From NCBI RefSeq assembly GCF_000688395.1, contig NZ_JIAG01000001.1, positions 1 through 64,000 on the forward strand: a stretch of 64,000 bases of DNA, in the 5' to 3' direction. How positions within the stretch are numbered: the stretch's first letter is position 1; each line of letters starts with the position of its first letter. The position numbers and the translations under genes were made by a program. Under the pieces are notes generated by a model. That model had not been told where the DNA came from and made no database searches. It saw only the letters and a list, made by a program, of their open reading frames with translations. Positions 1 to 64,000 of the stretch are shown here, in pieces. This stretch comes from Haematomicrobium sanguinis DSM 21259 (GTDB lineage: Bacteria; Actinomycetota; Actinomycetes; Actinomycetales; Micrococcaceae).

Positions 1-1
1 G

Positions 2-538
2 ATTGAGCAGTGGTCACAACAGGTAGGACAAGCCGCGATCGATGAGTACTGGGAAGATGACGGGGCTACCGTCACTCGGGAACAGTTCCTCGCTCAAGTC
101 AACGCCTGGGCGTATGTGGCACGCGATTTCGGTCCCGGGGCGTTTTACATCATGGCTGGGGTTCCTGAAGTTGGCGTGAATTCTGTGATGACGGTGCGGT
201 ACCTGAACGAGGACGTTTATAAACCAGAGGATTATCACGAGTACTTGAAATCTGCGCGTGATATTCAATCAAACCTGGTGACCCCGATCGAGTTCGAAAC
301 CCTCGAAGTCCCCGCCGGTCCGGCCGCGCATTCAAGCTACCGGATGACAGACTTCTTCAACGGGGTTGACACCCTGGTCTTCCGGGACAATTACCTGATC
401 TTCCCACCCAACGTGAACGCCGCCGTGGAAATATCCGCCTCCTGGGTCGACGACGAATACAGCTGGGTCATCAAAGAAGAAACCCTCAAAGTCGCCAAGA
501 CCCTGAGGATCGTCCCGAAAGACTACAAAGGCACCTAA
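2..538 (+). CDS. Hypothetical protein, 5' end outside window
   Basis: The reading frame is open from base 2, so the gene begins upstream of the window; 178 residues are visible. I do not recognise the family. The visible part has no membrane segment and no cysteine, is acidic overall, and alternates short polar and aromatic stretches as a soluble beta-rich domain would. A GTG at 116 could serve as an internal start, but the frame stays open before it with normal codon use, so it is probably not the true start. It ends 31 bases before the asparaginase gene. Function is unknown. Confidence 0.6.
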   Translation: MEQWSQQVGQAAIDEYWEDDGATVTREQFLAQVNAWAYVARDFGPGAFYIMAGVPEVGVNSVMTVRYLNEDVYKPEDYHEYLKSARDIQSNLVTPIEFETLEVPAGPAAHSSYRMTDFFNGVDTLVFRDNYLIFPPNVNAAVEISASWVDDEYSWVIKEETLKVAKTLRIVPKDYKGT

Positions 539-557
539 CGTACCCCCAAACGCCTAA

Positions 558-563
558 TAGACT
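558..563 (+). promoter_or_regulatory. -10 box TAGACT of a likely leaderless promoter
   Basis: TAGACT fits TANNNT and is followed after six bases by the ATG at 570. There is no purine-rich ribosome site before that ATG. A transcript starting at or next to the ATG is inferred. Confidence 0.5.
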
Positions 564-569
564 AGCCTC

Positions 570-1613
570 ATGCAGGAAACTTTCACCTCTGCCAGCGCGC
601 CCGAACTTGCCGTCATTGAGCGCAACGGATTTATCGAGTCGCGCCACAGTGGCGCAGCGGTCGTCATGGCGCCCAACGGTGACATCCTGCACGCGCTCGG
701 CGACATCGACACCCCGATTTTCGCCCGCTCCACCCTCAAACCCTTTCAGGCCATCGCCTCCATGCGCGTCGGCGCCCAGTTGAGCGGCGTGACGGTCGCC
801 CTCGCCTGCGCGAGCCACGTCGCCCAAATCGAGCACATGGACGTGGTCGAGGACATGCTCTCCGCCTCCGGGCTCACCACCGCGGACCTGCAGTGCCCGC
901 TCGACTGGCCGCAAGACGAAGACGCCCGCAACTACCTGGTCCGCAAGGACATGGGCAAACAGCGCATCGCCTACAACTGCTCCGGCAAGCACGCCGCGTT
1001 CCTAGCCGCCTGCGTCAAAAACAACTGGCCCACCATCGACTACCTAGCCATGGACCACCCGCTCAAACGCAAGGTCGCCGAGGTCATCGAGGAATTCACC
1101 GAGGAAAACATCACCCACTGGGGCATCGACGGTTGCGGTGCTCCCCTCGCCGCGGTCAGCCTCCGCGGCCTCGCCAACGCCACCCGCAAACTCGCGCTCG
1201 CCCCGCGCGCCTTGAGCGCCGACGCTCGAGCCGCCACAGTCGCCCGCGCCATGCTCGACTACCCCTGGGCGGTCCACGGCCGCGGCCGCGAAAACACCGT
1301 GGTGATGGAACAGCTTGGCGTCATCGCCAAGGGCGGGGCGGAAGGCGTCCTCATTCTTGGCGCCCCCGATGGCACCTCGGTTGCTTTAAAGATGCTCGAC
1401 GGCGCTCACCGGGCTACCAGCCTCGTCGGCCTTGCGCTTCTGGTCGCCGTGGGCGCCATTGACTCGGCGAAGGCATCCGCCGTCCTAGAACAGGTCGTGC
1501 CGAAAATCCTTGGCGGCGGAGTCCCGGTGGGCCGTATACTCCTTGCCCCGGCGGTCACCGACCTGCTAGACGCCGCATCCAAGCGCACCCCAGTACCTCA
1601 CGCCCAAGGCTAG
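570..1613 (+). CDS. L-asparaginase, zinc/serine-lysine type (asparaginase II family)
   Basis: Hydrolyses L-asparagine to aspartate and ammonia in the cytoplasm; there is no signal peptide. The 347-residue length is normal for the AnsA/Rhizobium etli-type family (PF06089), which is unrelated to E. coli AnsB. Visible catalytic elements match the known R. etli enzyme: Ser54 and Lys57 in RSTLKPFQ, Ser82 in CASH, and the zinc ligands Cys137, Lys140 (CSGKH) and Cys189 (DGCGAP). The conserved KGGAEGV segment is also present. The start is the ATG after a leaderless-type -10 box. It lies 10 bases before the SCP-like gene and may be co-transcribed with it. Confidence 0.9.
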   Translation: MQETFTSASAPELAVIERNGFIESRHSGAAVVMAPNGDILHALGDIDTPIFARSTLKPFQAIASMRVGAQLSGVTVALACASHVAQIEHMDVVEDMLSASGLTTADLQCPLDWPQDEDARNYLVRKDMGKQRIAYNCSGKHAAFLAACVKNNWPTIDYLAMDHPLKRKVAEVIEEFTEENITHWGIDGCGAPLAAVSLRGLANATRKLALAPRALSADARAATVARAMLDYPWAVHGRGRENTVVMEQLGVIAKGGAEGVLILGAPDGTSVALKMLDGAHRATSLVGLALLVAVGAIDSAKASAVLEQVVPKILGGGVPVGRILLAPAVTDLLDAASKRTPVPHAQG

Positions 1614-1623
1614 GGAGCAGGTA

Positions 1624-1983
1624 GTGGCAACCGCGCGCCGTCGTACATCCCTCGAGGAAGGCAAGCACGCGCTTGCCAGCTGGACCGCGGAATCCCCGCG
1701 CGCTGTGACGGCGACGGCGGTGCGCTACGCGCTCGAAGAATTGACCGCCCGCGCGCCGGGTAACAGCGTCGAGGTGCGGGTGCCGCCTTTCGGGGTCACT
1801 CAATGCATTGAGGGCCCGCGGCATACCCGCGGCACCCCGCCCAACGTGGTGGAAATGGCAGCGCCGGTGTGGATTGCTTTGGCGCGCGGCGAGCGCACCT
1901 GGGACGAGGCGCTGGCCGCGAGCGAGATCGCCGCATCCGGATTGCGCGCCGATCTGAGCGCATATTTGCCGCTGAACTCTTAA
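1624..1983 (+). CDS. Bacterial SCP-2-like (sterol carrier family) protein
   Basis: A 119-residue soluble protein starting with GTG. It resembles the short actinobacterial SCP-family proteins (SCP_3, like mycobacterial Rv0807) that sit just upstream of purF. Visible family hallmarks are the N-terminal basic helix, an EVRVPPFGVTQ-type strand, the PPNVVEM segment and the terminal helix carrying SGLRADLS. Such proteins are thought to bind a hydrophobic or aromatic ligand, but no reaction is established. Its position two genes before purF repeats the mycobacterial order, which supports the call. A TACGACGGCG-family motif lies in its first codons (complement at 1636-1645). Confidence 0.75.
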   Translation: MATARRRTSLEEGKHALASWTAESPRAVTATAVRYALEELTARAPGNSVEVRVPPFGVTQCIEGPRHTRGTPPNVVEMAAPVWIALARGERTWDEALAASEIAASGLRADLSAYLPLNS

Positions 1984-1990
1984 AAACAGC

Positions 1991-2015
1991 AGCCCGGCCG
2001 AGTCTCGACCGGGCT
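1991..2015. terminator. Hairpin between convergent genes
   Basis: Arms AGCCCGG (1991-1997) and CCGGGCT (2009-2015), with further pairing inside, sit in the 50-base gap between the SCP-like gene and the opposing lipoprotein gene. A bidirectional terminator is likely. Confidence 0.6.
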
Positions 2016-2033
2016 ACCGCTTCACACGCTCGA

Positions 2034-2801
2034 CTATTGCTTCTCGAGCTCCGCGAAGGTCTTGTCGATGAGTTGCTGCAACTCTTCGGCGCTCATCGGG
2101 GTTTCGGTGGCGCCAAGCCCCGTGCTCGTCGCGGCGATCTGAGTGTCGCCGCGCACCACGTTGACGTTCAGCGTGGCGGTGGGGACGCCCGCGAAATCAG
2201 TGGTCGACTTGACGGCGAAAGCCTTGTCATTCGGGATCGTGACCTCGATTTCCTCCATCGTCCCGGTCCCCGACTGACCGGCTACGTCCACGGTGTAGCT
2301 GGCGCACTTCGACGCCAGTTCCTTGTTCTGGGTCATCATGTCGGCAATGTCCGAGACCACGTCCCCGCTCAACCCGGCGAGCGTGACCTTGCCGGTGGAT
2401 TCGGCCAGGATCCGGATATCGGTGGTATTGGCATTGGCGAAACCGGCCTGCATTTGCTCGGATCCGGCGCACTCGGCGGGGTCGGTGGTGATCTGCCCGG
2501 CCACCTGCTTGGCCGCGTCAAGCGACTTAGACAACTCATCCGCGGTCAGGATTTTTGTGGTGCCCTCCAGCTCCGGCTTGACGGCGGTCAGCGCGGCCTC
2601 AATCTGATCCGGAGTGTAGCTTGTCGCCTCGGCTTGAGTCTGCTCCGGCGCGGCGGAGGTGGTTTCGGCCTGCGGAGCGTCGCTGCTCCCGGCGTTGTTA
2701 GCGGCGTTGTTATCGGAGTTGGCACATGCGGCCAGCGAAAGTGCCAGCGCGGCCCCGGCCCCGAGCGCCACCAATTTCGTTTTTGCGGTTTTCTTGATCA
2801 C
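2034..2801 (-). CDS. Secreted lipoprotein with possible sensor-like domain
   Basis: A 255-residue exported lipoprotein. From the GTG at 2801 the product starts with a basic stretch, then a hydrophobic helix ending in the lipobox LAAC, with acylated Cys26. An in-frame ATG-proximal extension up to 2852 would place 17 residues before a normal signal peptide, so I prefer 2801; GGGGG lies about nine bases upstream. After a low-complexity Ser/Ala/Thr linker comes a folded domain of about 190 residues with two cysteines (in AECAG and SKCAS) that could form a disulfide. This resembles the PknH-type extracellular sensor domain, but the match is loose. Function is unassigned. Confidence 0.65.
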   Translation of the reverse strand: MIKKTAKTKLVALGAGAALALSLAACANSDNNAANNAGSSDAPQAETTSAAPEQTQAEATSYTPDQIEAALTAVKPELEGTTKILTADELSKSLDAAKQVAGQITTDPAECAGSEQMQAGFANANTTDIRILAESTGKVTLAGLSGDVVSDIADMMTQNKELASKCASYTVDVAGQSGTGTMEEIEVTIPNDKAFAVKSTTDFAGVPTATLNVNVVRGDTQIAATSTGLGATETPMSAEELQQLIDKTFAELEKQ

Positions 2802-2877
2802 GGTTCTTACCCCCAGAATGACTGCGATACCCCGAGCGGACGCCGAGGACACTTACAGACTACACAGCCAGGGCACG

Positions 2878-2883
2878 TAAACT
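2878..2883 (+). promoter_or_regulatory. -10 box TAAACT of a likely leaderless promoter
   Basis: TAAACT followed by six bases and the GTG at 2890; TTACAG at 2853-2858 is a possible -35. Same layout as the asparaginase promoter. Confidence 0.45.
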
Positions 2884-2889
2884 AGCCCG

Positions 2890-3282
2890 GTGACTTCAGA
2901 GCAACCCGCACCCCAGCCCCGCCAGGTTCCTCCCGCACAAGAGGCCGACGACCAACCGGACTACCGCATCATCCCCGACGGCCAGGCCGTCACCGTGCGG
3001 CGCGCACCCAAGATCGCGGTCTTTTTGGTGCTCGGGGTAGTGCTTGGCGTGCTCGCGGCTTTCTTGTTCGTGTTCCTCGGCCCCAGCCAGGAGGAACTGT
3101 ACAAGGACGCCCCAGTGGGACAAGCGCAAGTCAGCCGAGAGTCCGCGTTCGGCTACTTTGCCATGCTTTTCGGGTTCATCGGGCTTATGCTCGGCGGTGT
3201 TGTCGCCGTGGTGTTGGACTGGGTTTCGCACCGTCGCCGCAAGCGCGGAGCGCTTGCGCAACTCAAGAACGACGACGAATAG
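2890..3282 (+). CDS. Small two-span membrane protein upstream of purF
   Basis: 130 residues with a proline- and glutamine-rich cytoplasmic N-terminus (1-30) and two membrane helices (about 41-63 and 88-112). A short acidic loop separates the helices, and a strongly basic RRRKR stretch follows the second, placing both ends inside by the positive-inside rule. This architecture is common in actinobacteria beside purF, but no function is known to me. The GTG start is chosen from the leaderless-type -10 box exactly six bases upstream. The purF start lies 85 bases downstream. Confidence 0.7.
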   Translation: MTSEQPAPQPRQVPPAQEADDQPDYRIIPDGQAVTVRRAPKIAVFLVLGVVLGVLAAFLFVFLGPSQEELYKDAPVGQAQVSRESAFGYFAMLFGFIGLMLGGVVAVVLDWVSHRRRKRGALAQLKNDDE

Positions 3283-3347
3283 GCTCACCTGCGCGCGTGG
3301 TCGGGGACACGCCGTCGTCATTAATCCCCTGTTTTTCGGTGCCTGGC

Positions 3348-3361
3348 GCGCGTGAGAGAAT
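3348..3361 (+). promoter_or_regulatory. Shared purF/purM upstream element, purF copy
   Basis: The 14 bases GCGCGTGAGAGAAT occur here and again before purM at 6531-6544. Their last six bases (GAGAAT) could be the -10 box of a leaderless purF transcript, since ATG follows after six bases. A TTTTTCGGTG stretch precedes both copies loosely. Confidence 0.45.
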
Positions 3362-3367
3362 TAAGGT

Positions 3368-4912
3368 ATGGCGCGCGGAGATGGACAGCTCAACCATGAT
3401 TTGATGCCCTTTGAAAAGGGCCCACAGGACGAGTGCGGCGTGTTCGGCGTGTGGGCGCCGGGCGAAGAGGTCGCGAAACTCAGTTACTACGGGCTCTATG
3501 CCCTGCAACACCGTGGGCAGGAGTCGGCCGGCATCGCCACGAGCGATGGCGAACGCATCTCGGTGTACAAGGACATGGGTCTGGTCTCCCAGGTTTTCGA
3601 CGAGTCCGTGTTGGAGACCCTGAAGGGCCACATTGCGGTGGGGCACTGCCGATACTCGACTACCGGATCCTCGTCTTGGGCGAATGCGCAGCCGACCCTC
3701 GGCGCGACTGCCAATGGCACCGTGGCCTTGGCGCACAACGGCAACCTGATAAATTCGGCCGAGCTGTATCAACTCATTTTGGATCGTTACGGCAAGCCGA
3801 AGACCGGCGAAATTGCGCAGGGGAACACCTCGGATACGGCGCTGGTGACTACCCTGTTGCAGGGCGAAGAGGGCGCTTCGCTAGAGGAGACTGCGCTTGC
3901 TCTGCTGCCGCGGATTCAGGGCGGATTCTGTTTTGTGTTCATGGATGAGAACACCCTGTACGCTGCGCGCGACACCTACGGGGTACGGCCCTTGGTGCTC
4001 GGCCGTTTGGAGCGCGGCTGGGTGGTCGCCTCGGAGCAGGCCGCACTTGCGACCGTGGGCGCGAGCTTCATCCGCGAGATTGAGCCGGGCGAGTTTATCG
4101 CGATCGACGCGGACGGCATCCGCTCAACCAAGTTTGCCGAACCGACGCCCGCCGGCTGTGTTTTTGAGTATGTGTACCTGGCCCGCCCCGATGCGACGAT
4201 TGCCGGCCGCTCGGTGTATGAGTCCCGCGTGGAGATGGGCCGTCAACTCGCCCGCGAAAACGCGCACGAAGCAGACATCGTCATTCCGGTGCCCGAGTCG
4301 GGGACTCCCGCCGCGGTGGGTTACGCCGAGGAGTCTGGGATCCCGTTTGCGCACGGTTTCGTCAAGAACGCGTACGTGGGGCGAACCTTCATCCAGCCCT
4401 CGCAAACCTTGCGGCAGCTGGGCATCCGTCTGAAACTCAATGCGCTCGAATCGGTGATTCGCGGAAAGCGCGTGGTGGTAGTGGATGATTCGATTGTGCG
4501 CGGTAACACGCAACGGGCGATTGTCGGCATGCTGCGCGAAGCCGGTGCGGCCGAAGTGCACGTCAAGATTTCCTCGCCGCCGGTGCGCTGGCCCTGCTTC
4601 TATGGCATCGACTTTGCCACTCGCGCCGAGCTCATTGCCAACGGCGCGACGATTGACGAGATTGCGGCTTCGATTGGTGCCGACTCGCTCGCGTACATCT
4701 CCGAGGACGGCATGATCGACGCGACCCGCCAACCGCGCAACCGCCTGTGCACGGCGTGCTTCACCGGCGAGTACCCGATCGAGTTGCCGGAGGCGAACGC
4801 GCTGGGCAAGAATTTGCTCGAAGTTTCTGCTGCCGGGGCTGGTGCCGGGTGCGAACCGGGGCCCGATGCCGAATTGGAGCGCCTGGTCCGGGAGCAAAAG
4901 CAAGGGATTTAG
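3368..4912 (+). CDS. purF: Amidophosphoribosyltransferase
   Basis: First committed step of purine synthesis: PRPP plus glutamine gives 5-phosphoribosylamine. The 514-residue protein begins with a 22-residue propeptide. Cys23 in DECGVFG is the N-terminal nucleophile of the glutaminase domain after cleavage. The class-II signature HRGQESAGI follows, then a phosphoribosyltransferase domain with the PRPP loop DDSIVRGNT near residue 373. Cysteines in the C-terminal half (PCFYG, CTACF) suit the Bacillus-type enzyme that carries an Fe-S cluster. No ribosome site is seen before the ATG. PurM follows in the pathway order of actinobacteria but is here 1.67 kb away because of an inserted MFS gene. Confidence 0.97.
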   Translation: MARGDGQLNHDLMPFEKGPQDECGVFGVWAPGEEVAKLSYYGLYALQHRGQESAGIATSDGERISVYKDMGLVSQVFDESVLETLKGHIAVGHCRYSTTGSSSWANAQPTLGATANGTVALAHNGNLINSAELYQLILDRYGKPKTGEIAQGNTSDTALVTTLLQGEEGASLEETALALLPRIQGGFCFVFMDENTLYAARDTYGVRPLVLGRLERGWVVASEQAALATVGASFIREIEPGEFIAIDADGIRSTKFAEPTPAGCVFEYVYLARPDATIAGRSVYESRVEMGRQLARENAHEADIVIPVPESGTPAAVGYAEESGIPFAHGFVKNAYVGRTFIQPSQTLRQLGIRLKLNALESVIRGKRVVVVDDSIVRGNTQRAIVGMLREAGAAEVHVKISSPPVRWPCFYGIDFATRAELIANGATIDEIAASIGADSLAYISEDGMIDATRQPRNRLCTACFTGEYPIELPEANALGKNLLEVSAAGAGAGCEPGPDAELERLVREQKQGI

Positions 4913-4925
4913 TCCTTGCGGAGCT

Positions 4926-5071
4926 GGGCGGCAAAACTAGCCCACTTTGGCCCGCTTTTTCGCGTCGTTCGCTGCCATGTACTCTTGCGCGGCGCCTCTG
5001 GCTAGGGCCGATGCTGTCGCGTGGTGCTCGCGGCGCCGCTAATGTGGGCTAGATTTCGCGATTCGCCGCAA
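4926..5071. repeat. 146-bp direct repeat, copy 1 (flanks MFS gene)
   Basis: Matches 6368-6513 with 11 mismatches by my alignment (about 92% identity). It covers the last codons of the MFS gene plus about 113 bases beyond its stop. The unit has inverted CTAGCCCAC (4937-4945) and GTGGGCTAG (5044-5052) near its ends, as a MITE or a long hairpin would. Confidence 0.9.
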
Positions 5072-6313
5072 AGAAACTCCAATAACTGCGCTCACCATCA
5101 ACAAAATTGCCGCTGCCGCGAAGAGTCCCGCCATGTACAACGCTCGCGCGTCGACGTATGGCAGCAACCACGAGTAAGCGAGTCCCGTGATGCCGGTGAA
5201 TATGATCGTCAGGAGCCCCAGCCCTGGGCTCATAATGGTCACGACCGCACCCATCTTGCGCTCGCCAACAACGCGTTGCAAGACGGGCCCCTGAGAAGAC
5301 ATGTAAACCGCGAAGAGCACGCCGAGCACACCCATCACAATCGCTGCCGACAAGGAATTTCCAACTAGGGCATACGCCGCGTAACCAATGCCCAACGACC
5401 CGAGCGCGATCACCATCGCCTGAACGTCGCCGGCTCTACGAACAAAGAAGCTCGAGAGCAAACTTCCTACCAAACCACCGACCGCAAAGCTCGCGGTCAC
5501 GAATCCGTATTCGACCGGGGTCAGGCTCAAGGATTGGAACGCGAAGAGCGGGAGGGTCTGATTAGTGATACCGAGTGCACTCCCGTAGATGCAGGAGCTA
5601 ATAAGTACCGCACGAAGCACGGGATCACGCCAGACATACGCGACATTTCCTGCGTACTCGCGAAGGACCCCGGTTTCCCAGCCCCGATTGGTTGGGGCAT
5701 CCAGGCCCGAGGCGAACAAGGGAATTGTGGCAAGCACCAATGCAATAGCGCAGAAGAGAATTGTCCAAGACATTCCTAACCAGGTGAACGCCATGGGGCC
5801 AAGCATGGTGGCGAGAATACCGACTCCAGTGACGCCAAATTGCGAAATACTGGCAGCTTCGGGCCGAGCCTGCACTGGAATTGCGTGCTGGGCAGCAGCT
5901 GCGCGTGCGGGAACGTAAAATTGCCCTGCCGCACTGATACCAAAAATCAATGCCGCGGCAAGGAGCACATCGGTGGTGCTGGTCGCCATTTGAGGCAGAG
6001 TGATGGCCAAGACGGCCAAACAAAGAACACGCGCGGCAAGAGATACCTGCATGATTCGTGTCCATGGAAACCGATCGGCAAGATGGCCCGCAAGAGGGGC
6101 AAAAATTATTCGAGGGGCGAAGGTCGCGATCAACATTGCGGAAACCGCAAAACTTGAAAGAGACGGATCTCCACCTGTCCGCAACACTGCCCACACCACG
6201 ATCGCTGCTTCTAAGACATATTCGCCAAAGGAAGAGAGAACTTGAGAAGCGAACAGACGCCAAAAGGAGGCGCTAATGCGGAATCTGCTGTGTTTCGGTC
6301 TGGACGCTTCCAC
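5039..6313 (-). CDS. MFS efflux transporter (MefA/enterobactin-exporter-like)
   Basis: A 424-residue, 12-helix major facilitator. The N-terminal FWRLFASQVLSSFGE region, the loop GHLADRFPWTRIM after helix 2 and a long central loop after helix 6 resemble the DHA3/MFS_3 drug- or siderophore-export group. The substrate is unknown. The GTG start at 6313 has no clear ribosome site, but TAGCGT lies seven bases upstream, so a leaderless start is possible. The gene lies on the opposite strand inside the purF-purM interval and is bounded by 146-bp direct repeats. Its last ten residues and stop codon lie inside repeat copy 1, and the same codons recur in copy 2. This pattern suggests the gene is a later insertion. 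Confidence 0.85.
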   Translation of the reverse strand: MEASRPKHSRFRISASFWRLFASQVLSSFGEYVLEAAIVVWAVLRTGGDPSLSSFAVSAMLIATFAPRIIFAPLAGHLADRFPWTRIMQVSLAARVLCLAVLAITLPQMATSTTDVLLAAALIFGISAAGQFYVPARAAAAQHAIPVQARPEAASISQFGVTGVGILATMLGPMAFTWLGMSWTILFCAIALVLATIPLFASGLDAPTNRGWETGVLREYAGNVAYVWRDPVLRAVLISSCIYGSALGITNQTLPLFAFQSLSLTPVEYGFVTASFAVGGLVGSLLSSFFVRRAGDVQAMVIALGSLGIGYAAYALVGNSLSAAIVMGVLGVLFAVYMSSQGPVLQRVVGERKMGAVVTIMSPGLGLLTIIFTGITGLAYSWLLPYVDARALYMAGLFAAAAILLMVSAVIGVSLRRIAKSSPH

Positions 6314-6367
6314 ACCGCTAACGCTATCCGCTCAACATCCCTCCGTCCCAAAGCTGCAAGACTCGTC

Positions 6368-6513
6368 GGGCGGCAAAACTAGCCCACTTTGGTCCGCTTT
6401 TTCGCGTCATTCGCTGCCATGTACTCTTACGCGGTGCCTCTGGCTAGGGAAAATGCTCTCGAGCGGTGCTCGTGGCGCCGCTAATGTGGGCTAGATTTCG
6501 CGATTCGCCGCAA
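6368..6513. repeat. 146-bp direct repeat, copy 2 (flanks MFS gene)
   Basis: Same orientation as 4926-5071, offset by exactly 1,442 bases. It contains a stranded copy of the final MFS codons (LRRIAKSSPH and stop, complement of 6481-6513) without the rest of the gene. This fossil 3' end indicates duplication or insertion. Confidence 0.9.
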
Positions 6514-6530
6514 GTATCCACTCATTCGGT

Positions 6531-6544
6531 GCGCGTGAGAGAAT
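6531..6544 (+). promoter_or_regulatory. Shared purF/purM upstream element, purM copy
   Basis: Identical 14 bases GCGCGTGAGAGAAT as at 3348-3361. It lies 41 bases before the purM ATG, just outside repeat copy 2. It is likely a promoter (-10 GAGAAT), giving a 5' leader that contains the ribosome site at 6572-6577. Confidence 0.45.
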
Positions 6545-6585
6545 GGAGGCGCACCCCACCAGCCCCCTTGCAAGGAGCCAGCACC

Positions 6586-7698
6586 ATGACCGAGCCCGGA
6601 ATCACCTACGCGAGCGCAGGCGTTGACGTCGAGGCGGGTGACCGTGCCGTGGAGCTGATGAAGGGGCATATTAAAGCGACGCACAATGACGCGGTGCTCG
6701 GCGGGGTCGGCGGATTTGCAGGACTGTATGACGCGAGCGCGTTGCTGAACTATACGAAGCCTTTGCTAGCGACTAGCACCGACGGGGTCGGCACCAAGGT
6801 CGCTATTGCGCAGGCTCTCGACAAGCATGACACCATCGGCTTTGACCTGGTCGGCATGGTGGTTGATGACATTGTGGTTGTCGGTGCGCAACCGCTGTTC
6901 ATGACCGATTACATTGCGTGCGGCAAGGTCATTCCCGAGCGGATTGCAGGAATCGTGTCCGGCGTTGCCGCAGCGTGTAAAGAGGCAGGCACCGCGCTGG
7001 TTGGCGGGGAGACCGCAGAGCATCCCGGGCTTCTTGGCGAGGACGAGTATGACGTCGCGGGTGCGGCCACCGGGGTTGTCGAGGCGTCCCGAGTGCTCGG
7101 GCCGGACAACGTGCGTGCCGGAGATGTGCTGATCGCGATGGCTTCTTCCGGTTTGCACTCGAACGGGTACTCGTTGGTGCGTCGAGTCATCAATCAGGCC
7201 GGATGGTCGCTGGACCGCCAGGTGAGTGAGCTTGGGCGCACCCTCGGCGAGGAGCTTTTGGAACCAACCCGCTTGTACACCAAAGACTGTTTGGCTCTGG
7301 CCGCGAACCCGTCTGCGCAAGTGCACGCGTTTACCCATGTGACCGGCGGCGGTTTGGCCGCGAACTTGGCGCGCGTACTCCCCGCAGGGCTCATGGCCAC
7401 CGTGGACCGCGGGACATGGGAACTGCCGGCAGTGTTCTCCCTCGTGTCCTCGCTTGGGAAGGTCCCGCAAGCCGACCTGGAACGGACCCTCAATCTTGGC
7501 GTCGGCATGATCGCTGTAGTCGGGGCCGAGGGTGCCGACGCTGCGCTGGCACAGTTGAACGGCGCGGGCATGAATGCCTGGGTCCTTGGTACCGTGGGCG
7601 ACACCCCTTCTGACGTGGACACCGCGAGCGCCGACTATGTGCAGGGAGCCAAGGGCGTCGATGGCGGAGCGGTGCTCATGACGGGCGCGTACGCTTAG
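6586..7698 (+). CDS. purM: Phosphoribosylformylglycinamidine cyclo-ligase
   Basis: Makes aminoimidazole ribotide from FGAM and ATP, step five of purine synthesis. The 370-residue length and the opening TEPGITYASAGVDVEAGDR are typical. STDGVGTK, GFDLVGM, GGETAEHPG and the ASSGLHSNGYSLVRR motif of the AIR-synthase fold are all visible. The frame is open further upstream into repeat copy 2, but the ATG at 6586 with AAGGAG nine bases before it matches the family start. The stop codon overlaps by two bases the opposing stop of the giant membrane protein gene. Confidence 0.97.
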   Translation: MTEPGITYASAGVDVEAGDRAVELMKGHIKATHNDAVLGGVGGFAGLYDASALLNYTKPLLATSTDGVGTKVAIAQALDKHDTIGFDLVGMVVDDIVVVGAQPLFMTDYIACGKVIPERIAGIVSGVAAACKEAGTALVGGETAEHPGLLGEDEYDVAGAATGVVEASRVLGPDNVRAGDVLIAMASSGLHSNGYSLVRRVINQAGWSLDRQVSELGRTLGEELLEPTRLYTKDCLALAANPSAQVHAFTHVTGGGLAANLARVLPAGLMATVDRGTWELPAVFSLVSSLGKVPQADLERTLNLGVGMIAVVGAEGADAALAQLNGAGMNAWVLGTVGDTPSDVDTASADYVQGAKGVDGGAVLMTGAYA

Positions 7699-10600
7699 GG
7701 TTCCGCGTCCTGATTTTTCGCGGCGATTTTTCGCAAACGGAGCACTGCGAAGGCGAGTAGCGCGACGGCCAGGAGGCCAAGCAAGACGAAGGTGTAGCCG
7801 CGCAGGAACCAAATGATCGCCCCGGCGACGCCGACCGCGCCCATCCAGGTGAAGAGCCGCGATTTGGTAATGACACCAAGAACCAATACTGCGGCCATTG
7901 CAAGCAAGGTGTAGACCTGCCGCTCGGTGGACGGGAACACGATGGTAGACACTTCGGACAGAAGCAAAGCACCGGAAGCCACCGCGAACCCGATGGTGCC
8001 CCACTGCTTATTGCCTCGGAAGAACTCCCACAAGGACAGCAACGCGAGTGCAATGATCCACCACTGAGCGAGCCAAAACGGCTCGATCACGTCCCCGATG
8101 ATTGACTGATATAGCGCTTGTGCGGCGGTGACGGTTGCTGCAAGACCGGTGGCAAGCGCGAGCATCCCGATCGGATCGCGTCGGCGAAGAACCGCACCCA
8201 AGGCAAGCAGCGCCAGTGCGAAAACGGTTCCCCACAATGCTTGGGCAATCGAGGGGATGAACAGCGTAATCATGGTCTGGATGAGACCCGCGCTCACGAG
8301 CGCGAGCATGATGATTCCGACCAAGAACCTGGACTTGAGCGCCTCCCACGCCCCCACGGCTGCGAGCACCACGAGCCACGCTTGCGTCAGCCAGAAAGTA
8401 GTCAACACACCGGGCGCTAGGGCTTGAATAATGACGGCCAGGGGCCAGACCGCAATGATCGCGGCGACTTCAACGATCGTGACTAGCCAGCGCTTAGGCG
8501 CCAGAACTATCGTCAGCACGAGGGCGGCCAGCATGCCGAGCGCGGCCAGCCATGCAAGACTCACCACCGTGTCGATTCCGGGGTTCTGGGCACCGTAACG
8601 CATGAGAGTGCCACCCTGTTCGCGAACCATGGTCACGGTAGAAACAACCAAGAGGACCAGTGTCGGTAACGCGAGGAAAGCCGTGCGGGCCTGGACGCTC
8701 TCAATCCATTGTTCGTTTCGGCCGCGCTCACGCTGCAAAAGTTGCGGTTGCGCGCGCGTGCTGTCCCACCAGTACCAGAGGGCGAAGAGGGCCACCACTG
8801 CAGCGAAGCCGAGTATGGTCAGAACCGCCCACGGCCACGGTTCTCCAAGATTCTCCCTGACTTGAATGATCATGAACAGTGCACTGAGCAGGATCGCCGT
8901 CTGTGCAGACACCAAGAACGCAAACCCGCGGCCCAATGCGTAGCCCAGGCGCATGGCCGCAACGGCGACGAGCACGAGCCAGATTGCGATAAAGAACTGC
9001 GGAGTATCGTCTCTAGTCGCGAAGTTGGCGGAAATCGATGCGAGCGCAGCCGCGCCCACTAGTGCCAGGGAAAGCGGAATGGCGGACTCTTGTCGCCGCA
9101 ATCGCGCCGAGAGGACGAAGATTGCCGCAAGCGCGATGCCGCCGAGAATGAGACTGGTCCAGCCCGGATTGAGCACGCCGAGATGGATCGGCGTTGCTGA
9201 CAACAGGTCGCCGCGCGTGAGAGCGAACCCCGCCAAACCCAAGGCATAAGGTAGTCCGAGCAGGGACCAGTGCGTCGACCAGCGTGGTTTGCTGACCGGC
9301 GCTGTGGCCGCCGCGCTCCTCACGGCACCGCCCGCCGCGCTCTTCACGAAACTACCTACGTTTCTGTCCGGGGCGTTCCCCGGAAGCCCATCAAGTTGCC
9401 CGCGCATTGCCCGCACCATAACAAAGGAGCAAATAGCCGCGGCCAGTCCGCACGCCAAGAAAACCAACGCCGACGGGGCGTCTGTCGTTTCGCCGGTGAA
9501 GCCGCGCCGCGGCACCCCGGAAAGCGCAAGGTAGAACAGTGGAAACGCGAAAATGACCGTGCACAGCACAAGGCGATTTACTTGGATGATCGCCCCGTAG
9601 CCGAACCACCGATCGAGTATCACCGAGGCCACCAGGAACAGCGTGAGCACGGCGAGAATCACCAGGCCCATCGCGTAGAGCGGCACACCCGAATCCACGA
9701 ATAGGACGGCCATCGCGGCCAGAATGGAGAGTTCGCACTGAAGGAGATAGGAATCGCGAATGGTGCGGACACGTTCGGCCTCCGCTCGCCCCGCATCCCC
9801 CCGCTCGGTTCCCGGTAGCCGGGACAGCCACACGACAATCCCCGCCGCGACGAGTGCAGATGCCACCGCCGCGACCCGTAGCGCCGGCAATGGCGAGTCG
9901 AAGCTGGCAATACCGACGGCGCTCACCAGCGCTACCGCCGGACCGAGCGCACTGGCAAACCCGATCCGGGGCAGCAGCCTGACCACGGACACTCCCCCCG
10001 CAATGGCACCCAAGAGGTACCACGCCACCAGGAGCCACGGGAGGCTCAGCCCAAACGCGCCCACCACGTCTAGCCCGCGATGCAACACAAACATGAGCGC
10101 GCCAAAGCCAAGCAACCATTGCAGGAGGAGCCCCATGGCGGGAACGTGCGCGAAATCCGACAAGAGCTCGACGCGATCCCGCTCACCACGGCCGGATCCG
10201 CCGAGCCACGTATCCCGGCGGGCCAGGAGCGCCACAAGGTCGACCACGATGAACACCGCAACAAGACCCGCAATCCCCCACGCCGCATAATCACCGTTGG
10301 CGGCGCGCGTTGCAACACCCTCATTCACGGCGCGCGTCAGCCCGCCACCCACGGTCAGCGGCAATGCCACAAGGGACACCTTGAGCGCCGCTACCAAAAC
10401 CCAGGTGCTCACCCCCGCGCGAGCCGCAGCACCCGCCCGATCCGCAGCCCCCGCACGATCCGCAGCCCCCGCACCGCGACCGTCCGAGCGCCGCGACGCC
10501 CACAACGCCCACCCCAGCCTGGACACAGCAAAACCATTGAGCGCAAGCGCCACAAACGGCGCGAGATCCCGCATCTCCGCCGGCACTTCAAGATCCCGCC

Positions 10601-12431
10601 CCGGATTCCACGCGAAATTCGCCAATATCCCGGCAACAATGGGAATCAGCGGGATCCACAGCAGTGCCTGCTGCCTGGGCTTCCCGTCCTCCCACGCCGA
10701 ACCGGCCGAACCGGCCGAACCGGCCGAACCGGCCGAACCGGCCGAACCGGCCGACACCACCGCACCGGCAGACACCGCCGAACCCACAGTTACCGCTGAC
10801 ACGGTCGCAAAACTCAATCCCAACCAAGCCGCCAATACCGCGATCCACACGCCCAGGCTTCCCGGCCCCACGCCATAAATCGGCGCAAACACCTGCGCGA
10901 CCAGCACCGCGACCACAACTACCCCGAAGGTCACAAAGACATCCGCCACATAGACCCCGCGCGCTACTACCCCAGAACGGTATATCGGCAGCCGCTCGCC
11001 CGATGCCCGCAGCCCCACAAACTGCGCCAGCACAAACGCAGCGAACACCACCGCGATCCAGAACGAGTTCGGCCACCCCGCGTTCTCCCGCAACAAGTTA
11101 ATCGACAACAGCACCGCAACGGTCCCGGCCGCTCGCCCGCCAAAGTAGGCGATCACCAGGTCAGTGCCGCGCGCCACCAGCAGCTGCAACGCATACGCCA
11201 GAGTGACCAGGGCCGCCAAAAGCGCATACCCGCGCGTATCCAGGATCGAAAAGCTCAGCACCGCCGCCGCTATCACGGCTGGCAACAAATATCGATACGT
11301 CGCCGCCGCGCTCTTTGCCACCATGGCGGGCACCCATCCGGGCCGCAGCAGCGACACCGCCGACACCAACACCGCAAACACCACGGCGCTCACGTAATAC
11401 CACAGCACCGGCATGTCGGCGACGGCATTCACCGACCACATCGTAGAGAGCACCAGCCCCATCCCGGCATACACCAGCGCCTGCGCGCGCGTCACCCACA
11501 CCGCAACGGTGCTCCCCGCAAGCCCAAGCACCGAAGCGATAAACCAGCACCAAGCAGGCGAAAGATTACCGACCAAATTCAGCGCAAGCCCAAAGAACGG
11601 CACCAACCCCAAGCCAATACCGGCGAGCGCAAACCCCGCCGGCCGCAGTTTCCGATACTTCGCATACACAAAAAGCCCGCCCGCGTAAAACGCCGCCATG
11701 ACCACGCCGACGGCCCCGACCTTCAGCGCACCAGCAAACCCCGTAGCCAAAAATGCGGCGCACGCGGCCAACAGCACAAGCCCCGCGGTCGCCAAGGTCA
11801 GATTAATATTGCGCAGATTGCGCTTTTCGGCAGCCTCCTCGGGCGTCGGCGGGCTTTCCTGAGGTACGACGACGCCTGCCGCCCCCCAGCCCCCAACCGC
11901 CTGGGTTTGGGGTACTGGTATCGAAGTTCGTTCCGGCGTTTCGCGAAGTGGAACACTCGCCGGTGACATTGGGCTTTCGGGTTCGGATGGTTCCGATCGT
12001 AAGGGCACCGCCGGAGCATCACGCGGCTCGAGCGGCGCTGTTGATTCTGGCAGAACCGGCGGCACTGCCTCTGGAGGCTGGGCTGCCTGCTGTGGCGGCG
12101 CTGTTGTTTGCGTGAGAGGAGGCGTTTGCGCGGCAGGCGACTGGACGCCAGGCGACGGAGTGTTCTGAACCGGAGGCTCGGCCGAAGGTTCCGCGTGAGC
12201 GAGTTCGGCATTCCGGCGCGCGGCGGTTCCGGCGTCAAAACCCTCTTGCCAGGCGGCCGCCTGAGCGCGGCGTTGCCGATCGTTGAACTCGAACTCGCGC
12301 GCATCCAGAATTCGCCGATACGCGGCACGCACCGCGAGCCAGGTAATCAGCCACGCCCCCACGCCGCCCAAGATCAACCCAAAGAGGAAGCTTCCCACAG
12401 CTGCCGTCCCGTCCGAGGTTCGAGTCCCCAA
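7695..12431 (-). CDS. Giant multi-spanning membrane protein
   Basis: 1,578 residues. One N-terminal helix (about 14-34) is followed by a cytoplasmic region to about residue 190 rich in Pro, Gln, Thr and Ser. From about residue 210 to the end there are dozens of hydrophobic helices. The segment beginning EKRNLRNINLTLA resembles the large actinobacterial membrane proteins of DUF2157/DUF2339-like architecture; no enzymatic motif is visible and the function is unknown. A loop near residue 565 is made of Gly-Ser-Ala triplets encoded by a 9-bp tandem repeat, and another carries GAADRA repeats. The TTG at 12431 is the longest start; an in-frame GTG 11 codons later is an alternative. Its end overlaps purM tail to tail. 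Confidence 0.7.
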   Translation of the reverse strand: MGTRTSDGTAAVGSFLFGLILGGVGAWLITWLAVRAAYRRILDAREFEFNDRQRRAQAAAWQEGFDAGTAARRNAELAHAEPSAEPPVQNTPSPGVQSPAAQTPPLTQTTAPPQQAAQPPEAVPPVLPESTAPLEPRDAPAVPLRSEPSEPESPMSPASVPLRETPERTSIPVPQTQAVGGWGAAGVVVPQESPPTPEEAAEKRNLRNINLTLATAGLVLLAACAAFLATGFAGALKVGAVGVVMAAFYAGGLFVYAKYRKLRPAGFALAGIGLGLVPFFGLALNLVGNLSPAWCWFIASVLGLAGSTVAVWVTRAQALVYAGMGLVLSTMWSVNAVADMPVLWYYVSAVVFAVLVSAVSLLRPGWVPAMVAKSAAATYRYLLPAVIAAAVLSFSILDTRGYALLAALVTLAYALQLLVARGTDLVIAYFGGRAAGTVAVLLSINLLRENAGWPNSFWIAVVFAAFVLAQFVGLRASGERLPIYRSGVVARGVYVADVFVTFGVVVVAVLVAQVFAPIYGVGPGSLGVWIAVLAAWLGLSFATVSAVTVGSAVSAGAVVSAGSAGSAGSAGSAGSAGSAWEDGKPRQQALLWIPLIPIVAGILANFAWNPGRDLEVPAEMRDLAPFVALALNGFAVSRLGWALWASRRSDGRGAGAADRAGAADRAGAAARAGVSTWVLVAALKVSLVALPLTVGGGLTRAVNEGVATRAANGDYAAWGIAGLVAVFIVVDLVALLARRDTWLGGSGRGERDRVELLSDFAHVPAMGLLLQWLLGFGALMFVLHRGLDVVGAFGLSLPWLLVAWYLLGAIAGGVSVVRLLPRIGFASALGPAVALVSAVGIASFDSPLPALRVAAVASALVAAGIVVWLSRLPGTERGDAGRAEAERVRTIRDSYLLQCELSILAAMAVLFVDSGVPLYAMGLVILAVLTLFLVASVILDRWFGYGAIIQVNRLVLCTVIFAFPLFYLALSGVPRRGFTGETTDAPSALVFLACGLAAAICSFVMVRAMRGQLDGLPGNAPDRNVGSFVKSAAGGAVRSAAATAPVSKPRWSTHWSLLGLPYALGLAGFALTRGDLLSATPIHLGVLNPGWTSLILGGIALAAIFVLSARLRRQESAIPLSLALVGAAALASISANFATRDDTPQFFIAIWLVLVAVAAMRLGYALGRGFAFLVSAQTAILLSALFMIIQVRENLGEPWPWAVLTILGFAAVVALFALWYWWDSTRAQPQLLQRERGRNEQWIESVQARTAFLALPTLVLLVVSTVTMVREQGGTLMRYGAQNPGIDTVVSLAWLAALGMLAALVLTIVLAPKRWLVTIVEVAAIIAVWPLAVIIQALAPGVLTTFWLTQAWLVVLAAVGAWEALKSRFLVGIIMLALVSAGLIQTMITLFIPSIAQALWGTVFALALLALGAVLRRRDPIGMLALATGLAATVTAAQALYQSIIGDVIEPFWLAQWWIIALALLSLWEFFRGNKQWGTIGFAVASGALLLSEVSTIVFPSTERQVYTLLAMAAVLVLGVITKSRLFTWMGAVGVAGAIIWFLRGYTFVLLGLLAVALLAFAVLRLRKIAAKNQDAEP
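10696..10758. repeat. 9-bp tandem repeat inside coding sequence
   Basis: Six perfect copies of GCCGAACCG (10696-10749) and a degenerate seventh. On the coding strand they give repeated Gly-Ser-Ala triplets. The copy number could vary by slippage without shifting frame. Confidence 0.9.
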
Positions 12432-12509
12432 GTCAGATGCGATGAGTGAATCGCCTTGAGCTTGAGTCTACGTATTGGAGGGTCCTTTGGACATGAGCCC
12501 CACGTAACC

Positions 12510-12518
12510 TGTGGATAA
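12510..12518. other. Single DnaA-box-like sequence
   Basis: TGTGGATAA is the complement of the consensus TTATCCACA. It stands alone between the giant membrane gene and the toxin-antitoxin promoter; no cluster of boxes or AT-rich region accompanies it, so an origin is not suggested. Confidence 0.3.
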
Positions 12519-12526
12519 CTTTCGCC

Positions 12527-12545
12527 TGATACCGCAGTGGTATCA
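12527..12545. promoter_or_regulatory. Palindromic operator over the toxin-antitoxin promoter
   Basis: Arms TGATACC and GGTATCA with a five-base spacer. The right arm overlaps the -10 box TATCAT (12541-12546), which is seven bases before the antitoxin ATG. This placement is what RHH antitoxin autoregulation would need. Confidence 0.6.
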
Positions 12546-12553
12546 TTTTTTGC

Positions 12554-12757
12554 ATGGCCATGACCTTGAGACTCTCCGAGGAAGCACAGCGCGCCCTAGA
12601 CTTGCTGGCCCGCGAAGACGGCGTGAGCAAACAGGAAGCCGCCTCGCGAGCAATCCTCGAGGCCGCCGCTCGGGCAACCGGCGATAAGAAGGTGCGCGAA
12701 CTCGCGCGAGAGAGTTCGGAACGCTATCGACAACTGCTTGACCGGCTCGCCCAGTGA
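12554..12757 (+). CDS. Ribbon-helix-helix (CopG-like) antitoxin
   Basis: A 67-residue protein whose first 45 residues fit an RHH DNA-binding domain: a short strand (MTLRL), helix A (EEAQRALDLLAREDG) and helix B (SKQEAASRAILEAA). A basic/acidic tail of about 20 residues would wrap the toxin. Its stop overlaps the toxin GTG (GTGA), giving translational coupling. With the Doc-like gene it forms a type II toxin-antitoxin module. The cognate antitoxin of Doc in phage P1 is Phd, so an RHH partner is a swapped pairing also seen in other actinobacteria. A palindrome over its promoter suggests self-repression. Confidence 0.8.
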   Translation: MAMTLRLSEEAQRALDLLAREDGVSKQEAASRAILEAAARATGDKKVRELARESSERYRQLLDRLAQ

Positions 12758-13146
12758 AGCCCGCGTTCCTCGATGTCGAGGACCTCGTGTCTATCGTGGA
12801 TGAAATTGGCGTGGGGCCGATTCGCGACCTTGGCATCTTGGATTCGGCCGCACAGCGACCGCAGACTTTTCTCGGCGGCCAGTACGTCTACCGCGATGAA
12901 TGCGAAATGGCGGCGGCGCTCTTGGAGTCAATTGGGCGCAATCATCCCCTTGTCGACGGCAACAATAGACTCGGATGGGTCGCCACGTACACGTTCTTGG
13001 CGCTGAATTCACTGGATCTAGATGCACCCGAAGACGACGCCTACAACCTTGTCATAGGCGTCGTCACGGGAAACATTCCCCTAGCCGTCTCGGCCGAAAG
13101 CCTGCGCGGGTGGACTCGCCCTCGCGCTACGCTTCATCGGGAGTGA
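12754..13146 (+). CDS. Doc-type toxin (Fic fold)
   Basis: 130 residues, the usual size of Doc (death on curing). Doc-family toxins transfer phosphate from ATP to EF-Tu and so stop translation. The active-site loop is visible as HPLVDGNNR with catalytic His64; the canonical form is HxFxDGNKR, so Phe is Leu and Lys is Asn here. The Fic helices before and after (AAALLESIG, LGWVATYTFLALN) are intact. The changed Asn could alter nucleotide handling, but the key His, Asp and Asn remain. The last 20 bases overlap, tail to tail, the opposing VOC gene. Confidence 0.82.
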   Translation: MKPAFLDVEDLVSIVDEIGVGPIRDLGILDSAAQRPQTFLGGQYVYRDECEMAAALLESIGRNHPLVDGNNRLGWVATYTFLALNSLDLDAPEDDAYNLVIGVVTGNIPLAVSAESLRGWTRPRATLHRE

Positions 13147-13933
13147 TCGGCTCGTCCGGTTGCTCCTTCATGCCCGGACTGGGTTGCATCAACATTAAGA
13201 AGGCACCGCCGGAGTCTTCGATTCCGGCCATTTGACCCAAATCGGGTACGTCCATTGTCGGCACCACGACTTTACCGCCCACCAAGTCGACGCTCGCAAG
13301 CGCGTCATCCAGGCTGGATACGGCAAAATAGGTCACCCAACTGGGTTGCGGCGTTTTCTTGTCCTGCGCTCCGGCAACCATCTTGCCGTCCACCAGAATG
13401 GAGTAGTAGGCGTCCGCTCCCTCGCCGTCCTTTTTCCACTGCACGCCCAACACGTCCTTGTAGAAGCGCAGATCCTCCGGAAGCGAATTGGCGTTGTACT
13501 CGTTCCAGATCACCGTTCCGGGCTGATTGACCAGTTCGGCGCCAAATTGGTCGCGTGCTTGCCAGAACCAGACATTGGCGCCGGCAGGATCCAGGCCGCC
13601 GAAGATGACTCCGTCATCGTCTCCCACCGTCATCGGTTGCATATGGAGTTTGCCTCCGGCGCCCGCGAACCTTTGCGCCGATTCCTGGGCGTCATCCACC
13701 GCAATGAAGGTGAGCCACTCGTCGCGTTTCCACCCGTCCCGGGCGCTTTCGCCCGGCGGCATGATGCCGGCGACGATCTTCCCGTCGAGCCGTGCGGTGA
13801 AGAACCCGTCTCCCGCTAGTTCCAGGGTCCACCCGAGAACCTTTTCATAGAAAATGACGGCGTCTTCGGGCTTGCCGCTGATCAGTTGCGGCCAGCACGG
13901 CGTACCTTGCGTGTATCCGGTTCTGACACTCAT
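13127..13933 (-). CDS. Two-domain VOC (glyoxalase-fold) protein, CFP30B-like, copy B
   Basis: 268 residues made of two vicinal-oxygen-chelate half-domains (about 9-125 and 135-250), each with the beta-alpha-beta-beta-beta pattern. GTPCWPQL at the start and GGKVVVP...GQMAGIEDSGG near the end match the mycobacterial Rv0577 (CFP30B, methylglyoxal-linked antigen) family. The usual metal ligands are not obvious, so catalysis is unproven; ligand binding or aldehyde detoxification is a guess. Its ATG overlaps the stop of the preceding paralogue (TAATG), so the two are translationally coupled. They are diverged tandem duplicates. Confidence 0.8.
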   Translation of the reverse strand: MSVRTGYTQGTPCWPQLISGKPEDAVIFYEKVLGWTLELAGDGFFTARLDGKIVAGIMPPGESARDGWKRDEWLTFIAVDDAQESAQRFAGAGGKLHMQPMTVGDDDGVIFGGLDPAGANVWFWQARDQFGAELVNQPGTVIWNEYNANSLPEDLRFYKDVLGVQWKKDGEGADAYYSILVDGKMVAGAQDKKTPQPSWVTYFAVSSLDDALASVDLVGGKVVVPTMDVPDLGQMAGIEDSGGAFLMLMQPSPGMKEQPDEPITPDEA

Positions 13934-14754
13934 TAGGCCTCCAGTGCTTCCTCTTTGCCGCCAAGTCCTTCTTCGCCCTCTTCATTCATGTCCATGACCA
14001 TGAAGAAACCCTGAACGGGATCGACAATGCCGGCCATCCGCCCGACCGTGGGAACATCAAAGGCCGGAATGGTGATCGTGGCACCCAGCGACTCCGCCTT
14101 GGACACCGCGCCGTTGACGTCATCAACACAGAAGTAGGTAACCCATGCGTTGGGCTGGTCAGACTGTTCGCGTCGCGTCATGCCGCCCACCGGATCGGAG
14201 CCGCTCTGGAACGTCCAGTACTCCATCAGGTCACCGGCCGGTTCCTTCTTCACACCGAGCCCCACAACGACGGTGTAAAAGACTCCAGACTTTTCCGGGT
14301 CGTCGCTGGAGAGTTCATTCCATACCAGCGTTCCGGGCTCGTTGACGAGTTGCGCCCCGATACGCGTGCCGGCCTCCCAGAATCCGACCATCGCGCCGGT
14401 GGAGTCGGTGGCGAAGAACATGCGACCGGAGCCGCTGCCGGTTCCCACCGGCAACATGATGTTATTGCCCCCAGCCTCGGTGACTTTAGCTGCAGTATCA
14501 TCGACGTTGTTGGACGCCAGATAGGTGTTCCAGACGCTCGGTCGCCCTTCGCCGCCCGGCGGTACGCTGCCAATTCCGGCTACGTCTTTGCCGTTGATAC
14601 GCGCGAGGTTGTATTTCATCCCGTCGCCGCCGTCGAGTTCTTCAAAATCCCAGCCAAACAAGCCCGAATAGAACTCTTTGGCTTTGTCCACGTCGGTGGC
14701 TTGCAGGTCAACCCAGCACGGGACACCCTCTTGATATGAGCTACGTTCAGGCAT
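13933..14754 (-). CDS. Two-domain VOC (glyoxalase-fold) protein, CFP30B-like, copy A
   Basis: 273 residues. The opening PERSSYQEGVPCWVDLQ and FYSGLFGW, then VWNTYLASNNVDD, closely follow the Rv0577/CFP30B pattern, and the second half repeats the fold (LVWNELSSDDPEKSGVFY, WVTYFCVDDV). An acidic tail ends the protein. The start is ATG at 14754 with GGAGGGGA upstream; another ATG six bases earlier is out of frame and stops at once. First gene of a two-gene unit with its paralogue. A TAGCGT box near 14855 on this strand may be the -10 of its promoter. Confidence 0.82.
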   Translation of the reverse strand: MPERSSYQEGVPCWVDLQATDVDKAKEFYSGLFGWDFEELDGGDGMKYNLARINGKDVAGIGSVPPGGEGRPSVWNTYLASNNVDDTAAKVTEAGGNNIMLPVGTGSGSGRMFFATDSTGAMVGFWEAGTRIGAQLVNEPGTLVWNELSSDDPEKSGVFYTVVVGLGVKKEPAGDLMEYWTFQSGSDPVGGMTRREQSDQPNAWVTYFCVDDVNGAVSKAESLGATITIPAFDVPTVGRMAGIVDPVQGFFMVMDMNEEGEEGLGGKEEALEA

Positions 14755-14994
14755 TGCGCATTCCCCTCCATTGAGCGTCGGTGCGCAGAGGATTCGGCAA
14801 CGGCACCGACTGTCCTTCGCCCCGGCAAGACGCCGTGGGCCTCATGGAACCTACGCTACCCGTGCCAACGCGAAAAGTCTGCACTGTTTTTTGGCGCGAA
14901 AGTTTGGCACACTGCCCGAGGGTCTTAGACAGCCGTCATCACGGCGCGTTGATTCATCACCAGAGGGGGTGCCGAGAATTTCGTGCGGGAACGG

Positions 14995-15213
14995 TTAGCC
15001 GATGCGGCGGTCGTCCTCGTCTTCATACTCAGAGGAGTACTTATCTTTGTAGTCATCGTAATCGTCAGCTTCGATGGGCGCCGGAGTGCGCCCGCTGCGA
15101 TTCGATCCGCCGGTTAGCTCCCGTTGCAGGGCAGCATAATCCGTCTCGGGGGAGAAGTACTTCATGTCCCGAGCTTGCTTAGTAGCCTTAGCCTTTTGAC
15201 GGCCGCGCCCCAT
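14995..15213 (-). CDS. DUF3073 protein
   Basis: 72 residues: a basic N-terminus (GRGRQKAKATKQARDMKYF) then a very acidic, tyrosine-rich tail (YDDYKDKYSSEYEDEDD). This is the DUF3073 pattern (mycobacterial Rv0810c), a small actinobacterial protein found next to purM. Its function is unknown; the charged halves suggest nucleic-acid or ribosome contact, which is only inference. The ATG has an AGAGGGGG ribosome site. Here it is separated from purM by about 7.3 kb of inserted genes, while the mycobacterial orthologue is adjacent. Confidence 0.88.
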   Translation of the reverse strand: MGRGRQKAKATKQARDMKYFSPETDYAALQRELTGGSNRSGRTPAPIEADDYDDYKDKYSSEYEDEDDRRIG

Positions 15214-15435
15214 GGCGTGACCCCCTCTGTCCGTCGTTCCGGAGGCTGGGCAACTCGGCCAGAGTCGCGGCTCCAGATAATCTACAAATGTTTCGTAGTA
15301 TCTAGATTACATGTTTTCGAACGTCTCTACGCACACGTAGGGCGATCTCGCTCGCCCACAGCGAAAAATTTCACGAATAATAGAAGACGTGCGTTCAGTC
15401 TTCTTTCACGTCGCTACGCAGGAGTAGAGCAGAGC
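15214..15435. other. Divergent intergenic region
   Basis: Holds the promoters of DUF3073 and the septum-formation-like gene. It is AT-rich around 15275-15325, where AATCTA and TAGATT can pair across about 25 bases. No conserved RNA motif was recognised. Confidence 0.4.
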
Positions 15436-16167
15436 ATGACAAAAAACCCACACTATTCGTCCGAGTCGGCCGTGAAGCCCGGCGCAGCGGCGAACAACAA
15501 ACCGGGCTCTACGCCCGCGGATTCCCCGCGCCCGCCCAAAAAGAAGAGCTCGAAATTTGGCTGGTGGATTGCCCTGGGATTGATTCTCGTAGCCGGTGCC
15601 GCCGTGGCAACCTACTTTGTCCTGAACCCCATCCAGCGCGAGGTGCCCAACGGTGTGAGTGCAAAGGACGTCAGCATCAGCGAGGTCCAGAGCGGGCAGT
15701 GTATGCGCAACTTCACCAACGTGAATGAAAACGTGGACATCGTGGACTGCTCCAGCCCGCACAATGCCCAGCTCATCGGCACCGAATCTGCACCGAAATC
15801 CGAGCCTTTCCCCGGGTCCGATATTCTGCAGCAGCGCTCCCAGCGAGTGTGCGACAGTTCGCCCCTGGACCCGCTGGTCGTCCAAGCACACCCAGACCTC
15901 AAGCAAACTCAGGGCCTGCCCACCGAAGAGAGCTGGGCGGCCGGAGACCGGCGCGTCGACTGCATCGCCTTCACCGAGAAGGACGACGCGCTCAAGGAAT
16001 CTGTGCTTCTTGGTCCAGATAGTCCGGCAACCACCGCGCCGAGCGACCCAGGAGAGGTGATCGCACCCTCTGAGTCCGGCAAGACCACCCCGAGCGAACC
16101 CGCCACCAGCCAGCCCATCGAAACCGGTGAGGGCACCCCGACAGGCGAACCCACCAACGCCGAATAG
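15436..16167 (+). CDS. Septum-formation-domain membrane protein
   Basis: 243 residues with a short cytoplasmic basic/proline-rich head (1-40), one membrane helix (about 41-62, GWWIALGLILVAGAA) and an extracellular domain. Cysteines in QCMRNF, VDCSSPHNAQ, RVCDSS and VDCIAF, with the SSPHNAQLIG motif, match the Septum_form domain (PF13845) of actinobacteria. The C-terminal 50 residues are Thr/Pro/Ser/Glu repeats typical of a wall-spanning tail. The frame opens earlier, but the ATG at 15436 is the first that gives a normal membrane topology, with AGGAG about 12 bases upstream. A role in division is inferred from the domain name only. Confidence 0.75.
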   Translation: MTKNPHYSSESAVKPGAAANNKPGSTPADSPRPPKKKSSKFGWWIALGLILVAGAAVATYFVLNPIQREVPNGVSAKDVSISEVQSGQCMRNFTNVNENVDIVDCSSPHNAQLIGTESAPKSEPFPGSDILQQRSQRVCDSSPLDPLVVQAHPDLKQTQGLPTEESWAAGDRRVDCIAFTEKDDALKESVLLGPDSPATTAPSDPGEVIAPSESGKTTPSEPATSQPIETGEGTPTGEPTNAE

Positions 16168-16255
16168 GCGAGAGTCCCCCGCGCCCAGCCAGGAATTCTG
16201 GCACCCGCGCAACCGGCTTTCAGGCCGGCGCGGGGCTGGGAGAGGGGGACTCGCC
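16167..16255. terminator. Long hairpin between convergent genes
   Basis: Outer arms GGCGAGAGTCCCCC and GGGGGACTCGCC with inner pairs CCCAGCC/GGCTGGG. It lies between the septum-formation-like gene and the clpB end, and a TACGACGGCG complement (16252-16261) abuts it. Confidence 0.65.
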
Positions 16256-16279
16256 GTCGTACTTCTCTTTGCCGCGCGC

Positions 16280-18940
16280 CTAGCGCTTGACGCTGATCAC
16301 CAGACCGTCCTTGAGCGGCGCGGCGACCGGCATTTCGCCCTCGCGGACCTCGGTTTGCTCGTCGATGACATCCTCGAGCGGGTCCGGCGTGTCCACGGTG
16401 ACGGTGTCGCCGTCCTGGATTTCGCCGGAGAGCAACCCCTTGGCGAGGCGGTCCCCGACTTCGCGCTGCACGAGGCGCCGGAGTGGGCGGGCGCCGAATG
16501 CCGGATCATAGCCGGTGAGCGCGAGCCACTCCTTCGCGGCATCGGTGACATCCAGGGTGAGGCGGCGATCCTTGAGGCGGTTCTGCAGCGAGGCGATCTG
16601 CAGGTCCACAATCTTGGAGAGCTGGTCCAGGCTAAGCGCGTCAAAGATGACGATCTCATCCAGACGGTTTAAGAACTCCGGTTTGAATGAGGCGTGCACA
16701 ACCTTCATGACCGCTTCCTTCTTCTCTTCCTCGTCCATATTCGGATCGACCAGGAATTGCGAGCCGAGGTTGGAGGTGAGCACCAGGATCACGTTGCGGA
16801 AATCCACGGTGCGGCCCTGCCCATCGGTGAGGCGGCCATCGTCGAGAACCTGGAGCAGGATGTCGAAGATTTCCGGGTTCGCCTTTTCTACCTCGTCCAA
16901 GAGCACGACCGAGTAGGGGCGGCGGCGCACGGCCTCGGTGAGTTGGCCGCCTTCCTCGTAGCCGACGTAGCCGGGAGGGGCACCGACCAGGCGCGCCACC
17001 GAGTGCTTCTCCGAGTACTCGCTCATGTCGATGCGGATCACGGCGTGCGGGTCATCGAAGAGGAAGTCCGCAAGGGACTTGGCCAGCTCGGTTTTGCCGA
17101 CGCCGGTGGGGCCCAAGAACAGGAAGGAACCGGTGGGGCGGTCCGGGTCGGAGACGCCGGCGCGGGCGCGGCGCACCGCATCGGAGACGACCTTGACCGC
17201 CATTTGCTGGCCGATCAGGCGTTCGCCGAGCTTGTCCTCCATGTGCAGCAGCTTCTCGGATTCGCCCTGAAGCATGCGGCCGGCAGGAATGCCGGTCCAG
17301 CTGGAAATGACCTCGGCAATGTCATCCGCGGTGACCTCATCGGCAACCATCGGGGTGGAGGCTTCTTTCTCTTCCTCTTCCTCGGCTTCCTGGGCGGCCT
17401 TCAGCTCGGTTTCCAGGGCGGGGATTTCGCCGTAGAGCAGCCGGGAGGCGCCGGCGAGGTCGCCCTCGCGCTGCATCTTTTCGGCTTGGCTCCGCAGCTC
17501 ATCTACCTTGGCTTTGAGATCGCCGACCCGGTTAAGCCCGGCCTTCTCCGCTTCCCAACGCGCGTTGAGTCCGGCGAGTTCTTCCTTCTTGTCCGCCATT
17601 TCCTTGCGCAGGTTTTCCAGGCGTTCTTGGCTGGCCGGGTCGTTTTCGTGGCTGAGTGCGAGCTCTTCCATGGTCATGCGATCCACTTGGCGGCGCAACT
17701 GGTCGATTTCCTCCGGGGCGGAGTCGATTTCCATGCGGAGGCGGCTGGCGGCCTCATCGACCAGGTCGATTGCCTTGTCCGGCAGTTGGCGCCCGGTGAT
17801 GTAGCGGTTGGACAGCGTTGCGGCGGCCACGAGCGCGGAATCCGAGATCGCGACCTTGTGGTGCGCCTCGTAGCGTTCTTTCAGGCCGCGGAGGATGGCG
17901 ATCGTGTCATCGACCGTGGGTTCACCGACGTAGACCTGCTGGAAGCGGCGCTCCAGAGCCGGGTCCTTCTCAATGTTTTCGCGGTACTCGTCCAGGGTGG
18001 TAGCGCCGATCATGCGCAATTCACCGCGGGCGAGCATGGGCTTGAGCATATTGCCCGCGTCCATCGCTCCCTCGCTGGCGCCGGCACCGACCACGGTGTG
18101 GATCTCGTCGATGAAGGTGATGATTTGGCCATCGGAGTTCTTAATCTCCTCCAGCACCGCCTTCAACCGCTCCTCAAACTCGCCGCGGTACTTCGCACCG
18201 GCGACCATGGCGCCCAAATCCAGGGCAATGAGCGTCTTGCCGCGCAAGGATTCGGGGACATCCCCAGCAACCATGCGCTGTGCGAGTCCTTCCACCACGG
18301 CAGTTTTACCGACGCCGGGTTCACCGATCAGGACCGGGTTGTTCTTGGTACGGCGCGAGAGCACCTGGACCACGCGGCGGATTTCCGAGTCGCGGCCAAT
18401 GACCGGGTCCAGTTTGCCCGAGGCGGCAATCGCGGTCAGATCGGTGCCGTACTTTTCCAGGGCCTGGAAGGTATTTTCCGGGTCCGGGCCGTTGACGGTG
18501 CCTTCGCCGCGGACGCTCGGGATCGCGGCCATGAGCGCCTGCGCGGAGGCGCCCGCGTCGCGGAGCACCTGGGCGCTCTGATCCGTACCCTCGGCGATTC
18601 CGATGAGCAGCGCCTCGGTGGAGACGTAGGTGTCCCCGAGCTTCTCTGCGGCCTGCTGTGCCGCCTGAATCACCTGCAACCCGGCGCGGGAAAGCTGCGC
18701 CTGGCCTACGTTGGAGCCGGACACCTTTGGCAGGCTCTTAATGATGGAACTAGCTTGAGTGCTCACCGCATCCGGGTCGGCACCGACGGCCTTGAGCAAC
18801 GCCACGGCAACGCTTTCACGCTGATCCATGAGCGCCTTGAGAATGTGTGCCGGTTCAATTTGCGGATTTCCGGCGGTTGAGGCGTTCATCGACGCGGCCG
18901 ATAACGCCTCTTGACTCTTTGTAGTGAATTTCGGGTCCAA
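16280..18940 (-). CDS. clpB: ATP-dependent disaggregase ClpB
   Basis: 886 residues. Works with DnaK, GrpE and DnaJ to pull proteins out of aggregates. The order is: N-domain with two Clp repeats (1-145), first AAA+ module with GEPGVGKT near 205 and [22 protein letters not shown], coiled-coil middle domain (about 400-530, rich in Glu/Lys), second AAA+ with GPTGVGKT near 608, and the D2 small domain. There is no ClpP-binding loop, as expected for ClpB. A HAIR operator for HspR lies 84 bases upstream, which joins it to the dnaK regulon. Two cysteine-free Walker B motifs (VIFTD-like IITFIDE, VVLLDE) are visible. Confidence 0.97.
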
Positions 18941-19014
18941 CTTTGAATGTCCTCCCTCTGGCTAAAACCACTGCGTAAAAAAGCGCGTGGTTACACGCTA
19001 TGCCTAACCCGGCA

Positions 19015-19053
19015 AGTTCTAAAGTTGAGTCTAGTTGACTCAACTTTAGAACT
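19015..19053. promoter_or_regulatory. HAIR operator (HspR) upstream of clpB
   Basis: Core GTTGAGT, seven bases, ACTCAAC (19024-19044) fits the HspR inverted repeat CTTGAGT-N7-ACTCAAG. The symmetry extends on both sides to a 17-base-arm palindrome. HspR is encoded at 42640-43068. Confidence 0.85.
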
Positions 19054-19088
19054 CAAGATTTCCACAGGTTTTTCCACAAGTTCGCGGG

Positions 19089-19165
19089 GCGCCCTAACGG
19101 GAGCGCAAACGGGCGCGCGGGGCACGCTCGGCGCCCAAACGGGAGCGCAAACGGGCGCGCGGGGC
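19089..19165. repeat. Two 35-bp direct repeats, period 42
   Basis: 19089-19123 and 19131-19165 differ at one base. They lie between the clpB operator and the end of the phosphoesterase gene and are rich in GGGAGCGCAAACGGGCGCGC. No function is assigned. Confidence 0.8.
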
Positions 19166-19201
19166 GCCCAAACAAGCGCTCGACGCGCCCCGACCGGCAC
19201 G

Positions 19202-20158
19202 CTAATCGCTCCCCACGAGCGGCACCGGATACGCCGCGATCCACTCTTCGCGCACAAAATCCCGCGCCCAGAGTTCCACCCGGTCCGCATATATCCGCAC
19301 CTGCACCCCGGTGGCCGCCCTGCCCGGTTTGGGCCGCTCGCCGCCCGCGCCATCATCCTCATATTCGGTCTCGATCACACCGGTATTGACCGCCACAAAC
19401 CCGTAGGGATTGCCTGTTCCAGGTACCACGCGCCGCACCGCCCAATCCGCCAAATGCAGCGACCAGTGCGTGTGCCCGGAGAAGAAGAACACGTTCGGGT
19501 ACTGGCCAAGCACGGCGAGCAACCGCTCCGCCTCTAGGTAGTCGCGCTCAAAGATCCGGTTCCGAGTCCCCGACACCGTGTCCGGCAACGGATGGTGGCT
19601 AAACACCAACACCGGACCGCCACCGGCAGCCAGCGCGTCCAACCGCGCCTCCAACCACGCGAATTGCTCCTCGGAGAACCACACCTCATCCCGCAAGTTC
19701 GCATCGTGAAACCGCGAGTACCGCTCGGAACCGAGAATCAGCCCCGGCACGCCCGCACCCGGCACGTCCGCGTCCGGCGCCGCCCCAAACGACACCTCGG
19801 TATACACCCGATCCCGCCCCGCGAACCGATAAAACGATTGGAAGAGCTCCTCCTCACGCACCCCGTTGGGCCAGGATTCCTGGGCCGGGGTCCCCTCGTC
19901 CGCCCAGTGCGTCCGGTAAAACTCGTGGTTCCCGATCGCCCACTCGATCCGGCCGGCGTACCCGCTTTCGGCCAGCGCCTCGCGCACCGCGGCATATTCG
20001 GAGTCAAAGCCGCGCGGGGTCACATCCCCGACAACCACTACTCCATCGTCAAGCTCGTGCATGTGCGGCAACTGCGCGAGCGCCGCCTGAAAATCCGCGT
20101 GGTCGCCCTGCACATCGCTGAGCACATTAATGACCGCGAGCGCCCGATCAAATTCCAT
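19202..20158 (-). CDS. Calcineurin-like metallophosphoesterase
   Basis: 318 residues, no signal peptide. The two-metal phosphoesterase motifs appear in order: LSDVQGD (10-20), GDV, GNHEFY, FSHHPLPD and SGHTHWSLH. In the first motif the usual D-x-H is D-V-Q, so one metal ligand is altered; the remaining ligands are intact. The family cleaves phosphomonoesters or phosphodiesters, and the substrate cannot be read from sequence. The gene is divergent from the esterase; a 70-base palindrome of the CTATGTAGC family occupies the shared promoter space. It runs toward the clpB operator with no obvious terminator. Confidence 0.82.
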   Translation of the reverse strand: MEFDRALAVINVLSDVQGDHADFQAALAQLPHMHELDDGVVVVGDVTPRGFDSEYAAVREALAESGYAGRIEWAIGNHEFYRTHWADEGTPAQESWPNGVREEELFQSFYRFAGRDRVYTEVSFGAAPDADVPGAGVPGLILGSERYSRFHDANLRDEVWFSEEQFAWLEARLDALAAGGGPVLVFSHHPLPDTVSGTRNRIFERDYLEAERLLAVLGQYPNVFFFSGHTHWSLHLADWAVRRVVPGTGNPYGFVAVNTGVIETEYEDDGAGGERPKPGRAATGVQVRIYADRVELWARDFVREEWIAAYPVPLVGSD

Positions 20159-20170
20159 ACCCTCACCTTC

Positions 20171-20240
20171 TCATCTAATCTGTGTAGCGGTAAGTGCCCA
20201 TGTTGCACCCCAACATGGGCGTTTGGCGCTACATAGATGA
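20171..20240. repeat. CTATGTAGC-family palindrome A
   Basis: Arms CTGTGTAGCGGTAAGTGCCC... (20180-20205) and ...GGGCGTTTGGCGCTACATAG (20211-20236) pair with few mismatches, with flanking TCATCTA and TAGATGA. It lies between divergent genes, so it is not simply a terminator. Confidence 0.8.
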
Positions 20241-20250
20241 GGCGGGCAGG

Positions 20251-21591
20251 ATGGCGCGGCAGTTCCGGGGAATCAAGTACGCGAGCGCGGCCCGCTTTGG
20301 CATGCCGCACCTAGAGAAGTACGACGGCGATGCCGCCTCCCCGGAATCGACGCACCGAGGTGCCGCGCGAGTTTATAGCGCCTGGCAGAATCCGTTACTT
20401 TTTGACCGGGTCGTCGGGGATATGAGCCAAGGGCTTGTCTTTGGCGAAGATTGCCTGAACCTGAATGTCACTGTTCCGGATTCACGCGTCGAGGGCGATG
20501 CGAGGGCCGTTGTGGTCTACATCCACGGCGGCGCCTATGTTGCCGGGTCCGCACAAATTCACGGCTACGATCCAAGCGCCTGGGTGGACCAGGAAGACAT
20601 TGTGGTGGTGAACATCAGCTACCGGCTCGGCGCCTTTGGTTTCATGGAGCTCCCAGGGATCACTCAAGAGGGACTCGGGGCGCAAAACCTGGGGCTGTGG
20701 GACATGGTCACGGCGTTGAAGTGGGTCCGCGACAACATTGCCCGCTTTGGCGGGGATCCGGACAAGGTCACCATCATGGGCCATTCCGCCGGAGCGGACG
20801 CCATCACGCATCTGCTCACCCTCCCGGAGGCGGCCCCGCTCTTCCGGCGCGCGATTGTGCAAAGCGCCCCGCTGGGGTTGCGTCGCGGCCGCGCCCAGAT
20901 TGCCGAGGCGATGACGGCGGCATTTGTTGCCGATCTTGGGTCCACCGACGCCCGCACGGCCTCCCCGCAACGGCTGATCCAGGCCCAAGAGGTCGCCGGA
21001 AATGCCGCCGGAAAGTTCGGACTCGCCGCCGGAATGCCGTTCTCTGTTGTCCCCGGAAAGAACGGCGTCTCAGACGAAGCGACCGCAGCCCGGGCCATGA
21101 CCGCCCTCGGCAACACCAAAGACGTGCTGATCGGCTACACGCATGACGATATTCTGCCCTTTATCCTGGGCACCCCGACCATTGAACTCTGGCACCAGAA
21201 CCCGCTCGCGAAACACATGGTCTACCCCCTGGCCCGCGCCATAAACCCGGGCATGAACCGCATCGTTTTCGCGGGACCGGCCATGCAACTGGCCGATCAG
21301 CTCACCCGCGGCGGCTCGCGCGTGTACAGCTACCGTTTCGATTGGCGCTCGCCGGAGAGCGAATACCGAGCCTGCCACACCATCGAGCTGCCCTTTCTCT
21401 TGGGCGACCGCGACGCCTGGCAGAGGGCCCCGATGCTTCAGGGCGCCTCCTGGGCGGACATCGCGGCAAAGGGCGCGGTCCTCAAGAATGCGTGGGCGGA
21501 GTTTGCGCGCACCGGCAACCCCACACCTGACGGTTCCTGGCCCGCACACCGGGCGGGCCGGGGACCGAGCCGTATCTGGCCAAACAGTTAA
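20251..21591 (+). CDS. Type-B carboxylesterase
   Basis: 446 residues of alpha/beta-hydrolase (PF00135). It opens with FRGIKYASAARFG and EDCLNLNV. The oxyanion-hole HGGAY and nucleophile elbow GHSAGA (Ser near 178, where most relatives have GESAGG) are clear, followed by the usual late acid and a His (ACHTIELPFL). It hydrolyses carboxylic esters in the cytoplasm, as no signal peptide is present. An earlier ATG lies inside the palindrome's 3' arm, but the ATG at 20251 with GGCAGG just upstream gives the family start. Its stop is three bases before the -10 box of the next gene. Confidence 0.88.
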   Translation: MARQFRGIKYASAARFGMPHLEKYDGDAASPESTHRGAARVYSAWQNPLLFDRVVGDMSQGLVFGEDCLNLNVTVPDSRVEGDARAVVVYIHGGAYVAGSAQIHGYDPSAWVDQEDIVVVNISYRLGAFGFMELPGITQEGLGAQNLGLWDMVTALKWVRDNIARFGGDPDKVTIMGHSAGADAITHLLTLPEAAPLFRRAIVQSAPLGLRRGRAQIAEAMTAAFVADLGSTDARTASPQRLIQAQEVAGNAAGKFGLAAGMPFSVVPGKNGVSDEATAARAMTALGNTKDVLIGYTHDDILPFILGTPTIELWHQNPLAKHMVYPLARAINPGMNRIVFAGPAMQLADQLTRGGSRVYSYRFDWRSPESEYRACHTIELPFLLGDRDAWQRAPMLQGASWADIAAKGAVLKNAWAEFARTGNPTPDGSWPAHRAGRGPSRIWPNS

Positions 21592-21594
21592 GGC

Positions 21595-21600
21595 TAGTCT
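21595..21600 (+). promoter_or_regulatory. -10 box TAGTCT of a likely leaderless promoter
   Basis: TAGTCT followed by five bases and the GTG at 21606; no ribosome site before that GTG. Confidence 0.4.
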
Positions 21601-21605
21601 GTGTT

Positions 21606-23669
21606 GTGACGCACCACACGGTTCCCACTCTCGCAAAGGTACCCATGCTCCGCACGCACCGCCTCCCCCTGCGCGCCCTGCTCTGTGCACTCCTGATAGC
21701 GCTCGTCGTCCCGGTTTTGAGCGCCTGCATCCCGAGCGGCCAGAAACCCGATGACGCCGCCGCGAAACTGGTGGACGCCATCAACTCCGGGAAAATCGCC
21801 GATGCGCCGCTCACCGGCGGCACCGGTAGCGCGAGTACGCAGTTCGCCGAGATCCTGGATGCCATGAAACCGTGCGTTCCGGTGGCGAGCGCAGGGCCAG
21901 TGAAGGAGAACGACGGCGATGCCTCCGCCACGCTCAGCCTCGCCTGGCGCGATGGCCAGGGCGAGGATTTGGGGTGGAGTTATTCCACGGAGGTTCCCCT
22001 GACCAAGGGGGATGAGCAGTGGAGCGCAGACTGGTCGCCATCAATCCTTATTTCCGGTCTCCAAGACGACCAGATGTTGCGGCTGGAGCGCGAATTCCCC
22101 GAGCGTGCCGACATCTTGGGCGCCGATGGCACCGCCATTGTCACCGACCGCCCCGTCGTCACGATCGGGATCGACAAGGTCAAGCTCGCCGACGGCGACT
22201 TTGCGGCATCGGCCACCGCCCTGGGACAGCTGTTGGACATCGATCCAGCCGATATGATCGCCCAAGGCAAGGCCAGCGGGGATCAGGCCTTTGTCCCGGC
22301 GATCACTCTGCGCGAGGGCCCCGAACGCACCCCCACGAACGCGCAATTGGGCGAGATTCGCGGTGCCGTCACCGTTCCGGGAGAACGCGCGCTGGCACCC
22401 ACCCGAGACTTTGCACGCATGCTCTTGGGCTCCACCGGGGAAGCGACCGCAGAAATTATCGAAAAGTCGGACGGGGAGATTAGCGCCGGTCAGATTGTCG
22501 GGCTGAGCGGTCTGCAACAGCGTTATGACCAGCAGTTGCACGGAACTCCCGGTGTCACGGTGCGGGTCACCGAGAAAGAGGTGTACGAGCAAGCCAAGAA
22601 CGCGGGCGAACTCTACGACTGGTCGGCGGCGCGGGTGCTGTTCAACCGAGACCCCGTACCCGGCACACCCTTGCAAACCACGCTGGATGCGAAAGCACAG
22701 AACGCCGCAGATCAGGCCATCAAGGACGAGCCTTCCGCCTCAGCTATTGTGGCAATTAAAGTGTCGACCGGGGAGGTTCTCACGGCGGCGAACGGACCGA
22801 ATAACGGCGCCACTGACGCCGCGTTGACCGGCCGTTTCGCCCCGGGCTCGACGTTCAAAATGGCCGGCGCGCTTGCCCTGATCCGCAAGGGACTTACTCC
22901 GGATTCGACCGTCCAGTGCCCGGCCACCACCACCATCGATGGGCGCACCTTCCAAAATTCGCCGGGAAACGGGGCCAGTGGCAATCTCTCGATTCCGTTC
23001 AAAGAGGCATTTGGCTACTCCTGTAATACCTTCTTCCTCAATGAGGCAGCGAACGTGTCCCAGGACGAGTTAGCAGACGCCGCAGCAAGTCTCGGCATCG
23101 GTGTTGAGGTGCCGGAGTTTGGTGCCGACGCGTTTTGGGGCTCGGTGCCACGAGAAGATTCCGGTCTTGAGCACGTCGCGTCGATGATCGGCCAGGGCCG
23201 AGTGCAAACCTCGACGCTAGCCCTGGCAACCGCGGGCGCATCCGTGGGCGCCGGGAAGCGGGTCACTCCGGTGCTTGTGAAACCGTCCGAGCAGGCGACG
23301 CCGAGCGACTCCGGCGAGCCCACGACTACCGGCTCTGGTGACCCCACGGCAACGGGAGATGCGAGCAGTGAGGTGGCATCGCCGTCGAACATCACCTCCT
23401 TGACCGCGGATGAGGCGGCCGCCCTGCAAACCCTCATGCGGCAAACGGTGATCAACGGGACCACGACGATTTTGCAGGAGCTGCCGGCGCCGCCCGCCAT
23501 GGCCAAGAGCGGCACCGCTGAGTTCGGGACCGATAACCCGCCGCGCACGCACTCGTGGTTGGTCGCGATTCACGGCGATGTTGCCGCGGCCACTTTCATC
23601 GAGGAGGGCGAGTTCGGGGTGACCTCGGGTGCGCCGAATCTGCTGGCGTTTTTAAAGGCGGTCAGCTAG
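21606..23669 (+). CDS. Penicillin-binding lipoprotein (transpeptidase, MecA/PbpA-like)
   Basis: 687 residues, a wall-synthesis transpeptidase anchored outside the membrane. A hydrophobic helix ends in lipobox LSAC, then an NTF2/MecA-N-like domain (about 45-160), a dimerisation region (about 170-340) and the transpeptidase domain. Active-site motifs are STFK (Ser near 416), SCN near 472 and KSG near 633; KSG replaces the usual KTG. A Ser/Thr/Gly-rich loop (near 555-590) interrupts the domain. The GTG at 21606 follows a leaderless-type -10 box; an ATG at 21645 with AAAGG upstream is an alternative that keeps the signal peptide. The third sequence change could affect beta-lactam binding, which is inference. 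Confidence 0.87.
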   Translation: MTHHTVPTLAKVPMLRTHRLPLRALLCALLIALVVPVLSACIPSGQKPDDAAAKLVDAINSGKIADAPLTGGTGSASTQFAEILDAMKPCVPVASAGPVKENDGDASATLSLAWRDGQGEDLGWSYSTEVPLTKGDEQWSADWSPSILISGLQDDQMLRLEREFPERADILGADGTAIVTDRPVVTIGIDKVKLADGDFAASATALGQLLDIDPADMIAQGKASGDQAFVPAITLREGPERTPTNAQLGEIRGAVTVPGERALAPTRDFARMLLGSTGEATAEIIEKSDGEISAGQIVGLSGLQQRYDQQLHGTPGVTVRVTEKEVYEQAKNAGELYDWSAARVLFNRDPVPGTPLQTTLDAKAQNAADQAIKDEPSASAIVAIKVSTGEVLTAANGPNNGATDAALTGRFAPGSTFKMAGALALIRKGLTPDSTVQCPATTTIDGRTFQNSPGNGASGNLSIPFKEAFGYSCNTFFLNEAANVSQDELADAAASLGIGVEVPEFGADAFWGSVPREDSGLEHVASMIGQGRVQTSTLALATAGASVGAGKRVTPVLVKPSEQATPSDSGEPTTTGSGDPTATGDASSEVASPSNITSLTADEAAALQTLMRQTVINGTTTILQELPAPPAMAKSGTAEFGTDNPPRTHSWLVAIHGDVAAATFIEEGEFGVTSGAPNLLAFLKAVS

Positions 23670-26020
23670 GCGGTCAACACGACGGGCGCCTGGTTGCGCC
23701 ACACCTCGATGGTGCGGGGCGTGCCGGTGCTGGCTGCGTCCAGGAGTTCCGCGGTGCTGCGAATCTCGCGGCCGTCCACCGTGCGGATCACGTCGCCGGG
23801 TTGGACGCGGGCGGATTTGAAGGGGCCGAGCGTCAAGGTGTGGACAAACGCGCCGCTGTTGGTGTCCAGCCCGACCGCGGAGGCAAATTCGGCGGTGGCG
23901 ATGTCGGTGACCCAGGCGCCCCACACCTCGGTCTGCGCACTCGTGGCGTCCCATTGTTCGGTGTCTTCCCAATCGATGGGAGGCGGGGTGTCGGTTTGTG
24001 TGTTGGTGGGCGGCGCGCCGAATCGGGTGGGGAGTTGCTCAAAGCCGAGCGCGCTGATCAGTTCCTTATTCATCACGGTGTAATCCCGCATTCCGGGGTT
24101 ATCCCAGGGGTTGCCGCCGCGGAAATCCGGGTTGGCAATGAGGGAGTGGGCGTCGAAGGCGGCGGTGTCGCCTGCTGTGGCCGCATCTAACGTGGGGATG
24201 TCGATGCTCATGGGCTCGCCGTTGTTCCAAAAGGCGTTGTAGTCGGTGAGGCGACCGGCGTCCGCGGGGTCCGGGGTTCCGGCGAATTGGTAGGGGTATC
24301 GGCCCAGGATGATGTTGCGTGTCACCACGTCATAGTTGAGTGATTCCGACTGGTGGATGTGGATGCTGCCGTTGACCAGAATGTTGTTTTCGGCTGTGCG
24401 GTGGAAGCCGTCGCGGAGTTTGATGCCGGAGTTGGCGAGCAGGTTGTGGCACAAACGGTAATTGGAGGAGCCGTCGTCAAGGTCGATCGCCCAGGCTTTG
24501 GAGTGCCAGATGTAATTGCCGCAAATGTGGGTGGTGTCCCGCGCATCGAGCCCCGCGGCGAGGGCGCGTTCGGTGGTGCTGGTGTTGTCATGGGGGACGG
24601 GCCAGAATCGGTCGCGGCCCCAAGCGTTGATGGGACCGTGGTCGCCCGTTTCTTGGACCATGTTCCACAGGCTGTTGCCCTGGATGAGGTGGCCACCCCA
24701 GGTGCCGTCGTTGATATTGATGCCGGCACGCGGTCCGTCGTGGATGGTGTTGTGGCTCACGGTGATGCGGTGTGCCATGGAAATGTTGACCGCGGCGGTT
24801 TGTTTTTCGTGGCGGCCCATGCGGGACATCGTATTGCCGTAGACAGTGATGTCCCGAGGGTAATCCTCGGTTTGCGGGCCCGGAATGCGGTCGGTGACGG
24901 TGCGGAGGGTGTTGTCCCACGTGGACGCGCTGCGCACGGCGGACTGGTGGCCGAGGATCAGGATGTCGCTCGCGCCATTGTTGCGGAATGTGGAGTGGGT
25001 GATGCTGCAGTCTTGGGCGAAGCCGTCGATGAGGACGGCGTTGCCGCCGAGGGAGTCAAAGCCGCAATTTTCGAGGTGGATATTGCGGGTGTTTTGTAGG
25101 TGGATGGCCGCCTTGCGGACAACGGACCAGTCCCCCATGAGCAGCGGTTCGTAGGTTGAGTTGAAAAGAGTGCGGTGCGTACGGCCCAGTGTGATGCCCT
25201 CGATGCGGATGCCCTGGATGGGCTCTTCGGGGCGCTCGCCGCGGATCACGATGAGTTCGTCAAGTTCCCCGGTTTCGATGATCGCGTTTGTGAGGTCGGT
25301 GCCGGGCAGCGGGTAAATGGTCAGCGTGCCGGTGTCGGGGTCATAGTGCCACTCGCCGGGGGCGTCGAGTTCCTCGCGGATGCCTTCGACGAGCACGTGT
25401 TGCGGGTCGTATTCAGAGCCGCGCTGGTTATCGCCCACCCAGTCCAATGTGGGTTCGCCGTTGGGCTCGGTTCCGGTGATCCGGAAGGAATTTCCGCCCC
25501 ACTCGTATTTGTGAAGGGCGCGCACCCGTCCCTCGCCGGGGTTGCTCCAGGTGCCAACGCGTTCGGCGCTGAGGGCGTCTGCGGCCGTTCCTTGAAGAAT
25601 CTCGCCCTCGGTGTAATTGGGGTAGCGGGCCAGGGTTTGGCGTTGTCCGTCAATGAAGAGTTCGTCAAAGTCGAGGCCGGCGGCGATGGTGGCTTGGTGG
25701 GTGCCGTCTTGACGCTGCTCCCAAGTGCTTGTGATCCGTCGGCCGCCGAAGATGCGGGTGTGACCGGGAACGGCGGCTCGCCACGTGACGCTACCGGCTC
25801 CTTGTGGGGAGTCCTCGCTGGTGAACACCACGGGTTCTTCGAGGTAGATGGTCCCTGTGGGAACCGTGACCACGAGGGAGTGATACCCCGCCAGGATCAG
25901 GTCGCGGACCGCGCGCTGGGCTTCATGGATGGTGGCGGCGCGGGCCACAAGCTCGCCCGCGTCCGCGTGCGTAATGAGGAATTCGTGTGAATCAGTAGCG
26001 GTATCAGGATTAGTGCTCAT
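23666..26020 (-). CDS. Right-handed beta-helix protein with C-terminal PDZ domain
   Basis: 784 residues, no signal peptide. The first 110 residues carry ILAGYHSLVVTVPTGTIYLEEPV, the usual entry of beta-helix glycan enzymes. Many PbH1 coils follow (about 280-600) with N-, G- and D-rich turns such as NTRNIHLENCGFD and RITVSHNTIHDG. Residues about 690-784 form a PDZ-like domain (GAFVHTLTLGPF...VQPGDVIRTVDGREI). Beta-helix proteins of this type are often polysaccharide hydrolases or lyases (GH110/GH120/GH141-like), but no family is certain. Its ATG overlaps the stop of the upstream solute-binding protein gene (TAATG). A carbohydrate role is inferred from that coupling and from the GH2 enzyme nearby. 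Confidence 0.7.
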   Translation of the reverse strand: MSTNPDTATDSHEFLITHADAGELVARAATIHEAQRAVRDLILAGYHSLVVTVPTGTIYLEEPVVFTSEDSPQGAGSVTWRAAVPGHTRIFGGRRITSTWEQRQDGTHQATIAAGLDFDELFIDGQRQTLARYPNYTEGEILQGTAADALSAERVGTWSNPGEGRVRALHKYEWGGNSFRITGTEPNGEPTLDWVGDNQRGSEYDPQHVLVEGIREELDAPGEWHYDPDTGTLTIYPLPGTDLTNAIIETGELDELIVIRGERPEEPIQGIRIEGITLGRTHRTLFNSTYEPLLMGDWSVVRKAAIHLQNTRNIHLENCGFDSLGGNAVLIDGFAQDCSITHSTFRNNGASDILILGHQSAVRSASTWDNTLRTVTDRIPGPQTEDYPRDITVYGNTMSRMGRHEKQTAAVNISMAHRITVSHNTIHDGPRAGININDGTWGGHLIQGNSLWNMVQETGDHGPINAWGRDRFWPVPHDNTSTTERALAAGLDARDTTHICGNYIWHSKAWAIDLDDGSSNYRLCHNLLANSGIKLRDGFHRTAENNILVNGSIHIHQSESLNYDVVTRNIILGRYPYQFAGTPDPADAGRLTDYNAFWNNGEPMSIDIPTLDAATAGDTAAFDAHSLIANPDFRGGNPWDNPGMRDYTVMNKELISALGFEQLPTRFGAPPTNTQTDTPPPIDWEDTEQWDATSAQTEVWGAWVTDIATAEFASAVGLDTNSGAFVHTLTLGPFKSARVQPGDVIRTVDGREIRSTAELLDAASTGTPRTIEVWRNQAPVVLTA

Positions 26021-27777
26021 TACTTTCCGTACTGGTCGTAGGCGCTCTGGTAGGTGTCGATAATGACGTTCATGCCGCGATCGGTGACGCCCTTTTGGTA
26101 TGCCGACCAGTCCGAGTCGCTATTGGGGTCGCGTTTTCCGGACATGAATTCGGTCAGCGACTGCTGCACATAGCTCAAGACGTCCACCTCTTGGGTGGCG
26201 ACGGCCGCGGACTGCTGATCGTCCAGGAATACCGGCGGGAATGTTTGATCCTGCGGGACGGCGTAGGGGAAGTAGAGTTCTTCCGACACTTCGCGCAGGG
26301 TCTTTTCTAGGTTCACCTTGTTGGGTTGCACCTCTTGGCCGTCGCGGAAATCCAGGGAGCGGAAGGTGGGTGCATTTTGCGCCCAGGATTTATCCTGCTG
26401 GTTTGCCTCGCTGAAGTTACCCCAGTAGATTGCCTGTTCTCCGGTCAAGCCCTTGGCGCCTTCCTTGGACCAATCCCAGGAGTCGCCCTTGATGCCGAAG
26501 ACCGAGGCAAGAGTTGCTTCCAACTCAAACATTTGGTCAACCCAGGCGGCCGCCAGTTCTGGGGTTTTGCAGGACTTGGTGATGAGCACATTGAGGGACA
26601 TGCCCACGTAGTAATTCCATGCCACGGTTGCTTTGCCCTGCGGCCCGTCGAAGGGGCGCAAGGCAACCCATTCTTCCACCTTGGGGTCGGAGGGGTCGGT
26701 GAAGTCGCCCGGCCACACCGCGGCGATCATGAGTGCGTTGCCGTCGGCGACCTGCTTCTTGAGCTGATCGATCGACTGCGCGAAATGCGCGGGGTCAATT
26801 GCGCCGCTCTTTCGCAATTCGGCAAGGTACTTCAGTCCGTTGCGAGTAGTGTCCTCCGTTTGCGGTGAATACAGTTTGCCGTCCCGGACCGCAAGGAGCT
26901 TAGTGGCGGCCTCGCTGCCGGGGTAGTAACCGAAGGCGCCCTGGACCATCATGTCGTAACGCAGCGCACCGCCGGGTGTGGGGTCTGTGTAAGTGGTGTA
27001 CGCCTGGATGCCGGGGCGCTGCTGGCGGGCAGATTCCAAGACCTGCTTAAATTCTGCGGTGTTCGTGGGCATCTTGAGCCCAAGGGCGTCCATGGTGGGC
27101 TTGTGCACCCAGACTCGACCCCACCCGACTCGGCAGTGGTAGCAGTCGGTTTGTTGCGGCATCGCGTACAGGCCGCCGTCGGGAGCGTAAAGAGGTTTGG
27201 CCTGTTCCGGGAAGGTGTCCAGCATGTAGGTCGTGTTGGGGCAGTACTTGGCAACAATGTCTTTCAGCTCCAAGAAGATGCCTTGTTTCGCATAGGCATA
27301 CATGGCGGACTTTGAGAGCGGATTCAGCAAGAACATGTCCGGCAATTCGTTGGAGGAGATCATGGTGTTGACCTTGGTGGTGCCGTCGGTGCCGGCGGGC
27401 AACACGATCCACTCGATCTTGACCCCGGTGCGCTTTTCAAACCATTTGGTCATGGCGTTGGTGTTCCAGTCGCCCACGAGTGTCGCCTGTGGCACGGCAA
27501 CCCGCAACGTTACCGGCTCGCTGACCAGCGGCTCCGGTGTGTAGGCCTTGGGCCCCTTGTAGTTCGGTGGGAACTGAATTCCTTCGGTCGGGGTGGTCTT
27601 GGGGCCGCCTTCCGGCGGCATGACGCGATTCGCGTCGAGGTTAGAGCTTCCTTGTGGGCTCGAGGACGAGCACCCGGCCAGTCCCCAGGCGCCCGCCAGC
27701 GAGATCGCGACTCCACCCAGGATGGTCCGGCGACCGTATTCTTTAGCAACAACGCCGCTATTTGTTTGATGATTCAT
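26020..27777 (-). CDS. Extracellular solute-binding lipoprotein (family 1)
   Basis: 585 residues. The signal region has a twin-arginine-like RRTILGG, a hydrophobic helix and lipobox LAGC, so it is an exported lipoprotein, perhaps by Tat. The mature part has the two-lobe sugar-binding fold (TKWFEKRTGVKIEWIVLPAG, SNELPDMFLL, LPD/YAMPQQTD, GDFTDPSDPKVEEW). It resembles LplA/oligosaccharide ABC-importer binding proteins. I start at the ATG 27777 (GGGGGC ribosome site); the frame opens 33 codons earlier but that part is not signal-like. No permease or ATPase gene is nearby, so its membrane partner is elsewhere. It is coupled to the beta-helix gene. Confidence 0.85.
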   Translation of the reverse strand: MNHQTNSGVVAKEYGRRTILGGVAISLAGAWGLAGCSSSSPQGSSNLDANRVMPPEGGPKTTPTEGIQFPPNYKGPKAYTPEPLVSEPVTLRVAVPQATLVGDWNTNAMTKWFEKRTGVKIEWIVLPAGTDGTTKVNTMISSNELPDMFLLNPLSKSAMYAYAKQGIFLELKDIVAKYCPNTTYMLDTFPEQAKPLYAPDGGLYAMPQQTDCYHCRVGWGRVWVHKPTMDALGLKMPTNTAEFKQVLESARQQRPGIQAYTTYTDPTPGGALRYDMMVQGAFGYYPGSEAATKLLAVRDGKLYSPQTEDTTRNGLKYLAELRKSGAIDPAHFAQSIDQLKKQVADGNALMIAAVWPGDFTDPSDPKVEEWVALRPFDGPQGKATVAWNYYVGMSLNVLITKSCKTPELAAAWVDQMFELEATLASVFGIKGDSWDWSKEGAKGLTGEQAIYWGNFSEANQQDKSWAQNAPTFRSLDFRDGQEVQPNKVNLEKTLREVSEELYFPYAVPQDQTFPPVFLDDQQSAAVATQEVDVLSYVQQSLTEFMSGKRDPNSDSDWSAYQKGVTDRGMNVIIDTYQSAYDQYGK

Positions 27778-27845
27778 GGCAAAAGCCCCCGATCTACGAG
27801 CACCCCTCCGCGAATCCATCCCGTCATCGCAATAGGTTAGAGAAA

Positions 27846-27884
27846 GGCGCCCCGTGGAAACATCATACGTTTCCACGGGGCGCC
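27846..27884 (-). terminator. Rho-independent terminator after the DsbA-like gene
   Basis: Perfect 16-base arms GGCGCCCCGTGGAAAC/GTTTCCACGGGGCGCC with a seven-base loop. On the minus strand the stem is followed by TTTCTC. It separates the DsbA-like gene from the solute-binding gene. Confidence 0.85.
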
Positions 27885-27901
27885 AAACAAGGGGCTTCGC
27901 G

Positions 27902-28699
27902 CTATTTCACGAACCCGTTGAAGTAGTCCAGAACATCCTGGGCCGTCTTCATGCCCTTGAAGTCCGCAACCTGCCCATTGATAAAGAACGTCGGCGTGGA
28001 GTTCACTCCGAGTGCTTTACCGTCGTCAATATCGGACTGTACCCGGGCCTGCGTGGCGGGATCTGCAACGGCCTTGTCATAAGCGGCCATATCCAAACCG
28101 ATCTGCTCGGCATAGCTGCGGAACAACTCAGCCTGAGAATCCTGCTTCTCGCCCCACTCCTTCTGGGTGGTGAAGAGCTTGTTGTACATATCCTCGAACT
28201 TGCCCTGCTGATTGGCGGCTTCCGCGGCCACGGCAGCATTCATACTGTTGTTGTGACCGGGTAGCGGGAAGTAGCGGACCACATAGTCAATCTTGTCCCC
28301 GTTAGCCTTTCGGAACTCCTCCATCACCGGATAGAACGCGCCGCACGCCTCGCATTCAAAGTCGAGGAATTCAACAATCTGCGCCTTCGCATCCGGATTG
28401 CTGTTGAGCATGATGCTGTTCTCGCGCACCAAGGTGGCGGGATCGGCAGTAGCGGACGGGTCCTGAGCGGGCAGCGCACCGCCGCTGGGGGCGCTCGATG
28501 AACTCTGAGCACCCGGAGAGGCCGAACTCGAGGCGCCCTGCGCACCGGTGTTGTCGGCCGATCCAGCATCGGCTTGCCCACGCAGGACGTTTGCGTAAAT
28601 CAAGCCGACCACGACTCCCAGCACGATGACGGCGATAACCACCCAGATCACCGTGCGGACACGCTTTTGTCTTTCCGAATCGGATTTAGGGGTACTCAT
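27902..28699 (-). CDS. Membrane-anchored DsbA-like thiol oxidoreductase
   Basis: 265 residues: short basic head, one membrane helix (about 16-38), a Ser/Ala/Gly/Pro linker (about 45-88), then a thioredoxin-fold DsbA domain outside the membrane. The active site is C-E-A-C in FECEACGAFYPVM, and the cis-proline loop is NSTPTFFING. It should form or shuffle disulfides in exported proteins. The start ATG overlaps the stop of the metal-exporter gene (TAATG), so the two form an operon. Cysteine-bearing exported proteins in this window (fasciclin, septum-formation, sensor-like lipoprotein) are plausible clients. Confidence 0.88.
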   Translation of the reverse strand: MSTPKSDSERQKRVRTVIWVVIAVIVLGVVVGLIYANVLRGQADAGSADNTGAQGASSSASPGAQSSSSAPSGGALPAQDPSATADPATLVRENSIMLNSNPDAKAQIVEFLDFECEACGAFYPVMEEFRKANGDKIDYVVRYFPLPGHNNSMNAAVAAEAANQQGKFEDMYNKLFTTQKEWGEKQDSQAELFRSYAEQIGLDMAAYDKAVADPATQARVQSDIDDGKALGVNSTPTFFINGQVADFKGMKTAQDVLDYFNGFVK

Positions 28700-29616
28700 T
28701 AGTGGTGGATCGTCTCCTCTTTTTGATACGCGGGCGGTTCAAGCTGGAACGTGGAGTGTTCCACCGACACATCAAAATGTTTAGCAACACATTCTTGGAG
28801 GTTCTTGAGAATTTCCAGCATCTTGCCGTTGGCAAACGCCTCCGGCTCAATCGTCACGTGGGCGGACAGCTCGGGAGTCGTCGAGGAAATGAGAGTCGCG
28901 TGCAGGTCATGCACCTCGAGAACCCCGTCAATGCCCAGCATGTGCTCGCGCACCTGGTCCATGTCCAAGCCCTTGGGCGCGTTGCCCATCAGGACGCCCA
29001 CCGTTTCAAAGAGGAGCTTCAAGGTACGTGGGATGATCAGACCGCCGATAATGAAGGACACGATCGAGTCCGCCTGATCGAAGCCGGTTGTGGCAATCAC
29101 GATCGCCGCGACGATCACGGCCACCGAACCGAGCGTATCGTTGAGCACCTCGAGGAACGCGGCCCGGATATTGAAGTTCTTCTCGGTCTTGGAGATGATC
29201 CACAGGCCCACGAGGTTCACAATCAGGCCGAGAACGCCGACCCACAGCATGAGTTCGGAACCGACCTCCGGCGGCTCGAACAGCCGTCGAATCGCCTCGA
29301 TGATGACAAAGATGCCGACCGCCAAGAGGATCAGCGCCTGGAATGCGGCGGCCACAACTTCGGCGCGCTTAAAGCCCCAGGTCTTTCGCGACGTTGCCGG
29401 ACGCAGCGCGAGGGTTGCGGCCAAGAGCGCAATGAACAAGCCGGTCGCGTCGGTCAGCATGTGCGTGGCGTCCACCAGCAACGCGAGCGAGTTGGTAATG
29501 ATCGCGGTGATGTACTCCACCACCATGAATCCGGCGATCAAGATAAAAACAATTAGCAGGTTGCGCCGCTGTGATTTCGACTTCACGTCAACGGCGTGAT
29601 CGTGCCCAGCCCCCAA
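28699..29616 (-). CDS. CDF family metal cation exporter
   Basis: 305 residues with six membrane helices and a cytoplasmic C-terminal domain (from about 220) holding a CzcD-like ferredoxin fold. The helix-2 metal site is D49 and H52xxxD56 (DATHMLTD). In helix 5 the usual H-x-x-x-D is E-x-x-x-D (FLEVLNDTLGS), which could change metal choice. The basic/His head GAGHDHAV is typical. It starts with TTG, preceded by AGGAGGG. It is the first gene of a two-gene unit with the DsbA-like gene. An AT-rich palindrome 38-55 bases upstream looks like a metal-sensor operator. Confidence 0.87.
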   Translation of the reverse strand: MGAGHDHAVDVKSKSQRRNLLIVFILIAGFMVVEYITAIITNSLALLVDATHMLTDATGLFIALLAATLALRPATSRKTWGFKRAEVVAAAFQALILLAVGIFVIIEAIRRLFEPPEVGSELMLWVGVLGLIVNLVGLWIISKTEKNFNIRAAFLEVLNDTLGSVAVIVAAIVIATTGFDQADSIVSFIIGGLIIPRTLKLLFETVGVLMGNAPKGLDMDQVREHMLGIDGVLEVHDLHATLISSTTPELSAHVTIEPEAFANGKMLEILKNLQECVAKHFDVSVEHSTFQLEPPAYQKEETIHH

Positions 29617-29653
29617 TTTACCCTCCTAGGTACAAAGCGATGATGACATATTT

Positions 29654-29671
29654 CAATATATAAATATATTG
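29654..29671. promoter_or_regulatory. AT-rich palindrome upstream of the CDF exporter
   Basis: CAATATAT-AA-ATATATTG, perfect eight-base arms in otherwise GC-rich DNA. The form recalls operators of ArsR/SmtB metal sensors; no such regulator gene is in the window, so the binder is unknown. Confidence 0.55.
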
Positions 29672-29749
29672 CCCATCGTGCGCCGCGGTCAACTCCACCC
29701 TTTCGGCGCGAACCGGGGCGCCTGAAGCACCCCCACACCCCGGAAACGC

Positions 29750-29777
29750 ACGACGGCGGGCCACCACCCGCCGTCGT
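29750..29777. terminator. Hairpin made from inverted TACGACGGCG-type motifs
   Basis: Perfect 11-base arms ACGACGGCGGG/CCCGCCGTCGT with a six-base loop. It is placed to end transcription from the YccF side, in a 296-base gap between the CDF and YccF genes. Confidence 0.65.
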
Positions 29778-29818
29778 ACCTCACCTTGGCAACCACCTCA
29801 CCAACGCAACCCGCGCCT

Positions 29819-29894
29819 CACCGCCCTCGCGCGACTTGCCATCTACAACGCAAAAGTGCGACCGAAAAGCGTTGCACATGGCAACTCGCGGTGG
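29819..29894. repeat. Imperfect long palindrome
   Basis: CACCG...CTTGCCAT...CAACGC pairs with GCGTTG...ATGGCAA...CGGTGG across a short loop. It lies just after the YccF gene end (29913) and with the 29750 hairpin fills the gap. Confidence 0.6.
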
Positions 29895-29912
29895 GGGCTG
29901 GGCGGTGCTGGT

Positions 29913-33296
<3,384 letters not shown>

Positions 33297-33325
33297 GCTA
33301 AAACGTCAGATGTTTTGCCACGAAG

Positions 33326-33661
33326 TTACTCGCTGGGTGAATCCTTCTTTCCGAAAAGCTTCCCCAGACCCTCTTTAATGTTCGCCGTAGCGTCCTCGGC
33401 AAAGTTCTTCACGTTTTCGGTAGCGTCCTCGGCGAAATTCTTCACGTTCTCCGAGGCATCGCCGGCGAATTCCTTAATGTTCTCGCCGGCGTTCTCGGCG
33501 AATTCACGCGCGTTTTCCAAACCGTCCTTGACGTTGGCGCTGATCTGATCGCCCAGACCCTCTGCCTTCAGCTTGTCGTCTCCGGTGACGTCTCCCGCGG
33601 TTTCCTTGACCTTGCCGGTCAAATCCTGTGCCGCATTGTTCACGTTATCGCTCACACCCAT
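33326..33661 (-). CDS. CsbD-like stress protein with amphipathic repeats
   Basis: 111 residues. The first half has the CsbD signature (AAQDLTGKVKETAGDVTGDDKLKAEGLGDQ). The second half is four near-identical 11-residue helical repeats such as NVKNFAEDATE and NIKEFAGDASE, like LEA-type proteins that protect membranes or proteins in stress. A short KKDSPSE tail ends it. The ATG at 33661 has GGAGG upstream and gives the family start; the frame opens further but without a ribosome site. It is monocistronic, ended by the 33258 hairpin. Confidence 0.8.
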   Translation of the reverse strand: MGVSDNVNNAAQDLTGKVKETAGDVTGDDKLKAEGLGDQISANVKDGLENAREFAENAGENIKEFAGDASENVKNFAEDATENVKNFAEDATANIKEGLGKLFGKKDSPSE

Positions 33662-33799
33662 GGCCGATCCTCCAGATCTCATGATGGACATTCCTGGTCG
33701 CATTAGCCAGGTCAGTGAAGACTATTCCACCACCGGCGAAGACGTGCAAGAGGTTCAGCCCTTAATACCCCTCAGCACCCTCAAGGACGTGAAGAAGGG

Positions 33800-34903
33800 T
33801 CAGAGCCGCTCCTCCGATTGCGGCACTTTCGCCGACTCCGGCAGCAATCCCAGCTGCTCCAGCTGCGCCACGAGTCCAGCACCATCCGGCGCATACGCCC
33901 ATGGGACGCCGGGGGTGGTGCGGGACAGACGGTGCGGCGAGCGGCCACCGGCCAACACGGCCTCACCGACGGAGAGTTCGCGAATACAAATGGCAGCCAC
34001 CTTATCGGGGAATTCGCGAGCAAATTCGGCGTAAATGGTTTCATCGGCCTGACCATCATCACCAATAAGAATCCAGGTGAAGTGCGGAAAATCTTCCGCG
34101 ATTCTGCGCAAGTTGGAGCGCTTGTGCTCCTTGCCGGAACGGAACCATCGCTCGCGGGTGGGCCCCCAGTCGGTCAGTAGCAACGGTCCTGCCGGGTACA
34201 GGTTGCGGGTCAAAAAGCGCCGTAGCGTCGGGGCCACGTTCCAGGCCCCGGTGGACAAATAAATCACCGGGGCATCTTGATGTGCCGCGGTCAACCGCTC
34301 CATCAACACCGACATCCCCGGGGTAGGCATACGGGCGTGCTCATCCAGCACAAAAGTGTTCCACGCGGCAAGCATTGGACGCGGCAGCGCCGTAACCATG
34401 ACCGTATCGTCAATATCGGAAATGATGCCAAGCTGCTTCTCGGGGTTCACAATCCGCACTTGCGCTTCGGCGCTTTCAGACATCCCGAACTCGCCCATCT
34501 GCACCTGCATCGACACGGTGTGCCAGCCGGGTTCAAGGTTCGCGTCCAGGACCGCGTCGACAACTCCGCCGTCATCCGCTTGCACATCGAAAGACTTGCC
34601 CTCAATCGTGACTCGGACGGTAGCGTCGGCAATGGGGAGGCTCGTGAACGAGCGCCAACCGCGCACATTCGTCGACTTCCCCCACCACGACGGTCGCGGA
34701 TTCACCAGCAGCACCCGCCCCAGCACGCGCACCCGGTCCACCGTCCCGTAGCCCGTATACGGCAGCACTGCGGGCACGTATCCGCGCGAGATCGCGGATT
34801 TGATGCGCAGATTGAGGATCTCTTCGGATCCGCGCGAGACCAGTCCCAGCGCGGCTTGCGCAGGTTCCCGGATGAGTTTTTTGAGGTTCGACGGCGTTAG
34901 CAT
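33800..34903 (-). CDS. App1/DUF2183-type phosphatase
   Basis: 367 residues from the ATG at 34903. The C-terminal half has the App1 HAD-like phosphatidate phosphatase motifs: GIISDIDDTV (D-x-D-x-T nucleophile), LSTGAWNVAPTLRRFL, KRSNLRRIAEDFPHFTWILIGDDGQADETIY. The N-terminal region (about 40-160) is a beta-sandwich-like domain (VRVTIEGKSFDVQADDGG). In fungi App1 dephosphorylates phosphatidate; the bacterial substrate is unproven. A GTG 18 bases upstream is possible, but AAAG touches it directly while GAGAG is well placed for the ATG. It is divergent from trmB with a long cruciform-like palindrome between. Confidence 0.8.
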   Translation of the reverse strand: MLTPSNLKKLIREPAQAALGLVSRGSEEILNLRIKSAISRGYVPAVLPYTGYGTVDRVRVLGRVLLVNPRPSWWGKSTNVRGWRSFTSLPIADATVRVTIEGKSFDVQADDGGVVDAVLDANLEPGWHTVSMQVQMGEFGMSESAEAQVRIVNPEKQLGIISDIDDTVMVTALPRPMLAAWNTFVLDEHARMPTPGMSVLMERLTAAHQDAPVIYLSTGAWNVAPTLRRFLTRNLYPAGPLLLTDWGPTRERWFRSGKEHKRSNLRRIAEDFPHFTWILIGDDGQADETIYAEFAREFPDKVAAICIRELSVGEAVLAGGRSPHRLSRTTPGVPWAYAPDGAGLVAQLEQLGLLPESAKVPQSEERL

Positions 34904-34948
34904 CGTTGCCCAGTCTCTCACCTTTGCGCGGGCTACTCACACGCACCC

Positions 34949-35028
34949 CCCTCGTTTCGCATCCCCGTACCGCACATCACGAGCCGCATACGGCTCTGAA
35001 AATGCGGTACGGGGATGCGAAACGAGGG
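34949..35028. repeat. 26-base-arm palindrome with nested hairpin
   Basis: CCCTCGTTTCGCATCCCCGT... (34949-34974) pairs perfectly with 35003-35028. The loop carries its own hairpin GAGCCG-cata-CGGCTC (34981-34996). It lies between divergent genes, 29 bases before the trmB -10 box. Confidence 0.9.
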
Positions 35029-35056
35029 AGGGTTAGGCCGGGGCCGAGCGCGGCGA

Positions 35057-35062
35057 TAAACT
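35057..35062 (+). promoter_or_regulatory. -10 box TAAACT of a likely leaderless promoter
   Basis: TAAACT, seven bases, then the trmB ATG at 35070. Confidence 0.45.
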
Positions 35063-35069
35063 GGAAATA

Positions 35070-35909
35070 ATGTCTACTTTGCCCCCGCGCACCCCCGCCG
35101 ACACGAACGCGCACCACGCCCCGAGCACCGCGATGCGCCCAGAGGCCGGCACCGGAAATTACCGCCCCGAACCCGTCTCCTTTGTGCGCCGCGGCTCCAG
35201 ACTTCAGGGCCGCCGTCAGCAAGCGTGGGATGAGTACGCGCCACAATTCGTCATCGATGTGCCACGCCTCGAAGCCGACACCAGCGTTGACCCCGCTTAC
35301 CTGTTCGATGCCAAGGCGACCTTTGGCAGGGAAGCCAAACTCGTCGTCGAAATCGGCTCGGGGCTCGGTGAAGCCATTGTGCACGCCGCCCGCACCAACC
35401 CGGACACCGACTTCCTGGCCGTCGAGGTGTACCGTCCGGGCCTGGCGCAAACCCTGCAAAAGGCCGGGCCGCTCGGTCTCACCAACCTCCGCCTGATCGA
35501 AGCCAATGCCCCGGAAGTGCTGGCGACCACGCTTAGCGAAGGCACGGTCGACGAGTTGTGGGTCTTCTTCCCCGACCCCTGGCACAAAACCCGCCACCAC
35601 AAGCGCCGCCTGGTCAAGGATTCGCTGGTGCCCCTCGCCGCGCGTGTACTGAAGGACGGCGGCACCTGGCGCCTGGCCACCGATTGGGTCGAGTACGCCG
35701 CGCACATTGCCGAAGTCCTGCGTACCGCCGAGCAGTTCGAAAACCAACACCCGGATACCCTCGGCCTGCCTTACACCGAGGACGGCGAACGCATTGCGGG
35801 CGTCGCCCCGCGTTTTGCGGGCCGCATTCTGACCAGTTTTGAAAACAAGGCACGTGAGGCCGGCCGGGAAGCCACCGACTTTGAACTTGTCCGGACGCCG
35901 CGCCCATGA
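35070..35909 (+). CDS. trmB: tRNA (guanine-N7-)-methyltransferase
   Basis: 279 residues. Methylates G46 of tRNA with SAM. The SAM-binding motif VVEIGSGLGE, the FLAVEVYRPG step, WVFFPDPWHKTRHHKRR and the terminal TDFE(LVR) segment are all TrmB hallmarks. A 40-residue disordered head precedes FVRRGSRLQGRRQQAW. It starts at the ATG after the leaderless-type promoter. Its TGA overlaps the ATG of the helicase gene (ATGA), an unusual but clear coupling. Confidence 0.95.
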   Translation: MSTLPPRTPADTNAHHAPSTAMRPEAGTGNYRPEPVSFVRRGSRLQGRRQQAWDEYAPQFVIDVPRLEADTSVDPAYLFDAKATFGREAKLVVEIGSGLGEAIVHAARTNPDTDFLAVEVYRPGLAQTLQKAGPLGLTNLRLIEANAPEVLATTLSEGTVDELWVFFPDPWHKTRHHKRRLVKDSLVPLAARVLKDGGTWRLATDWVEYAAHIAEVLRTAEQFENQHPDTLGLPYTEDGERIAGVAPRFAGRILTSFENKAREAGREATDFELVRTPRP

Positions 35910-38900
35910 CTGCCATGCAGTCCTGGCTTCCGCGCTTTGAGGACGGCAACTTCGCCATCGATGAGGCCACCTTGGACCGCGGCTTCGACTATGCCGACTC
36001 GGGCCGGGTCACCACCATCTTGTGGGAACCGGCCATGAAAATGCTGCGCGGCACGGTGCAAGGCTCGGGCTCGCACCGGTACAACACGATGGCGAAGATC
36101 GTCCCCGCCAAGGACGAGCACGGTACGGTCGAGGAAAACCTGTGGACCATGGCAGTCGGCATCTGCTCCTGCCCGGTGTCCACGGATTGCAAACACTCGG
36201 TGGCACTGGTGACGGCGGCACTGCGCGAAGAAAAGATCGTTAACGCGCTGCGCCGCGACTTCCACCTGGAAGACATTCCCGCCGAGGAACCCGAAGCGCG
36301 CGTGGATGAAATGTGGGAAAGCTCGCTGCGCAATCTCATCACGCCGCCGCAATCCGAATCCGGTATGACCCCGCTCGCGCTCGCCTTCGACGCCGAGCCC
36401 GCCGCCACCCGCCGCAAATTTAGCCGCGGCCAAGCACACACCTCGGTACGAGTCCGCCCGGTTTCCCTCGGTGCACGCGGCAGCTGGATCCGTTCCAACA
36501 TCGGCTGGGATAACCTCAACTACCTCAATTACTCGCGCAAATTCAACGAGAAACAGCTCGACTGGCTGATCGACTTCCTTCAGGGCTTCCGCCGCACCCC
36601 GCAACCCTTCAATCGCGCCCACGACGGCTGGCTCAACCTGAATCTCTACGAAACTCGCGCCATCTGGGATTTGCTCCGCGACGCCCAAGACATCGGGCTG
36701 CCCCTGGTGTCCCTCGACAAGAATCTCACCGTCGCGATCGAGGAACCCGCCACCGTGACGCTCGGCCTGACCAAAACGGACGCGCTCACCGCGCAGATGG
36801 CCGCCACCGTGGACGGCACTGCGCACCCCGCATCCGAGCTCCTCACGGTGGGTCAGCCAGCCCACGGCATCATGTGGCTTGACGGCGAGCCCGGCGACGC
36901 CAAGACCCTGCACCTCTCCCCGCTCGCGCGCCCCCTCACCGCGCCAGTGCACCGCTTCCTCACCGAAACCGGGAGCCTGCGCATCCCCCTGCAAGATGCC
37001 GACAAATTCATGACGCAGTATCTGCCGCGGCTGCAGCAGAGCGTGGCCGTCACGGCGGAGGACGCGAGCGTCGAACTGCCCGAGTACACCCCGCCGCGCC
37101 TTTCCGTGCTCGCCCGCTACCAGGAAAATCACCTGGTCCGGGTGCACTTCGAGTGGCATTACCCGGTCCAAGACCGGTTCACCATCCAACCTTTATACGC
37201 GTACGACGGCGATGCTTACCGTGACAGCCAAGCGGAAAGCGACATTGTGCGAGCCATCGGACGGCCCTGGGAACGCGTGCGCCCGCTCGGGACTCCGGCC
37301 GCCAATGGCACGACGCAACTGGCCCCCGACGCGACGTTGCAAGGTTTCGACACCGTCACGTTCACGCAAGAGTTGTTACCGGCCTGGAGAGACATCGAGG
37401 GTGTCGAGATCACGATCGAGGGCGAGCCGCTGGACTATAGAGAGGCCGAAAACGCGCCGGTCATCCAGGTCGGCACCGCCGAAAGCGATAACCCGAAGGT
37501 TGAACGGGACTGGTTTGACTTAGAGATCACCATCCGCCTGGATGATGAGCTCGTCGCCTTTGGGCAGGTTTTCACCGAGCTGGCCGCCGGGCACCGGAAG
37601 ATGCTTTTGCGCTCGGGCAAGTACTTCTCGCTGGATGCACCCGAGTTTGACGAGTTGCGCAAGCTCATCGATGAGGCCCGCGAAATGCAGGAAATCAACG
37701 ACGGGAAACTGCGCGTCTCCAAGTTCCAGCTGGGATTCTGGGATGAGCTGACCGGTTTGGCCGTCGTGACCGAACAAGCCGAACGCTGGAAACGCCAGGT
37801 CGCCGCGCTCAAGCAAGGGCAGAGCGAACCGGCCGCGGTCCCCAATTCGATCAACGCGACGCTGCGCGGCTACCAGGTCGAAGGGTTCCAGTGGCTCGCC
37901 TACTTACACGACCACGGACTCGGCGCAATCCTGGCCGATGACATGGGTCTGGGCAAGACGCTGCAAACCTTGGCGCTCATGCAGTACGCGAAGGACAGCG
38001 CTCGGGAATCGGCGGGGCGCGTGGCCACGGAGGCGCCCACTGAACCGGACGCCGAGGCGAGCGGCGCAACCGAGGCGAGGGGCGTCGTCGTACCTCAGCC
38101 GTTTTTGGTGGTTGCCCCCACCTCCGTGGTGGGCAACTGGGCGAGCGAAGCGGCGCGGTTTGCGCCTGGGCTGCGCGTCAAGACCATCACCGAGACGTTT
38201 AAGAAGTCGCGGCTGGACGCGGCCGAGGTGTTTGACGAGGTGGATGTGGTGGTGACCTCGTACGCGCTGTTTCGGATCGACGAGGCGATTTACGGTGCGC
38301 GCCCGTGGGCCGGGCTGGTGCTGGATGAGGCGCAGTTTGTGAAGAACCGGAAGTCGAAGGCGTATGTTGCCGCGCGGATGCTGGATGCGCGGTTCAAGGT
38401 CGCGATTTCGGGGACGCCGCTGGAGAACAATTTGATGGAGCTGTGGTCGCTGCTCTCGATCGTGGCGCCGGGGCTGTTTCCCAATGCGCAACGGTTTGCG
38501 GACTTTTATGGACGGCCGATCGAGAAGGCGCGGAACCCGGAGCGGCTGGCGCTGCTGCGGCGCCGGGCCGCCCCGCTCATGCTGCGGCGCACCAAGGAAG
38601 CCGTGGTCAAGGAGCTGCCGCCGAAGCAGGAGCAGGTGTTGGAGATTGAGCTCAATCCACAGCATTTGAAGGTGTATCAGACGCATTTGCAGCGCGAGCG
38701 GCAGAAGGTTCTGGGGTTGCTGGCGGATGTCGAGAAGAATCGATTCACGATTTTCCAGTCGCTCACGCGGTTGCGGCAATTGAGTTTGGATGTCTCGCTC
38801 GTGGATGCGTCGCTGACCGCGGTGTCTTCCTCGAAGCTGGACGCGCTCATGGACCAGTTGAAGGACGTCCTGGCCGAGGGGCATAAGGCGCTGATTTTCA

Positions 38901-39328
38901 GCCAGTTCACCGGGTTTTTGGGGAAGCTGCGGGATCGGCTGGATGCCGCTGGGGTGGAGTACTCCTATTTGGATGGTGGCACGCGGCGCCGGTCCGAGGT
39001 CATTGCTCAGTTCAAGGAGGGGCCGAACCAGCTGTTCCTGATTTCACTCAAGGCCGGTGGGTTCGGGCTGAACCTGACCGAGGCGGATTACGTGTTCATT
39101 TTGGATCCGTGGTGGAATCCGGCCTCTGAGGCGCAGGCCGTGGACCGTACACACCGCATTGGGCAAGACCGGCAGGTCATGGTGTATCGGCTGGTGGCGC
39201 GCGGGACGATCGAGGACAAGGTCATGGCGCTCAAGGCCGCGAAGAGCCAACTGTTTTCCGATGTGATGACCGGGGATTTGGATCAGGTGCGCTTGGGCGG
39301 GGATGATCTCGCCGCGCTCTTCGAGTAA
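35906..39328 (+). CDS. SWIM zinc-finger SNF2 family helicase-like ATPase
   Basis: 1,140 residues. A SWIM zinc finger sits near residues 87-99 (CSCPVSTDCKH, the CxCx(n)CxH pattern). A long middle region of about 500 residues follows. The SNF2 ATPase has Walker A DDMGLGKT near 678, LDEAQF near 805 in place of DEAH, SGTPLENN, and the helicase C half with FSQFTGFLGKL, GFGLNLTEAD and DRTHRIGQ. Such proteins move along DNA and remodel nucleoprotein or RNA polymerase complexes (as RapA does) or serve repair or defence. A disordered Ala/Glu/Thr insert (about 690-730) interrupts lobe 1. It is coupled to trmB. Confidence 0.93.
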   Translation: MTAMQSWLPRFEDGNFAIDEATLDRGFDYADSGRVTTILWEPAMKMLRGTVQGSGSHRYNTMAKIVPAKDEHGTVEENLWTMAVGICSCPVSTDCKHSVALVTAALREEKIVNALRRDFHLEDIPAEEPEARVDEMWESSLRNLITPPQSESGMTPLALAFDAEPAATRRKFSRGQAHTSVRVRPVSLGARGSWIRSNIGWDNLNYLNYSRKFNEKQLDWLIDFLQGFRRTPQPFNRAHDGWLNLNLYETRAIWDLLRDAQDIGLPLVSLDKNLTVAIEEPATVTLGLTKTDALTAQMAATVDGTAHPASELLTVGQPAHGIMWLDGEPGDAKTLHLSPLARPLTAPVHRFLTETGSLRIPLQDADKFMTQYLPRLQQSVAVTAEDASVELPEYTPPRLSVLARYQENHLVRVHFEWHYPVQDRFTIQPLYAYDGDAYRDSQAESDIVRAIGRPWERVRPLGTPAANGTTQLAPDATLQGFDTVTFTQELLPAWRDIEGVEITIEGEPLDYREAENAPVIQVGTAESDNPKVERDWFDLEITIRLDDELVAFGQVFTELAAGHRKMLLRSGKYFSLDAPEFDELRKLIDEAREMQEINDGKLRVSKFQLGFWDELTGLAVVTEQAERWKRQVAALKQGQSEPAAVPNSINATLRGYQVEGFQWLAYLHDHGLGAILADDMGLGKTLQTLALMQYAKDSARESAGRVATEAPTEPDAEASGATEARGVVVPQPFLVVAPTSVVGNWASEAARFAPGLRVKTITETFKKSRLDAAEVFDEVDVVVTSYALFRIDEAIYGARPWAGLVLDEAQFVKNRKSKAYVAARMLDARFKVAISGTPLENNLMELWSLLSIVAPGLFPNAQRFADFYGRPIEKARNPERLALLRRRAAPLMLRRTKEAVVKELPPKQEQVLEIELNPQHLKVYQTHLQRERQKVLGLLADVEKNRFTIFQSLTRLRQLSLDVSLVDASLTAVSSSKLDALMDQLKDVLAEGHKALIFSQFTGFLGKLRDRLDAAGVEYSYLDGGTRRRSEVIAQFKEGPNQLFLISLKAGGFGLNLTEADYVFILDPWWNPASEAQAVDRTHRIGQDRQVMVYRLVARGTIEDKVMALKAAKSQLFSDVMTGDLDQVRLGGDDLAALFE

Positions 39329-39337
39329 CCCCCTCGA

Positions 39338-39393
39338 CTATGTAGCACTTAATGCCCATGTTTGCCTCAGGATGGGCATTTAGTGCTACATAG
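39338..39393. repeat. CTATGTAGC-family palindrome B
   Basis: CTATGTAGCACTTAATGCCC and GGGCATTTAGTGCTACATAG form 22-base arms with one mismatch. It lies between the convergent helicase and MarR genes; the MarR stop codon is inside its right arm, so it can also work as a terminator. Confidence 0.85.
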
Positions 39394-39757
39394 ATGAGGA
39401 GAGGGCGTCGCGGTAGGACTCGGCGGCCCGAGCGTGCACCTCGCGGCCGGCGTCGGTGATCTTCAGGAAAATGGCGCGCCGGTCCGCGTCACAGGACACG
39501 CGCTGCATGTAACCAGCCTTGACCAGGCGATCCACAATTCGCGAGAGCGCGCTCTGAGTGAGCGGGCACAATTCGGTGAGGTCCTTCATGAGGCACTCAT
39601 TTTTGGGGACCTCGGCCACGCGGTCCAACACCTCAAATTCATTGAGCCCAAGACCGTGGGCTTCTAAAGCCTTCTCCAAGCGCGCCGCCGTTGCGGTGTA
39701 CGCCCGCTGCGTTTCGCGCCATTGGTCTACGAGCCGGTCTTGGGTCTTGCTAGGCAT
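39386..39757 (-). CDS. MarR family transcriptional regulator
   Basis: 123 residues. Winged helix-turn-helix of MarR type: LNEFEVLDRVAE, LTQSALSRIVDRLVKAGYMQR as recognition helix, and the wing CDADRRAIFLKITDAGRE. Cysteines in NECLM, ELCPL and VSCDAD could sense oxidants, as in OhrR-like members, but this is a guess. It is divergent from an MFS exporter gene, so it most likely represses that gene and itself until a ligand binds. Its stop codon lies in palindrome B. Confidence 0.88.
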   Translation of the reverse strand: MPSKTQDRLVDQWRETQRAYTATAARLEKALEAHGLGLNEFEVLDRVAEVPKNECLMKDLTELCPLTQSALSRIVDRLVKAGYMQRVSCDADRRAIFLKITDAGREVHARAAESYRDALSSSM

Positions 39758-39842
39758 GCGCCCATCTTAGCATGTTACGTAATAATATTCCACGGTATTG
39801 ATTTCCTTGTCATTCTATTCCGTGTCATATACATTGGTGCTC
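39758..39842. promoter_or_regulatory. MarR/MFS divergent promoter region
   Basis: Unusually AT-rich. It holds the palindrome TTACGTAA (39775-39782) and two TATTCC-containing stretches. TACATT (39833-39838 by position) lies about seven bases before the MFS ATG as a -10 candidate. MarR is the likely binder. Confidence 0.5.
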
Positions 39843-41405
39843 ATGGCACAGAAAACTGCATTGCCCTCACTCACACCGACCACCGATTCCGCGGCCCACG
39901 CGGCCAACGCGGCACAGACGGCTCCCTCGGCGCCCGCAGCACCCAAGCCCGTTGCCCCCGAACCCGCCCCCGAACCCGCCAACCCCAAGAAGCTCGGTTG
40001 GAACGCGGCCCGGTGGATCCTGCTTCTCACTGTCTCCTCCGTCCTCGCCCTCGACGCTCTCGACGTGTCCATGGTGGGCGTCGCGCTCCCCTCAATCGGG
40101 CAAACCTTTGGCCTGGACCCGGCGAGCCTGCAATGGATTGTCTCCGCTTACGTCCTCGGCTACGGCGGACTGCTCCTCTTGGGCGGCCGCATGGCGGACC
40201 TGCTTGGGCGGCGGCGCATTTTCCTGATCGCGCTCACCGTCTTCGCGGCGGCCTCTCTGCTCGGCGGCCTCGTCAACGACCCGGCCGTCATTATCGCGAC
40301 CCGCTTCATCAAAGGCGTCGCCGCGGCCTTCACCGCACCCACCGCGTTCTCCATCATCACCACCAACTTCCCCGAAGGCCCACACCGCAACAAAGCCATC
40401 TCCATCTTCACGATGTTCGGTGCCTCCGGCTTCTCGCTCGGCCTGGTGGTCGGCGGGCTCATGACTTCGCTTTCCTGGCGCTGGACCTTCCTGTTCTCGG
40501 TTCCCTTCGCGATCGCCGCGGTGCTCATCGGACTCAAGTTCATCCCCCGCGACAAGCCCGACGCCGAGGGCGGCCACGACATCGGCGGCGCCGCCACGCT
40601 CGCGCTCGGCATGCTGACCCTGGTCTACACCGTGGTCTCGGCCGGCAACGTCGGCTGGGGCGCCCCGGCAACCGTGATCGGGTTTATCGCGGCCGCCATC
40701 CTGCTCGCCGCCTTCACGCTCATCGAGCTCAAGGTCAAGCATCCGCTGGTGCGCTTCGGCATCTTCCGCCAAGGCCTGGTCGCCCGCGCGAACATCTCCA
40801 TCGTGGCGCTGTTCGGCTCCTACCTGAGTTTCCAATTCCTGCTGACGCTCTTCCTCCAGGACGTGCTGGGCTGGACGCCGCTATCCATGGCCCTCGCGCT
40901 GCTGCCCGCCGGACTCGTGGTGTTGGTCAGCGCAACGTTCATGGACAAGGTAATCGACCGCATCGGCACCCGCATTCCGATCGGCATCGCCATGATCTCG
41001 CTCGTGGTCGGTTACGTGCTGTTCCTGCGCATCGGCGCGACCCCGAACTACGCGCTGGACATCCTGCCCTCGGTCATCCTGCTCGGCCTCGGGTTCGCGC
41101 TCGGCTTCCCGGCGATCAACGTCCAAGCCACCAGCGGCATCAAAGACGCCGAACAAGGCCTCGCCGCGGGACTCATTCAGTCCAGCGCGCAGGTGGGCGC
41201 GGCAATCGTCTTGGCAATTACGACGGCGTTAGTCACCTCGGGTGCCGCAGCCTCCGTGGGGAGCGGGTCATCCGAGGCGGCCTCGGCTGCTGTGGTCTTG
41301 GATAGCTTCCGCCCCGGGCTATACCTCTCGGCGGCGGTCGCGATCCTGGGCCTGGTGATTGCGCTCCTCCCGGTGCGCAAGCGGGGAGCGACCTCCGCCG
41401 CCTAA
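39843..41405 (+). CDS. MFS drug exporter, DHA2 (EmrB/QacA) type
   Basis: 520 residues with 14 predicted helices after a 45-residue Ala/Pro-rich cytoplasmic head. Motif A (GGRMADLLGRRRIFL) follows helix 2, LDVSMVGVALPSIG contains the D of motif D1, and the antiporter motif C appears as GASGFSLGLVVGG. This group exports cationic dyes, antibiotics and antiseptics by proton exchange. The ATG at 39843 is preferred over an upstream one because a -10-like TACATT precedes it by seven bases. It is probably under control of the divergent MarR. Confidence 0.88.
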   Translation: MAQKTALPSLTPTTDSAAHAANAAQTAPSAPAAPKPVAPEPAPEPANPKKLGWNAARWILLLTVSSVLALDALDVSMVGVALPSIGQTFGLDPASLQWIVSAYVLGYGGLLLLGGRMADLLGRRRIFLIALTVFAAASLLGGLVNDPAVIIATRFIKGVAAAFTAPTAFSIITTNFPEGPHRNKAISIFTMFGASGFSLGLVVGGLMTSLSWRWTFLFSVPFAIAAVLIGLKFIPRDKPDAEGGHDIGGAATLALGMLTLVYTVVSAGNVGWGAPATVIGFIAAAILLAAFTLIELKVKHPLVRFGIFRQGLVARANISIVALFGSYLSFQFLLTLFLQDVLGWTPLSMALALLPAGLVVLVSATFMDKVIDRIGTRIPIGIAMISLVVGYVLFLRIGATPNYALDILPSVILLGLGFALGFPAINVQATSGIKDAEQGLAAGLIQSSAQVGAAIVLAITTALVTSGAAASVGSGSSEAASAAVVLDSFRPGLYLSAAVAILGLVIALLPVRKRGATSAA

Positions 41406-41410
41406 CCCCC

Positions 41411-41456
41411 GCCGCGCAACCCACCCCTTCGCCGCCGCGCAACCCACCCCTTCGCC
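41411..41456. repeat. 23-bp tandem duplication
   Basis: Two exact copies of a unit beginning GCCGCGCAACCCACCCC directly after the MFS stop codon. The second copy overlaps the left arm of the long palindrome at 41440. Confidence 0.9.
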
Positions 41457-41528
41457 GAGTCGGCACATCTTCCGCTAAAAACAGTGTCTATAGCGGAAAA
41501 CGTGCCGACTCGGCGAAGGGGTGGGTTG
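41440..41528. repeat. 38-base-arm palindrome between convergent genes
   Basis: 41440-41477 pairs with 41491-41528 with about two mismatches and a 13-base loop. It would form a very stable hairpin in either transcript and can act as bidirectional terminator; the arm length is well beyond usual. Confidence 0.9.
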
Positions 41529-41530
41529 GG

Positions 41531-42505
41531 TCAGGCGTCTTCGTATTCGATCTCGGCTTCGACGACGGTCTCGCGCGATTCGCCATCGATCATGTACGCC
41601 TTGTTGTCGCGGCTGACCATGACGTATTCGCCCACATCCGTGTTGAAGTGCCATGCCATCGCGGATTCGCCCTGCCACTCGAAGTTGGGGTCGCCGATCG
41701 TGATCGACTCGACTTCCTGGCCGATCGAGTCGGCGAGCGCCCGAATAATGTGCTCAAACTCTGGGGTGGCCTCGTCTTCTCGCGCCCGCGCGACCTCTTG
41801 GCGCTCCTTCAAGTTGGGAATGGCCGCGACGAGGATATCGATCGCGGTCGGGATATCCTTCTCCGCCACAATGTTCACGTTGGACAGCCCGCGCAACCAT
41901 TGTGCGTTGAGCGCGGTGAGGTCCTCTTGCTGCTCGATTTCTTCGAATTCCTCGTCGAAGTCGTCGAAGATGTCGGTGAGTGGGTCTTCAGGTGAGCCAA
42001 GAGTGTCGGAGGCATCGCCGTCGTTCTTCTCTTCGGTGAGCGAATCGCTGGTGATCACAATATTGATGAACTCGCTTTCGGCGAGCTCTTCCTTGTCCTC
42101 CTCGCTCAGGTGCTCAAAAGCCGCGAGACCCGCCCGGAAATGCTCGAGGTGGGTGTTCGCGCCCATGAGCTTCAGGCCCTGGAGGATGTAGTCGTTGACC
42201 GTGGGGTCCCAGCCGGAGTCGGAGATGAAGTCGGTGAAGCCGCCGGCGGTCATCTGCGTGAAGTAGTAGTCGACGTAGTAGCTGCGCAGCGCGTCGGTGG
42301 AGATTTCCTGGTCCTCCAGGAGCGCGTCGAGGAGCGCATTGACGGTCTCAACGTTGCATTCCAGGAGGTCTTCGTCAGTACCCGCGAGCGCCTCTTGGCT
42401 CAAGATGATGGGGTTCGAGGTGTCCTCGGTGCAGTCCAGAACGTCATTGATGCGCTGATCGGTGTACTCGATCTCTGTGTACTCGATATCCGTGAAATCG
42501 CTCAT
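41531..42505 (-). CDS. DUF4375/DMP19-like acidic protein
   Basis: 324 residues, strongly acidic. Residues about 65-130 (YYVDYYFTQMTAGGFTDFISDSGW...) resemble the DMP19/DUF4375 domain, in which GGF and a distal hydrophobic helix are conserved. A Glu/Asp-rich central stretch (about 150-195) follows, and a C-terminal domain (about 245-324, EFEHIIRALADSIG...FEWQGESAMAWHFNTDVGEYVMVSRD). Function is unknown; acidic proteins of this class can mimic DNA, which is only a guess. The ATG follows TACCGT by six bases, a leaderless layout. It lies downstream of hspR on the same strand but with its own start signals. Confidence 0.55.
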   Translation of the reverse strand: MSDFTDIEYTEIEYTDQRINDVLDCTEDTSNPIILSQEALAGTDEDLLECNVETVNALLDALLEDQEISTDALRSYYVDYYFTQMTAGGFTDFISDSGWDPTVNDYILQGLKLMGANTHLEHFRAGLAAFEHLSEEDKEELAESEFINIVITSDSLTEEKNDGDASDTLGSPEDPLTDIFDDFDEEFEEIEQQEDLTALNAQWLRGLSNVNIVAEKDIPTAIDILVAAIPNLKERQEVARAREDEATPEFEHIIRALADSIGQEVESITIGDPNFEWQGESAMAWHFNTDVGEYVMVSRDNKAYMIDGESRETVVEAEIEYEDA

Positions 42506-42511
42506 GTTTTG

Positions 42512-42517
42512 ACGGTA
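42512..42517 (-). promoter_or_regulatory. -10 box TACCGT of a likely leaderless promoter
   Basis: On the minus strand TACCGT, then six bases, then the ATG at 42505. Confidence 0.35.
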
Positions 42518-42639
42518 GCGCCGCGATTGTTGGGCTGTCAGGGGTGGCGTGTGAATGTCGAGCGAATTGTTGTTGAACGGGGTGCCCGGTGCGCTGGGAG
42601 GGCGACCGGCCGGGCGCGCTAGCCGGTGGGTCGGGCGGG

Positions 42640-43068
42640 CTACCGGCCGAGCGCGCGGGTGCCGAAGGTGATGGTGCGCTCGCTACCAGGGCGCTCACCG
42701 AGGTTGAGGCTGATGACGTCGCCCGCGCGAGCGCTCGCGGCGAAGACTCGCGAGTTGCTGCCCACGGCGCTGCGAAGGGTCATGATTTCACTGTGCAGGC
42801 CCTGCACCATGGAGCGCATTGCCGAGATTTGGCGTTCCAAATCCAGGATGCGGCGGATGCCCTCCAGGGAAACGCCTTCTTGGCTGAGGTTTTGAATTTG
42901 GCGCAGGGTTTCGATGTCGTGGTGAGAGTAGCGCCGGGATCGGCCCGGTGCTCGCGAAGGCGAGACCAGGCCCATCCGGTCGTATTGGCGCAGGGTCTGG
43001 GCATGCATTCCTGCGAGCTCGGCCGCCACCGAAATGACGTAAACCGGCTCGTCCTGGTCGATGTCCAT
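42640..43068 (-). CDS. hspR: Heat-shock repressor HspR
   Basis: 142 residues of MerR type. The N-terminal winged helix (VYVISVAAELAGMHAQTLRQYDRMGLVSPSRAPGRSRRYS) and the following coiled coil (SLEGIRRILDLERQI) are typical. HspR binds HAIR sequences and represses dnaK and clpB, with DnaK as co-repressor in Streptomyces and Mycobacterium. Three matching operators lie before dnaK and clpB in this window. It is the last gene of the dnaK-grpE-dnaJ-hspR operon, so it represses its own transcription. Confidence 0.93.
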   Translation of the reverse strand: MDIDQDEPVYVISVAAELAGMHAQTLRQYDRMGLVSPSRAPGRSRRYSHHDIETLRQIQNLSQEGVSLEGIRRILDLERQISAMRSMVQGLHSEIMTLRSAVGSNSRVFAASARAGDVISLNLGERPGSERTITFGTRALGR

Positions 43069-43114
43069 GACAGGTGTCCTTTTCTAGCGTGTCGCCGTTG
43101 TCTTGACGGTCTGC

Positions 43115-44128
43115 TTAGAGTTTTGCTTGAGCCATCAGGCCCGAGCGGGGGTCCTCGCCCTTGGTCGCATCGGCGAAGTCCGCAACCGCTTTCTTGGCGG
43201 CCTCATTGAGGTTTTGCGGAACGACGACGTCCAAGGTGACGAGCATGTCGCCGGTGGTCTTGGCGGTTTTCACGCCGCGACCCTTGAGGCGCAAAGTGCG
43301 TCCGGACTTGGATCCAGCGGGCACTTTGACCTTGACGGTCTCCCCGGTGATGGTCGGGACTTCGATGGTTCCGCCGAGGGCGGCCTCATTGAAGCTGACC
43401 GGCACATGGATGCGGATGTTGTCCCCGTCGCGCACAAAAAACTTGTGCGGGGCGACATGCACCGTGACCATGAGATCGCCGGAACCGGCTGCCCCGGGCG
43501 AGCCCTTACCTTTGACCCGAACCTTCTGGCCGTCTTTGATGCCCGCAGGTATGCGCACATCGATGACGTGACCGTCCGGTTCCCGCAGTCCGATAGTGGT
43601 GCCGCGCATGGCTCCGCCAAAGGAGATCGTTGTTTCGGCGACCCGGTCTGCGCCTTTTTGCGGGGTTGGTTCGTACTGTTGGTAACCGCCGAAGCCGCCC
43701 CCGCCGAATCCGCCGCCGCCAAAGAGGTCAGCGAACTCGGGAGGAATGCCGCCGGACGAATAGCCGCCGGCGCCGCCGGTGGAAAAGCCACCGCTGCGCC
43801 TTCCGCCTTGCCCGAACAGTCCACCGAAGACGTCCTCGAACCCCGCCGAACCACCGGCGCCGCCGGGTGCGCCTGCCGTAAAACGCGCGCCGGACCCCAT
43901 GGCACGGATCGCGTCATACTCTTGCCGGTCCTCCGGGTTGGAAAGCACCGAAAAGGCTTCGGAGATTTCCTTAAATTTCTTTTCTGCCGCTTCATCTCCC
44001 GGGTTTTGGTCCGGGTGATACTTGCGGGCAAGTTTCCTGTATGACTTCTTAATGTCCGCTTCCGAAGCGTCCTTGGCGACGCCGAGCATCTTGTAGAAGT
44101 CCTTGTCTATCCAGTCCTGGCTCGCCAA
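43115..44128 (-). CDS. dnaJ: DnaJ-type co-chaperone without zinc finger
   Basis: 337 residues. J domain (about 10-75, YHPDQN with the HPD triad), Gly/Phe-rich linker (GGYSSGGIPPEFADLFGGGGFGGGGFGGY), then the C-terminal substrate-binding domain (VDVRIPAGIKDGQKVRVKGKG) directly. The four CxxCxGxG repeats of classical DnaJ are absent, so it has CbpA (type II) layout. It activates DnaK ATPase. TTG at 44128 with GAGGAG five bases before is the best start; earlier codons run into the palindrome upstream. It lies between grpE and hspR. Confidence 0.9.
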   Translation of the reverse strand: MASQDWIDKDFYKMLGVAKDASEADIKKSYRKLARKYHPDQNPGDEAAEKKFKEISEAFSVLSNPEDRQEYDAIRAMGSGARFTAGAPGGAGGSAGFEDVFGGLFGQGGRRSGGFSTGGAGGYSSGGIPPEFADLFGGGGFGGGGFGGYQQYEPTPQKGADRVAETTISFGGAMRGTTIGLREPDGHVIDVRIPAGIKDGQKVRVKGKGSPGAAGSGDLMVTVHVAPHKFFVRDGDNIRIHVPVSFNEAALGGTIEVPTITGETVKVKVPAGSKSGRTLRLKGRGVKTAKTTGDMLVTLDVVVPQNLNEAAKKAVADFADATKGEDPRSGLMAQAKL

Positions 44129-44150
44129 GACAACTCCTCTCTCTCCCCGT

Positions 44151-44208
44151 CTATGTAGCGCGACACGCCGTGTGCCGGGCACTTTTCTCGGCGTGTCGCG
44201 CTACATAG
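44151..44208. repeat. CTATGTAGC-family palindrome C
   Basis: Perfect 20-base arms CTATGTAGCGCGACACGCCG and its complement (44189-44208) with an 18-base loop. It lies inside the heat-shock operon between grpE and dnaJ, where it could dampen readthrough or stabilise mRNA. Confidence 0.9.
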
Positions 44209-44222
44209 ATGCAAGGGGTGGG

Positions 44223-44972
44223 TCACTCGGGGACGGCCACGATCACTTGGGCGGCGCGAAGCACGCGATCCTTGTTCCGGTAACCGGAACGCAAGATCTG
44301 TTGCACGGTGTCCACTGCGACCTCGGAGCTGGGCTGCTGCATGAGGGCTTCATGGATGTTCGGGTCGAACTCGACGCCGGTCTCGTTGATGCGTTGCAAT
44401 CCGTACTTTTCCAGTGTGGATTCCAACTTGGTGGCGATAGCCGCAAACGGGCCGCCCTCCAAGTCACCGGCGGCACGGCCAGCGTCAATGTCATCCAACA
44501 CCGGCAGCAGCGAGTTCAACACACCGACCACGGCCATTTCACCGGCCACGGCGCGGTCGCGTTCAACGCGCTTGCGGTAGTTCACATACTCGGCTTGCAG
44601 GCGCAGAAGATCGTTCCGCAATTCGGCGGACTCGCCGCCCGCGCCAGCGCCCGCGGCACCGTTTGCGCCGGCCGCACCAACACCCGCCGCCTCGGCGTCC
44701 TTCAACACCTGCTCGGCCTGGGCCAATGGATCTTGGGCCAATGGGTCCTGCGTGTTCTGCGCATCTGATGCGTCATCTACCACTTCTGCGTCCACTATCT
44801 CTTCTTCGCCAAGGTCCTCAAATGGCTCGGCTGACTCTGGGCCCGAGCCCTGAGACCGGACTTGCCCGGTCTCAGGGTCAACACGGCGTTTGTCAACAAA
44901 GCTCACGGGCTCCTCGGGGTTTTCCGAGCCTTGTGCGTCTCGGTCCTGGTTGTATCCGTGATCTTGAGACAT
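44223..44972 (-). CDS. grpE: Nucleotide exchange factor GrpE
   Basis: 249 residues. Releases ADP from DnaK. An acidic, disordered N-terminal half (1-95) leads into the long coiled coil (ELRNDLLRLQAEYVNYRKRVERD) and the beta domain ending GYRNKDRVLRAAQVIVAVPE, the classical GrpE C-terminus. The start is three bases after the dnaK stop, on the same operon. The N-terminal part is longer than usual and rich in Ala/Gly/Glu. Confidence 0.95.
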   Translation of the reverse strand: MSQDHGYNQDRDAQGSENPEEPVSFVDKRRVDPETGQVRSQGSGPESAEPFEDLGEEEIVDAEVVDDASDAQNTQDPLAQDPLAQAEQVLKDAEAAGVGAAGANGAAGAGAGGESAELRNDLLRLQAEYVNYRKRVERDRAVAGEMAVVGVLNSLLPVLDDIDAGRAAGDLEGGPFAAIATKLESTLEKYGLQRINETGVEFDPNIHEALMQQPSSEVAVDTVQQILRSGYRNKDRVLRAAQVIVAVPE

Positions 44973-44975
44973 GAA

Positions 44976-46880
<1,905 letters not shown>

Positions 46881-46910
46881 TCAGCACGCGTCGGGATGGC
46901 GCGCGCTCAA

Positions 46911-46931
46911 CTTGAGTGTTCTAGACTCAAC
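46911..46931. promoter_or_regulatory. HAIR operator 1 (HspR) upstream of dnaK
   Basis: CTTGAGT-gttctag-ACTCAAC, one base from the consensus inverted repeat with N7 spacing. Confidence 0.88.
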
Positions 46932-46963
46932 TTTACTCACGGGTCCCGATTTGTCAAGCAAAA

Positions 46964-46984
46964 GTTGAGTGAACTTCGCTCAAC
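46964..46984. promoter_or_regulatory. HAIR operator 2 (HspR) upstream of dnaK
   Basis: GTTGAGT-gaacttc-GCTCAAC; 53 bases from operator 1, about five helical turns. Confidence 0.8.
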
Positions 46985-47004
46985 TTTAAATGGATGGTTG
47001 AAGC

Positions 47005-47136
47005 ACGACGGCGTTGCCCGCCTTTGCCCGCGCCCGGTCGCCCGCACGGCAACTCAACAGGGCGGCTTTGCAGGCACTCGCCTTGGTGCGCACAGCGGGC
47101 GGCGAGGGGCTCGCCCAAGGCGAGCATCGCCGTCGT
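47005..47136. repeat. Nested palindrome with TACGACGGCG-type ends
   Basis: Outer arms ACGACGGCG (47005-47013) and CGCCGTCGT (47128-47136); inner arms CTCGCCTTGG (47077-47086) and CCAAGGCGAG (47115-47124). It separates the dnaK operators from the SDR promoter. Confidence 0.65.
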
Positions 47137-47217
47137 ACGTCATTTTTGGACCTTTCTGCCCGCGCTGGTCCCCCGCTCCCTATGCTGGGAGAAAACGGCC
47201 CAACTCAAGGAGGATGC

Positions 47218-48234
47218 ATGTCCGAGGAACGCGTTCTGGTCACCGGCGGTAGCGGATTCATTGGTGCGCACGTGATTGCGCGCCTGCTCGAGCAGGGGTG
47301 GGCGGTGCGCACCAGTGTCCGGGACCTCGCGAAGGCGGACGCGGTGCGCGCGAATGTGCGGGCGCTGGGGCAGGACCCCTCGCCGCTGGAGTTTGCCCGG
47401 GCGGATCTCACCCGGGATGAGGGGTGGGATGAGGCGCTCGACGGCGTTGCTTACCTTTTGCACACGGCCTCGCCCTTTCCTTCGGTGCAACCAAAGGACG
47501 AGTCCGAGCTCATTGTGCCTGCGCGCGAGGGCACGTTGCGGGTGCTACGGGCGGCCGCGCGGGCCGGGGTGGAGAGGGCGGTGGTGACCTCGTCTTTTGC
47601 GGCGATGGGGTACGGGCTGCCGGAGAAGGTGTTTGACGAGTCCGACTGGACGAATGTGGACGGTGCGGATGTGAGCGCGTATGCGAAGTCGAAGACGCTA
47701 GCGGAGCGGGCTGCGTGGGATTTTGTCGCGGGTTCGGATTCGGGACTGGAGTTGGCGACGGTCAATCCGGTGGCGGTGTTTGGGCCGGTGGTGGATCCGG
47801 CACATTTGTCCTCGTCGATTCTGATTGTGCAGCAGCTGCTGGACGGGAAGCTGCCGTTTTTGCCGGATCTGAACTTTGGCGTGGTTGATGTGCGTGACGT
47901 CGCCGAGTTGCATCTGTTGGCGATGGTGGCCCCCGAGGCTGCGGGTCAGCGCTTTTTGGCGACGGCGGGGCCGTCGCTGAGTCTGGCGGAAATTGCCGCG
48001 GTGGTGCAGCCATTCCGTGGGGCCGGGGCGCGCTCGCCGCGGCGGGCGCCGGACTGGTTGGTGCGGGTGCTCGGCGTGATCAATCCGCAGGTGCGGCAGT
48101 TTGTGAGTCAACTGGGTTTGAAGAAGGACGTCAGTAGCGCCAAAGCACAATCGGTGCTCGGGTGGTCCCCGCGCTCAGCCGAGGACGCGGTGCGAGCGAG
48201 TGCCGAGAGTTTGGTGGCGCTGAAACGCTCTTGA
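47218..48234 (+). CDS. NAD(P)-dependent extended SDR (dihydroflavonol-reductase-like)
   Basis: 338 residues. Rossmann motif TGGSGFIGAHV at the N-terminus (GxxGxxG), TSSFAAMGYG, catalytic Tyr-x-x-x-Lys as YAKSK, and NPVAVFGPV typical of the DFR/cinnamoyl-CoA-reductase-like group of extended SDRs. It reduces a ketone or aldehyde with NAD(P)H; the substrate is unknown. The ATG at 47218 with AAGGAGG four bases upstream fixes the start despite a longer open frame. It stands alone, divergent from dnaK. Confidence 0.87.
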   Translation: MSEERVLVTGGSGFIGAHVIARLLEQGWAVRTSVRDLAKADAVRANVRALGQDPSPLEFARADLTRDEGWDEALDGVAYLLHTASPFPSVQPKDESELIVPAREGTLRVLRAAARAGVERAVVTSSFAAMGYGLPEKVFDESDWTNVDGADVSAYAKSKTLAERAAWDFVAGSDSGLELATVNPVAVFGPVVDPAHLSSSILIVQQLLDGKLPFLPDLNFGVVDVRDVAELHLLAMVAPEAAGQRFLATAGPSLSLAEIAAVVQPFRGAGARSPRRAPDWLVRVLGVINPQVRQFVSQLGLKKDVSSAKAQSVLGWSPRSAEDAVRASAESLVALKRS

Positions 48235-48304
48235 ATGATGCCCTCCGGCTAAATTCGTCAGACCAATTGCTAGCTTTCGGGGCGTGCCGGTGTGACAATC
48301 AACT

Positions 48305-49612
48305 ATGACTTCGACTCCGGCAACTGACCAGAGGGCATCAGGCGCTCCTCGGCAATCGACCATGAAGACCTTGCTCGGCACTGGCATTGGCAACGCTGTG
48401 GAGTGGTACGACTGGGCGGTCTATTCCACGTTTGTGTCCTACTTTTCGGTGCAACTATTCAATCCGGATGACCCCACCTCTGCATTTTTGGCTGCGCTTG
48501 CGGTGTTCGCGGTCGGGTTCATTGCCAGGCCGTTTGGCGGGTTCGTGTTCGGCTGGATCGGAGACCGCATCGGGCGGAAAGCGGCTCTCACGCTAGCCAT
48601 TGCCGTGGCATCGGTGGGCAGCCTGGTCATTGGCCTGGTGCCGACGTACGAGTCGATTGGTGCATGGGCGTCGCTGATTCTGCTGTTGGCGCGGCTAGCT
48701 CAAGGGCTCGCGCACGGTGGCGAACTGCCGAGCGCGCAGACCTATCTGGCGGAAATGGCGCCGCGGGAACGGCGCGGATTGTGGTCTTCGTTTATTTACT
48801 TCTCCGGAACCATTGGCATTGTTTTTGGGATGCTTCTCGGCGCCATTATGTCCTCGATTCTCCCCAAGGACGCCATGATGGCCTACGGGTGGCGAATACC
48901 GTTCATTCTGGGGGCGGTTTTTGGGCTCTACGGTTTGGTCATGCGGGCGCGATTGCACGAGACAGAGACCTTTAGCACTGCGAAAGAGGACGTCGCCAAG
49001 GAGCGGCTCTGGGCACAGATTTTTGCGCACCGAAAGCAAGCTTTTCAAGTGATCGGATTGGTCGTGGGGCTGACCGTGATCTACTACGTGTGGTCGATTT
49101 CGGCGGCCGCGTACGCGACATCGGTATTGAAGTTTGAAGCATCGGTGGCGCTGTGGGCAGGGGTCGTCTCCAACCTGGTATTCATGGCGATGCTGCCGTT
49201 CTGGGGGAGACTCTCGGACCGGATTGGACGCAAACCCGTCCTGCTGATTGGCGCGTTGGTTCCAGCGGTGTTGACGGCTCCCATGACGCTGCTCATCAAG
49301 GATTCGCCGTGGCAGTTGTTTGTGGCAATGAGCGCGATGCTGATGTTCATCTCGGCATTTTCCGCGGTAGCGCCCGCGGTTTTTGCCGAGATCTTCCCGA
49401 CCGGGATTCGCACCGTTGGCCTCGGGGTGCCCTATTCGATCGCCGTTGCGCTGTTTGGTGGAACCGCACCGTACCTGCAGGGCTGGTTTGCATCGATCAA
49501 CATGACGTGGATGTTTACGGTCTACTCGATTGTGCTGCTGCTCGTGAGCGCATCGGTAATTTTCACTCTGCCCGAAACCAAAGCGAAGGACCTCAGCACC
49601 GTCGGGAAGTAG
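48305..49612 (+). CDS. MFS metabolite:H+ symporter (MHS family)
   Basis: 435 residues, 12 helices. The MHS signature GNAVEWYDWAVYSTF, then PFGGFVFGWIGDRIGRKAAL and LIGRKP-type loop (WGRLSDRIGRKPVLL) are clear, as in ShiA, ProP and KgtP. It likely imports an organic acid or osmolyte; the substrate cannot be told. GACAAT lies five bases before the ATG, which again suggests a leaderless transcript. Confidence 0.88.
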   Translation: MTSTPATDQRASGAPRQSTMKTLLGTGIGNAVEWYDWAVYSTFVSYFSVQLFNPDDPTSAFLAALAVFAVGFIARPFGGFVFGWIGDRIGRKAALTLAIAVASVGSLVIGLVPTYESIGAWASLILLLARLAQGLAHGGELPSAQTYLAEMAPRERRGLWSSFIYFSGTIGIVFGMLLGAIMSSILPKDAMMAYGWRIPFILGAVFGLYGLVMRARLHETETFSTAKEDVAKERLWAQIFAHRKQAFQVIGLVVGLTVIYYVWSISAAAYATSVLKFEASVALWAGVVSNLVFMAMLPFWGRLSDRIGRKPVLLIGALVPAVLTAPMTLLIKDSPWQLFVAMSAMLMFISAFSAVAPAVFAEIFPTGIRTVGLGVPYSIAVALFGGTAPYLQGWFASINMTWMFTVYSIVLLLVSASVIFTLPETKAKDLSTVGK

Positions 49613-49674
49613 GCTGGAATCTTTCGCGTTGACGCAAGAAGGGCCATTGACTGCGCTTCATTACGGAGGTTTGG

Positions 49675-50166
49675 GTGAGCTACCGAATTCTGACGGTGTG
49701 TACTGGAAATATTTGCCGGTCCCCCATGGCAGAGGTGATGATCCGCGAGGCCGCCGATGCTCTCGGTGCGGACGTTGCGGTGGATTCTGCGGCCATCACC
49801 GGATGGGAAAGCGGTAGCGGAATGGACGAGCGGGCGCTGGCAACCTTGCGGGAGCACGGATCTTCCGGAGGTACAGATATCCGCGCTCGAAAAGTGACCG
49901 ACTCCGACTTTGCGGACAATGACCTGATTCTGGCTATGGATCACTACCGGTTTCTGCGAGCAACCGCGCCCGACGCGGCTTCCAAAGAGAAGGAGCGGAT
50001 GTTCCGGTCTTTTGACCCGCGCGTCGCCGATGCCGGGGTCGACGAGCAGGGCATCGCCGATCCCTGGTACGGCGGCGACGAAGACTTTGAAACCACCTGG
50101 CAAGAGATCGACACCGCAATTCCGGGTATCCTCCGGTACGCGCAAGCCAACGGGAACCCCAGTTAG
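49675..50166 (+). CDS. Low-molecular-weight protein tyrosine phosphatase
   Basis: 163 residues. The P-loop C(X)5R is CTGNICRS near residues 9-16 and the general-acid Asp is in DPWYGG near 127. LMW-PTPs dephosphorylate tyrosines on proteins; in actinobacteria relatives (PtpA) they are sometimes secreted. Here no signal is visible. GTG start with GGAGG eight bases upstream. Its stop is 18 bases from the opposing HNH gene end. Confidence 0.93.
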   Translation: MSYRILTVCTGNICRSPMAEVMIREAADALGADVAVDSAAITGWESGSGMDERALATLREHGSSGGTDIRARKVTDSDFADNDLILAMDHYRFLRATAPDAASKEKERMFRSFDPRVADAGVDEQGIADPWYGGDEDFETTWQEIDTAIPGILRYAQANGNPS

Positions 50167-50184
50167 AACATAAGGCGAATCGCG

Positions 50185-51780
50185 CTAAGCAGATCGGCCG
50201 GGAGGTTGGGTCATCCCGATGGTGTGGAAGGTGTTTCTTCGCGGTTTTCGGGTGCCATCGATCCATGGCGGCGGGATCACCCAGGGCAGATTGTCGATAA
50301 TGGCGAGTTTCCACACACCCTTGTGGATCACGTGGTGGTGATAGGAACATAAGAGCGCGCCATTGTTGACGTTGGTTTCGCCGTCGTGGGCATTCCAGTG
50401 GTCCACATGATGCGCTTCGCAGCGCCCGATGGGCGCATCACACCCCGGGAAAATGCAACCCTTGTCGCGGCTGGCCAGTGCCATGCGCTGTGCCCGAGTG
50501 AACAATCGGCGCGATCGTCCGAGGTCCAGCGGCTGCGCATCGCCCCCAAGAACAACCGGGATAATTTCCGCCTCACAAGCCAGCTTCCGCAGGACCGACG
50601 AGCTCACCGGCCCGGAATACTGAAGTTGAGCGGAGCTCTGGTAAAAGGACTCTCCACCCGCCCGTGTCACGGCGTCCCGGAGGGTTTCGTCGTTGGACGC
50701 GGTCTTGTCCACGTCCTTAGTTCCTGAGGCACCCTTGAGTTTCCCAAAGAGCTCGTCATAATCGATCGTGGCCAGGATGGTTGTGTGCGAATCCGTTTCC
50801 GGCGAAACCAGCTCCGGATGTTGCATAAGAGAAATAAGCGCATCCAGCCGTTTCTGGGCCGGCGTGGGCTCGATCCCCGCCGTGGAGAGCAAAACCGGGT
50901 CCGCGCCGGCAATGTCATAGCCATTGTCGCTAGAGACGCCCCGCCGCTTCTCCACTGCCATCAGCAGGTCGGTTGAGCCCATGAGCGCTTCATACTGCGC
51001 AGACGTCATCCGGGCAAGGATGACGTGTAAATCGTTTTCAACGCCGAGATCAAAGATGCCCTGCTTTAGCGCAAGGTACTTCTCGGTGGGTTCGGCACCA
51101 TCGGGATTTGCAAAAAGTTTCCACCGGTTCGCCAGACGCCCGAGTTCTGCGGGCCCGCATTCCGGTGCCTGCTCACAGAGGAACTCTTCCGCCGCCTCGC
51201 CCATCTGCTCCGGCGACAAGTGTTGCATCGCCTCATGACCCTCCTCGGTTCGCGGAGAGAGCGTCTTGATTTCTTTCACGGTGCGGCTGATGATTCCGGC
51301 CGTCTCGGCGCTGACCTCACCGCTGAGCACTAGGCGACTCAGTTCCGGTTGCGCGGCAGGGAGAAGGTCGCCGAGCACCGTACGAGTTGGTGTCACCGCC
51401 TTGGCAAGACGCACGCGACGGTTCGCTTCCGCAGTCGAAATCCGCAAGGTGTCGGTGAGAAAATCTTTGATGTTTCGATATTGCGGGTGCTCTGGTTCCT
51501 TTTCCCAACCGAAGCTGTTGCCCAAGGGACTACTAGCAACCCGCACCTGATCCATGACTCCGGTCAGCATTGTTTGCAGCGCTTCAACCGCTCGGGCTTG
51601 GGCCTCAACCTGCTGACTCAGCTCCGTCAGTTCACAACGTGACATGTCATGACCCTGCGTCGCAATGCGGTTCGCTGCGGTCAATAGCCGCGAGGTCGCC
51701 TCGGCGAAACCGAACTCAATGTCAGAGCCGGACGAGACGATGTAATTGTGCTCTTCGGAACCCTGGTGGTCCTCGCTCAT
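50185..51780 (-). CDS. DUF222 and HNH endonuclease domain protein
   Basis: 531 residues from the ATG at 51780. A long DUF222 (13E12-type) helical region (about 50-380) with conserved LSGEVSAETAGIISRTV and PECGPAELGRLANRW is followed by the HNH nuclease motif (CEAHHVDHWNAHDGETNVNNGALLCSYHHHVIHKG) with Cys pairs for zinc (CIFPGC). Such proteins are abundant and multi-copy in actinobacteria; some are tied to 13E12 mobile repeats, but no repeats flank this one. Targets are unknown. A frame extension to 51837 lacks a ribosome site, while GGGGGGTGAAGG precedes the chosen ATG. Confidence 0.87.
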   Translation of the reverse strand: MSEDHQGSEEHNYIVSSGSDIEFGFAEATSRLLTAANRIATQGHDMSRCELTELSQQVEAQARAVEALQTMLTGVMDQVRVASSPLGNSFGWEKEPEHPQYRNIKDFLTDTLRISTAEANRRVRLAKAVTPTRTVLGDLLPAAQPELSRLVLSGEVSAETAGIISRTVKEIKTLSPRTEEGHEAMQHLSPEQMGEAAEEFLCEQAPECGPAELGRLANRWKLFANPDGAEPTEKYLALKQGIFDLGVENDLHVILARMTSAQYEALMGSTDLLMAVEKRRGVSSDNGYDIAGADPVLLSTAGIEPTPAQKRLDALISLMQHPELVSPETDSHTTILATIDYDELFGKLKGASGTKDVDKTASNDETLRDAVTRAGGESFYQSSAQLQYSGPVSSSVLRKLACEAEIIPVVLGGDAQPLDLGRSRRLFTRAQRMALASRDKGCIFPGCDAPIGRCEAHHVDHWNAHDGETNVNNGALLCSYHHHVIHKGVWKLAIIDNLPWVIPPPWIDGTRKPRRNTFHTIGMTQPPGRSA

Positions 51781-51826
51781 TGCCTTCACCCCCCAGGTCC
51801 GGCACTCGCGTCTTGATTCCTTAAGG

Positions 51827-51860
51827 ATATCACACATGTGTTCTATATCACAACCATGTG
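51827..51860. promoter_or_regulatory. Tandem ATATCACA...CATGTG sites in a divergent promoter
   Basis: ATATCACACATGTG (51827-51840) and ATATCACAACCATGTG (51845-51860) repeat in the same orientation; each contains inverted CACA/TGTG. They lie between the HNH gene and the dehydrogenase gene. The binder is unknown. Confidence 0.45.
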
Positions 51861-51962
51861 ACGCTCAGTGTTAGTTCACCAGTTCTACTTGCGAACAAAC
51901 GCAACCATCGCCCAGTAGGTTGGTATGAAACGGCAGACACAATGAGTCACCCAGGAGCGCCG

Positions 51963-53033
51963 ATGCCCTCGCACGACCTTGCAGACTTCACCATCCCCCC
52001 GGCGCACGCTACGTCGACCGAGCACCACCCAAACGCCCTATTCGCCTTGAGCGGCATCGATCTCAGCGAGATCTTTGCTCCCGCCGACTTCGCACGGCTT
52101 GAGCGCACCTGCACCGTTGCGGACGCGCCGCCGATCGAAAGCTTCGAGAGCCAAGCCGCACAAGACCTGCTGGCACAGACCGAAGTGCTCATCACAGGGT
52201 GGGGCGCACCGCCGCTCACCGACGAACTCCTCGATCACGCCGCGAAATTGCGCGCCATCATTCACACCGCCGGCACCGTCAAAGGCATTGTCCCGACGTC
52301 CACCTTCGACCGCGGAATTGTCGTGTCCAGTGCCGCCGCAACCAACGCCATACCAGTGGCCGAATACACTTTCGCCTGCATCATTATGGGGCTCAAGCGC
52401 GCCGAAGCCTTCCGGAAACAATATGCGGCGAACCCTGCCGGAAATCGAGCGCTCCCGGCAGACCGCGCCCACCCGGTCGGCGCATTTGGCGCCCGGGTCG
52501 GCATTATCGGCGCCTCACATGTTGGCAGGCTCGTAGCTACGCTGCTTCGCGGCACCGGAATGCACGTCTCCATCTACGATCCCTATCTCTCCGAAGCCGA
52601 GGCACTCAACCTTGGTGCCACGCTCTCCGACCTGGACACGATTTGTGCGCAGTCCGACGTTCTCACCATTCACGCGCCGGATATCCCCGAAACTCACCAC
52701 ATGATCGGGAAGAAACAACTCGACCTGCTCCCGGACGGCGCGCTTCTGATTAATACCGCCCGTGGCAGACTGCTCGATCACACTGCGCTACTTCCTCATG
52801 TTGAAAGCGGACGCCTCGACGCATACCTGGACGTCACAGATCCCGAACCACTGCCCGAGGGCCACCCGCTCTTCAGCCTCCCCAATGTCGTTCTCACACC
52901 ACACATTGCCGGTTCGCTTGGACGCGAGGTTCACCGCCTGGGCGCCGCCGCGGTCGACGAGATAGAACGCTACGTCGCCGGCAAACCGCTGGCCTTCGGC
53001 ATAGACAAAGCGCAACTTCACCGCATGGCCTGA
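51963..53033 (+). CDS. 2-hydroxyacid dehydrogenase (D-isomer specific)
   Basis: 356 residues. NAD-binding domain GASHVGRLVATLLRGTG (GxGxxG variant GASHVG), the IYDPY loop, Arg and Glu catalytic region (INTARGRLLDHTAL, LDVTDPEPLPEGHPL) and His in TPHIAGSLGRE are typical of SerA/GhrB-like enzymes. The first 80 residues form the catalytic domain start. The ATG at 51963 has AGGAG five bases upstream; the ATG at 51942 is an alternative. The reaction is a 2-oxoacid/2-hydroxyacid interconversion; the exact substrate is unknown. It stands alone, with no other serine or glycolate gene nearby. Confidence 0.85.
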   Translation: MPSHDLADFTIPPAHATSTEHHPNALFALSGIDLSEIFAPADFARLERTCTVADAPPIESFESQAAQDLLAQTEVLITGWGAPPLTDELLDHAAKLRAIIHTAGTVKGIVPTSTFDRGIVVSSAAATNAIPVAEYTFACIIMGLKRAEAFRKQYAANPAGNRALPADRAHPVGAFGARVGIIGASHVGRLVATLLRGTGMHVSIYDPYLSEAEALNLGATLSDLDTICAQSDVLTIHAPDIPETHHMIGKKQLDLLPDGALLINTARGRLLDHTALLPHVESGRLDAYLDVTDPEPLPEGHPLFSLPNVVLTPHIAGSLGREVHRLGAAAVDEIERYVAGKPLAFGIDKAQLHRMA

Positions 53034-53136
53034 TGGCGTCTGTTTGCTTGAGCCGACCCTGGTGGCCTGCAGCGGCATTGGTCGACTCGGGTCACCGTGG
53101 GTCGGCCGACAGCAACCCGCATTGCCACGCAATGAC

Positions 53137-53155
53137 ATAGGTTAGGCTACCCTTA
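53137..53155. promoter_or_regulatory. DtxR/IdeR-like iron box over the siderophore gene promoter
   Basis: The 19 bases ATAGGTTAGGCTACCCTTA match the DtxR consensus TTAGGTTAGCCTAACCTAA at 15 positions. The -10 box TAGGCT (53143-53148) lies inside it and the ATG follows by six bases, so binding would block transcription. Confidence 0.7.
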
Positions 53156-54177
53156 TGAACTCCTCCTTGACGAAACGCGGCATCTCCCTGGCCGCGATCG
53201 CCGCGCTTTTGACCATCAGCGCGTGCAGCCCTTCCGCCAATAACCCCAACAACGCCGCCAGCCAGAGCCCCGGTCAGACGAACCAGACAGCTAGCGGCGG
53301 AAGCACCGCCCAATTCCCCCGCACCGTCAAACACTTCATGGGCTCCACCGAAATCCCGAGTGCGCCGCAACGCATTGTTGCCTTAGACAGCTCATACCTT
53401 GACGCCGTCCTCCTGTTGGGCGGCAACCTGGTCGGCTACACCAATTACCGCGCACTCGATGACACCTTCCCCGACTACCTCGGCGACGTCAGCGCACAGA
53501 CCGCGGACGCCCAGGACGTGGGTTCGCTCGCGGAGCCGTCGCTGGAAAAGATCCTCGCCCAAAAGCCGGATCTCATCGTCTCGGCCAAGGTCCGCCAGGG
53601 CGATATGTACCCTGAACTGGCCAAAATTGCCCCGACGGTTTTCTCCGAAACCACCGGCCCCACCTGGAAAGAGAACATCGAACTCGTGGGTGAGGCCATG
53701 GGTAAGGAAAAGGAAGCGAAACAATTCCTTCAGGACTATAAAGACAAGGCGGCCCGCGTCGGCGCCGCAATCATGAAGAAGCAACCGGATCTCACCTATT
53801 CGCTGGTGCGTTTTGGCAGCCAGGACGTGCGCCTCTACACCAGCAACTCCTTCATTGGCGAGATCATGAGCGACATGGGCATCCCCCGCCCCAAGGACGC
53901 TCCGGATGACCCCAATTCAATCCTCGTTCCGATGAGCCCGGAAACAATTCTGGACATGGACGCCAAGCTCATTATGGTCTCCATCTATGGCGGCGACGAG
54001 GCGCAGAACCCAGAAATCAAGGCTCGCGCCGAGGAATACCAAAACAACCCGCTGTGGAAGCGCCTCACCGGGGACATCGTCTTTGTCGATGACCGCACCT
54101 ACGTCTCGTCGGTGAGTTTGCAGGGCGCCAACGCCGTCATTGACCAGCTCGCCGAACGCTTCGGCGTCGAGAGCTAG
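53155..54177 (+). CDS. Iron-siderophore ABC transporter binding lipoprotein
   Basis: 340 residues. Signal peptide with lipobox SAC (ISAC), then the FecB/FhuD-type fold: QRIVALDSSYLDAVLLLG, the DVGSLAEPSLEKILAQKPDLIV step and the long central helix. Binds an iron-siderophore outside the membrane and hands it to a permease, which is not in the window. It sits alone under an iron-box promoter. A DsbA-like and CDF pair are elsewhere, so the metal theme is shared only loosely. Confidence 0.88.
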   Translation: MNSSLTKRGISLAAIAALLTISACSPSANNPNNAASQSPGQTNQTASGGSTAQFPRTVKHFMGSTEIPSAPQRIVALDSSYLDAVLLLGGNLVGYTNYRALDDTFPDYLGDVSAQTADAQDVGSLAEPSLEKILAQKPDLIVSAKVRQGDMYPELAKIAPTVFSETTGPTWKENIELVGEAMGKEKEAKQFLQDYKDKAARVGAAIMKKQPDLTYSLVRFGSQDVRLYTSNSFIGEIMSDMGIPRPKDAPDDPNSILVPMSPETILDMDAKLIMVSIYGGDEAQNPEIKARAEEYQNNPLWKRLTGDIVFVDDRTYVSSVSLQGANAVIDQLAERFGVES

Positions 54178-54193
54178 ACGGGCAAATCAAAAA

Positions 54194-54229
54194 GGGCCGC
54201 GACAGTAGACTTGTCTCATGTCGCGGCCC
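54194..54229. terminator. Terminator hairpin whose loop holds the next promoter
   Basis: Perfect 11-base arms GGGCCGCGACA (54194-54204) and TGTCGCGGCCC (54219-54229). The loop carries TAGACT (54206-54211), the -10 box of the next gene, and the right arm covers its ATG and first codons. Confidence 0.7.
54206..54211 (+). promoter_or_regulatory. -10 box TAGACT of a likely leaderless promoter
   Basis: TAGACT, six bases, then the ATG at 54218; identical layout to the asparaginase gene. Confidence 0.55.
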
Positions 54230-56524
54230 CTTGTCATCCTCCTCGAAGGACGCTCCGGCAGCGGCAAAACCAGCCTTGCACGCGAACTCGCCGACCGCCT
54301 CGCAACCGCACTGCCAAGCACCATCTCGCTTGGCACCTTTGCGCTCGAAGACACCTATCAAGGGTGGACCGGCCTGCAAGCAGGAATTGACGTCTTCACC
54401 ACGGCCATATCCAACCTTGCCAATCGCCGCAGCGCGCACTGGCCCACATGGGATTGGGAGCGCAACATACCGGGCCCGGAACGCGTCACCGCGCCAGCCG
54501 ACATCATCATTGCCGAAGGCGTCGGCGCGAGCGCGGCACTCGACATTCTCCCCGCACCGGACGCACTCCTCATCACCCTCAACGCCTCACCGGACTTCCG
54601 CAAACGTCGAGCCCTGGAGCGCGACGGCGACACGTTCCGCCCCTTCTGGGACACCTGGGCAGCGGAGGAGGACGCCTTCTTCTCCCGCGGACCTCGTCAA
54701 AGTACGACGGCGATGCTCACCCTCAGCGCAGACCATCCGGTTTGGCGCGGGGCTGGCACGGAGATGAAAAACATCGCCGATTCGGCATATACGGTTGTCG
54801 CGATGTGGCTCGTCTCGCGAGGAATCGACCTGAAAATTCCAATTGAAGAATATAAGGAGCCGAGCCGCAAGACTATCGGCTCAGCTCTCGACCCGGTCGC
54901 CCTTGCGTGTAAGGCGGATCGTCCCAACGACACTGTTCCCGCAGCCGCGCACACCGCCGACCAGCCCGCCAACCAGCCCACCGTGCCGCACCTGGACGGT
55001 GATGATGGTGGCCCACACGTGTCCGCTCATCGCTTCCTCTGGCTCGACAGTTCCAACGCCGACCAACCGGAAACGCGCAATCGCTACAGCCACTTGTTCC
55101 TTGATTCCCCCGGCGTGAGCGCGGTGACCTTCGTCCGCAAGAACCGCACCGAGTGGACGGAACTAACCGGCCCCGGGATCACCTACACTCTCCCTGTGCG
55201 TGCCTTCGACTGGCTCGCCGCACAGTGGCCGCCTTTCCCCCGGGCCGGCCACAAAGCCAGCGCCTCAGATCCGGGGAGCCTCGGCTGGGTCGGCCAGCTT
55301 AACCATGAGGTGCATTCCGCCGCCGCGGAACAACCGCACGCCTTGGAGCACCTGGCCCCGGAGCACCGCTCCGATCATGACAAACCCACCATCGTTGGCC
55401 GGCTCTTCCACGCCGACCGCGCCATCATTATTGACCACGTCAATGACAGCACCACCTTCCTGACGCAAATCGATCAACCCACCGACTGGATCCAGTCCTT
55501 TCTTGACAACCCGACCCAGCGCGGCGCGGCCCCCGCGGGAGGCGCAATTACCAAAGCCAAAACGCACTCAAGTGCGCCCGCCCACCCAACGCACCCTGCA
55601 CCCAGCCCCGCCCACTCAACCCCGATCCAACCGGACCCACGCGAGGAGGCGGGCAACGCCGTCGTGCATCATGAGGAGCAGGAGGCACCTACCTTCACCG
55701 CGCGCGACACCCGCGAAACTTACCTCGCGAAGATCGCGGCGGCGCAGGCCGAAATTGCCGAGGGCAACAGTTATGAGGTGTGCCTGACGACCGAGCTCAC
55801 CGCCCCGCGGCTCGCGGAGGACCCGCTGGAGACCTATTTGCGGCTGCGCGGCGCGAACGGTTCGGCGTTTGGCGCGTTTTTCCGCGTGGGTGAGTGGGCG
55901 ATGCTCTCCACGTCGCCGGAACGATTTGTGCAGGTGTCGCCCGCCGGGCTGATCCGTGCGGAGCCGATTAAGGGCACGCGTCCGCGCGCCGTCGATCCGG
56001 AAGAGGACGCGCGGATTGCCGCCGAACTGCGCGATTCGCAAAAGGACCGCGCCGAGAACGTCATGATCGTGGACCTGTTGCGCAACGATCTTTCGCGGCA
56101 CGCGAGGCCCGGATCGGTGCGGGTGGAACGGCTGTTTGCGATCGAAAGCTACCCGAGCGTGCACCAAATGGTGTCCACCATTGTGGCGGAATTGGGCGCG
56201 GAGGCGAGCCCGGCGCGCGCGATTGAGGCGGCGTTCCCGCCGGGGTCGATGACGGGTGCGCCCAAGGCCGCGACAATGCGGCTCCTAGCCGGACTGGAGA
56301 CACGCGAGCGCGGCCCGTATTCGGGGTGCATCGGGTATTTTGCCGATAATGGAGCCGCGGATTTATCCGTGGTGATCCGGACGCTGGTGGTGGACGGGGG
56401 CACCATGACGCTCGCGGTGGGCGGGGCGATCACCTCGGATTCGGATCCGGGCGCGGAGTGGGACGAGGTGCGCACGAAGGCGTCGGGGATTTTGCGCGTG
56501 CTGGGCGCCGCATTCCCCGGCTGA
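54218..56524 (+). CDS. P-loop kinase-like domain fused to aminodeoxychorismate synthase component I
   Basis: 768 residues. Residues 1-195 are a P-loop kinase-like domain (GRSGSGKTSL Walker A, uridine-kinase-like order, TWDWERN, VIIAEGVG). A linker of about 70 residues and a degenerate PabB N-terminal-like region (about 270-440) follow, then a Pro/His/Ser/Thr-rich linker (about 440-490) and the chorismate-binding domain (about 495-768) with PIKGTRPR (lysine nucleophile typical of PabB), VDLLRNDLSR and PPGSMTGAPK. The C-terminal part makes aminodeoxychorismate for folate with PabC, whose gene follows 40 bases on. No pabA amidotransferase is in the window. The kinase half has no known folate role. 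The start is set by the leaderless promoter. Confidence 0.85.
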   Translation: MSRPLVILLEGRSGSGKTSLARELADRLATALPSTISLGTFALEDTYQGWTGLQAGIDVFTTAISNLANRRSAHWPTWDWERNIPGPERVTAPADIIIAEGVGASAALDILPAPDALLITLNASPDFRKRRALERDGDTFRPFWDTWAAEEDAFFSRGPRQSTTAMLTLSADHPVWRGAGTEMKNIADSAYTVVAMWLVSRGIDLKIPIEEYKEPSRKTIGSALDPVALACKADRPNDTVPAAAHTADQPANQPTVPHLDGDDGGPHVSAHRFLWLDSSNADQPETRNRYSHLFLDSPGVSAVTFVRKNRTEWTELTGPGITYTLPVRAFDWLAAQWPPFPRAGHKASASDPGSLGWVGQLNHEVHSAAAEQPHALEHLAPEHRSDHDKPTIVGRLFHADRAIIIDHVNDSTTFLTQIDQPTDWIQSFLDNPTQRGAAPAGGAITKAKTHSSAPAHPTHPAPSPAHSTPIQPDPREEAGNAVVHHEEQEAPTFTARDTRETYLAKIAAAQAEIAEGNSYEVCLTTELTAPRLAEDPLETYLRLRGANGSAFGAFFRVGEWAMLSTSPERFVQVSPAGLIRAEPIKGTRPRAVDPEEDARIAAELRDSQKDRAENVMIVDLLRNDLSRHARPGSVRVERLFAIESYPSVHQMVSTIVAELGAEASPARAIEAAFPPGSMTGAPKAATMRLLAGLETRERGPYSGCIGYFADNGAADLSVVIRTLVVDGGTMTLAVGGAITSDSDPGAEWDEVRTKASGILRVLGAAFPG

Positions 56525-56552
56525 GGCGTTCCCGGCGGCCGGTGGGGCGGAC

Positions 56553-56558
56553 TAGGCT
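56553..56558 (+). promoter_or_regulatory. -10 box TAGGCT of a likely leaderless promoter
   Basis: TAGGCT, six bases, then the ATG at 56565; this decides the start against a GTG two codons earlier. Confidence 0.5.
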
Positions 56559-56564
56559 GTGCTT

Positions 56565-57443
56565 ATGCGATCGCTCGTTTTTCTTGATGCCAACTACCCT
56601 GGCGGCCGGGTGGCAGACGCGTCCGCGCCGCAACTGAAGGTCACCGATTTTGGTGCCACCCGCGGCGACGGCATCTTTGAAACGATGCTGGTGCGCGGCG
56701 GCGAGGTCCGCAAGCTCGATGCGCACTTGGCGCGGCTGGCCGCAAGCGCCGACATGCTGGACCTTGCAATCCCGGAAAGCGCTACCTGGCGCCGGGCCAT
56801 TGACACGGCATTGACACTGGAAGCGACCGGAGAGGATCACCTGCCCGAGGAACTCACGGTCAAGCTCATCGCGACCCGCGGGGTGGAGGGCGAGGGCGCG
56901 GCCCCGACCTGCTGGGTGCTGGTTTCCCCGCTTCCCGACGCGACGATCGCCGCCCGCGGCCGGCCCATTTCGGTGCTGCTGCTGGACCGCGGCTATGACT
57001 ACGAACTCGCCGAGCGGGCTCCGTGGCTGTTGCTCGGGGCCAAGACCCTCTCCTACGCGATCAACATGGCGGCGCTGCGCTATGCGAAAAAGTTCGGCGC
57101 GGATGACGTCATTTTCACCTCCGCCGACGGCAAGATTCTCGAGGGGCCAACCTCCACCGTGCTGGTGGCGCGGGTGGTTGACGGGGTCAAGACCTTGACG
57201 ACGCCGCTACTGGAGTCCGGGGTTCTCCCGGGGACCACGCAGTCCGCGATTTTCGAGGGCGCGCGAGCGGCCGGCTGGGAATTGGGTTACGGGCCGCTCA
57301 CCCCCTCCGACCTCCTTGGCGCCGATGGGGTGTGGCTTGCCTCGAGCGTCCGGCTGCTCGCCCCGATCAACCGCATCGATGAGCAGGACATCCCTGTCGA
57401 CGATGACCTGACCGCCGAGCTCGCCGGGTTCCTGGAGCGCTAG
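56565..57443 (+). CDS. pabC: Aminodeoxychorismate lyase (class IV aminotransferase fold)
   Basis: 292 residues. PLP enzyme that splits aminodeoxychorismate to p-aminobenzoate and pyruvate. Class IV features are visible: RGDGIFETM, the lysine region GAKTLSYAINMAALRYAKKFGADDVIF, EGPTSTVLV and GVLPGTTQ. It follows the kinase-PabB gene with its own leaderless-type promoter. A D-amino-acid or branched-chain aminotransferase is possible by fold, but the neighbour favours PabC. Confidence 0.87.
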   Translation: MRSLVFLDANYPGGRVADASAPQLKVTDFGATRGDGIFETMLVRGGEVRKLDAHLARLAASADMLDLAIPESATWRRAIDTALTLEATGEDHLPEELTVKLIATRGVEGEGAAPTCWVLVSPLPDATIAARGRPISVLLLDRGYDYELAERAPWLLLGAKTLSYAINMAALRYAKKFGADDVIFTSADGKILEGPTSTVLVARVVDGVKTLTTPLLESGVLPGTTQSAIFEGARAAGWELGYGPLTPSDLLGADGVWLASSVRLLAPINRIDEQDIPVDDDLTAELAGFLER

Positions 57444-57499
57444 CGCAAACTTCCGTCATCTAACTCCCGCGCGCGCTCTGCGCTTGCTACATTCTTTGC

Positions 57500-57586
57500 A
57501 GAGTAACGAGCGTCGATCGCAGTACGGCCCTGACCGGATCGACCGGCAACCCTCCACCGCGGCGGGGTGCCTCAGGTGAAGACTCG
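57500..57586 (+). ncRNA. SAM-IV riboswitch
   Basis: The core CCGGCAACCCTCCACCGCGG and GGGGTGCCTCAGGTGAAGAC closely matches the actinobacterial SAM-IV consensus. Helix GTCGATC/GATCGAC (57512-57518 with 57537-57543) and the GGCCCTGA loop precede it. It lies before the rhodanese-metZ pair, where SAM binding should lower expression of homocysteine synthesis. Confidence 0.87.
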
Positions 57587-57644
57587 GCAACCCGGTTGCA
57601 AGCGTGGCTCGCGCCTGCATCGGCATTCAGGCAAGGTGACTTTC

Positions 57645-58145
57645 ATGAATTACGACGGCGATGCCCCCTATGCGGGCGATCTCACCGCGAGCGCGGCGTG
57701 GGACAAGGTAGCGGACGGTTCGGCCCAGTTGGTTGACGTGCGCACCGAAGGCGAATGGCAGCACATCGGGGTGCCTAAGGTGTCCGGGGCGCCAGTGGTG
57801 TTTACCTCATGGAGTTTTGCCGACGGGAGTTTGAACCCCTCATTTTTAGGCGATGTTCGGCCGTTGCGCGCGGTGCCGTTGGTGCTGATTTGTCGCTCCG
57901 GCCGGCGCTCGGTGGACGCCGCGGTGGCGCTCACGCGTGCGGGTTTCACTGTTTTTAATGTGCTTGACGGCTTTGAGGCGCCGGGCGGTTGGCGTGCCTC
58001 GGGGCTGCCGTGGCGAACCGGATGGACGCGCGAAGACGCAGCCGAGAACCTGGCGGACGCGATTGCACGGGTGGACGCTGGTGGTGCGTTGGCCGCGGAC
58101 TCCGCCACCCCAGCTCGCGACGCACGCGAAACCTCGGCCCAGTGA
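57645..58145 (+). CDS. Rhodanese-like sulfurtransferase
   Basis: 166 residues. The active-site loop is C-R-S-G-R-R-S (LICRSGRRSVDAA), and QLVDVRTEGEWQHIGVP starts the domain. Moves sulfane sulfur; beside metZ it may supply sulfide, as the mycobacterial Rv0390-metZ pair also suggests. ATG at 57645 with AAGGTG upstream. Its TGA overlaps the metZ GTG (GTGA). An Ala/Thr-rich tail of about 25 residues ends it. Part of the SAM-IV-controlled operon. Confidence 0.87.
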   Translation: MNYDGDAPYAGDLTASAAWDKVADGSAQLVDVRTEGEWQHIGVPKVSGAPVVFTSWSFADGSLNPSFLGDVRPLRAVPLVLICRSGRRSVDAAVALTRAGFTVFNVLDGFEAPGGWRASGLPWRTGWTREDAAENLADAIARVDAGGALAADSATPARDARETSAQ

Positions 58146-59341
58146 CCCGCTCCTACCCTCGCGAACTCGCCGAATCCTGGGACGCGGCAACCCAAGCGGT
58201 GCGCGGCGGGCTGGGCCGCACCGAGTTTGAAGAAACGTCTGAAGCGCTGTTCCTGAACTCCGGTTTTGTCTACGATTCTGCCGAAGCGGCCGAGCGTGCC
58301 TTCACCGGCGAAGACGAGCGCTTCGTCTACTCGCGCTACGGAAATCCCACCGTCGCCGCGTTCCAGGAGCGGCTTCGATTGCTGGAGGGGGCGGAGGCGT
58401 GTTTCGCGACGGCCAGTGGGATGTCCGCCGTGTTCACTGCTTTGGGTGCACTTCTTGGCGCGGGCGATCGCGTGGTCGCCTCGCGCTCGCTTTTTGGCTC
58501 TTGCTTCGTGATCCTGAACGAGATCCTGCCGCGCTGGGGCGTCGAGACGGTATTTGTCGACGGATTCGACAACGAACAATGGACGGCGGCGCTGTCGGTG
58601 CCCACCACCGCGGTGTTCTTTGAATCACCGTCCAACCCGATGCAAGAACTTGTCGACATTGACTTTGTTGTGAAGGCGGCGCACCGGGCGGGGGCGCAAG
58701 TGGTTCTGGATAACGTGTTCGCCACTCCGCTATTGCAGCGGGCGAGCGAACTCGGTGCGGACGTCGTTGTCTACTCCGGGACGAAGCACATTGACGGGCA
58801 AGGGCGGGTTCTTGGCGGCGCGATTCTGGGGCGCAAGGATTTTATTGACGGGCCGGTCAAGAACTTGATGCGCCATACCGGGCCGGCGCTGTCCTCGTTT
58901 AATGCGTGGACACTGCTCAAGGGCTTAGAGACCCTGCCGATTCGACTGGAGCGTTCGGTATCGACGGCTCTGGAATTAGCGCGCTGGCTCGAGGAGCAGC
59001 CTGCGGTTGATCGAGTTTCTTACCCGTTTTTGGAGTCACATCCGCAATATGAGCTGGCGCGGCGGCAAATGAGCGGTGGCGGGACCATCATCACTTTCGA
59101 ACTCGCCGGCGGGAAGGCAGCGGCGTTCGAGCTGCTCAACGCGCTCCGGGTCATTGACATCTCCAATAATCTCGGCGATGTCAAATCTCTCATTACGCAC
59201 CCGGCGACCACGACGCACCGCGCCATGGGCCCTGACGGGCGCGCGAAAATTGGTCTAGGCGATAATTTAGTGCGGCTCTCGGTGGGTCTCGAATCGGCGC
59301 AGGACCTCAAGGCCGACTTGGCTCAGGGACTGAAACCCTGA
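58142..59341 (+). CDS. metZ: O-succinylhomoserine sulfhydrylase
   Basis: 399 residues. Makes homocysteine from O-succinylhomoserine and sulfide. PLP lysine in YSGTKHIDGQGRVLGG, with TASGMSAVF, SRSLFGSC and SPSNP motifs of the Cys/Met-metabolism fold. The start is the GTG that overlaps the rhodanese stop; the frame is open further back but into that gene. The product is homocysteine, one step before methionine, consistent with the SAM riboswitch upstream. Confidence 0.9.
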   Translation: MTRSYPRELAESWDAATQAVRGGLGRTEFEETSEALFLNSGFVYDSAEAAERAFTGEDERFVYSRYGNPTVAAFQERLRLLEGAEACFATASGMSAVFTALGALLGAGDRVVASRSLFGSCFVILNEILPRWGVETVFVDGFDNEQWTAALSVPTTAVFFESPSNPMQELVDIDFVVKAAHRAGAQVVLDNVFATPLLQRASELGADVVVYSGTKHIDGQGRVLGGAILGRKDFIDGPVKNLMRHTGPALSSFNAWTLLKGLETLPIRLERSVSTALELARWLEEQPAVDRVSYPFLESHPQYELARRQMSGGGTIITFELAGGKAAAFELLNALRVIDISNNLGDVKSLITHPATTTHRAMGPDGRAKIGLGDNLVRLSVGLESAQDLKADLAQGLKP

Positions 59342-59479
59342 CCCTGCCAGCGACGCTGGCACTGAAACTTGCAGTGGCACTGGCACTGAAACTGCACCGT
59401 GCCGCGCGAGCCCGTGCCCTGAACATTCCCCCGACACGCACCCGCGAGACCGCCCCCGCAATGCGCACAGTCAAAATCC

Positions 59480-59533
59480 ACTGTGCAGATAATGCACACT
59501 TTAGCGGCGTGTCGCGTGCGTGTTCTGCACAGT
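59480..59533. repeat. ACTGTGCAGA palindrome
   Basis: Outer arms ACTGTGCAGA and TCTGCACAGT are perfect, with partial inner pairing. The loop contains GGCGTGTCGCG, which also occurs in palindrome C. Confidence 0.65.
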
Positions 59534-59563
59534 CGATTGGGGGGGTGGTGGGGGTAAGTGCGA

Positions 59564-59596
59564 CGGCGGGTGGTCACCCTTAGTGACCACCCGCCG
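59564..59596. terminator. Strong hairpin between metZ and the fasciclin gene
   Basis: Perfect 14-base arms CGGCGGGTGGTCAC/GTGACCACCCGCCG with a five-base loop. Placed to end both genes. Confidence 0.8.
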
Positions 59597-59638
59597 CGCT
59601 CGCGCCATCTGCTTAACGCGCGATTATGGGGTTTGGCG

Positions 59639-60319
59639 CTAGTTCTGCTTCGCCGGGGGCATCAGCACCGAGTCGATCAAGTACACGGTGGCGTTTGCGG
59701 TCTTGACGCCGCCGCAAATGACCTTTGCGTCGTTGACCATGAGGTTGTCGCCGCTACCGGTGACCTTGACGGTGCTTCCTTCAACGGTGGTTTGCTCGCC
59801 CACCACTTCGCTCGGGCTCAGCTGGCCGGGAACCACGTGGTAGGTCAGGATGTTGGTAAGGGTCTCGGCGCCCTCGGGGGTCTTGAGCGTGTCGATGGTG
59901 GCCGGGTCGATCTTGCCGAACGCCTCATCCACCGGCGCGAAGACGGTGAACTCACTGCCGTTCAGGGTGTCGACCAGATTCACATCCGGGTTGAGCTTGC
60001 CCGAAACCGCTGCGGTCAGGGTCTTGAGCAACGGGTTGTTCGAGGCGGCGACGGCCACCGGATCCTGAGCCATGCCCTCAACCGAGCCGGCTCCGTCCGG
60101 AACCTCTTTGGCGTAGGCCGCGCAACCGGCACCCACCAGGTCCGCTGACGGGTCCATGGATTCGGTGCTCTGCATGCTCGGGGTGGACATCGGGGTGGAT
60201 GCTTCAGAGCTCGGCGCACTGCTGGATGCGGGCGAGGAGGTGCTGCAGCCGGCAAGCGCAAGAGAAGCCATTGCCAAGAATCCAACGGTTGCCATCACGG
60301 GGCGATTGATGCGTTTCAT
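59639..60319 (-). CDS. Fasciclin-domain lipoprotein (MPT70/MPT83-like)
   Basis: 226 residues. Signal peptide with lipobox LAGC, a Ser/Pro/Thr/Met-rich linker, then one FAS1 domain (about 65-225) with the conserved [26 protein letters not shown] and [10 protein letters not shown] blocks and a Cys pair (GAGCAAY, VICGG). FAS1 proteins mediate adhesion or cell-wall contact. The gene is divergent from sigK/rskA, the same control pair as for MPT70/MPT83 in M. tuberculosis. ATG at 60319 is preferred by signal-peptide layout; one four codons earlier is possible. Confidence 0.9.
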
Positions 60320-60350
60320 GATATTTCTCATTCCCTTTCATTGATCACTT

Positions 60351-60417
60351 GACCTATTTGGTCTTTTCCGGTGATCTTCATCAAGCCATTCGACGCAATT
60401 GTCCGACCGGTTTGGTC
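60351..60417. promoter_or_regulatory. Duplicate GACC-N2TTT-GGTC sites in the sigK/fasciclin region
   Basis: GACCTATTTGGTC (60351-60363) and GACCGGTTTGGTC (60405-60417) share arms and the TTT core, 54 bases apart. Both are inverted GACC/GGTC with a five-base spacer. A regulator other than SigK is possible. Confidence 0.5.
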
Positions 60418-60481
60418 TGAGTTTGGTTTTTCTTTGAGCAGGGTTATGGACACCGGACGCACTGGTTGAAAGAATGTTGGG

Positions 60482-61081
60482 GTGCCTATAGAAGAGACGA
60501 GCGACGCGCCCCACCGCGACGCCGACAATTCCGCAGCACTCGGGCAAACCCTGCTGGTCGAGATATCTCGCGGCGACCAAGAGGCGTTCTCGAGGCTGTA
60601 TGACCTGTACGCTCCCCGCGTTTTCGGGCTTGCCCGCCGGTTGATCCTCGACATTCAGATCGCCGAAGAGGTGACTCAAGAAGTTTTTGTGCAGGTTTGG
60701 CAAACCGCTTCGCGCTTCGATCCGAATAAGGGTAAAGCGCTCTCCTGGGTACTGACAATTACTCACCGACGCGCGGTGGATCGAATCCGCAGCGAGCAGG
60801 CGAGCCAGGACCGCGATAAGAAGGTAGGAGCTCGCGCACTGGATCGCGACCTTGACGACGTTTCCGAAAACGTCGTTACCATAATTGAATCTGAACGCGT
60901 TAAAAGTGCATTAGAGAAATTGAGTGAACTGCAACGCCACGCCCTCGAATTGTTCTATTTCAGCGGCCTGACGCACAGTGAAATCGCTGCACAATTAGAG
61001 GTGCCGCTCGGCACCGTAAAAACCCGTCTTCGCGACGGAGTACTGAAACTGAGAGAGGCCATGGGGGTGAACGGAGTATGA
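60482..61081 (+). CDS. sigK: ECF sigma factor, SigK type
   Basis: 199 residues. Region 2 (LYDLYAPRVFGLARRLI, EEVTQEVFVQVWQ, WVLTITHRRAVDRIRS) and region 4 (LQRHALELFYFSGLTHSEIAAQLEVPLGTVKTRLRDG) are intact. It directs RNA polymerase to envelope-stress genes once freed from RskA. GTG start with AAGAAT six bases before, a leaderless-type layout. Its stop overlaps the rskA ATG, so the two are coupled. The divergent fasciclin gene is the expected target. Confidence 0.9.
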   Translation: MPIEETSDAPHRDADNSAALGQTLLVEISRGDQEAFSRLYDLYAPRVFGLARRLILDIQIAEEVTQEVFVQVWQTASRFDPNKGKALSWVLTITHRRAVDRIRSEQASQDRDKKVGARALDRDLDDVSENVVTIIESERVKSALEKLSELQRHALELFYFSGLTHSEIAAQLEVPLGTVKTRLRDGVLKLREAMGVNGV

Positions 61082-61887
61082 CCGATCGTCACGATGACCA
61101 ACACCCTCGCCAGCACGAGGAGAGCCTCGGGGAAGATGTGGGCGCTCTCACACCTGAAGAAGCCCGCGAATTCGAGGACACGCTGGCCGAGCTCGGCGGA
61201 GCGGTGCCGCCGATGGCCCCACCGCCCGAACTCAAGCGCCGCATCATGGACATTGTTGCCAGCACACCGCAAGAGTCCGCTCCCGCCGAAATCGACGCGG
61301 AACGCCCGCAGCTAGACGAGCCGCAAAGCGAAAGGCCGGCATCCGGCGTGACATCCCTGGACGCTGCACGTGAGCGTCGCGCAGAAAGCGACGCACAGGC
61401 CCGGCCCGGCTTGAAGCGAGGCGCCACCTGGCTAATCGGCGCTGCCGCCGCGGCCGCATTCTTCGTGGGCGGGGTCTATTTAGGCAACAGCATGGATAAG
61501 CCCACCGCTGGCGGGGATAACCAACCCACCGCCACCCAGTTGCCCCAGGGCCTCGCCGAAATGCTGACCCAGCCAGACGCCAAGACTGTGAGCGCAGAAG
61601 TCACCGGCGGCGGGTCAGCGCTACTGGTTGCCTCAGCCGACATGGGCAAGTCCGCGGTACTGCTCTCCGACGTGCCCAAACCCAAATCCGGTGAAATCTA
61701 CCAGCTCTGGTACATCCAAAATGGCAAGGCCACCTCGGCCGGAATTGCCACCATGGACAACCGGGACGCGCAATGGTTCGAACTGGACGGCACCTATAAG
61801 CCCGGCATGACCGTGGGAGTCACCGTGGAGCCAGAAGGCGGTTCCGAACAACCCACAACCACCCCGATTGTGGGGCTCGTCGCCTAA
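61078..61887 (+). CDS. rskA: Anti-sigma-K factor RskA
   Basis: 269 residues. Cytoplasmic anti-sigma domain (about 20-65, ALTPEEAREFEDTLAE), a Ser/Glu/Pro linker, one membrane helix (about 119-142) and an extracellular RskA domain (about 160-269, YQLWYIQNGKATSAGIATMDNRDAQWFEL). Holds SigK inactive until proteolysis cuts the membrane part. Coupled to sigK by an ATGA overlap. Ends 28 bases before the opposing transporter gene. Confidence 0.9.
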   Translation: MTDRHDDQHPRQHEESLGEDVGALTPEEAREFEDTLAELGGAVPPMAPPPELKRRIMDIVASTPQESAPAEIDAERPQLDEPQSERPASGVTSLDAARERRAESDAQARPGLKRGATWLIGAAAAAAFFVGGVYLGNSMDKPTAGGDNQPTATQLPQGLAEMLTQPDAKTVSAEVTGGGSALLVASADMGKSAVLLSDVPKPKSGEIYQLWYIQNGKATSAGIATMDNRDAQWFELDGTYKPGMTVGVTVEPEGGSEQPTTTPIVGLVA

Positions 61888-61915
61888 ACGGCAGGGCGCT
61901 ACTCGCTAGAGCCTG

Positions 61916-64000
61916 CTACCAAACCGGGCGCCACGCACCGGTGGTGACCGCGGCAGCCACGGAAGCGGCCGCAACAAACAGTACGGCCAGGCCAAAAAAC
62001 AGATCGGCGCGGCCAAAGCGTGAGGTGCGCGCCCAGCTGCGCTTCCCGCCGCCAAAGCCTTTGGCCTCCATCGTCACCGCCAGTCTGCTCGCGCGGCGAA
62101 TCGAAAGCACCAAGAGCACGAGGGCCTGCCCCAACGCCGCCTTCACGCGCGAGACTACCCCGCCTTGTGCCCCAACGCCGCGGGCCCGCCGAGCCATTGT
62201 CATGGTTTCCCACTCCTCGACGAGCAAGCCCAACAGCCGCATGGCCGCCAGCGTCCCCAACACGAAGCGCGCCGAGAGCCGCGCCTTTTGCGAGAGCGCG
62301 GTTGCCAGATCCGTGGGATCGGTCGTGATTGCCAGAACAATCGCGGGCAGGGCAATCGCCAGGGTGCGCAGCCCCATGGCGATGCCGAGCCCCAAACTCC
62401 CGGTGCTGACCGAAAGGAACCCCCAATCGAAGAGCATGGCACCGCTGTTGGGCGAGGCCACCGCAGTCGTCCACGCGACCAAAAGCGCAATGGGCACCAT
62501 AAACCAGGACCGGGCAAACAGCGTCTTCCAGCTCACACCGCCGAGCGGGTACAGCGCTAACTGCAACACGAGCGCCACCCCCGCAGACACCGGGTCCACG
62601 GTGAACGCCAGGGCAAAGGCAAGCACCAGCGTCGCCACGAGTTTCGTCAGCGGGTTCGCGCGCCAGAGCACCCCTCGCTTGAGGCCCGGATCGCCCGCGG
62701 GCGCTGAGCTACCCGACGTACCGGGCCCACCCGGCGGCTCAGTTCCGTCCGCCACCGCGCCACCGGCCACGACCAGTTCGCGCGCTCCCACCGCGTGAAT
62801 GAGTGCGCGATCGTGCGTCACCATCACCACGGCACTGCCCGCCTTGAGAGCCGCGCGCAACAAGACCACGAGCCCTCGCCACGTTCGCGAATCCTGCCCA
62901 AAGGTCGGCTCATCCAGAATCAACACCGGCGGCGAGGCGATGAGGACGCTCGCCACAGAAAGCCGCCGCTTTTGCCCGCCGGAGAGCGTGAACGGATTCA
63001 CCTCGGCCACCTCGGCGAGCCCGAGCGCATCCAGCATCTCCTCGACTCGCGCATCCACCTCGGGCTCAGATATCGACACGTCCTGATGCCGCAAACTGTA
63101 CGCGAGCTCGTCCCGCACGCTTCCGGTCACAAATTGGTGCTCGGGCTCTTGAAACACGTTGCCGATCCGGCGCACAAGTTGCTTCGCCTTCCACTTGATG
63201 GGCTCAGCCGCCGCGCCGTCGGCGAGCGCCTCCGACGCCTCAACCCGCCCGGAAATGGGCGCGAGCAAGCCGCCCAGGGTGAGCGCCAACGTCGACTTCC
63301 CGGCGCCGTTCTGCCCACTCAGCGCGAGCGCGTTCCCGGCCTCCACGCGCATATTGACGCCGGTCAGTACCGGCTTGCTCCCGGCTTCCTCGCGCGCGCG
63401 GAACTTCGACGCTGCGCGCCCCACCGAGAGTTCCCGAGTGCTCAGCGCCGCCTCCGAGCCCTTGGCTTCGGCTGACCATGCCCCGAACCCCGCATCCTCC
63501 AGCAATTTTTCGGCGCCGGGCACCCAGATCCCGGCGTCAAAAAGCTCGCGCCGATGCTCGGCAAACACCGCCCCCGGCGCCCCGTCGGCGACCACGCGCC
63601 CGCCGTGCCCGAGCACAATCACCCGATCCATGTGCTCTTGCCACTGCGCCACCCGGTGTTCAACCACCACGAGAGTCGCGCTCCGGTCCGCCAGCGCGGT
63701 CAACACCGCATCGCGAACCTGAACCACCCCATCCGGGTCCAGGTTCGCGGTCGGCTCATCCAGCAGCACGAGCCCGGGCGCCATCGCCAAAATCCCGGCA
63801 AGCGCAAGCCGTTGCTTTTGCCCGCCCGAAAGCGCGCTGGTGGAGGAATCCAGGGGTTTATGAAGTCCGACGGCGTTGAGCGCCTTCTCCACGCGGGTCC
63901 AGATTTCTGCCGGGTCAACACCCAGGTTTTCCGCACCAAAGGCGACATCGTCACCCAGCCGCGGCAACACCACTTGGGTTTCCGGGTCTTGTTGCATCAA
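61916..64000 (-). CDS. Fused ECF transporter energising module, 5' end outside window
   Basis: At least 694 residues; the start lies beyond the window. It joins two ABC ATPases and a transmembrane EcfT in one chain. The visible part of ATPase 1 (Q-loop MMQQDPETQV, signature SGGQKQR, Walker B LVLLDEPT) lacks its Walker A, which is upstream. ATPase 2 has GQNGAGKST, SGGQKRR and LILDEPT. The EcfT half (from about 450) has five or so helices with the Ala-Arg-Ala-type arms MARRARGVG and MEAKGFGGGKR. ECF modules import vitamins or metals with a separate S-protein, which is not seen. Split EcfA1-EcfA2-EcfT genes are the usual form. Confidence 0.88.
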   Translation of the reverse strand: MMQQDPETQVVLPRLGDDVAFGAENLGVDPAEIWTRVEKALNAVGLHKPLDSSTSALSGGQKQRLALAGILAMAPGLVLLDEPTANLDPDGVVQVRDAVLTALADRSATLVVVEHRVAQWQEHMDRVIVLGHGGRVVADGAPGAVFAEHRRELFDAGIWVPGAEKLLEDAGFGAWSAEAKGSEAALSTRELSVGRAASKFRAREEAGSKPVLTGVNMRVEAGNALALSGQNGAGKSTLALTLGGLLAPISGRVEASEALADGAAAEPIKWKAKQLVRRIGNVFQEPEHQFVTGSVRDELAYSLRHQDVSISEPEVDARVEEMLDALGLAEVAEVNPFTLSGGQKRRLSVASVLIASPPVLILDEPTFGQDSRTWRGLVVLLRAALKAGSAVVMVTHDRALIHAVGARELVVAGGAVADGTEPPGGPGTSGSSAPAGDPGLKRGVLWRANPLTKLVATLVLAFALAFTVDPVSAGVALVLQLALYPLGGVSWKTLFARSWFMVPIALLVAWTTAVASPNSGAMLFDWGFLSVSTGSLGLGIAMGLRTLAIALPAIVLAITTDPTDLATALSQKARLSARFVLGTLAAMRLLGLLVEEWETMTMARRARGVGAQGGVVSRVKAALGQALVLLVLSIRRASRLAVTMEAKGFGGGKRSWARTSRFGRADLFFGLAVLFVAAASVAAAVTTGAWRPVW

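Follow-up and report, generated by a model that had tools for sequence, protein, structure and literature searches.

The window, the whole 64,000-nucleotide stretch of Haematomicrobium sanguinis DSM 21259 DNA that was analysed, contains an open reading frame at 54218-56524 on the plus strand, which starts with ATG and is translated into a single 768-residue protein. An earlier note had described this frame as one protein with the motifs GRSGSGKT (Walker A), PIKGTRPR and PPGSMTGAPK, in which a uridine-kinase-like P-loop domain is fused to PabB. The translation contained all three motifs, and the fusion was borne out by the fold match and by a score above the TIGR00553 cut-off. The features of the region are as follows.

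54218..54715, plus strand: P-loop kinase domain, residues 1-166; PRK06547-like (NF005115 match) with a uridine/nicotinamide-riboside kinase fold, from model, fold and motifs
54248..54271, plus strand: Walker A motif GRSGSGKT, residues 11-18; G11, S13, G14, G16 and K17 invariant in 49 of 49 fused copies
54716..55012, plus strand: linker, residues 167-265; pLDDT below 50 at 213-265 (partly disordered), mean pairwise identity 0.36 among ten relatives
55013..55507, plus strand: N-terminal part of PabB, residues 266-430; alignable with ten fused relatives, whose mean pairwise identity is 0.51
55670..56524, plus strand: PabB catalytic core, residues 485-768 and stop codon; TIGR00553 above cut-off, PF00425 with E 5.9e-82
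56559..57443, plus strand: PabC, aminodeoxychorismate lyase, the next gene after the fusion; NF005887, 288 bits versus a cut-off of 278
61916..64000, minus strand: YkoD-like and YkoC-like transporter components in one frame, from translation and locus comparison
contig 64345-64926, beyond the window end: ykoE
contig 64980-65107, beyond the window end: TPP-like element, 51.4 bits, below the gathering score of 54.3

Residues 3-166 matched the NCBIfam model NF005115 (PRK06547, "hypothetical protein") with E 4.6e-35 and 120.5 bits, which did not reach the curated cut-off of 173 and marks the domain as a homologue outside the curated core. The PRK/uridine kinase model PF00485 matched the Walker A region only, with 20.3 bits versus a gathering cut-off of 22. 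The kinase domain was modelled with a pLDDT of 90.1, and its closest fold was that of uridine-cytidine kinase (Z 17.7 to 6n54_A, rmsd 2.7, 179 aligned residues by VIA-align, with Foldseek in agreement). Other fold matches were the N-terminal domain of yeast Tad2 (Z 17.2), phosphoribulokinase (16.1), nicotinamide riboside kinase 1 (14.8), and pantothenate kinase (13.3); the matches listed included no known thiamine kinase, an absence that excludes nothing. The model of the full 768-residue chain had a pLDDT of 73 and offered no usable interface between the kinase and PabB domains.

In the C-terminal half, residues 475-756 scored 329.7 bits against the TIGR00553 pabB model, narrowly above its cut-off of 328.4. 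The genome (2.9 Mb) contains two further chorismate-binding matches; their frames are 540 and 434 amino acids long, show only 36% and 29% identity, and are probably TrpE- and MenF-like. That no enzyme of PabB level other than the C-terminal half was found here is well supported. As the earlier note had remarked, no PabA gene is adjacent; PabC adjoins instead, and the one TrpG/PabA-type amidotransferase above cut-off (TIGR00566, G000:C4:206440-207003) is encoded on another contig, making it a partner candidate for PabB, TrpE, or both.

Three further observations concern the surroundings. A SAM-IV riboswitch (57502-57610, RF00634, 74.4 bits) lies 5′ of a rhodanese-like gene and a PLP enzyme of Cys/Met metabolism. 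The YkoD-like and YkoC-like parts share the open frame 61916-64000, so that the ATPase and transmembrane components may be fused here. In the segment 49675-54177, a phosphatase gene that is the immediate 5′ neighbour of the kinase in most relatives lies 4 kb away from it, separated by a putative DUF222/HNH-like ORF, a 2-hydroxyacid dehydrogenase, and a periplasmic binding protein.

Distribution of the fusion and separability of its domains

The N-terminal domain was found in 272 of 295 Micrococcaceae genomes, with Specibacter cremeus, Arthrobacter, Sinomonas, Pseudarthrobacter, Kocuria, Rothia, and Galactobacter among the named relatives, and 134 of the 150 matches listed lay in open frames of at least 600 amino acids. 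When 60 Micrococcaceae loci were checked (a few of which repeat a genome), 52 had both domains in one uninterrupted frame, the eight exceptions being L051, L098, L101, L115, L119, L121, L122, and L173. A quickly built tree of 174 kinase domains placed the 60 Micrococcaceae rows together on one side of a single branch (SH-aLRT 90, not starred); the window's own domain formed a long branch of unusual composition, which makes its exact position unsure. No relatives were found in viral contigs or plasmids, and a mobile origin was therefore rejected.

The earlier note had named a frameshift joining two normal genes as the case that would undo the fusion. A sequencing frameshift or missed stop has a practically negligible probability: two genomes have adjoining kinase and PabB domains in different frames (G614 and G536; L232 5193-7182 and L234 5241-7342), which may be natural splits or sequencing errors, but the single frame in 52 of the 60 loci contradicts it, and the same conservation rules out chance or artefact as the source. 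The fusion is real and shared by many Micrococcaceae, a lineage-wide domain join that looks functional. None of the papers listed in searches of an open-access library described a kinase-PabB fusion.

Both halves carry the marks of working enzymes. Among 26 positions compared in the 49 fused copies, only T18 (conserved in 45), D79 (46), and R131 (43) varied, the rest being invariant in the rows that cover them. The Nei-Gojobori dN/dS ratio of the kinase lay at 0.12-0.49 and that of the PabB core at 0.13-0.36, calculated from the 32 of 45 pairs with unsaturated synonymous differences among ten named relatives, a set without the window's gene. From the kept motifs and these ratios the kinase half looks active, and a degenerate kinase domain was ruled out; the suggestion of a domain that had lost its partner gene found no support.

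The two domains also occur apart. Kocuria (L115, L119), Arthrobacter sp. Edens01 (L121), Rothia (L122), and Galactobacter (L173) have the kinase as a free gene flanked by the phosphatase gene and pabC, and these five loci contain no PabB domain. The best PabB matches of G363, G401, G354, and G488 lie elsewhere in the genome (303-330 bits, G401 274.5, versus the cut-off of 328.4), and G399 and G416 have TrpE-level matches only (256 and 255 bits). Conversely, two genomes of genus g5 (G071, G420) have PabB alone, with the kinase missing. Outside the family, no folate-gene neighbours of stand-alone kinase relatives were found in the loci read. Consequently, the earlier proposal that the kinase step is coupled to chorismate use was left without support, since the kinase is kept at the locus where PabB is elsewhere or not found, PabB persists alone in g5, and the kinase outside the family is linked to a YkoEDC-type transporter instead of folate genes. 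The fusion is not a new step of p-aminobenzoate synthesis, and the two domains very probably work independently across the poorly conserved linker.

The same observations bear on the notion that the P-loop domain serves PabB in a regulatory or accessory role, sensing a nucleotide or modifying a metabolite of the folate pathway. The covalent fusion is maintained in many genera and PabC is close by, as such a role would lead one to expect; however, each domain is kept without the other and the stand-alone relatives have no folate neighbour in the loci read, and we regard this role as quite improbable.

Some side observations were made at these loci. In Kocuria sp. cx-455 (L115 5908-7421), the ORFs as called give a 4-base overlap between the free kinase gene and pabC, which suggests translational coupling, though PabB is gone from the locus. 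In G354, G404, and G407 (L231, L235, L240; Micrococcaceae genera g14, g118, g121), the translated PabB frames have an amidotransferase-like start and may be PabA-PabB-type proteins. The phosphatase gene adjoins the kinase in most Micrococcaceae loci; no low-molecular-weight phosphatase match was found in any of the non-Micrococcaceae loci compared, and a link between the two was dropped.

Association of the kinase with thiamine transport and metabolism

Named kinase loci were taken from the best 80 of 124 relatives, and 65 of them were non-Micrococcaceae. In 30 of these 65, a YkoC-like gene of a YkoEDC-like transporter lies directly upstream on the same strand; these loci come from Corynebacterium, Mycobacterium, Mycolicibacterium, Boudabousia, many Microbacteriaceae, and one unclassified Actinomycetes bin. 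Since free-standing relatives often follow such vitamin B1-type transporter genes, the kinase is a candidate for an as yet unidentified thiamine kinase. The ykoC-kinase order was also present in G170, G291, G320, G125, and G360. Of the 30 YkoC-linked loci, 29 were scanned (all but L179), and in 19 of these a TPP riboswitch reached the gathering score; L159 (53.9 bits) and L149 (40.5 bits) had matches below 54.3, and the other eight had none at the gathering score, L145 having none at E 0.01 either. Among the additional genomes, G125 and G360 (L276, L277) had TPP riboswitches, and G170, G291, and G320 had none at the gathering score. The riboswitch goes with the transporter, because it also precedes ykoE in three kinase-less loci (L225, L261, L265). 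We take cg1227-cg1230 of C. glutamicum to be a ykoEDC-kinase operon of this type. PMC3890552 records an observed TPP riboswitch for cg1227, part of an ABC transporter.

In the Micrococcaceae, ykoEDC is often near the kinase, mostly convergent; in the window's genome the YkoC match begins 5.5 kb past the fusion, and the TPP-like element precedes ykoE. Several findings speak against a thiamine substrate. Even in the best cases, some 10 kb separate the Micrococcaceae kinase from ykoE, and the kinase is outside the ykoE operon. On the tree the Micrococcaceae kinases branch apart from the YkoEDC-linked ones, so that function would be transferred between homologues of about 35-45% identity. No YkoC gene was upstream in 35 of the 65 stand-alone loci, among them those of Microbacterium, Intrasporangiaceae, Aeromicrobium, Actinoplanes, and Microbispora. 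YkoE occurs without kinase or thiamine pyrophosphokinase (TPK) in g5, most of f6, and f11, and in g14 the kinase is present with a YkoE match in only 1 of 11 genomes; simple kinase-YkoE co-occurrence is thus loose and was set aside as an indicator. No replacement kinase after ykoC was recognised by eye in kinase-less genomes.

TPK makes TPP directly, and a thiamine kinase would make TMP and need ThiL. TPK (TIGR01378) scored above cut-off in 3 of 48 and 13 of 65 genomes (two sets sharing three genomes). The 16 TPK-positive genomes, 15 of the 17 tested from family f4 plus G343 of f3, all lacked the kinase (no match at E <1e-6), so that the two never occurred together, an exclusion that weighs less as nearly all of these genomes belong to one family. 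For ThiL, 32 of 40 genomes had a match above cut-off, whereas the three f4 genomes showed background scores only; a ThiE match was absent in 20 of 50. The four genes were compared in 27 genomes, whose kinase status was known at selection and which include three TPK-positive f4 genomes. All six with ThiL and without ThiE and TPK had the kinase (G127, G036, G123, G360, G103, G198), and all seven without kinase and TPK had ThiE and ThiL (G071, G420, G515, G025, G142, G011, G029). The six of six, set against 17 kinase-positive genomes among the 27, gives p about 0.04 by our own arithmetic, with only three lineages represented. Sixteen genomes of the 65-genome TPK set lacking both kinase and TPK (nine f3, one f9, two f4, four f20) lie outside the ThiE/ThiL comparison. 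The distribution of ThiE, TPK, ThiL, and the kinase fits a thiamine kinase; this is suggestive and no more.

Proposed function and relation to known enzymes

The explanation we favour, at somewhat below an even chance, is a bifunctional polypeptide that combines PabB with a salvage kinase, most likely for thiamine. The C-terminal half would act as PabB does, converting chorismate and ammonia from a PabA/TrpG encoded elsewhere into aminodeoxychorismate, which passes to the neighbouring PabC. The N-terminal half would be an ATP-dependent small-molecule kinase serving vitamin salvage, not folate synthesis: thiamine imported by YkoEDC would be phosphorylated to thiamine monophosphate and handed to ThiL. 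The fusion probably arose where a kinase gene stood beside pabB in a vitamin gene neighbourhood. A thiamine-related substrate, precursors included, would be about an even bet, and thiamine itself a tentative assignment short of that. More tentatively still, the P-loop domain may represent an unrecognised thiamine kinase family that has the uridine/riboside-kinase fold and supplies the salvage enzyme missing from ThiL-dependent Actinobacteria; in the Micrococcaceae it would be built into PabB as a two-vitamin (B1 and B9) enzyme.

It is rather less likely that the substrate of the kinase half is a nucleoside or a different vitamin (uridine, cytidine, nicotinamide riboside, or pantothenate) and that the proximity of ykoEDC reflects shared regulation or chance; the fusion would still be bifunctional. 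The closest folds are kinases of exactly these compounds, and more than half of the stand-alone loci have no YkoC upstream, but an operon with a TPP riboswitch recurs in several families, and this counts against it, as does the way ThiE, ThiL, and TPK are distributed. Phosphorylation of a thiamine precursor carried by YkoEDC, hydroxymethylpyrimidine or hydroxyethylthiazole, seems improbable. ThiD and ThiM are already known kinases for these compounds, and genomes without ThiE could not use the phosphorylated products; the operon evidence (ykoC-kinase order, TPP riboswitch) applies to a precursor as it does to thiamine, and PMC6593275 names both HMP and thiamine as possible cargo of YkoEDC.

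A thiamine kinase would provide a candidate route by which many Actinobacteria that lack thiamine pyrophosphokinase could use imported thiamine, and would hint at a function for the uncharacterised family PRK06547. No paper on PRK06547 was found in the open-access library, and none of those listed for thiamine kinases dealt with this family.

Among known systems, the kinase domain is homologous to PRK06547/NF005115 over residues 3-166 and shares its invariant motifs, but it lies below the curated cut-off and is fused. With the solved uridine-cytidine and nicotinamide riboside kinases it has the overall fold in common, whereas identity is about 15-20% and PF00485 stays below its gathering score. 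If the kinase acts on thiamine, TPK would fill the same place in salvage, and none of the 16 TPK-positive genomes has the kinase; the kinase, however, is of another family and would reach TPP via TMP and ThiL instead of directly. Finally, the C-terminal half resembles PabB in its score above the curated cut-off, the PIKGT lysine motif, which is a functional motif of PabB, and the adjoining PabC, and differs from it by the extra N-terminal kinase domain and the long linker.
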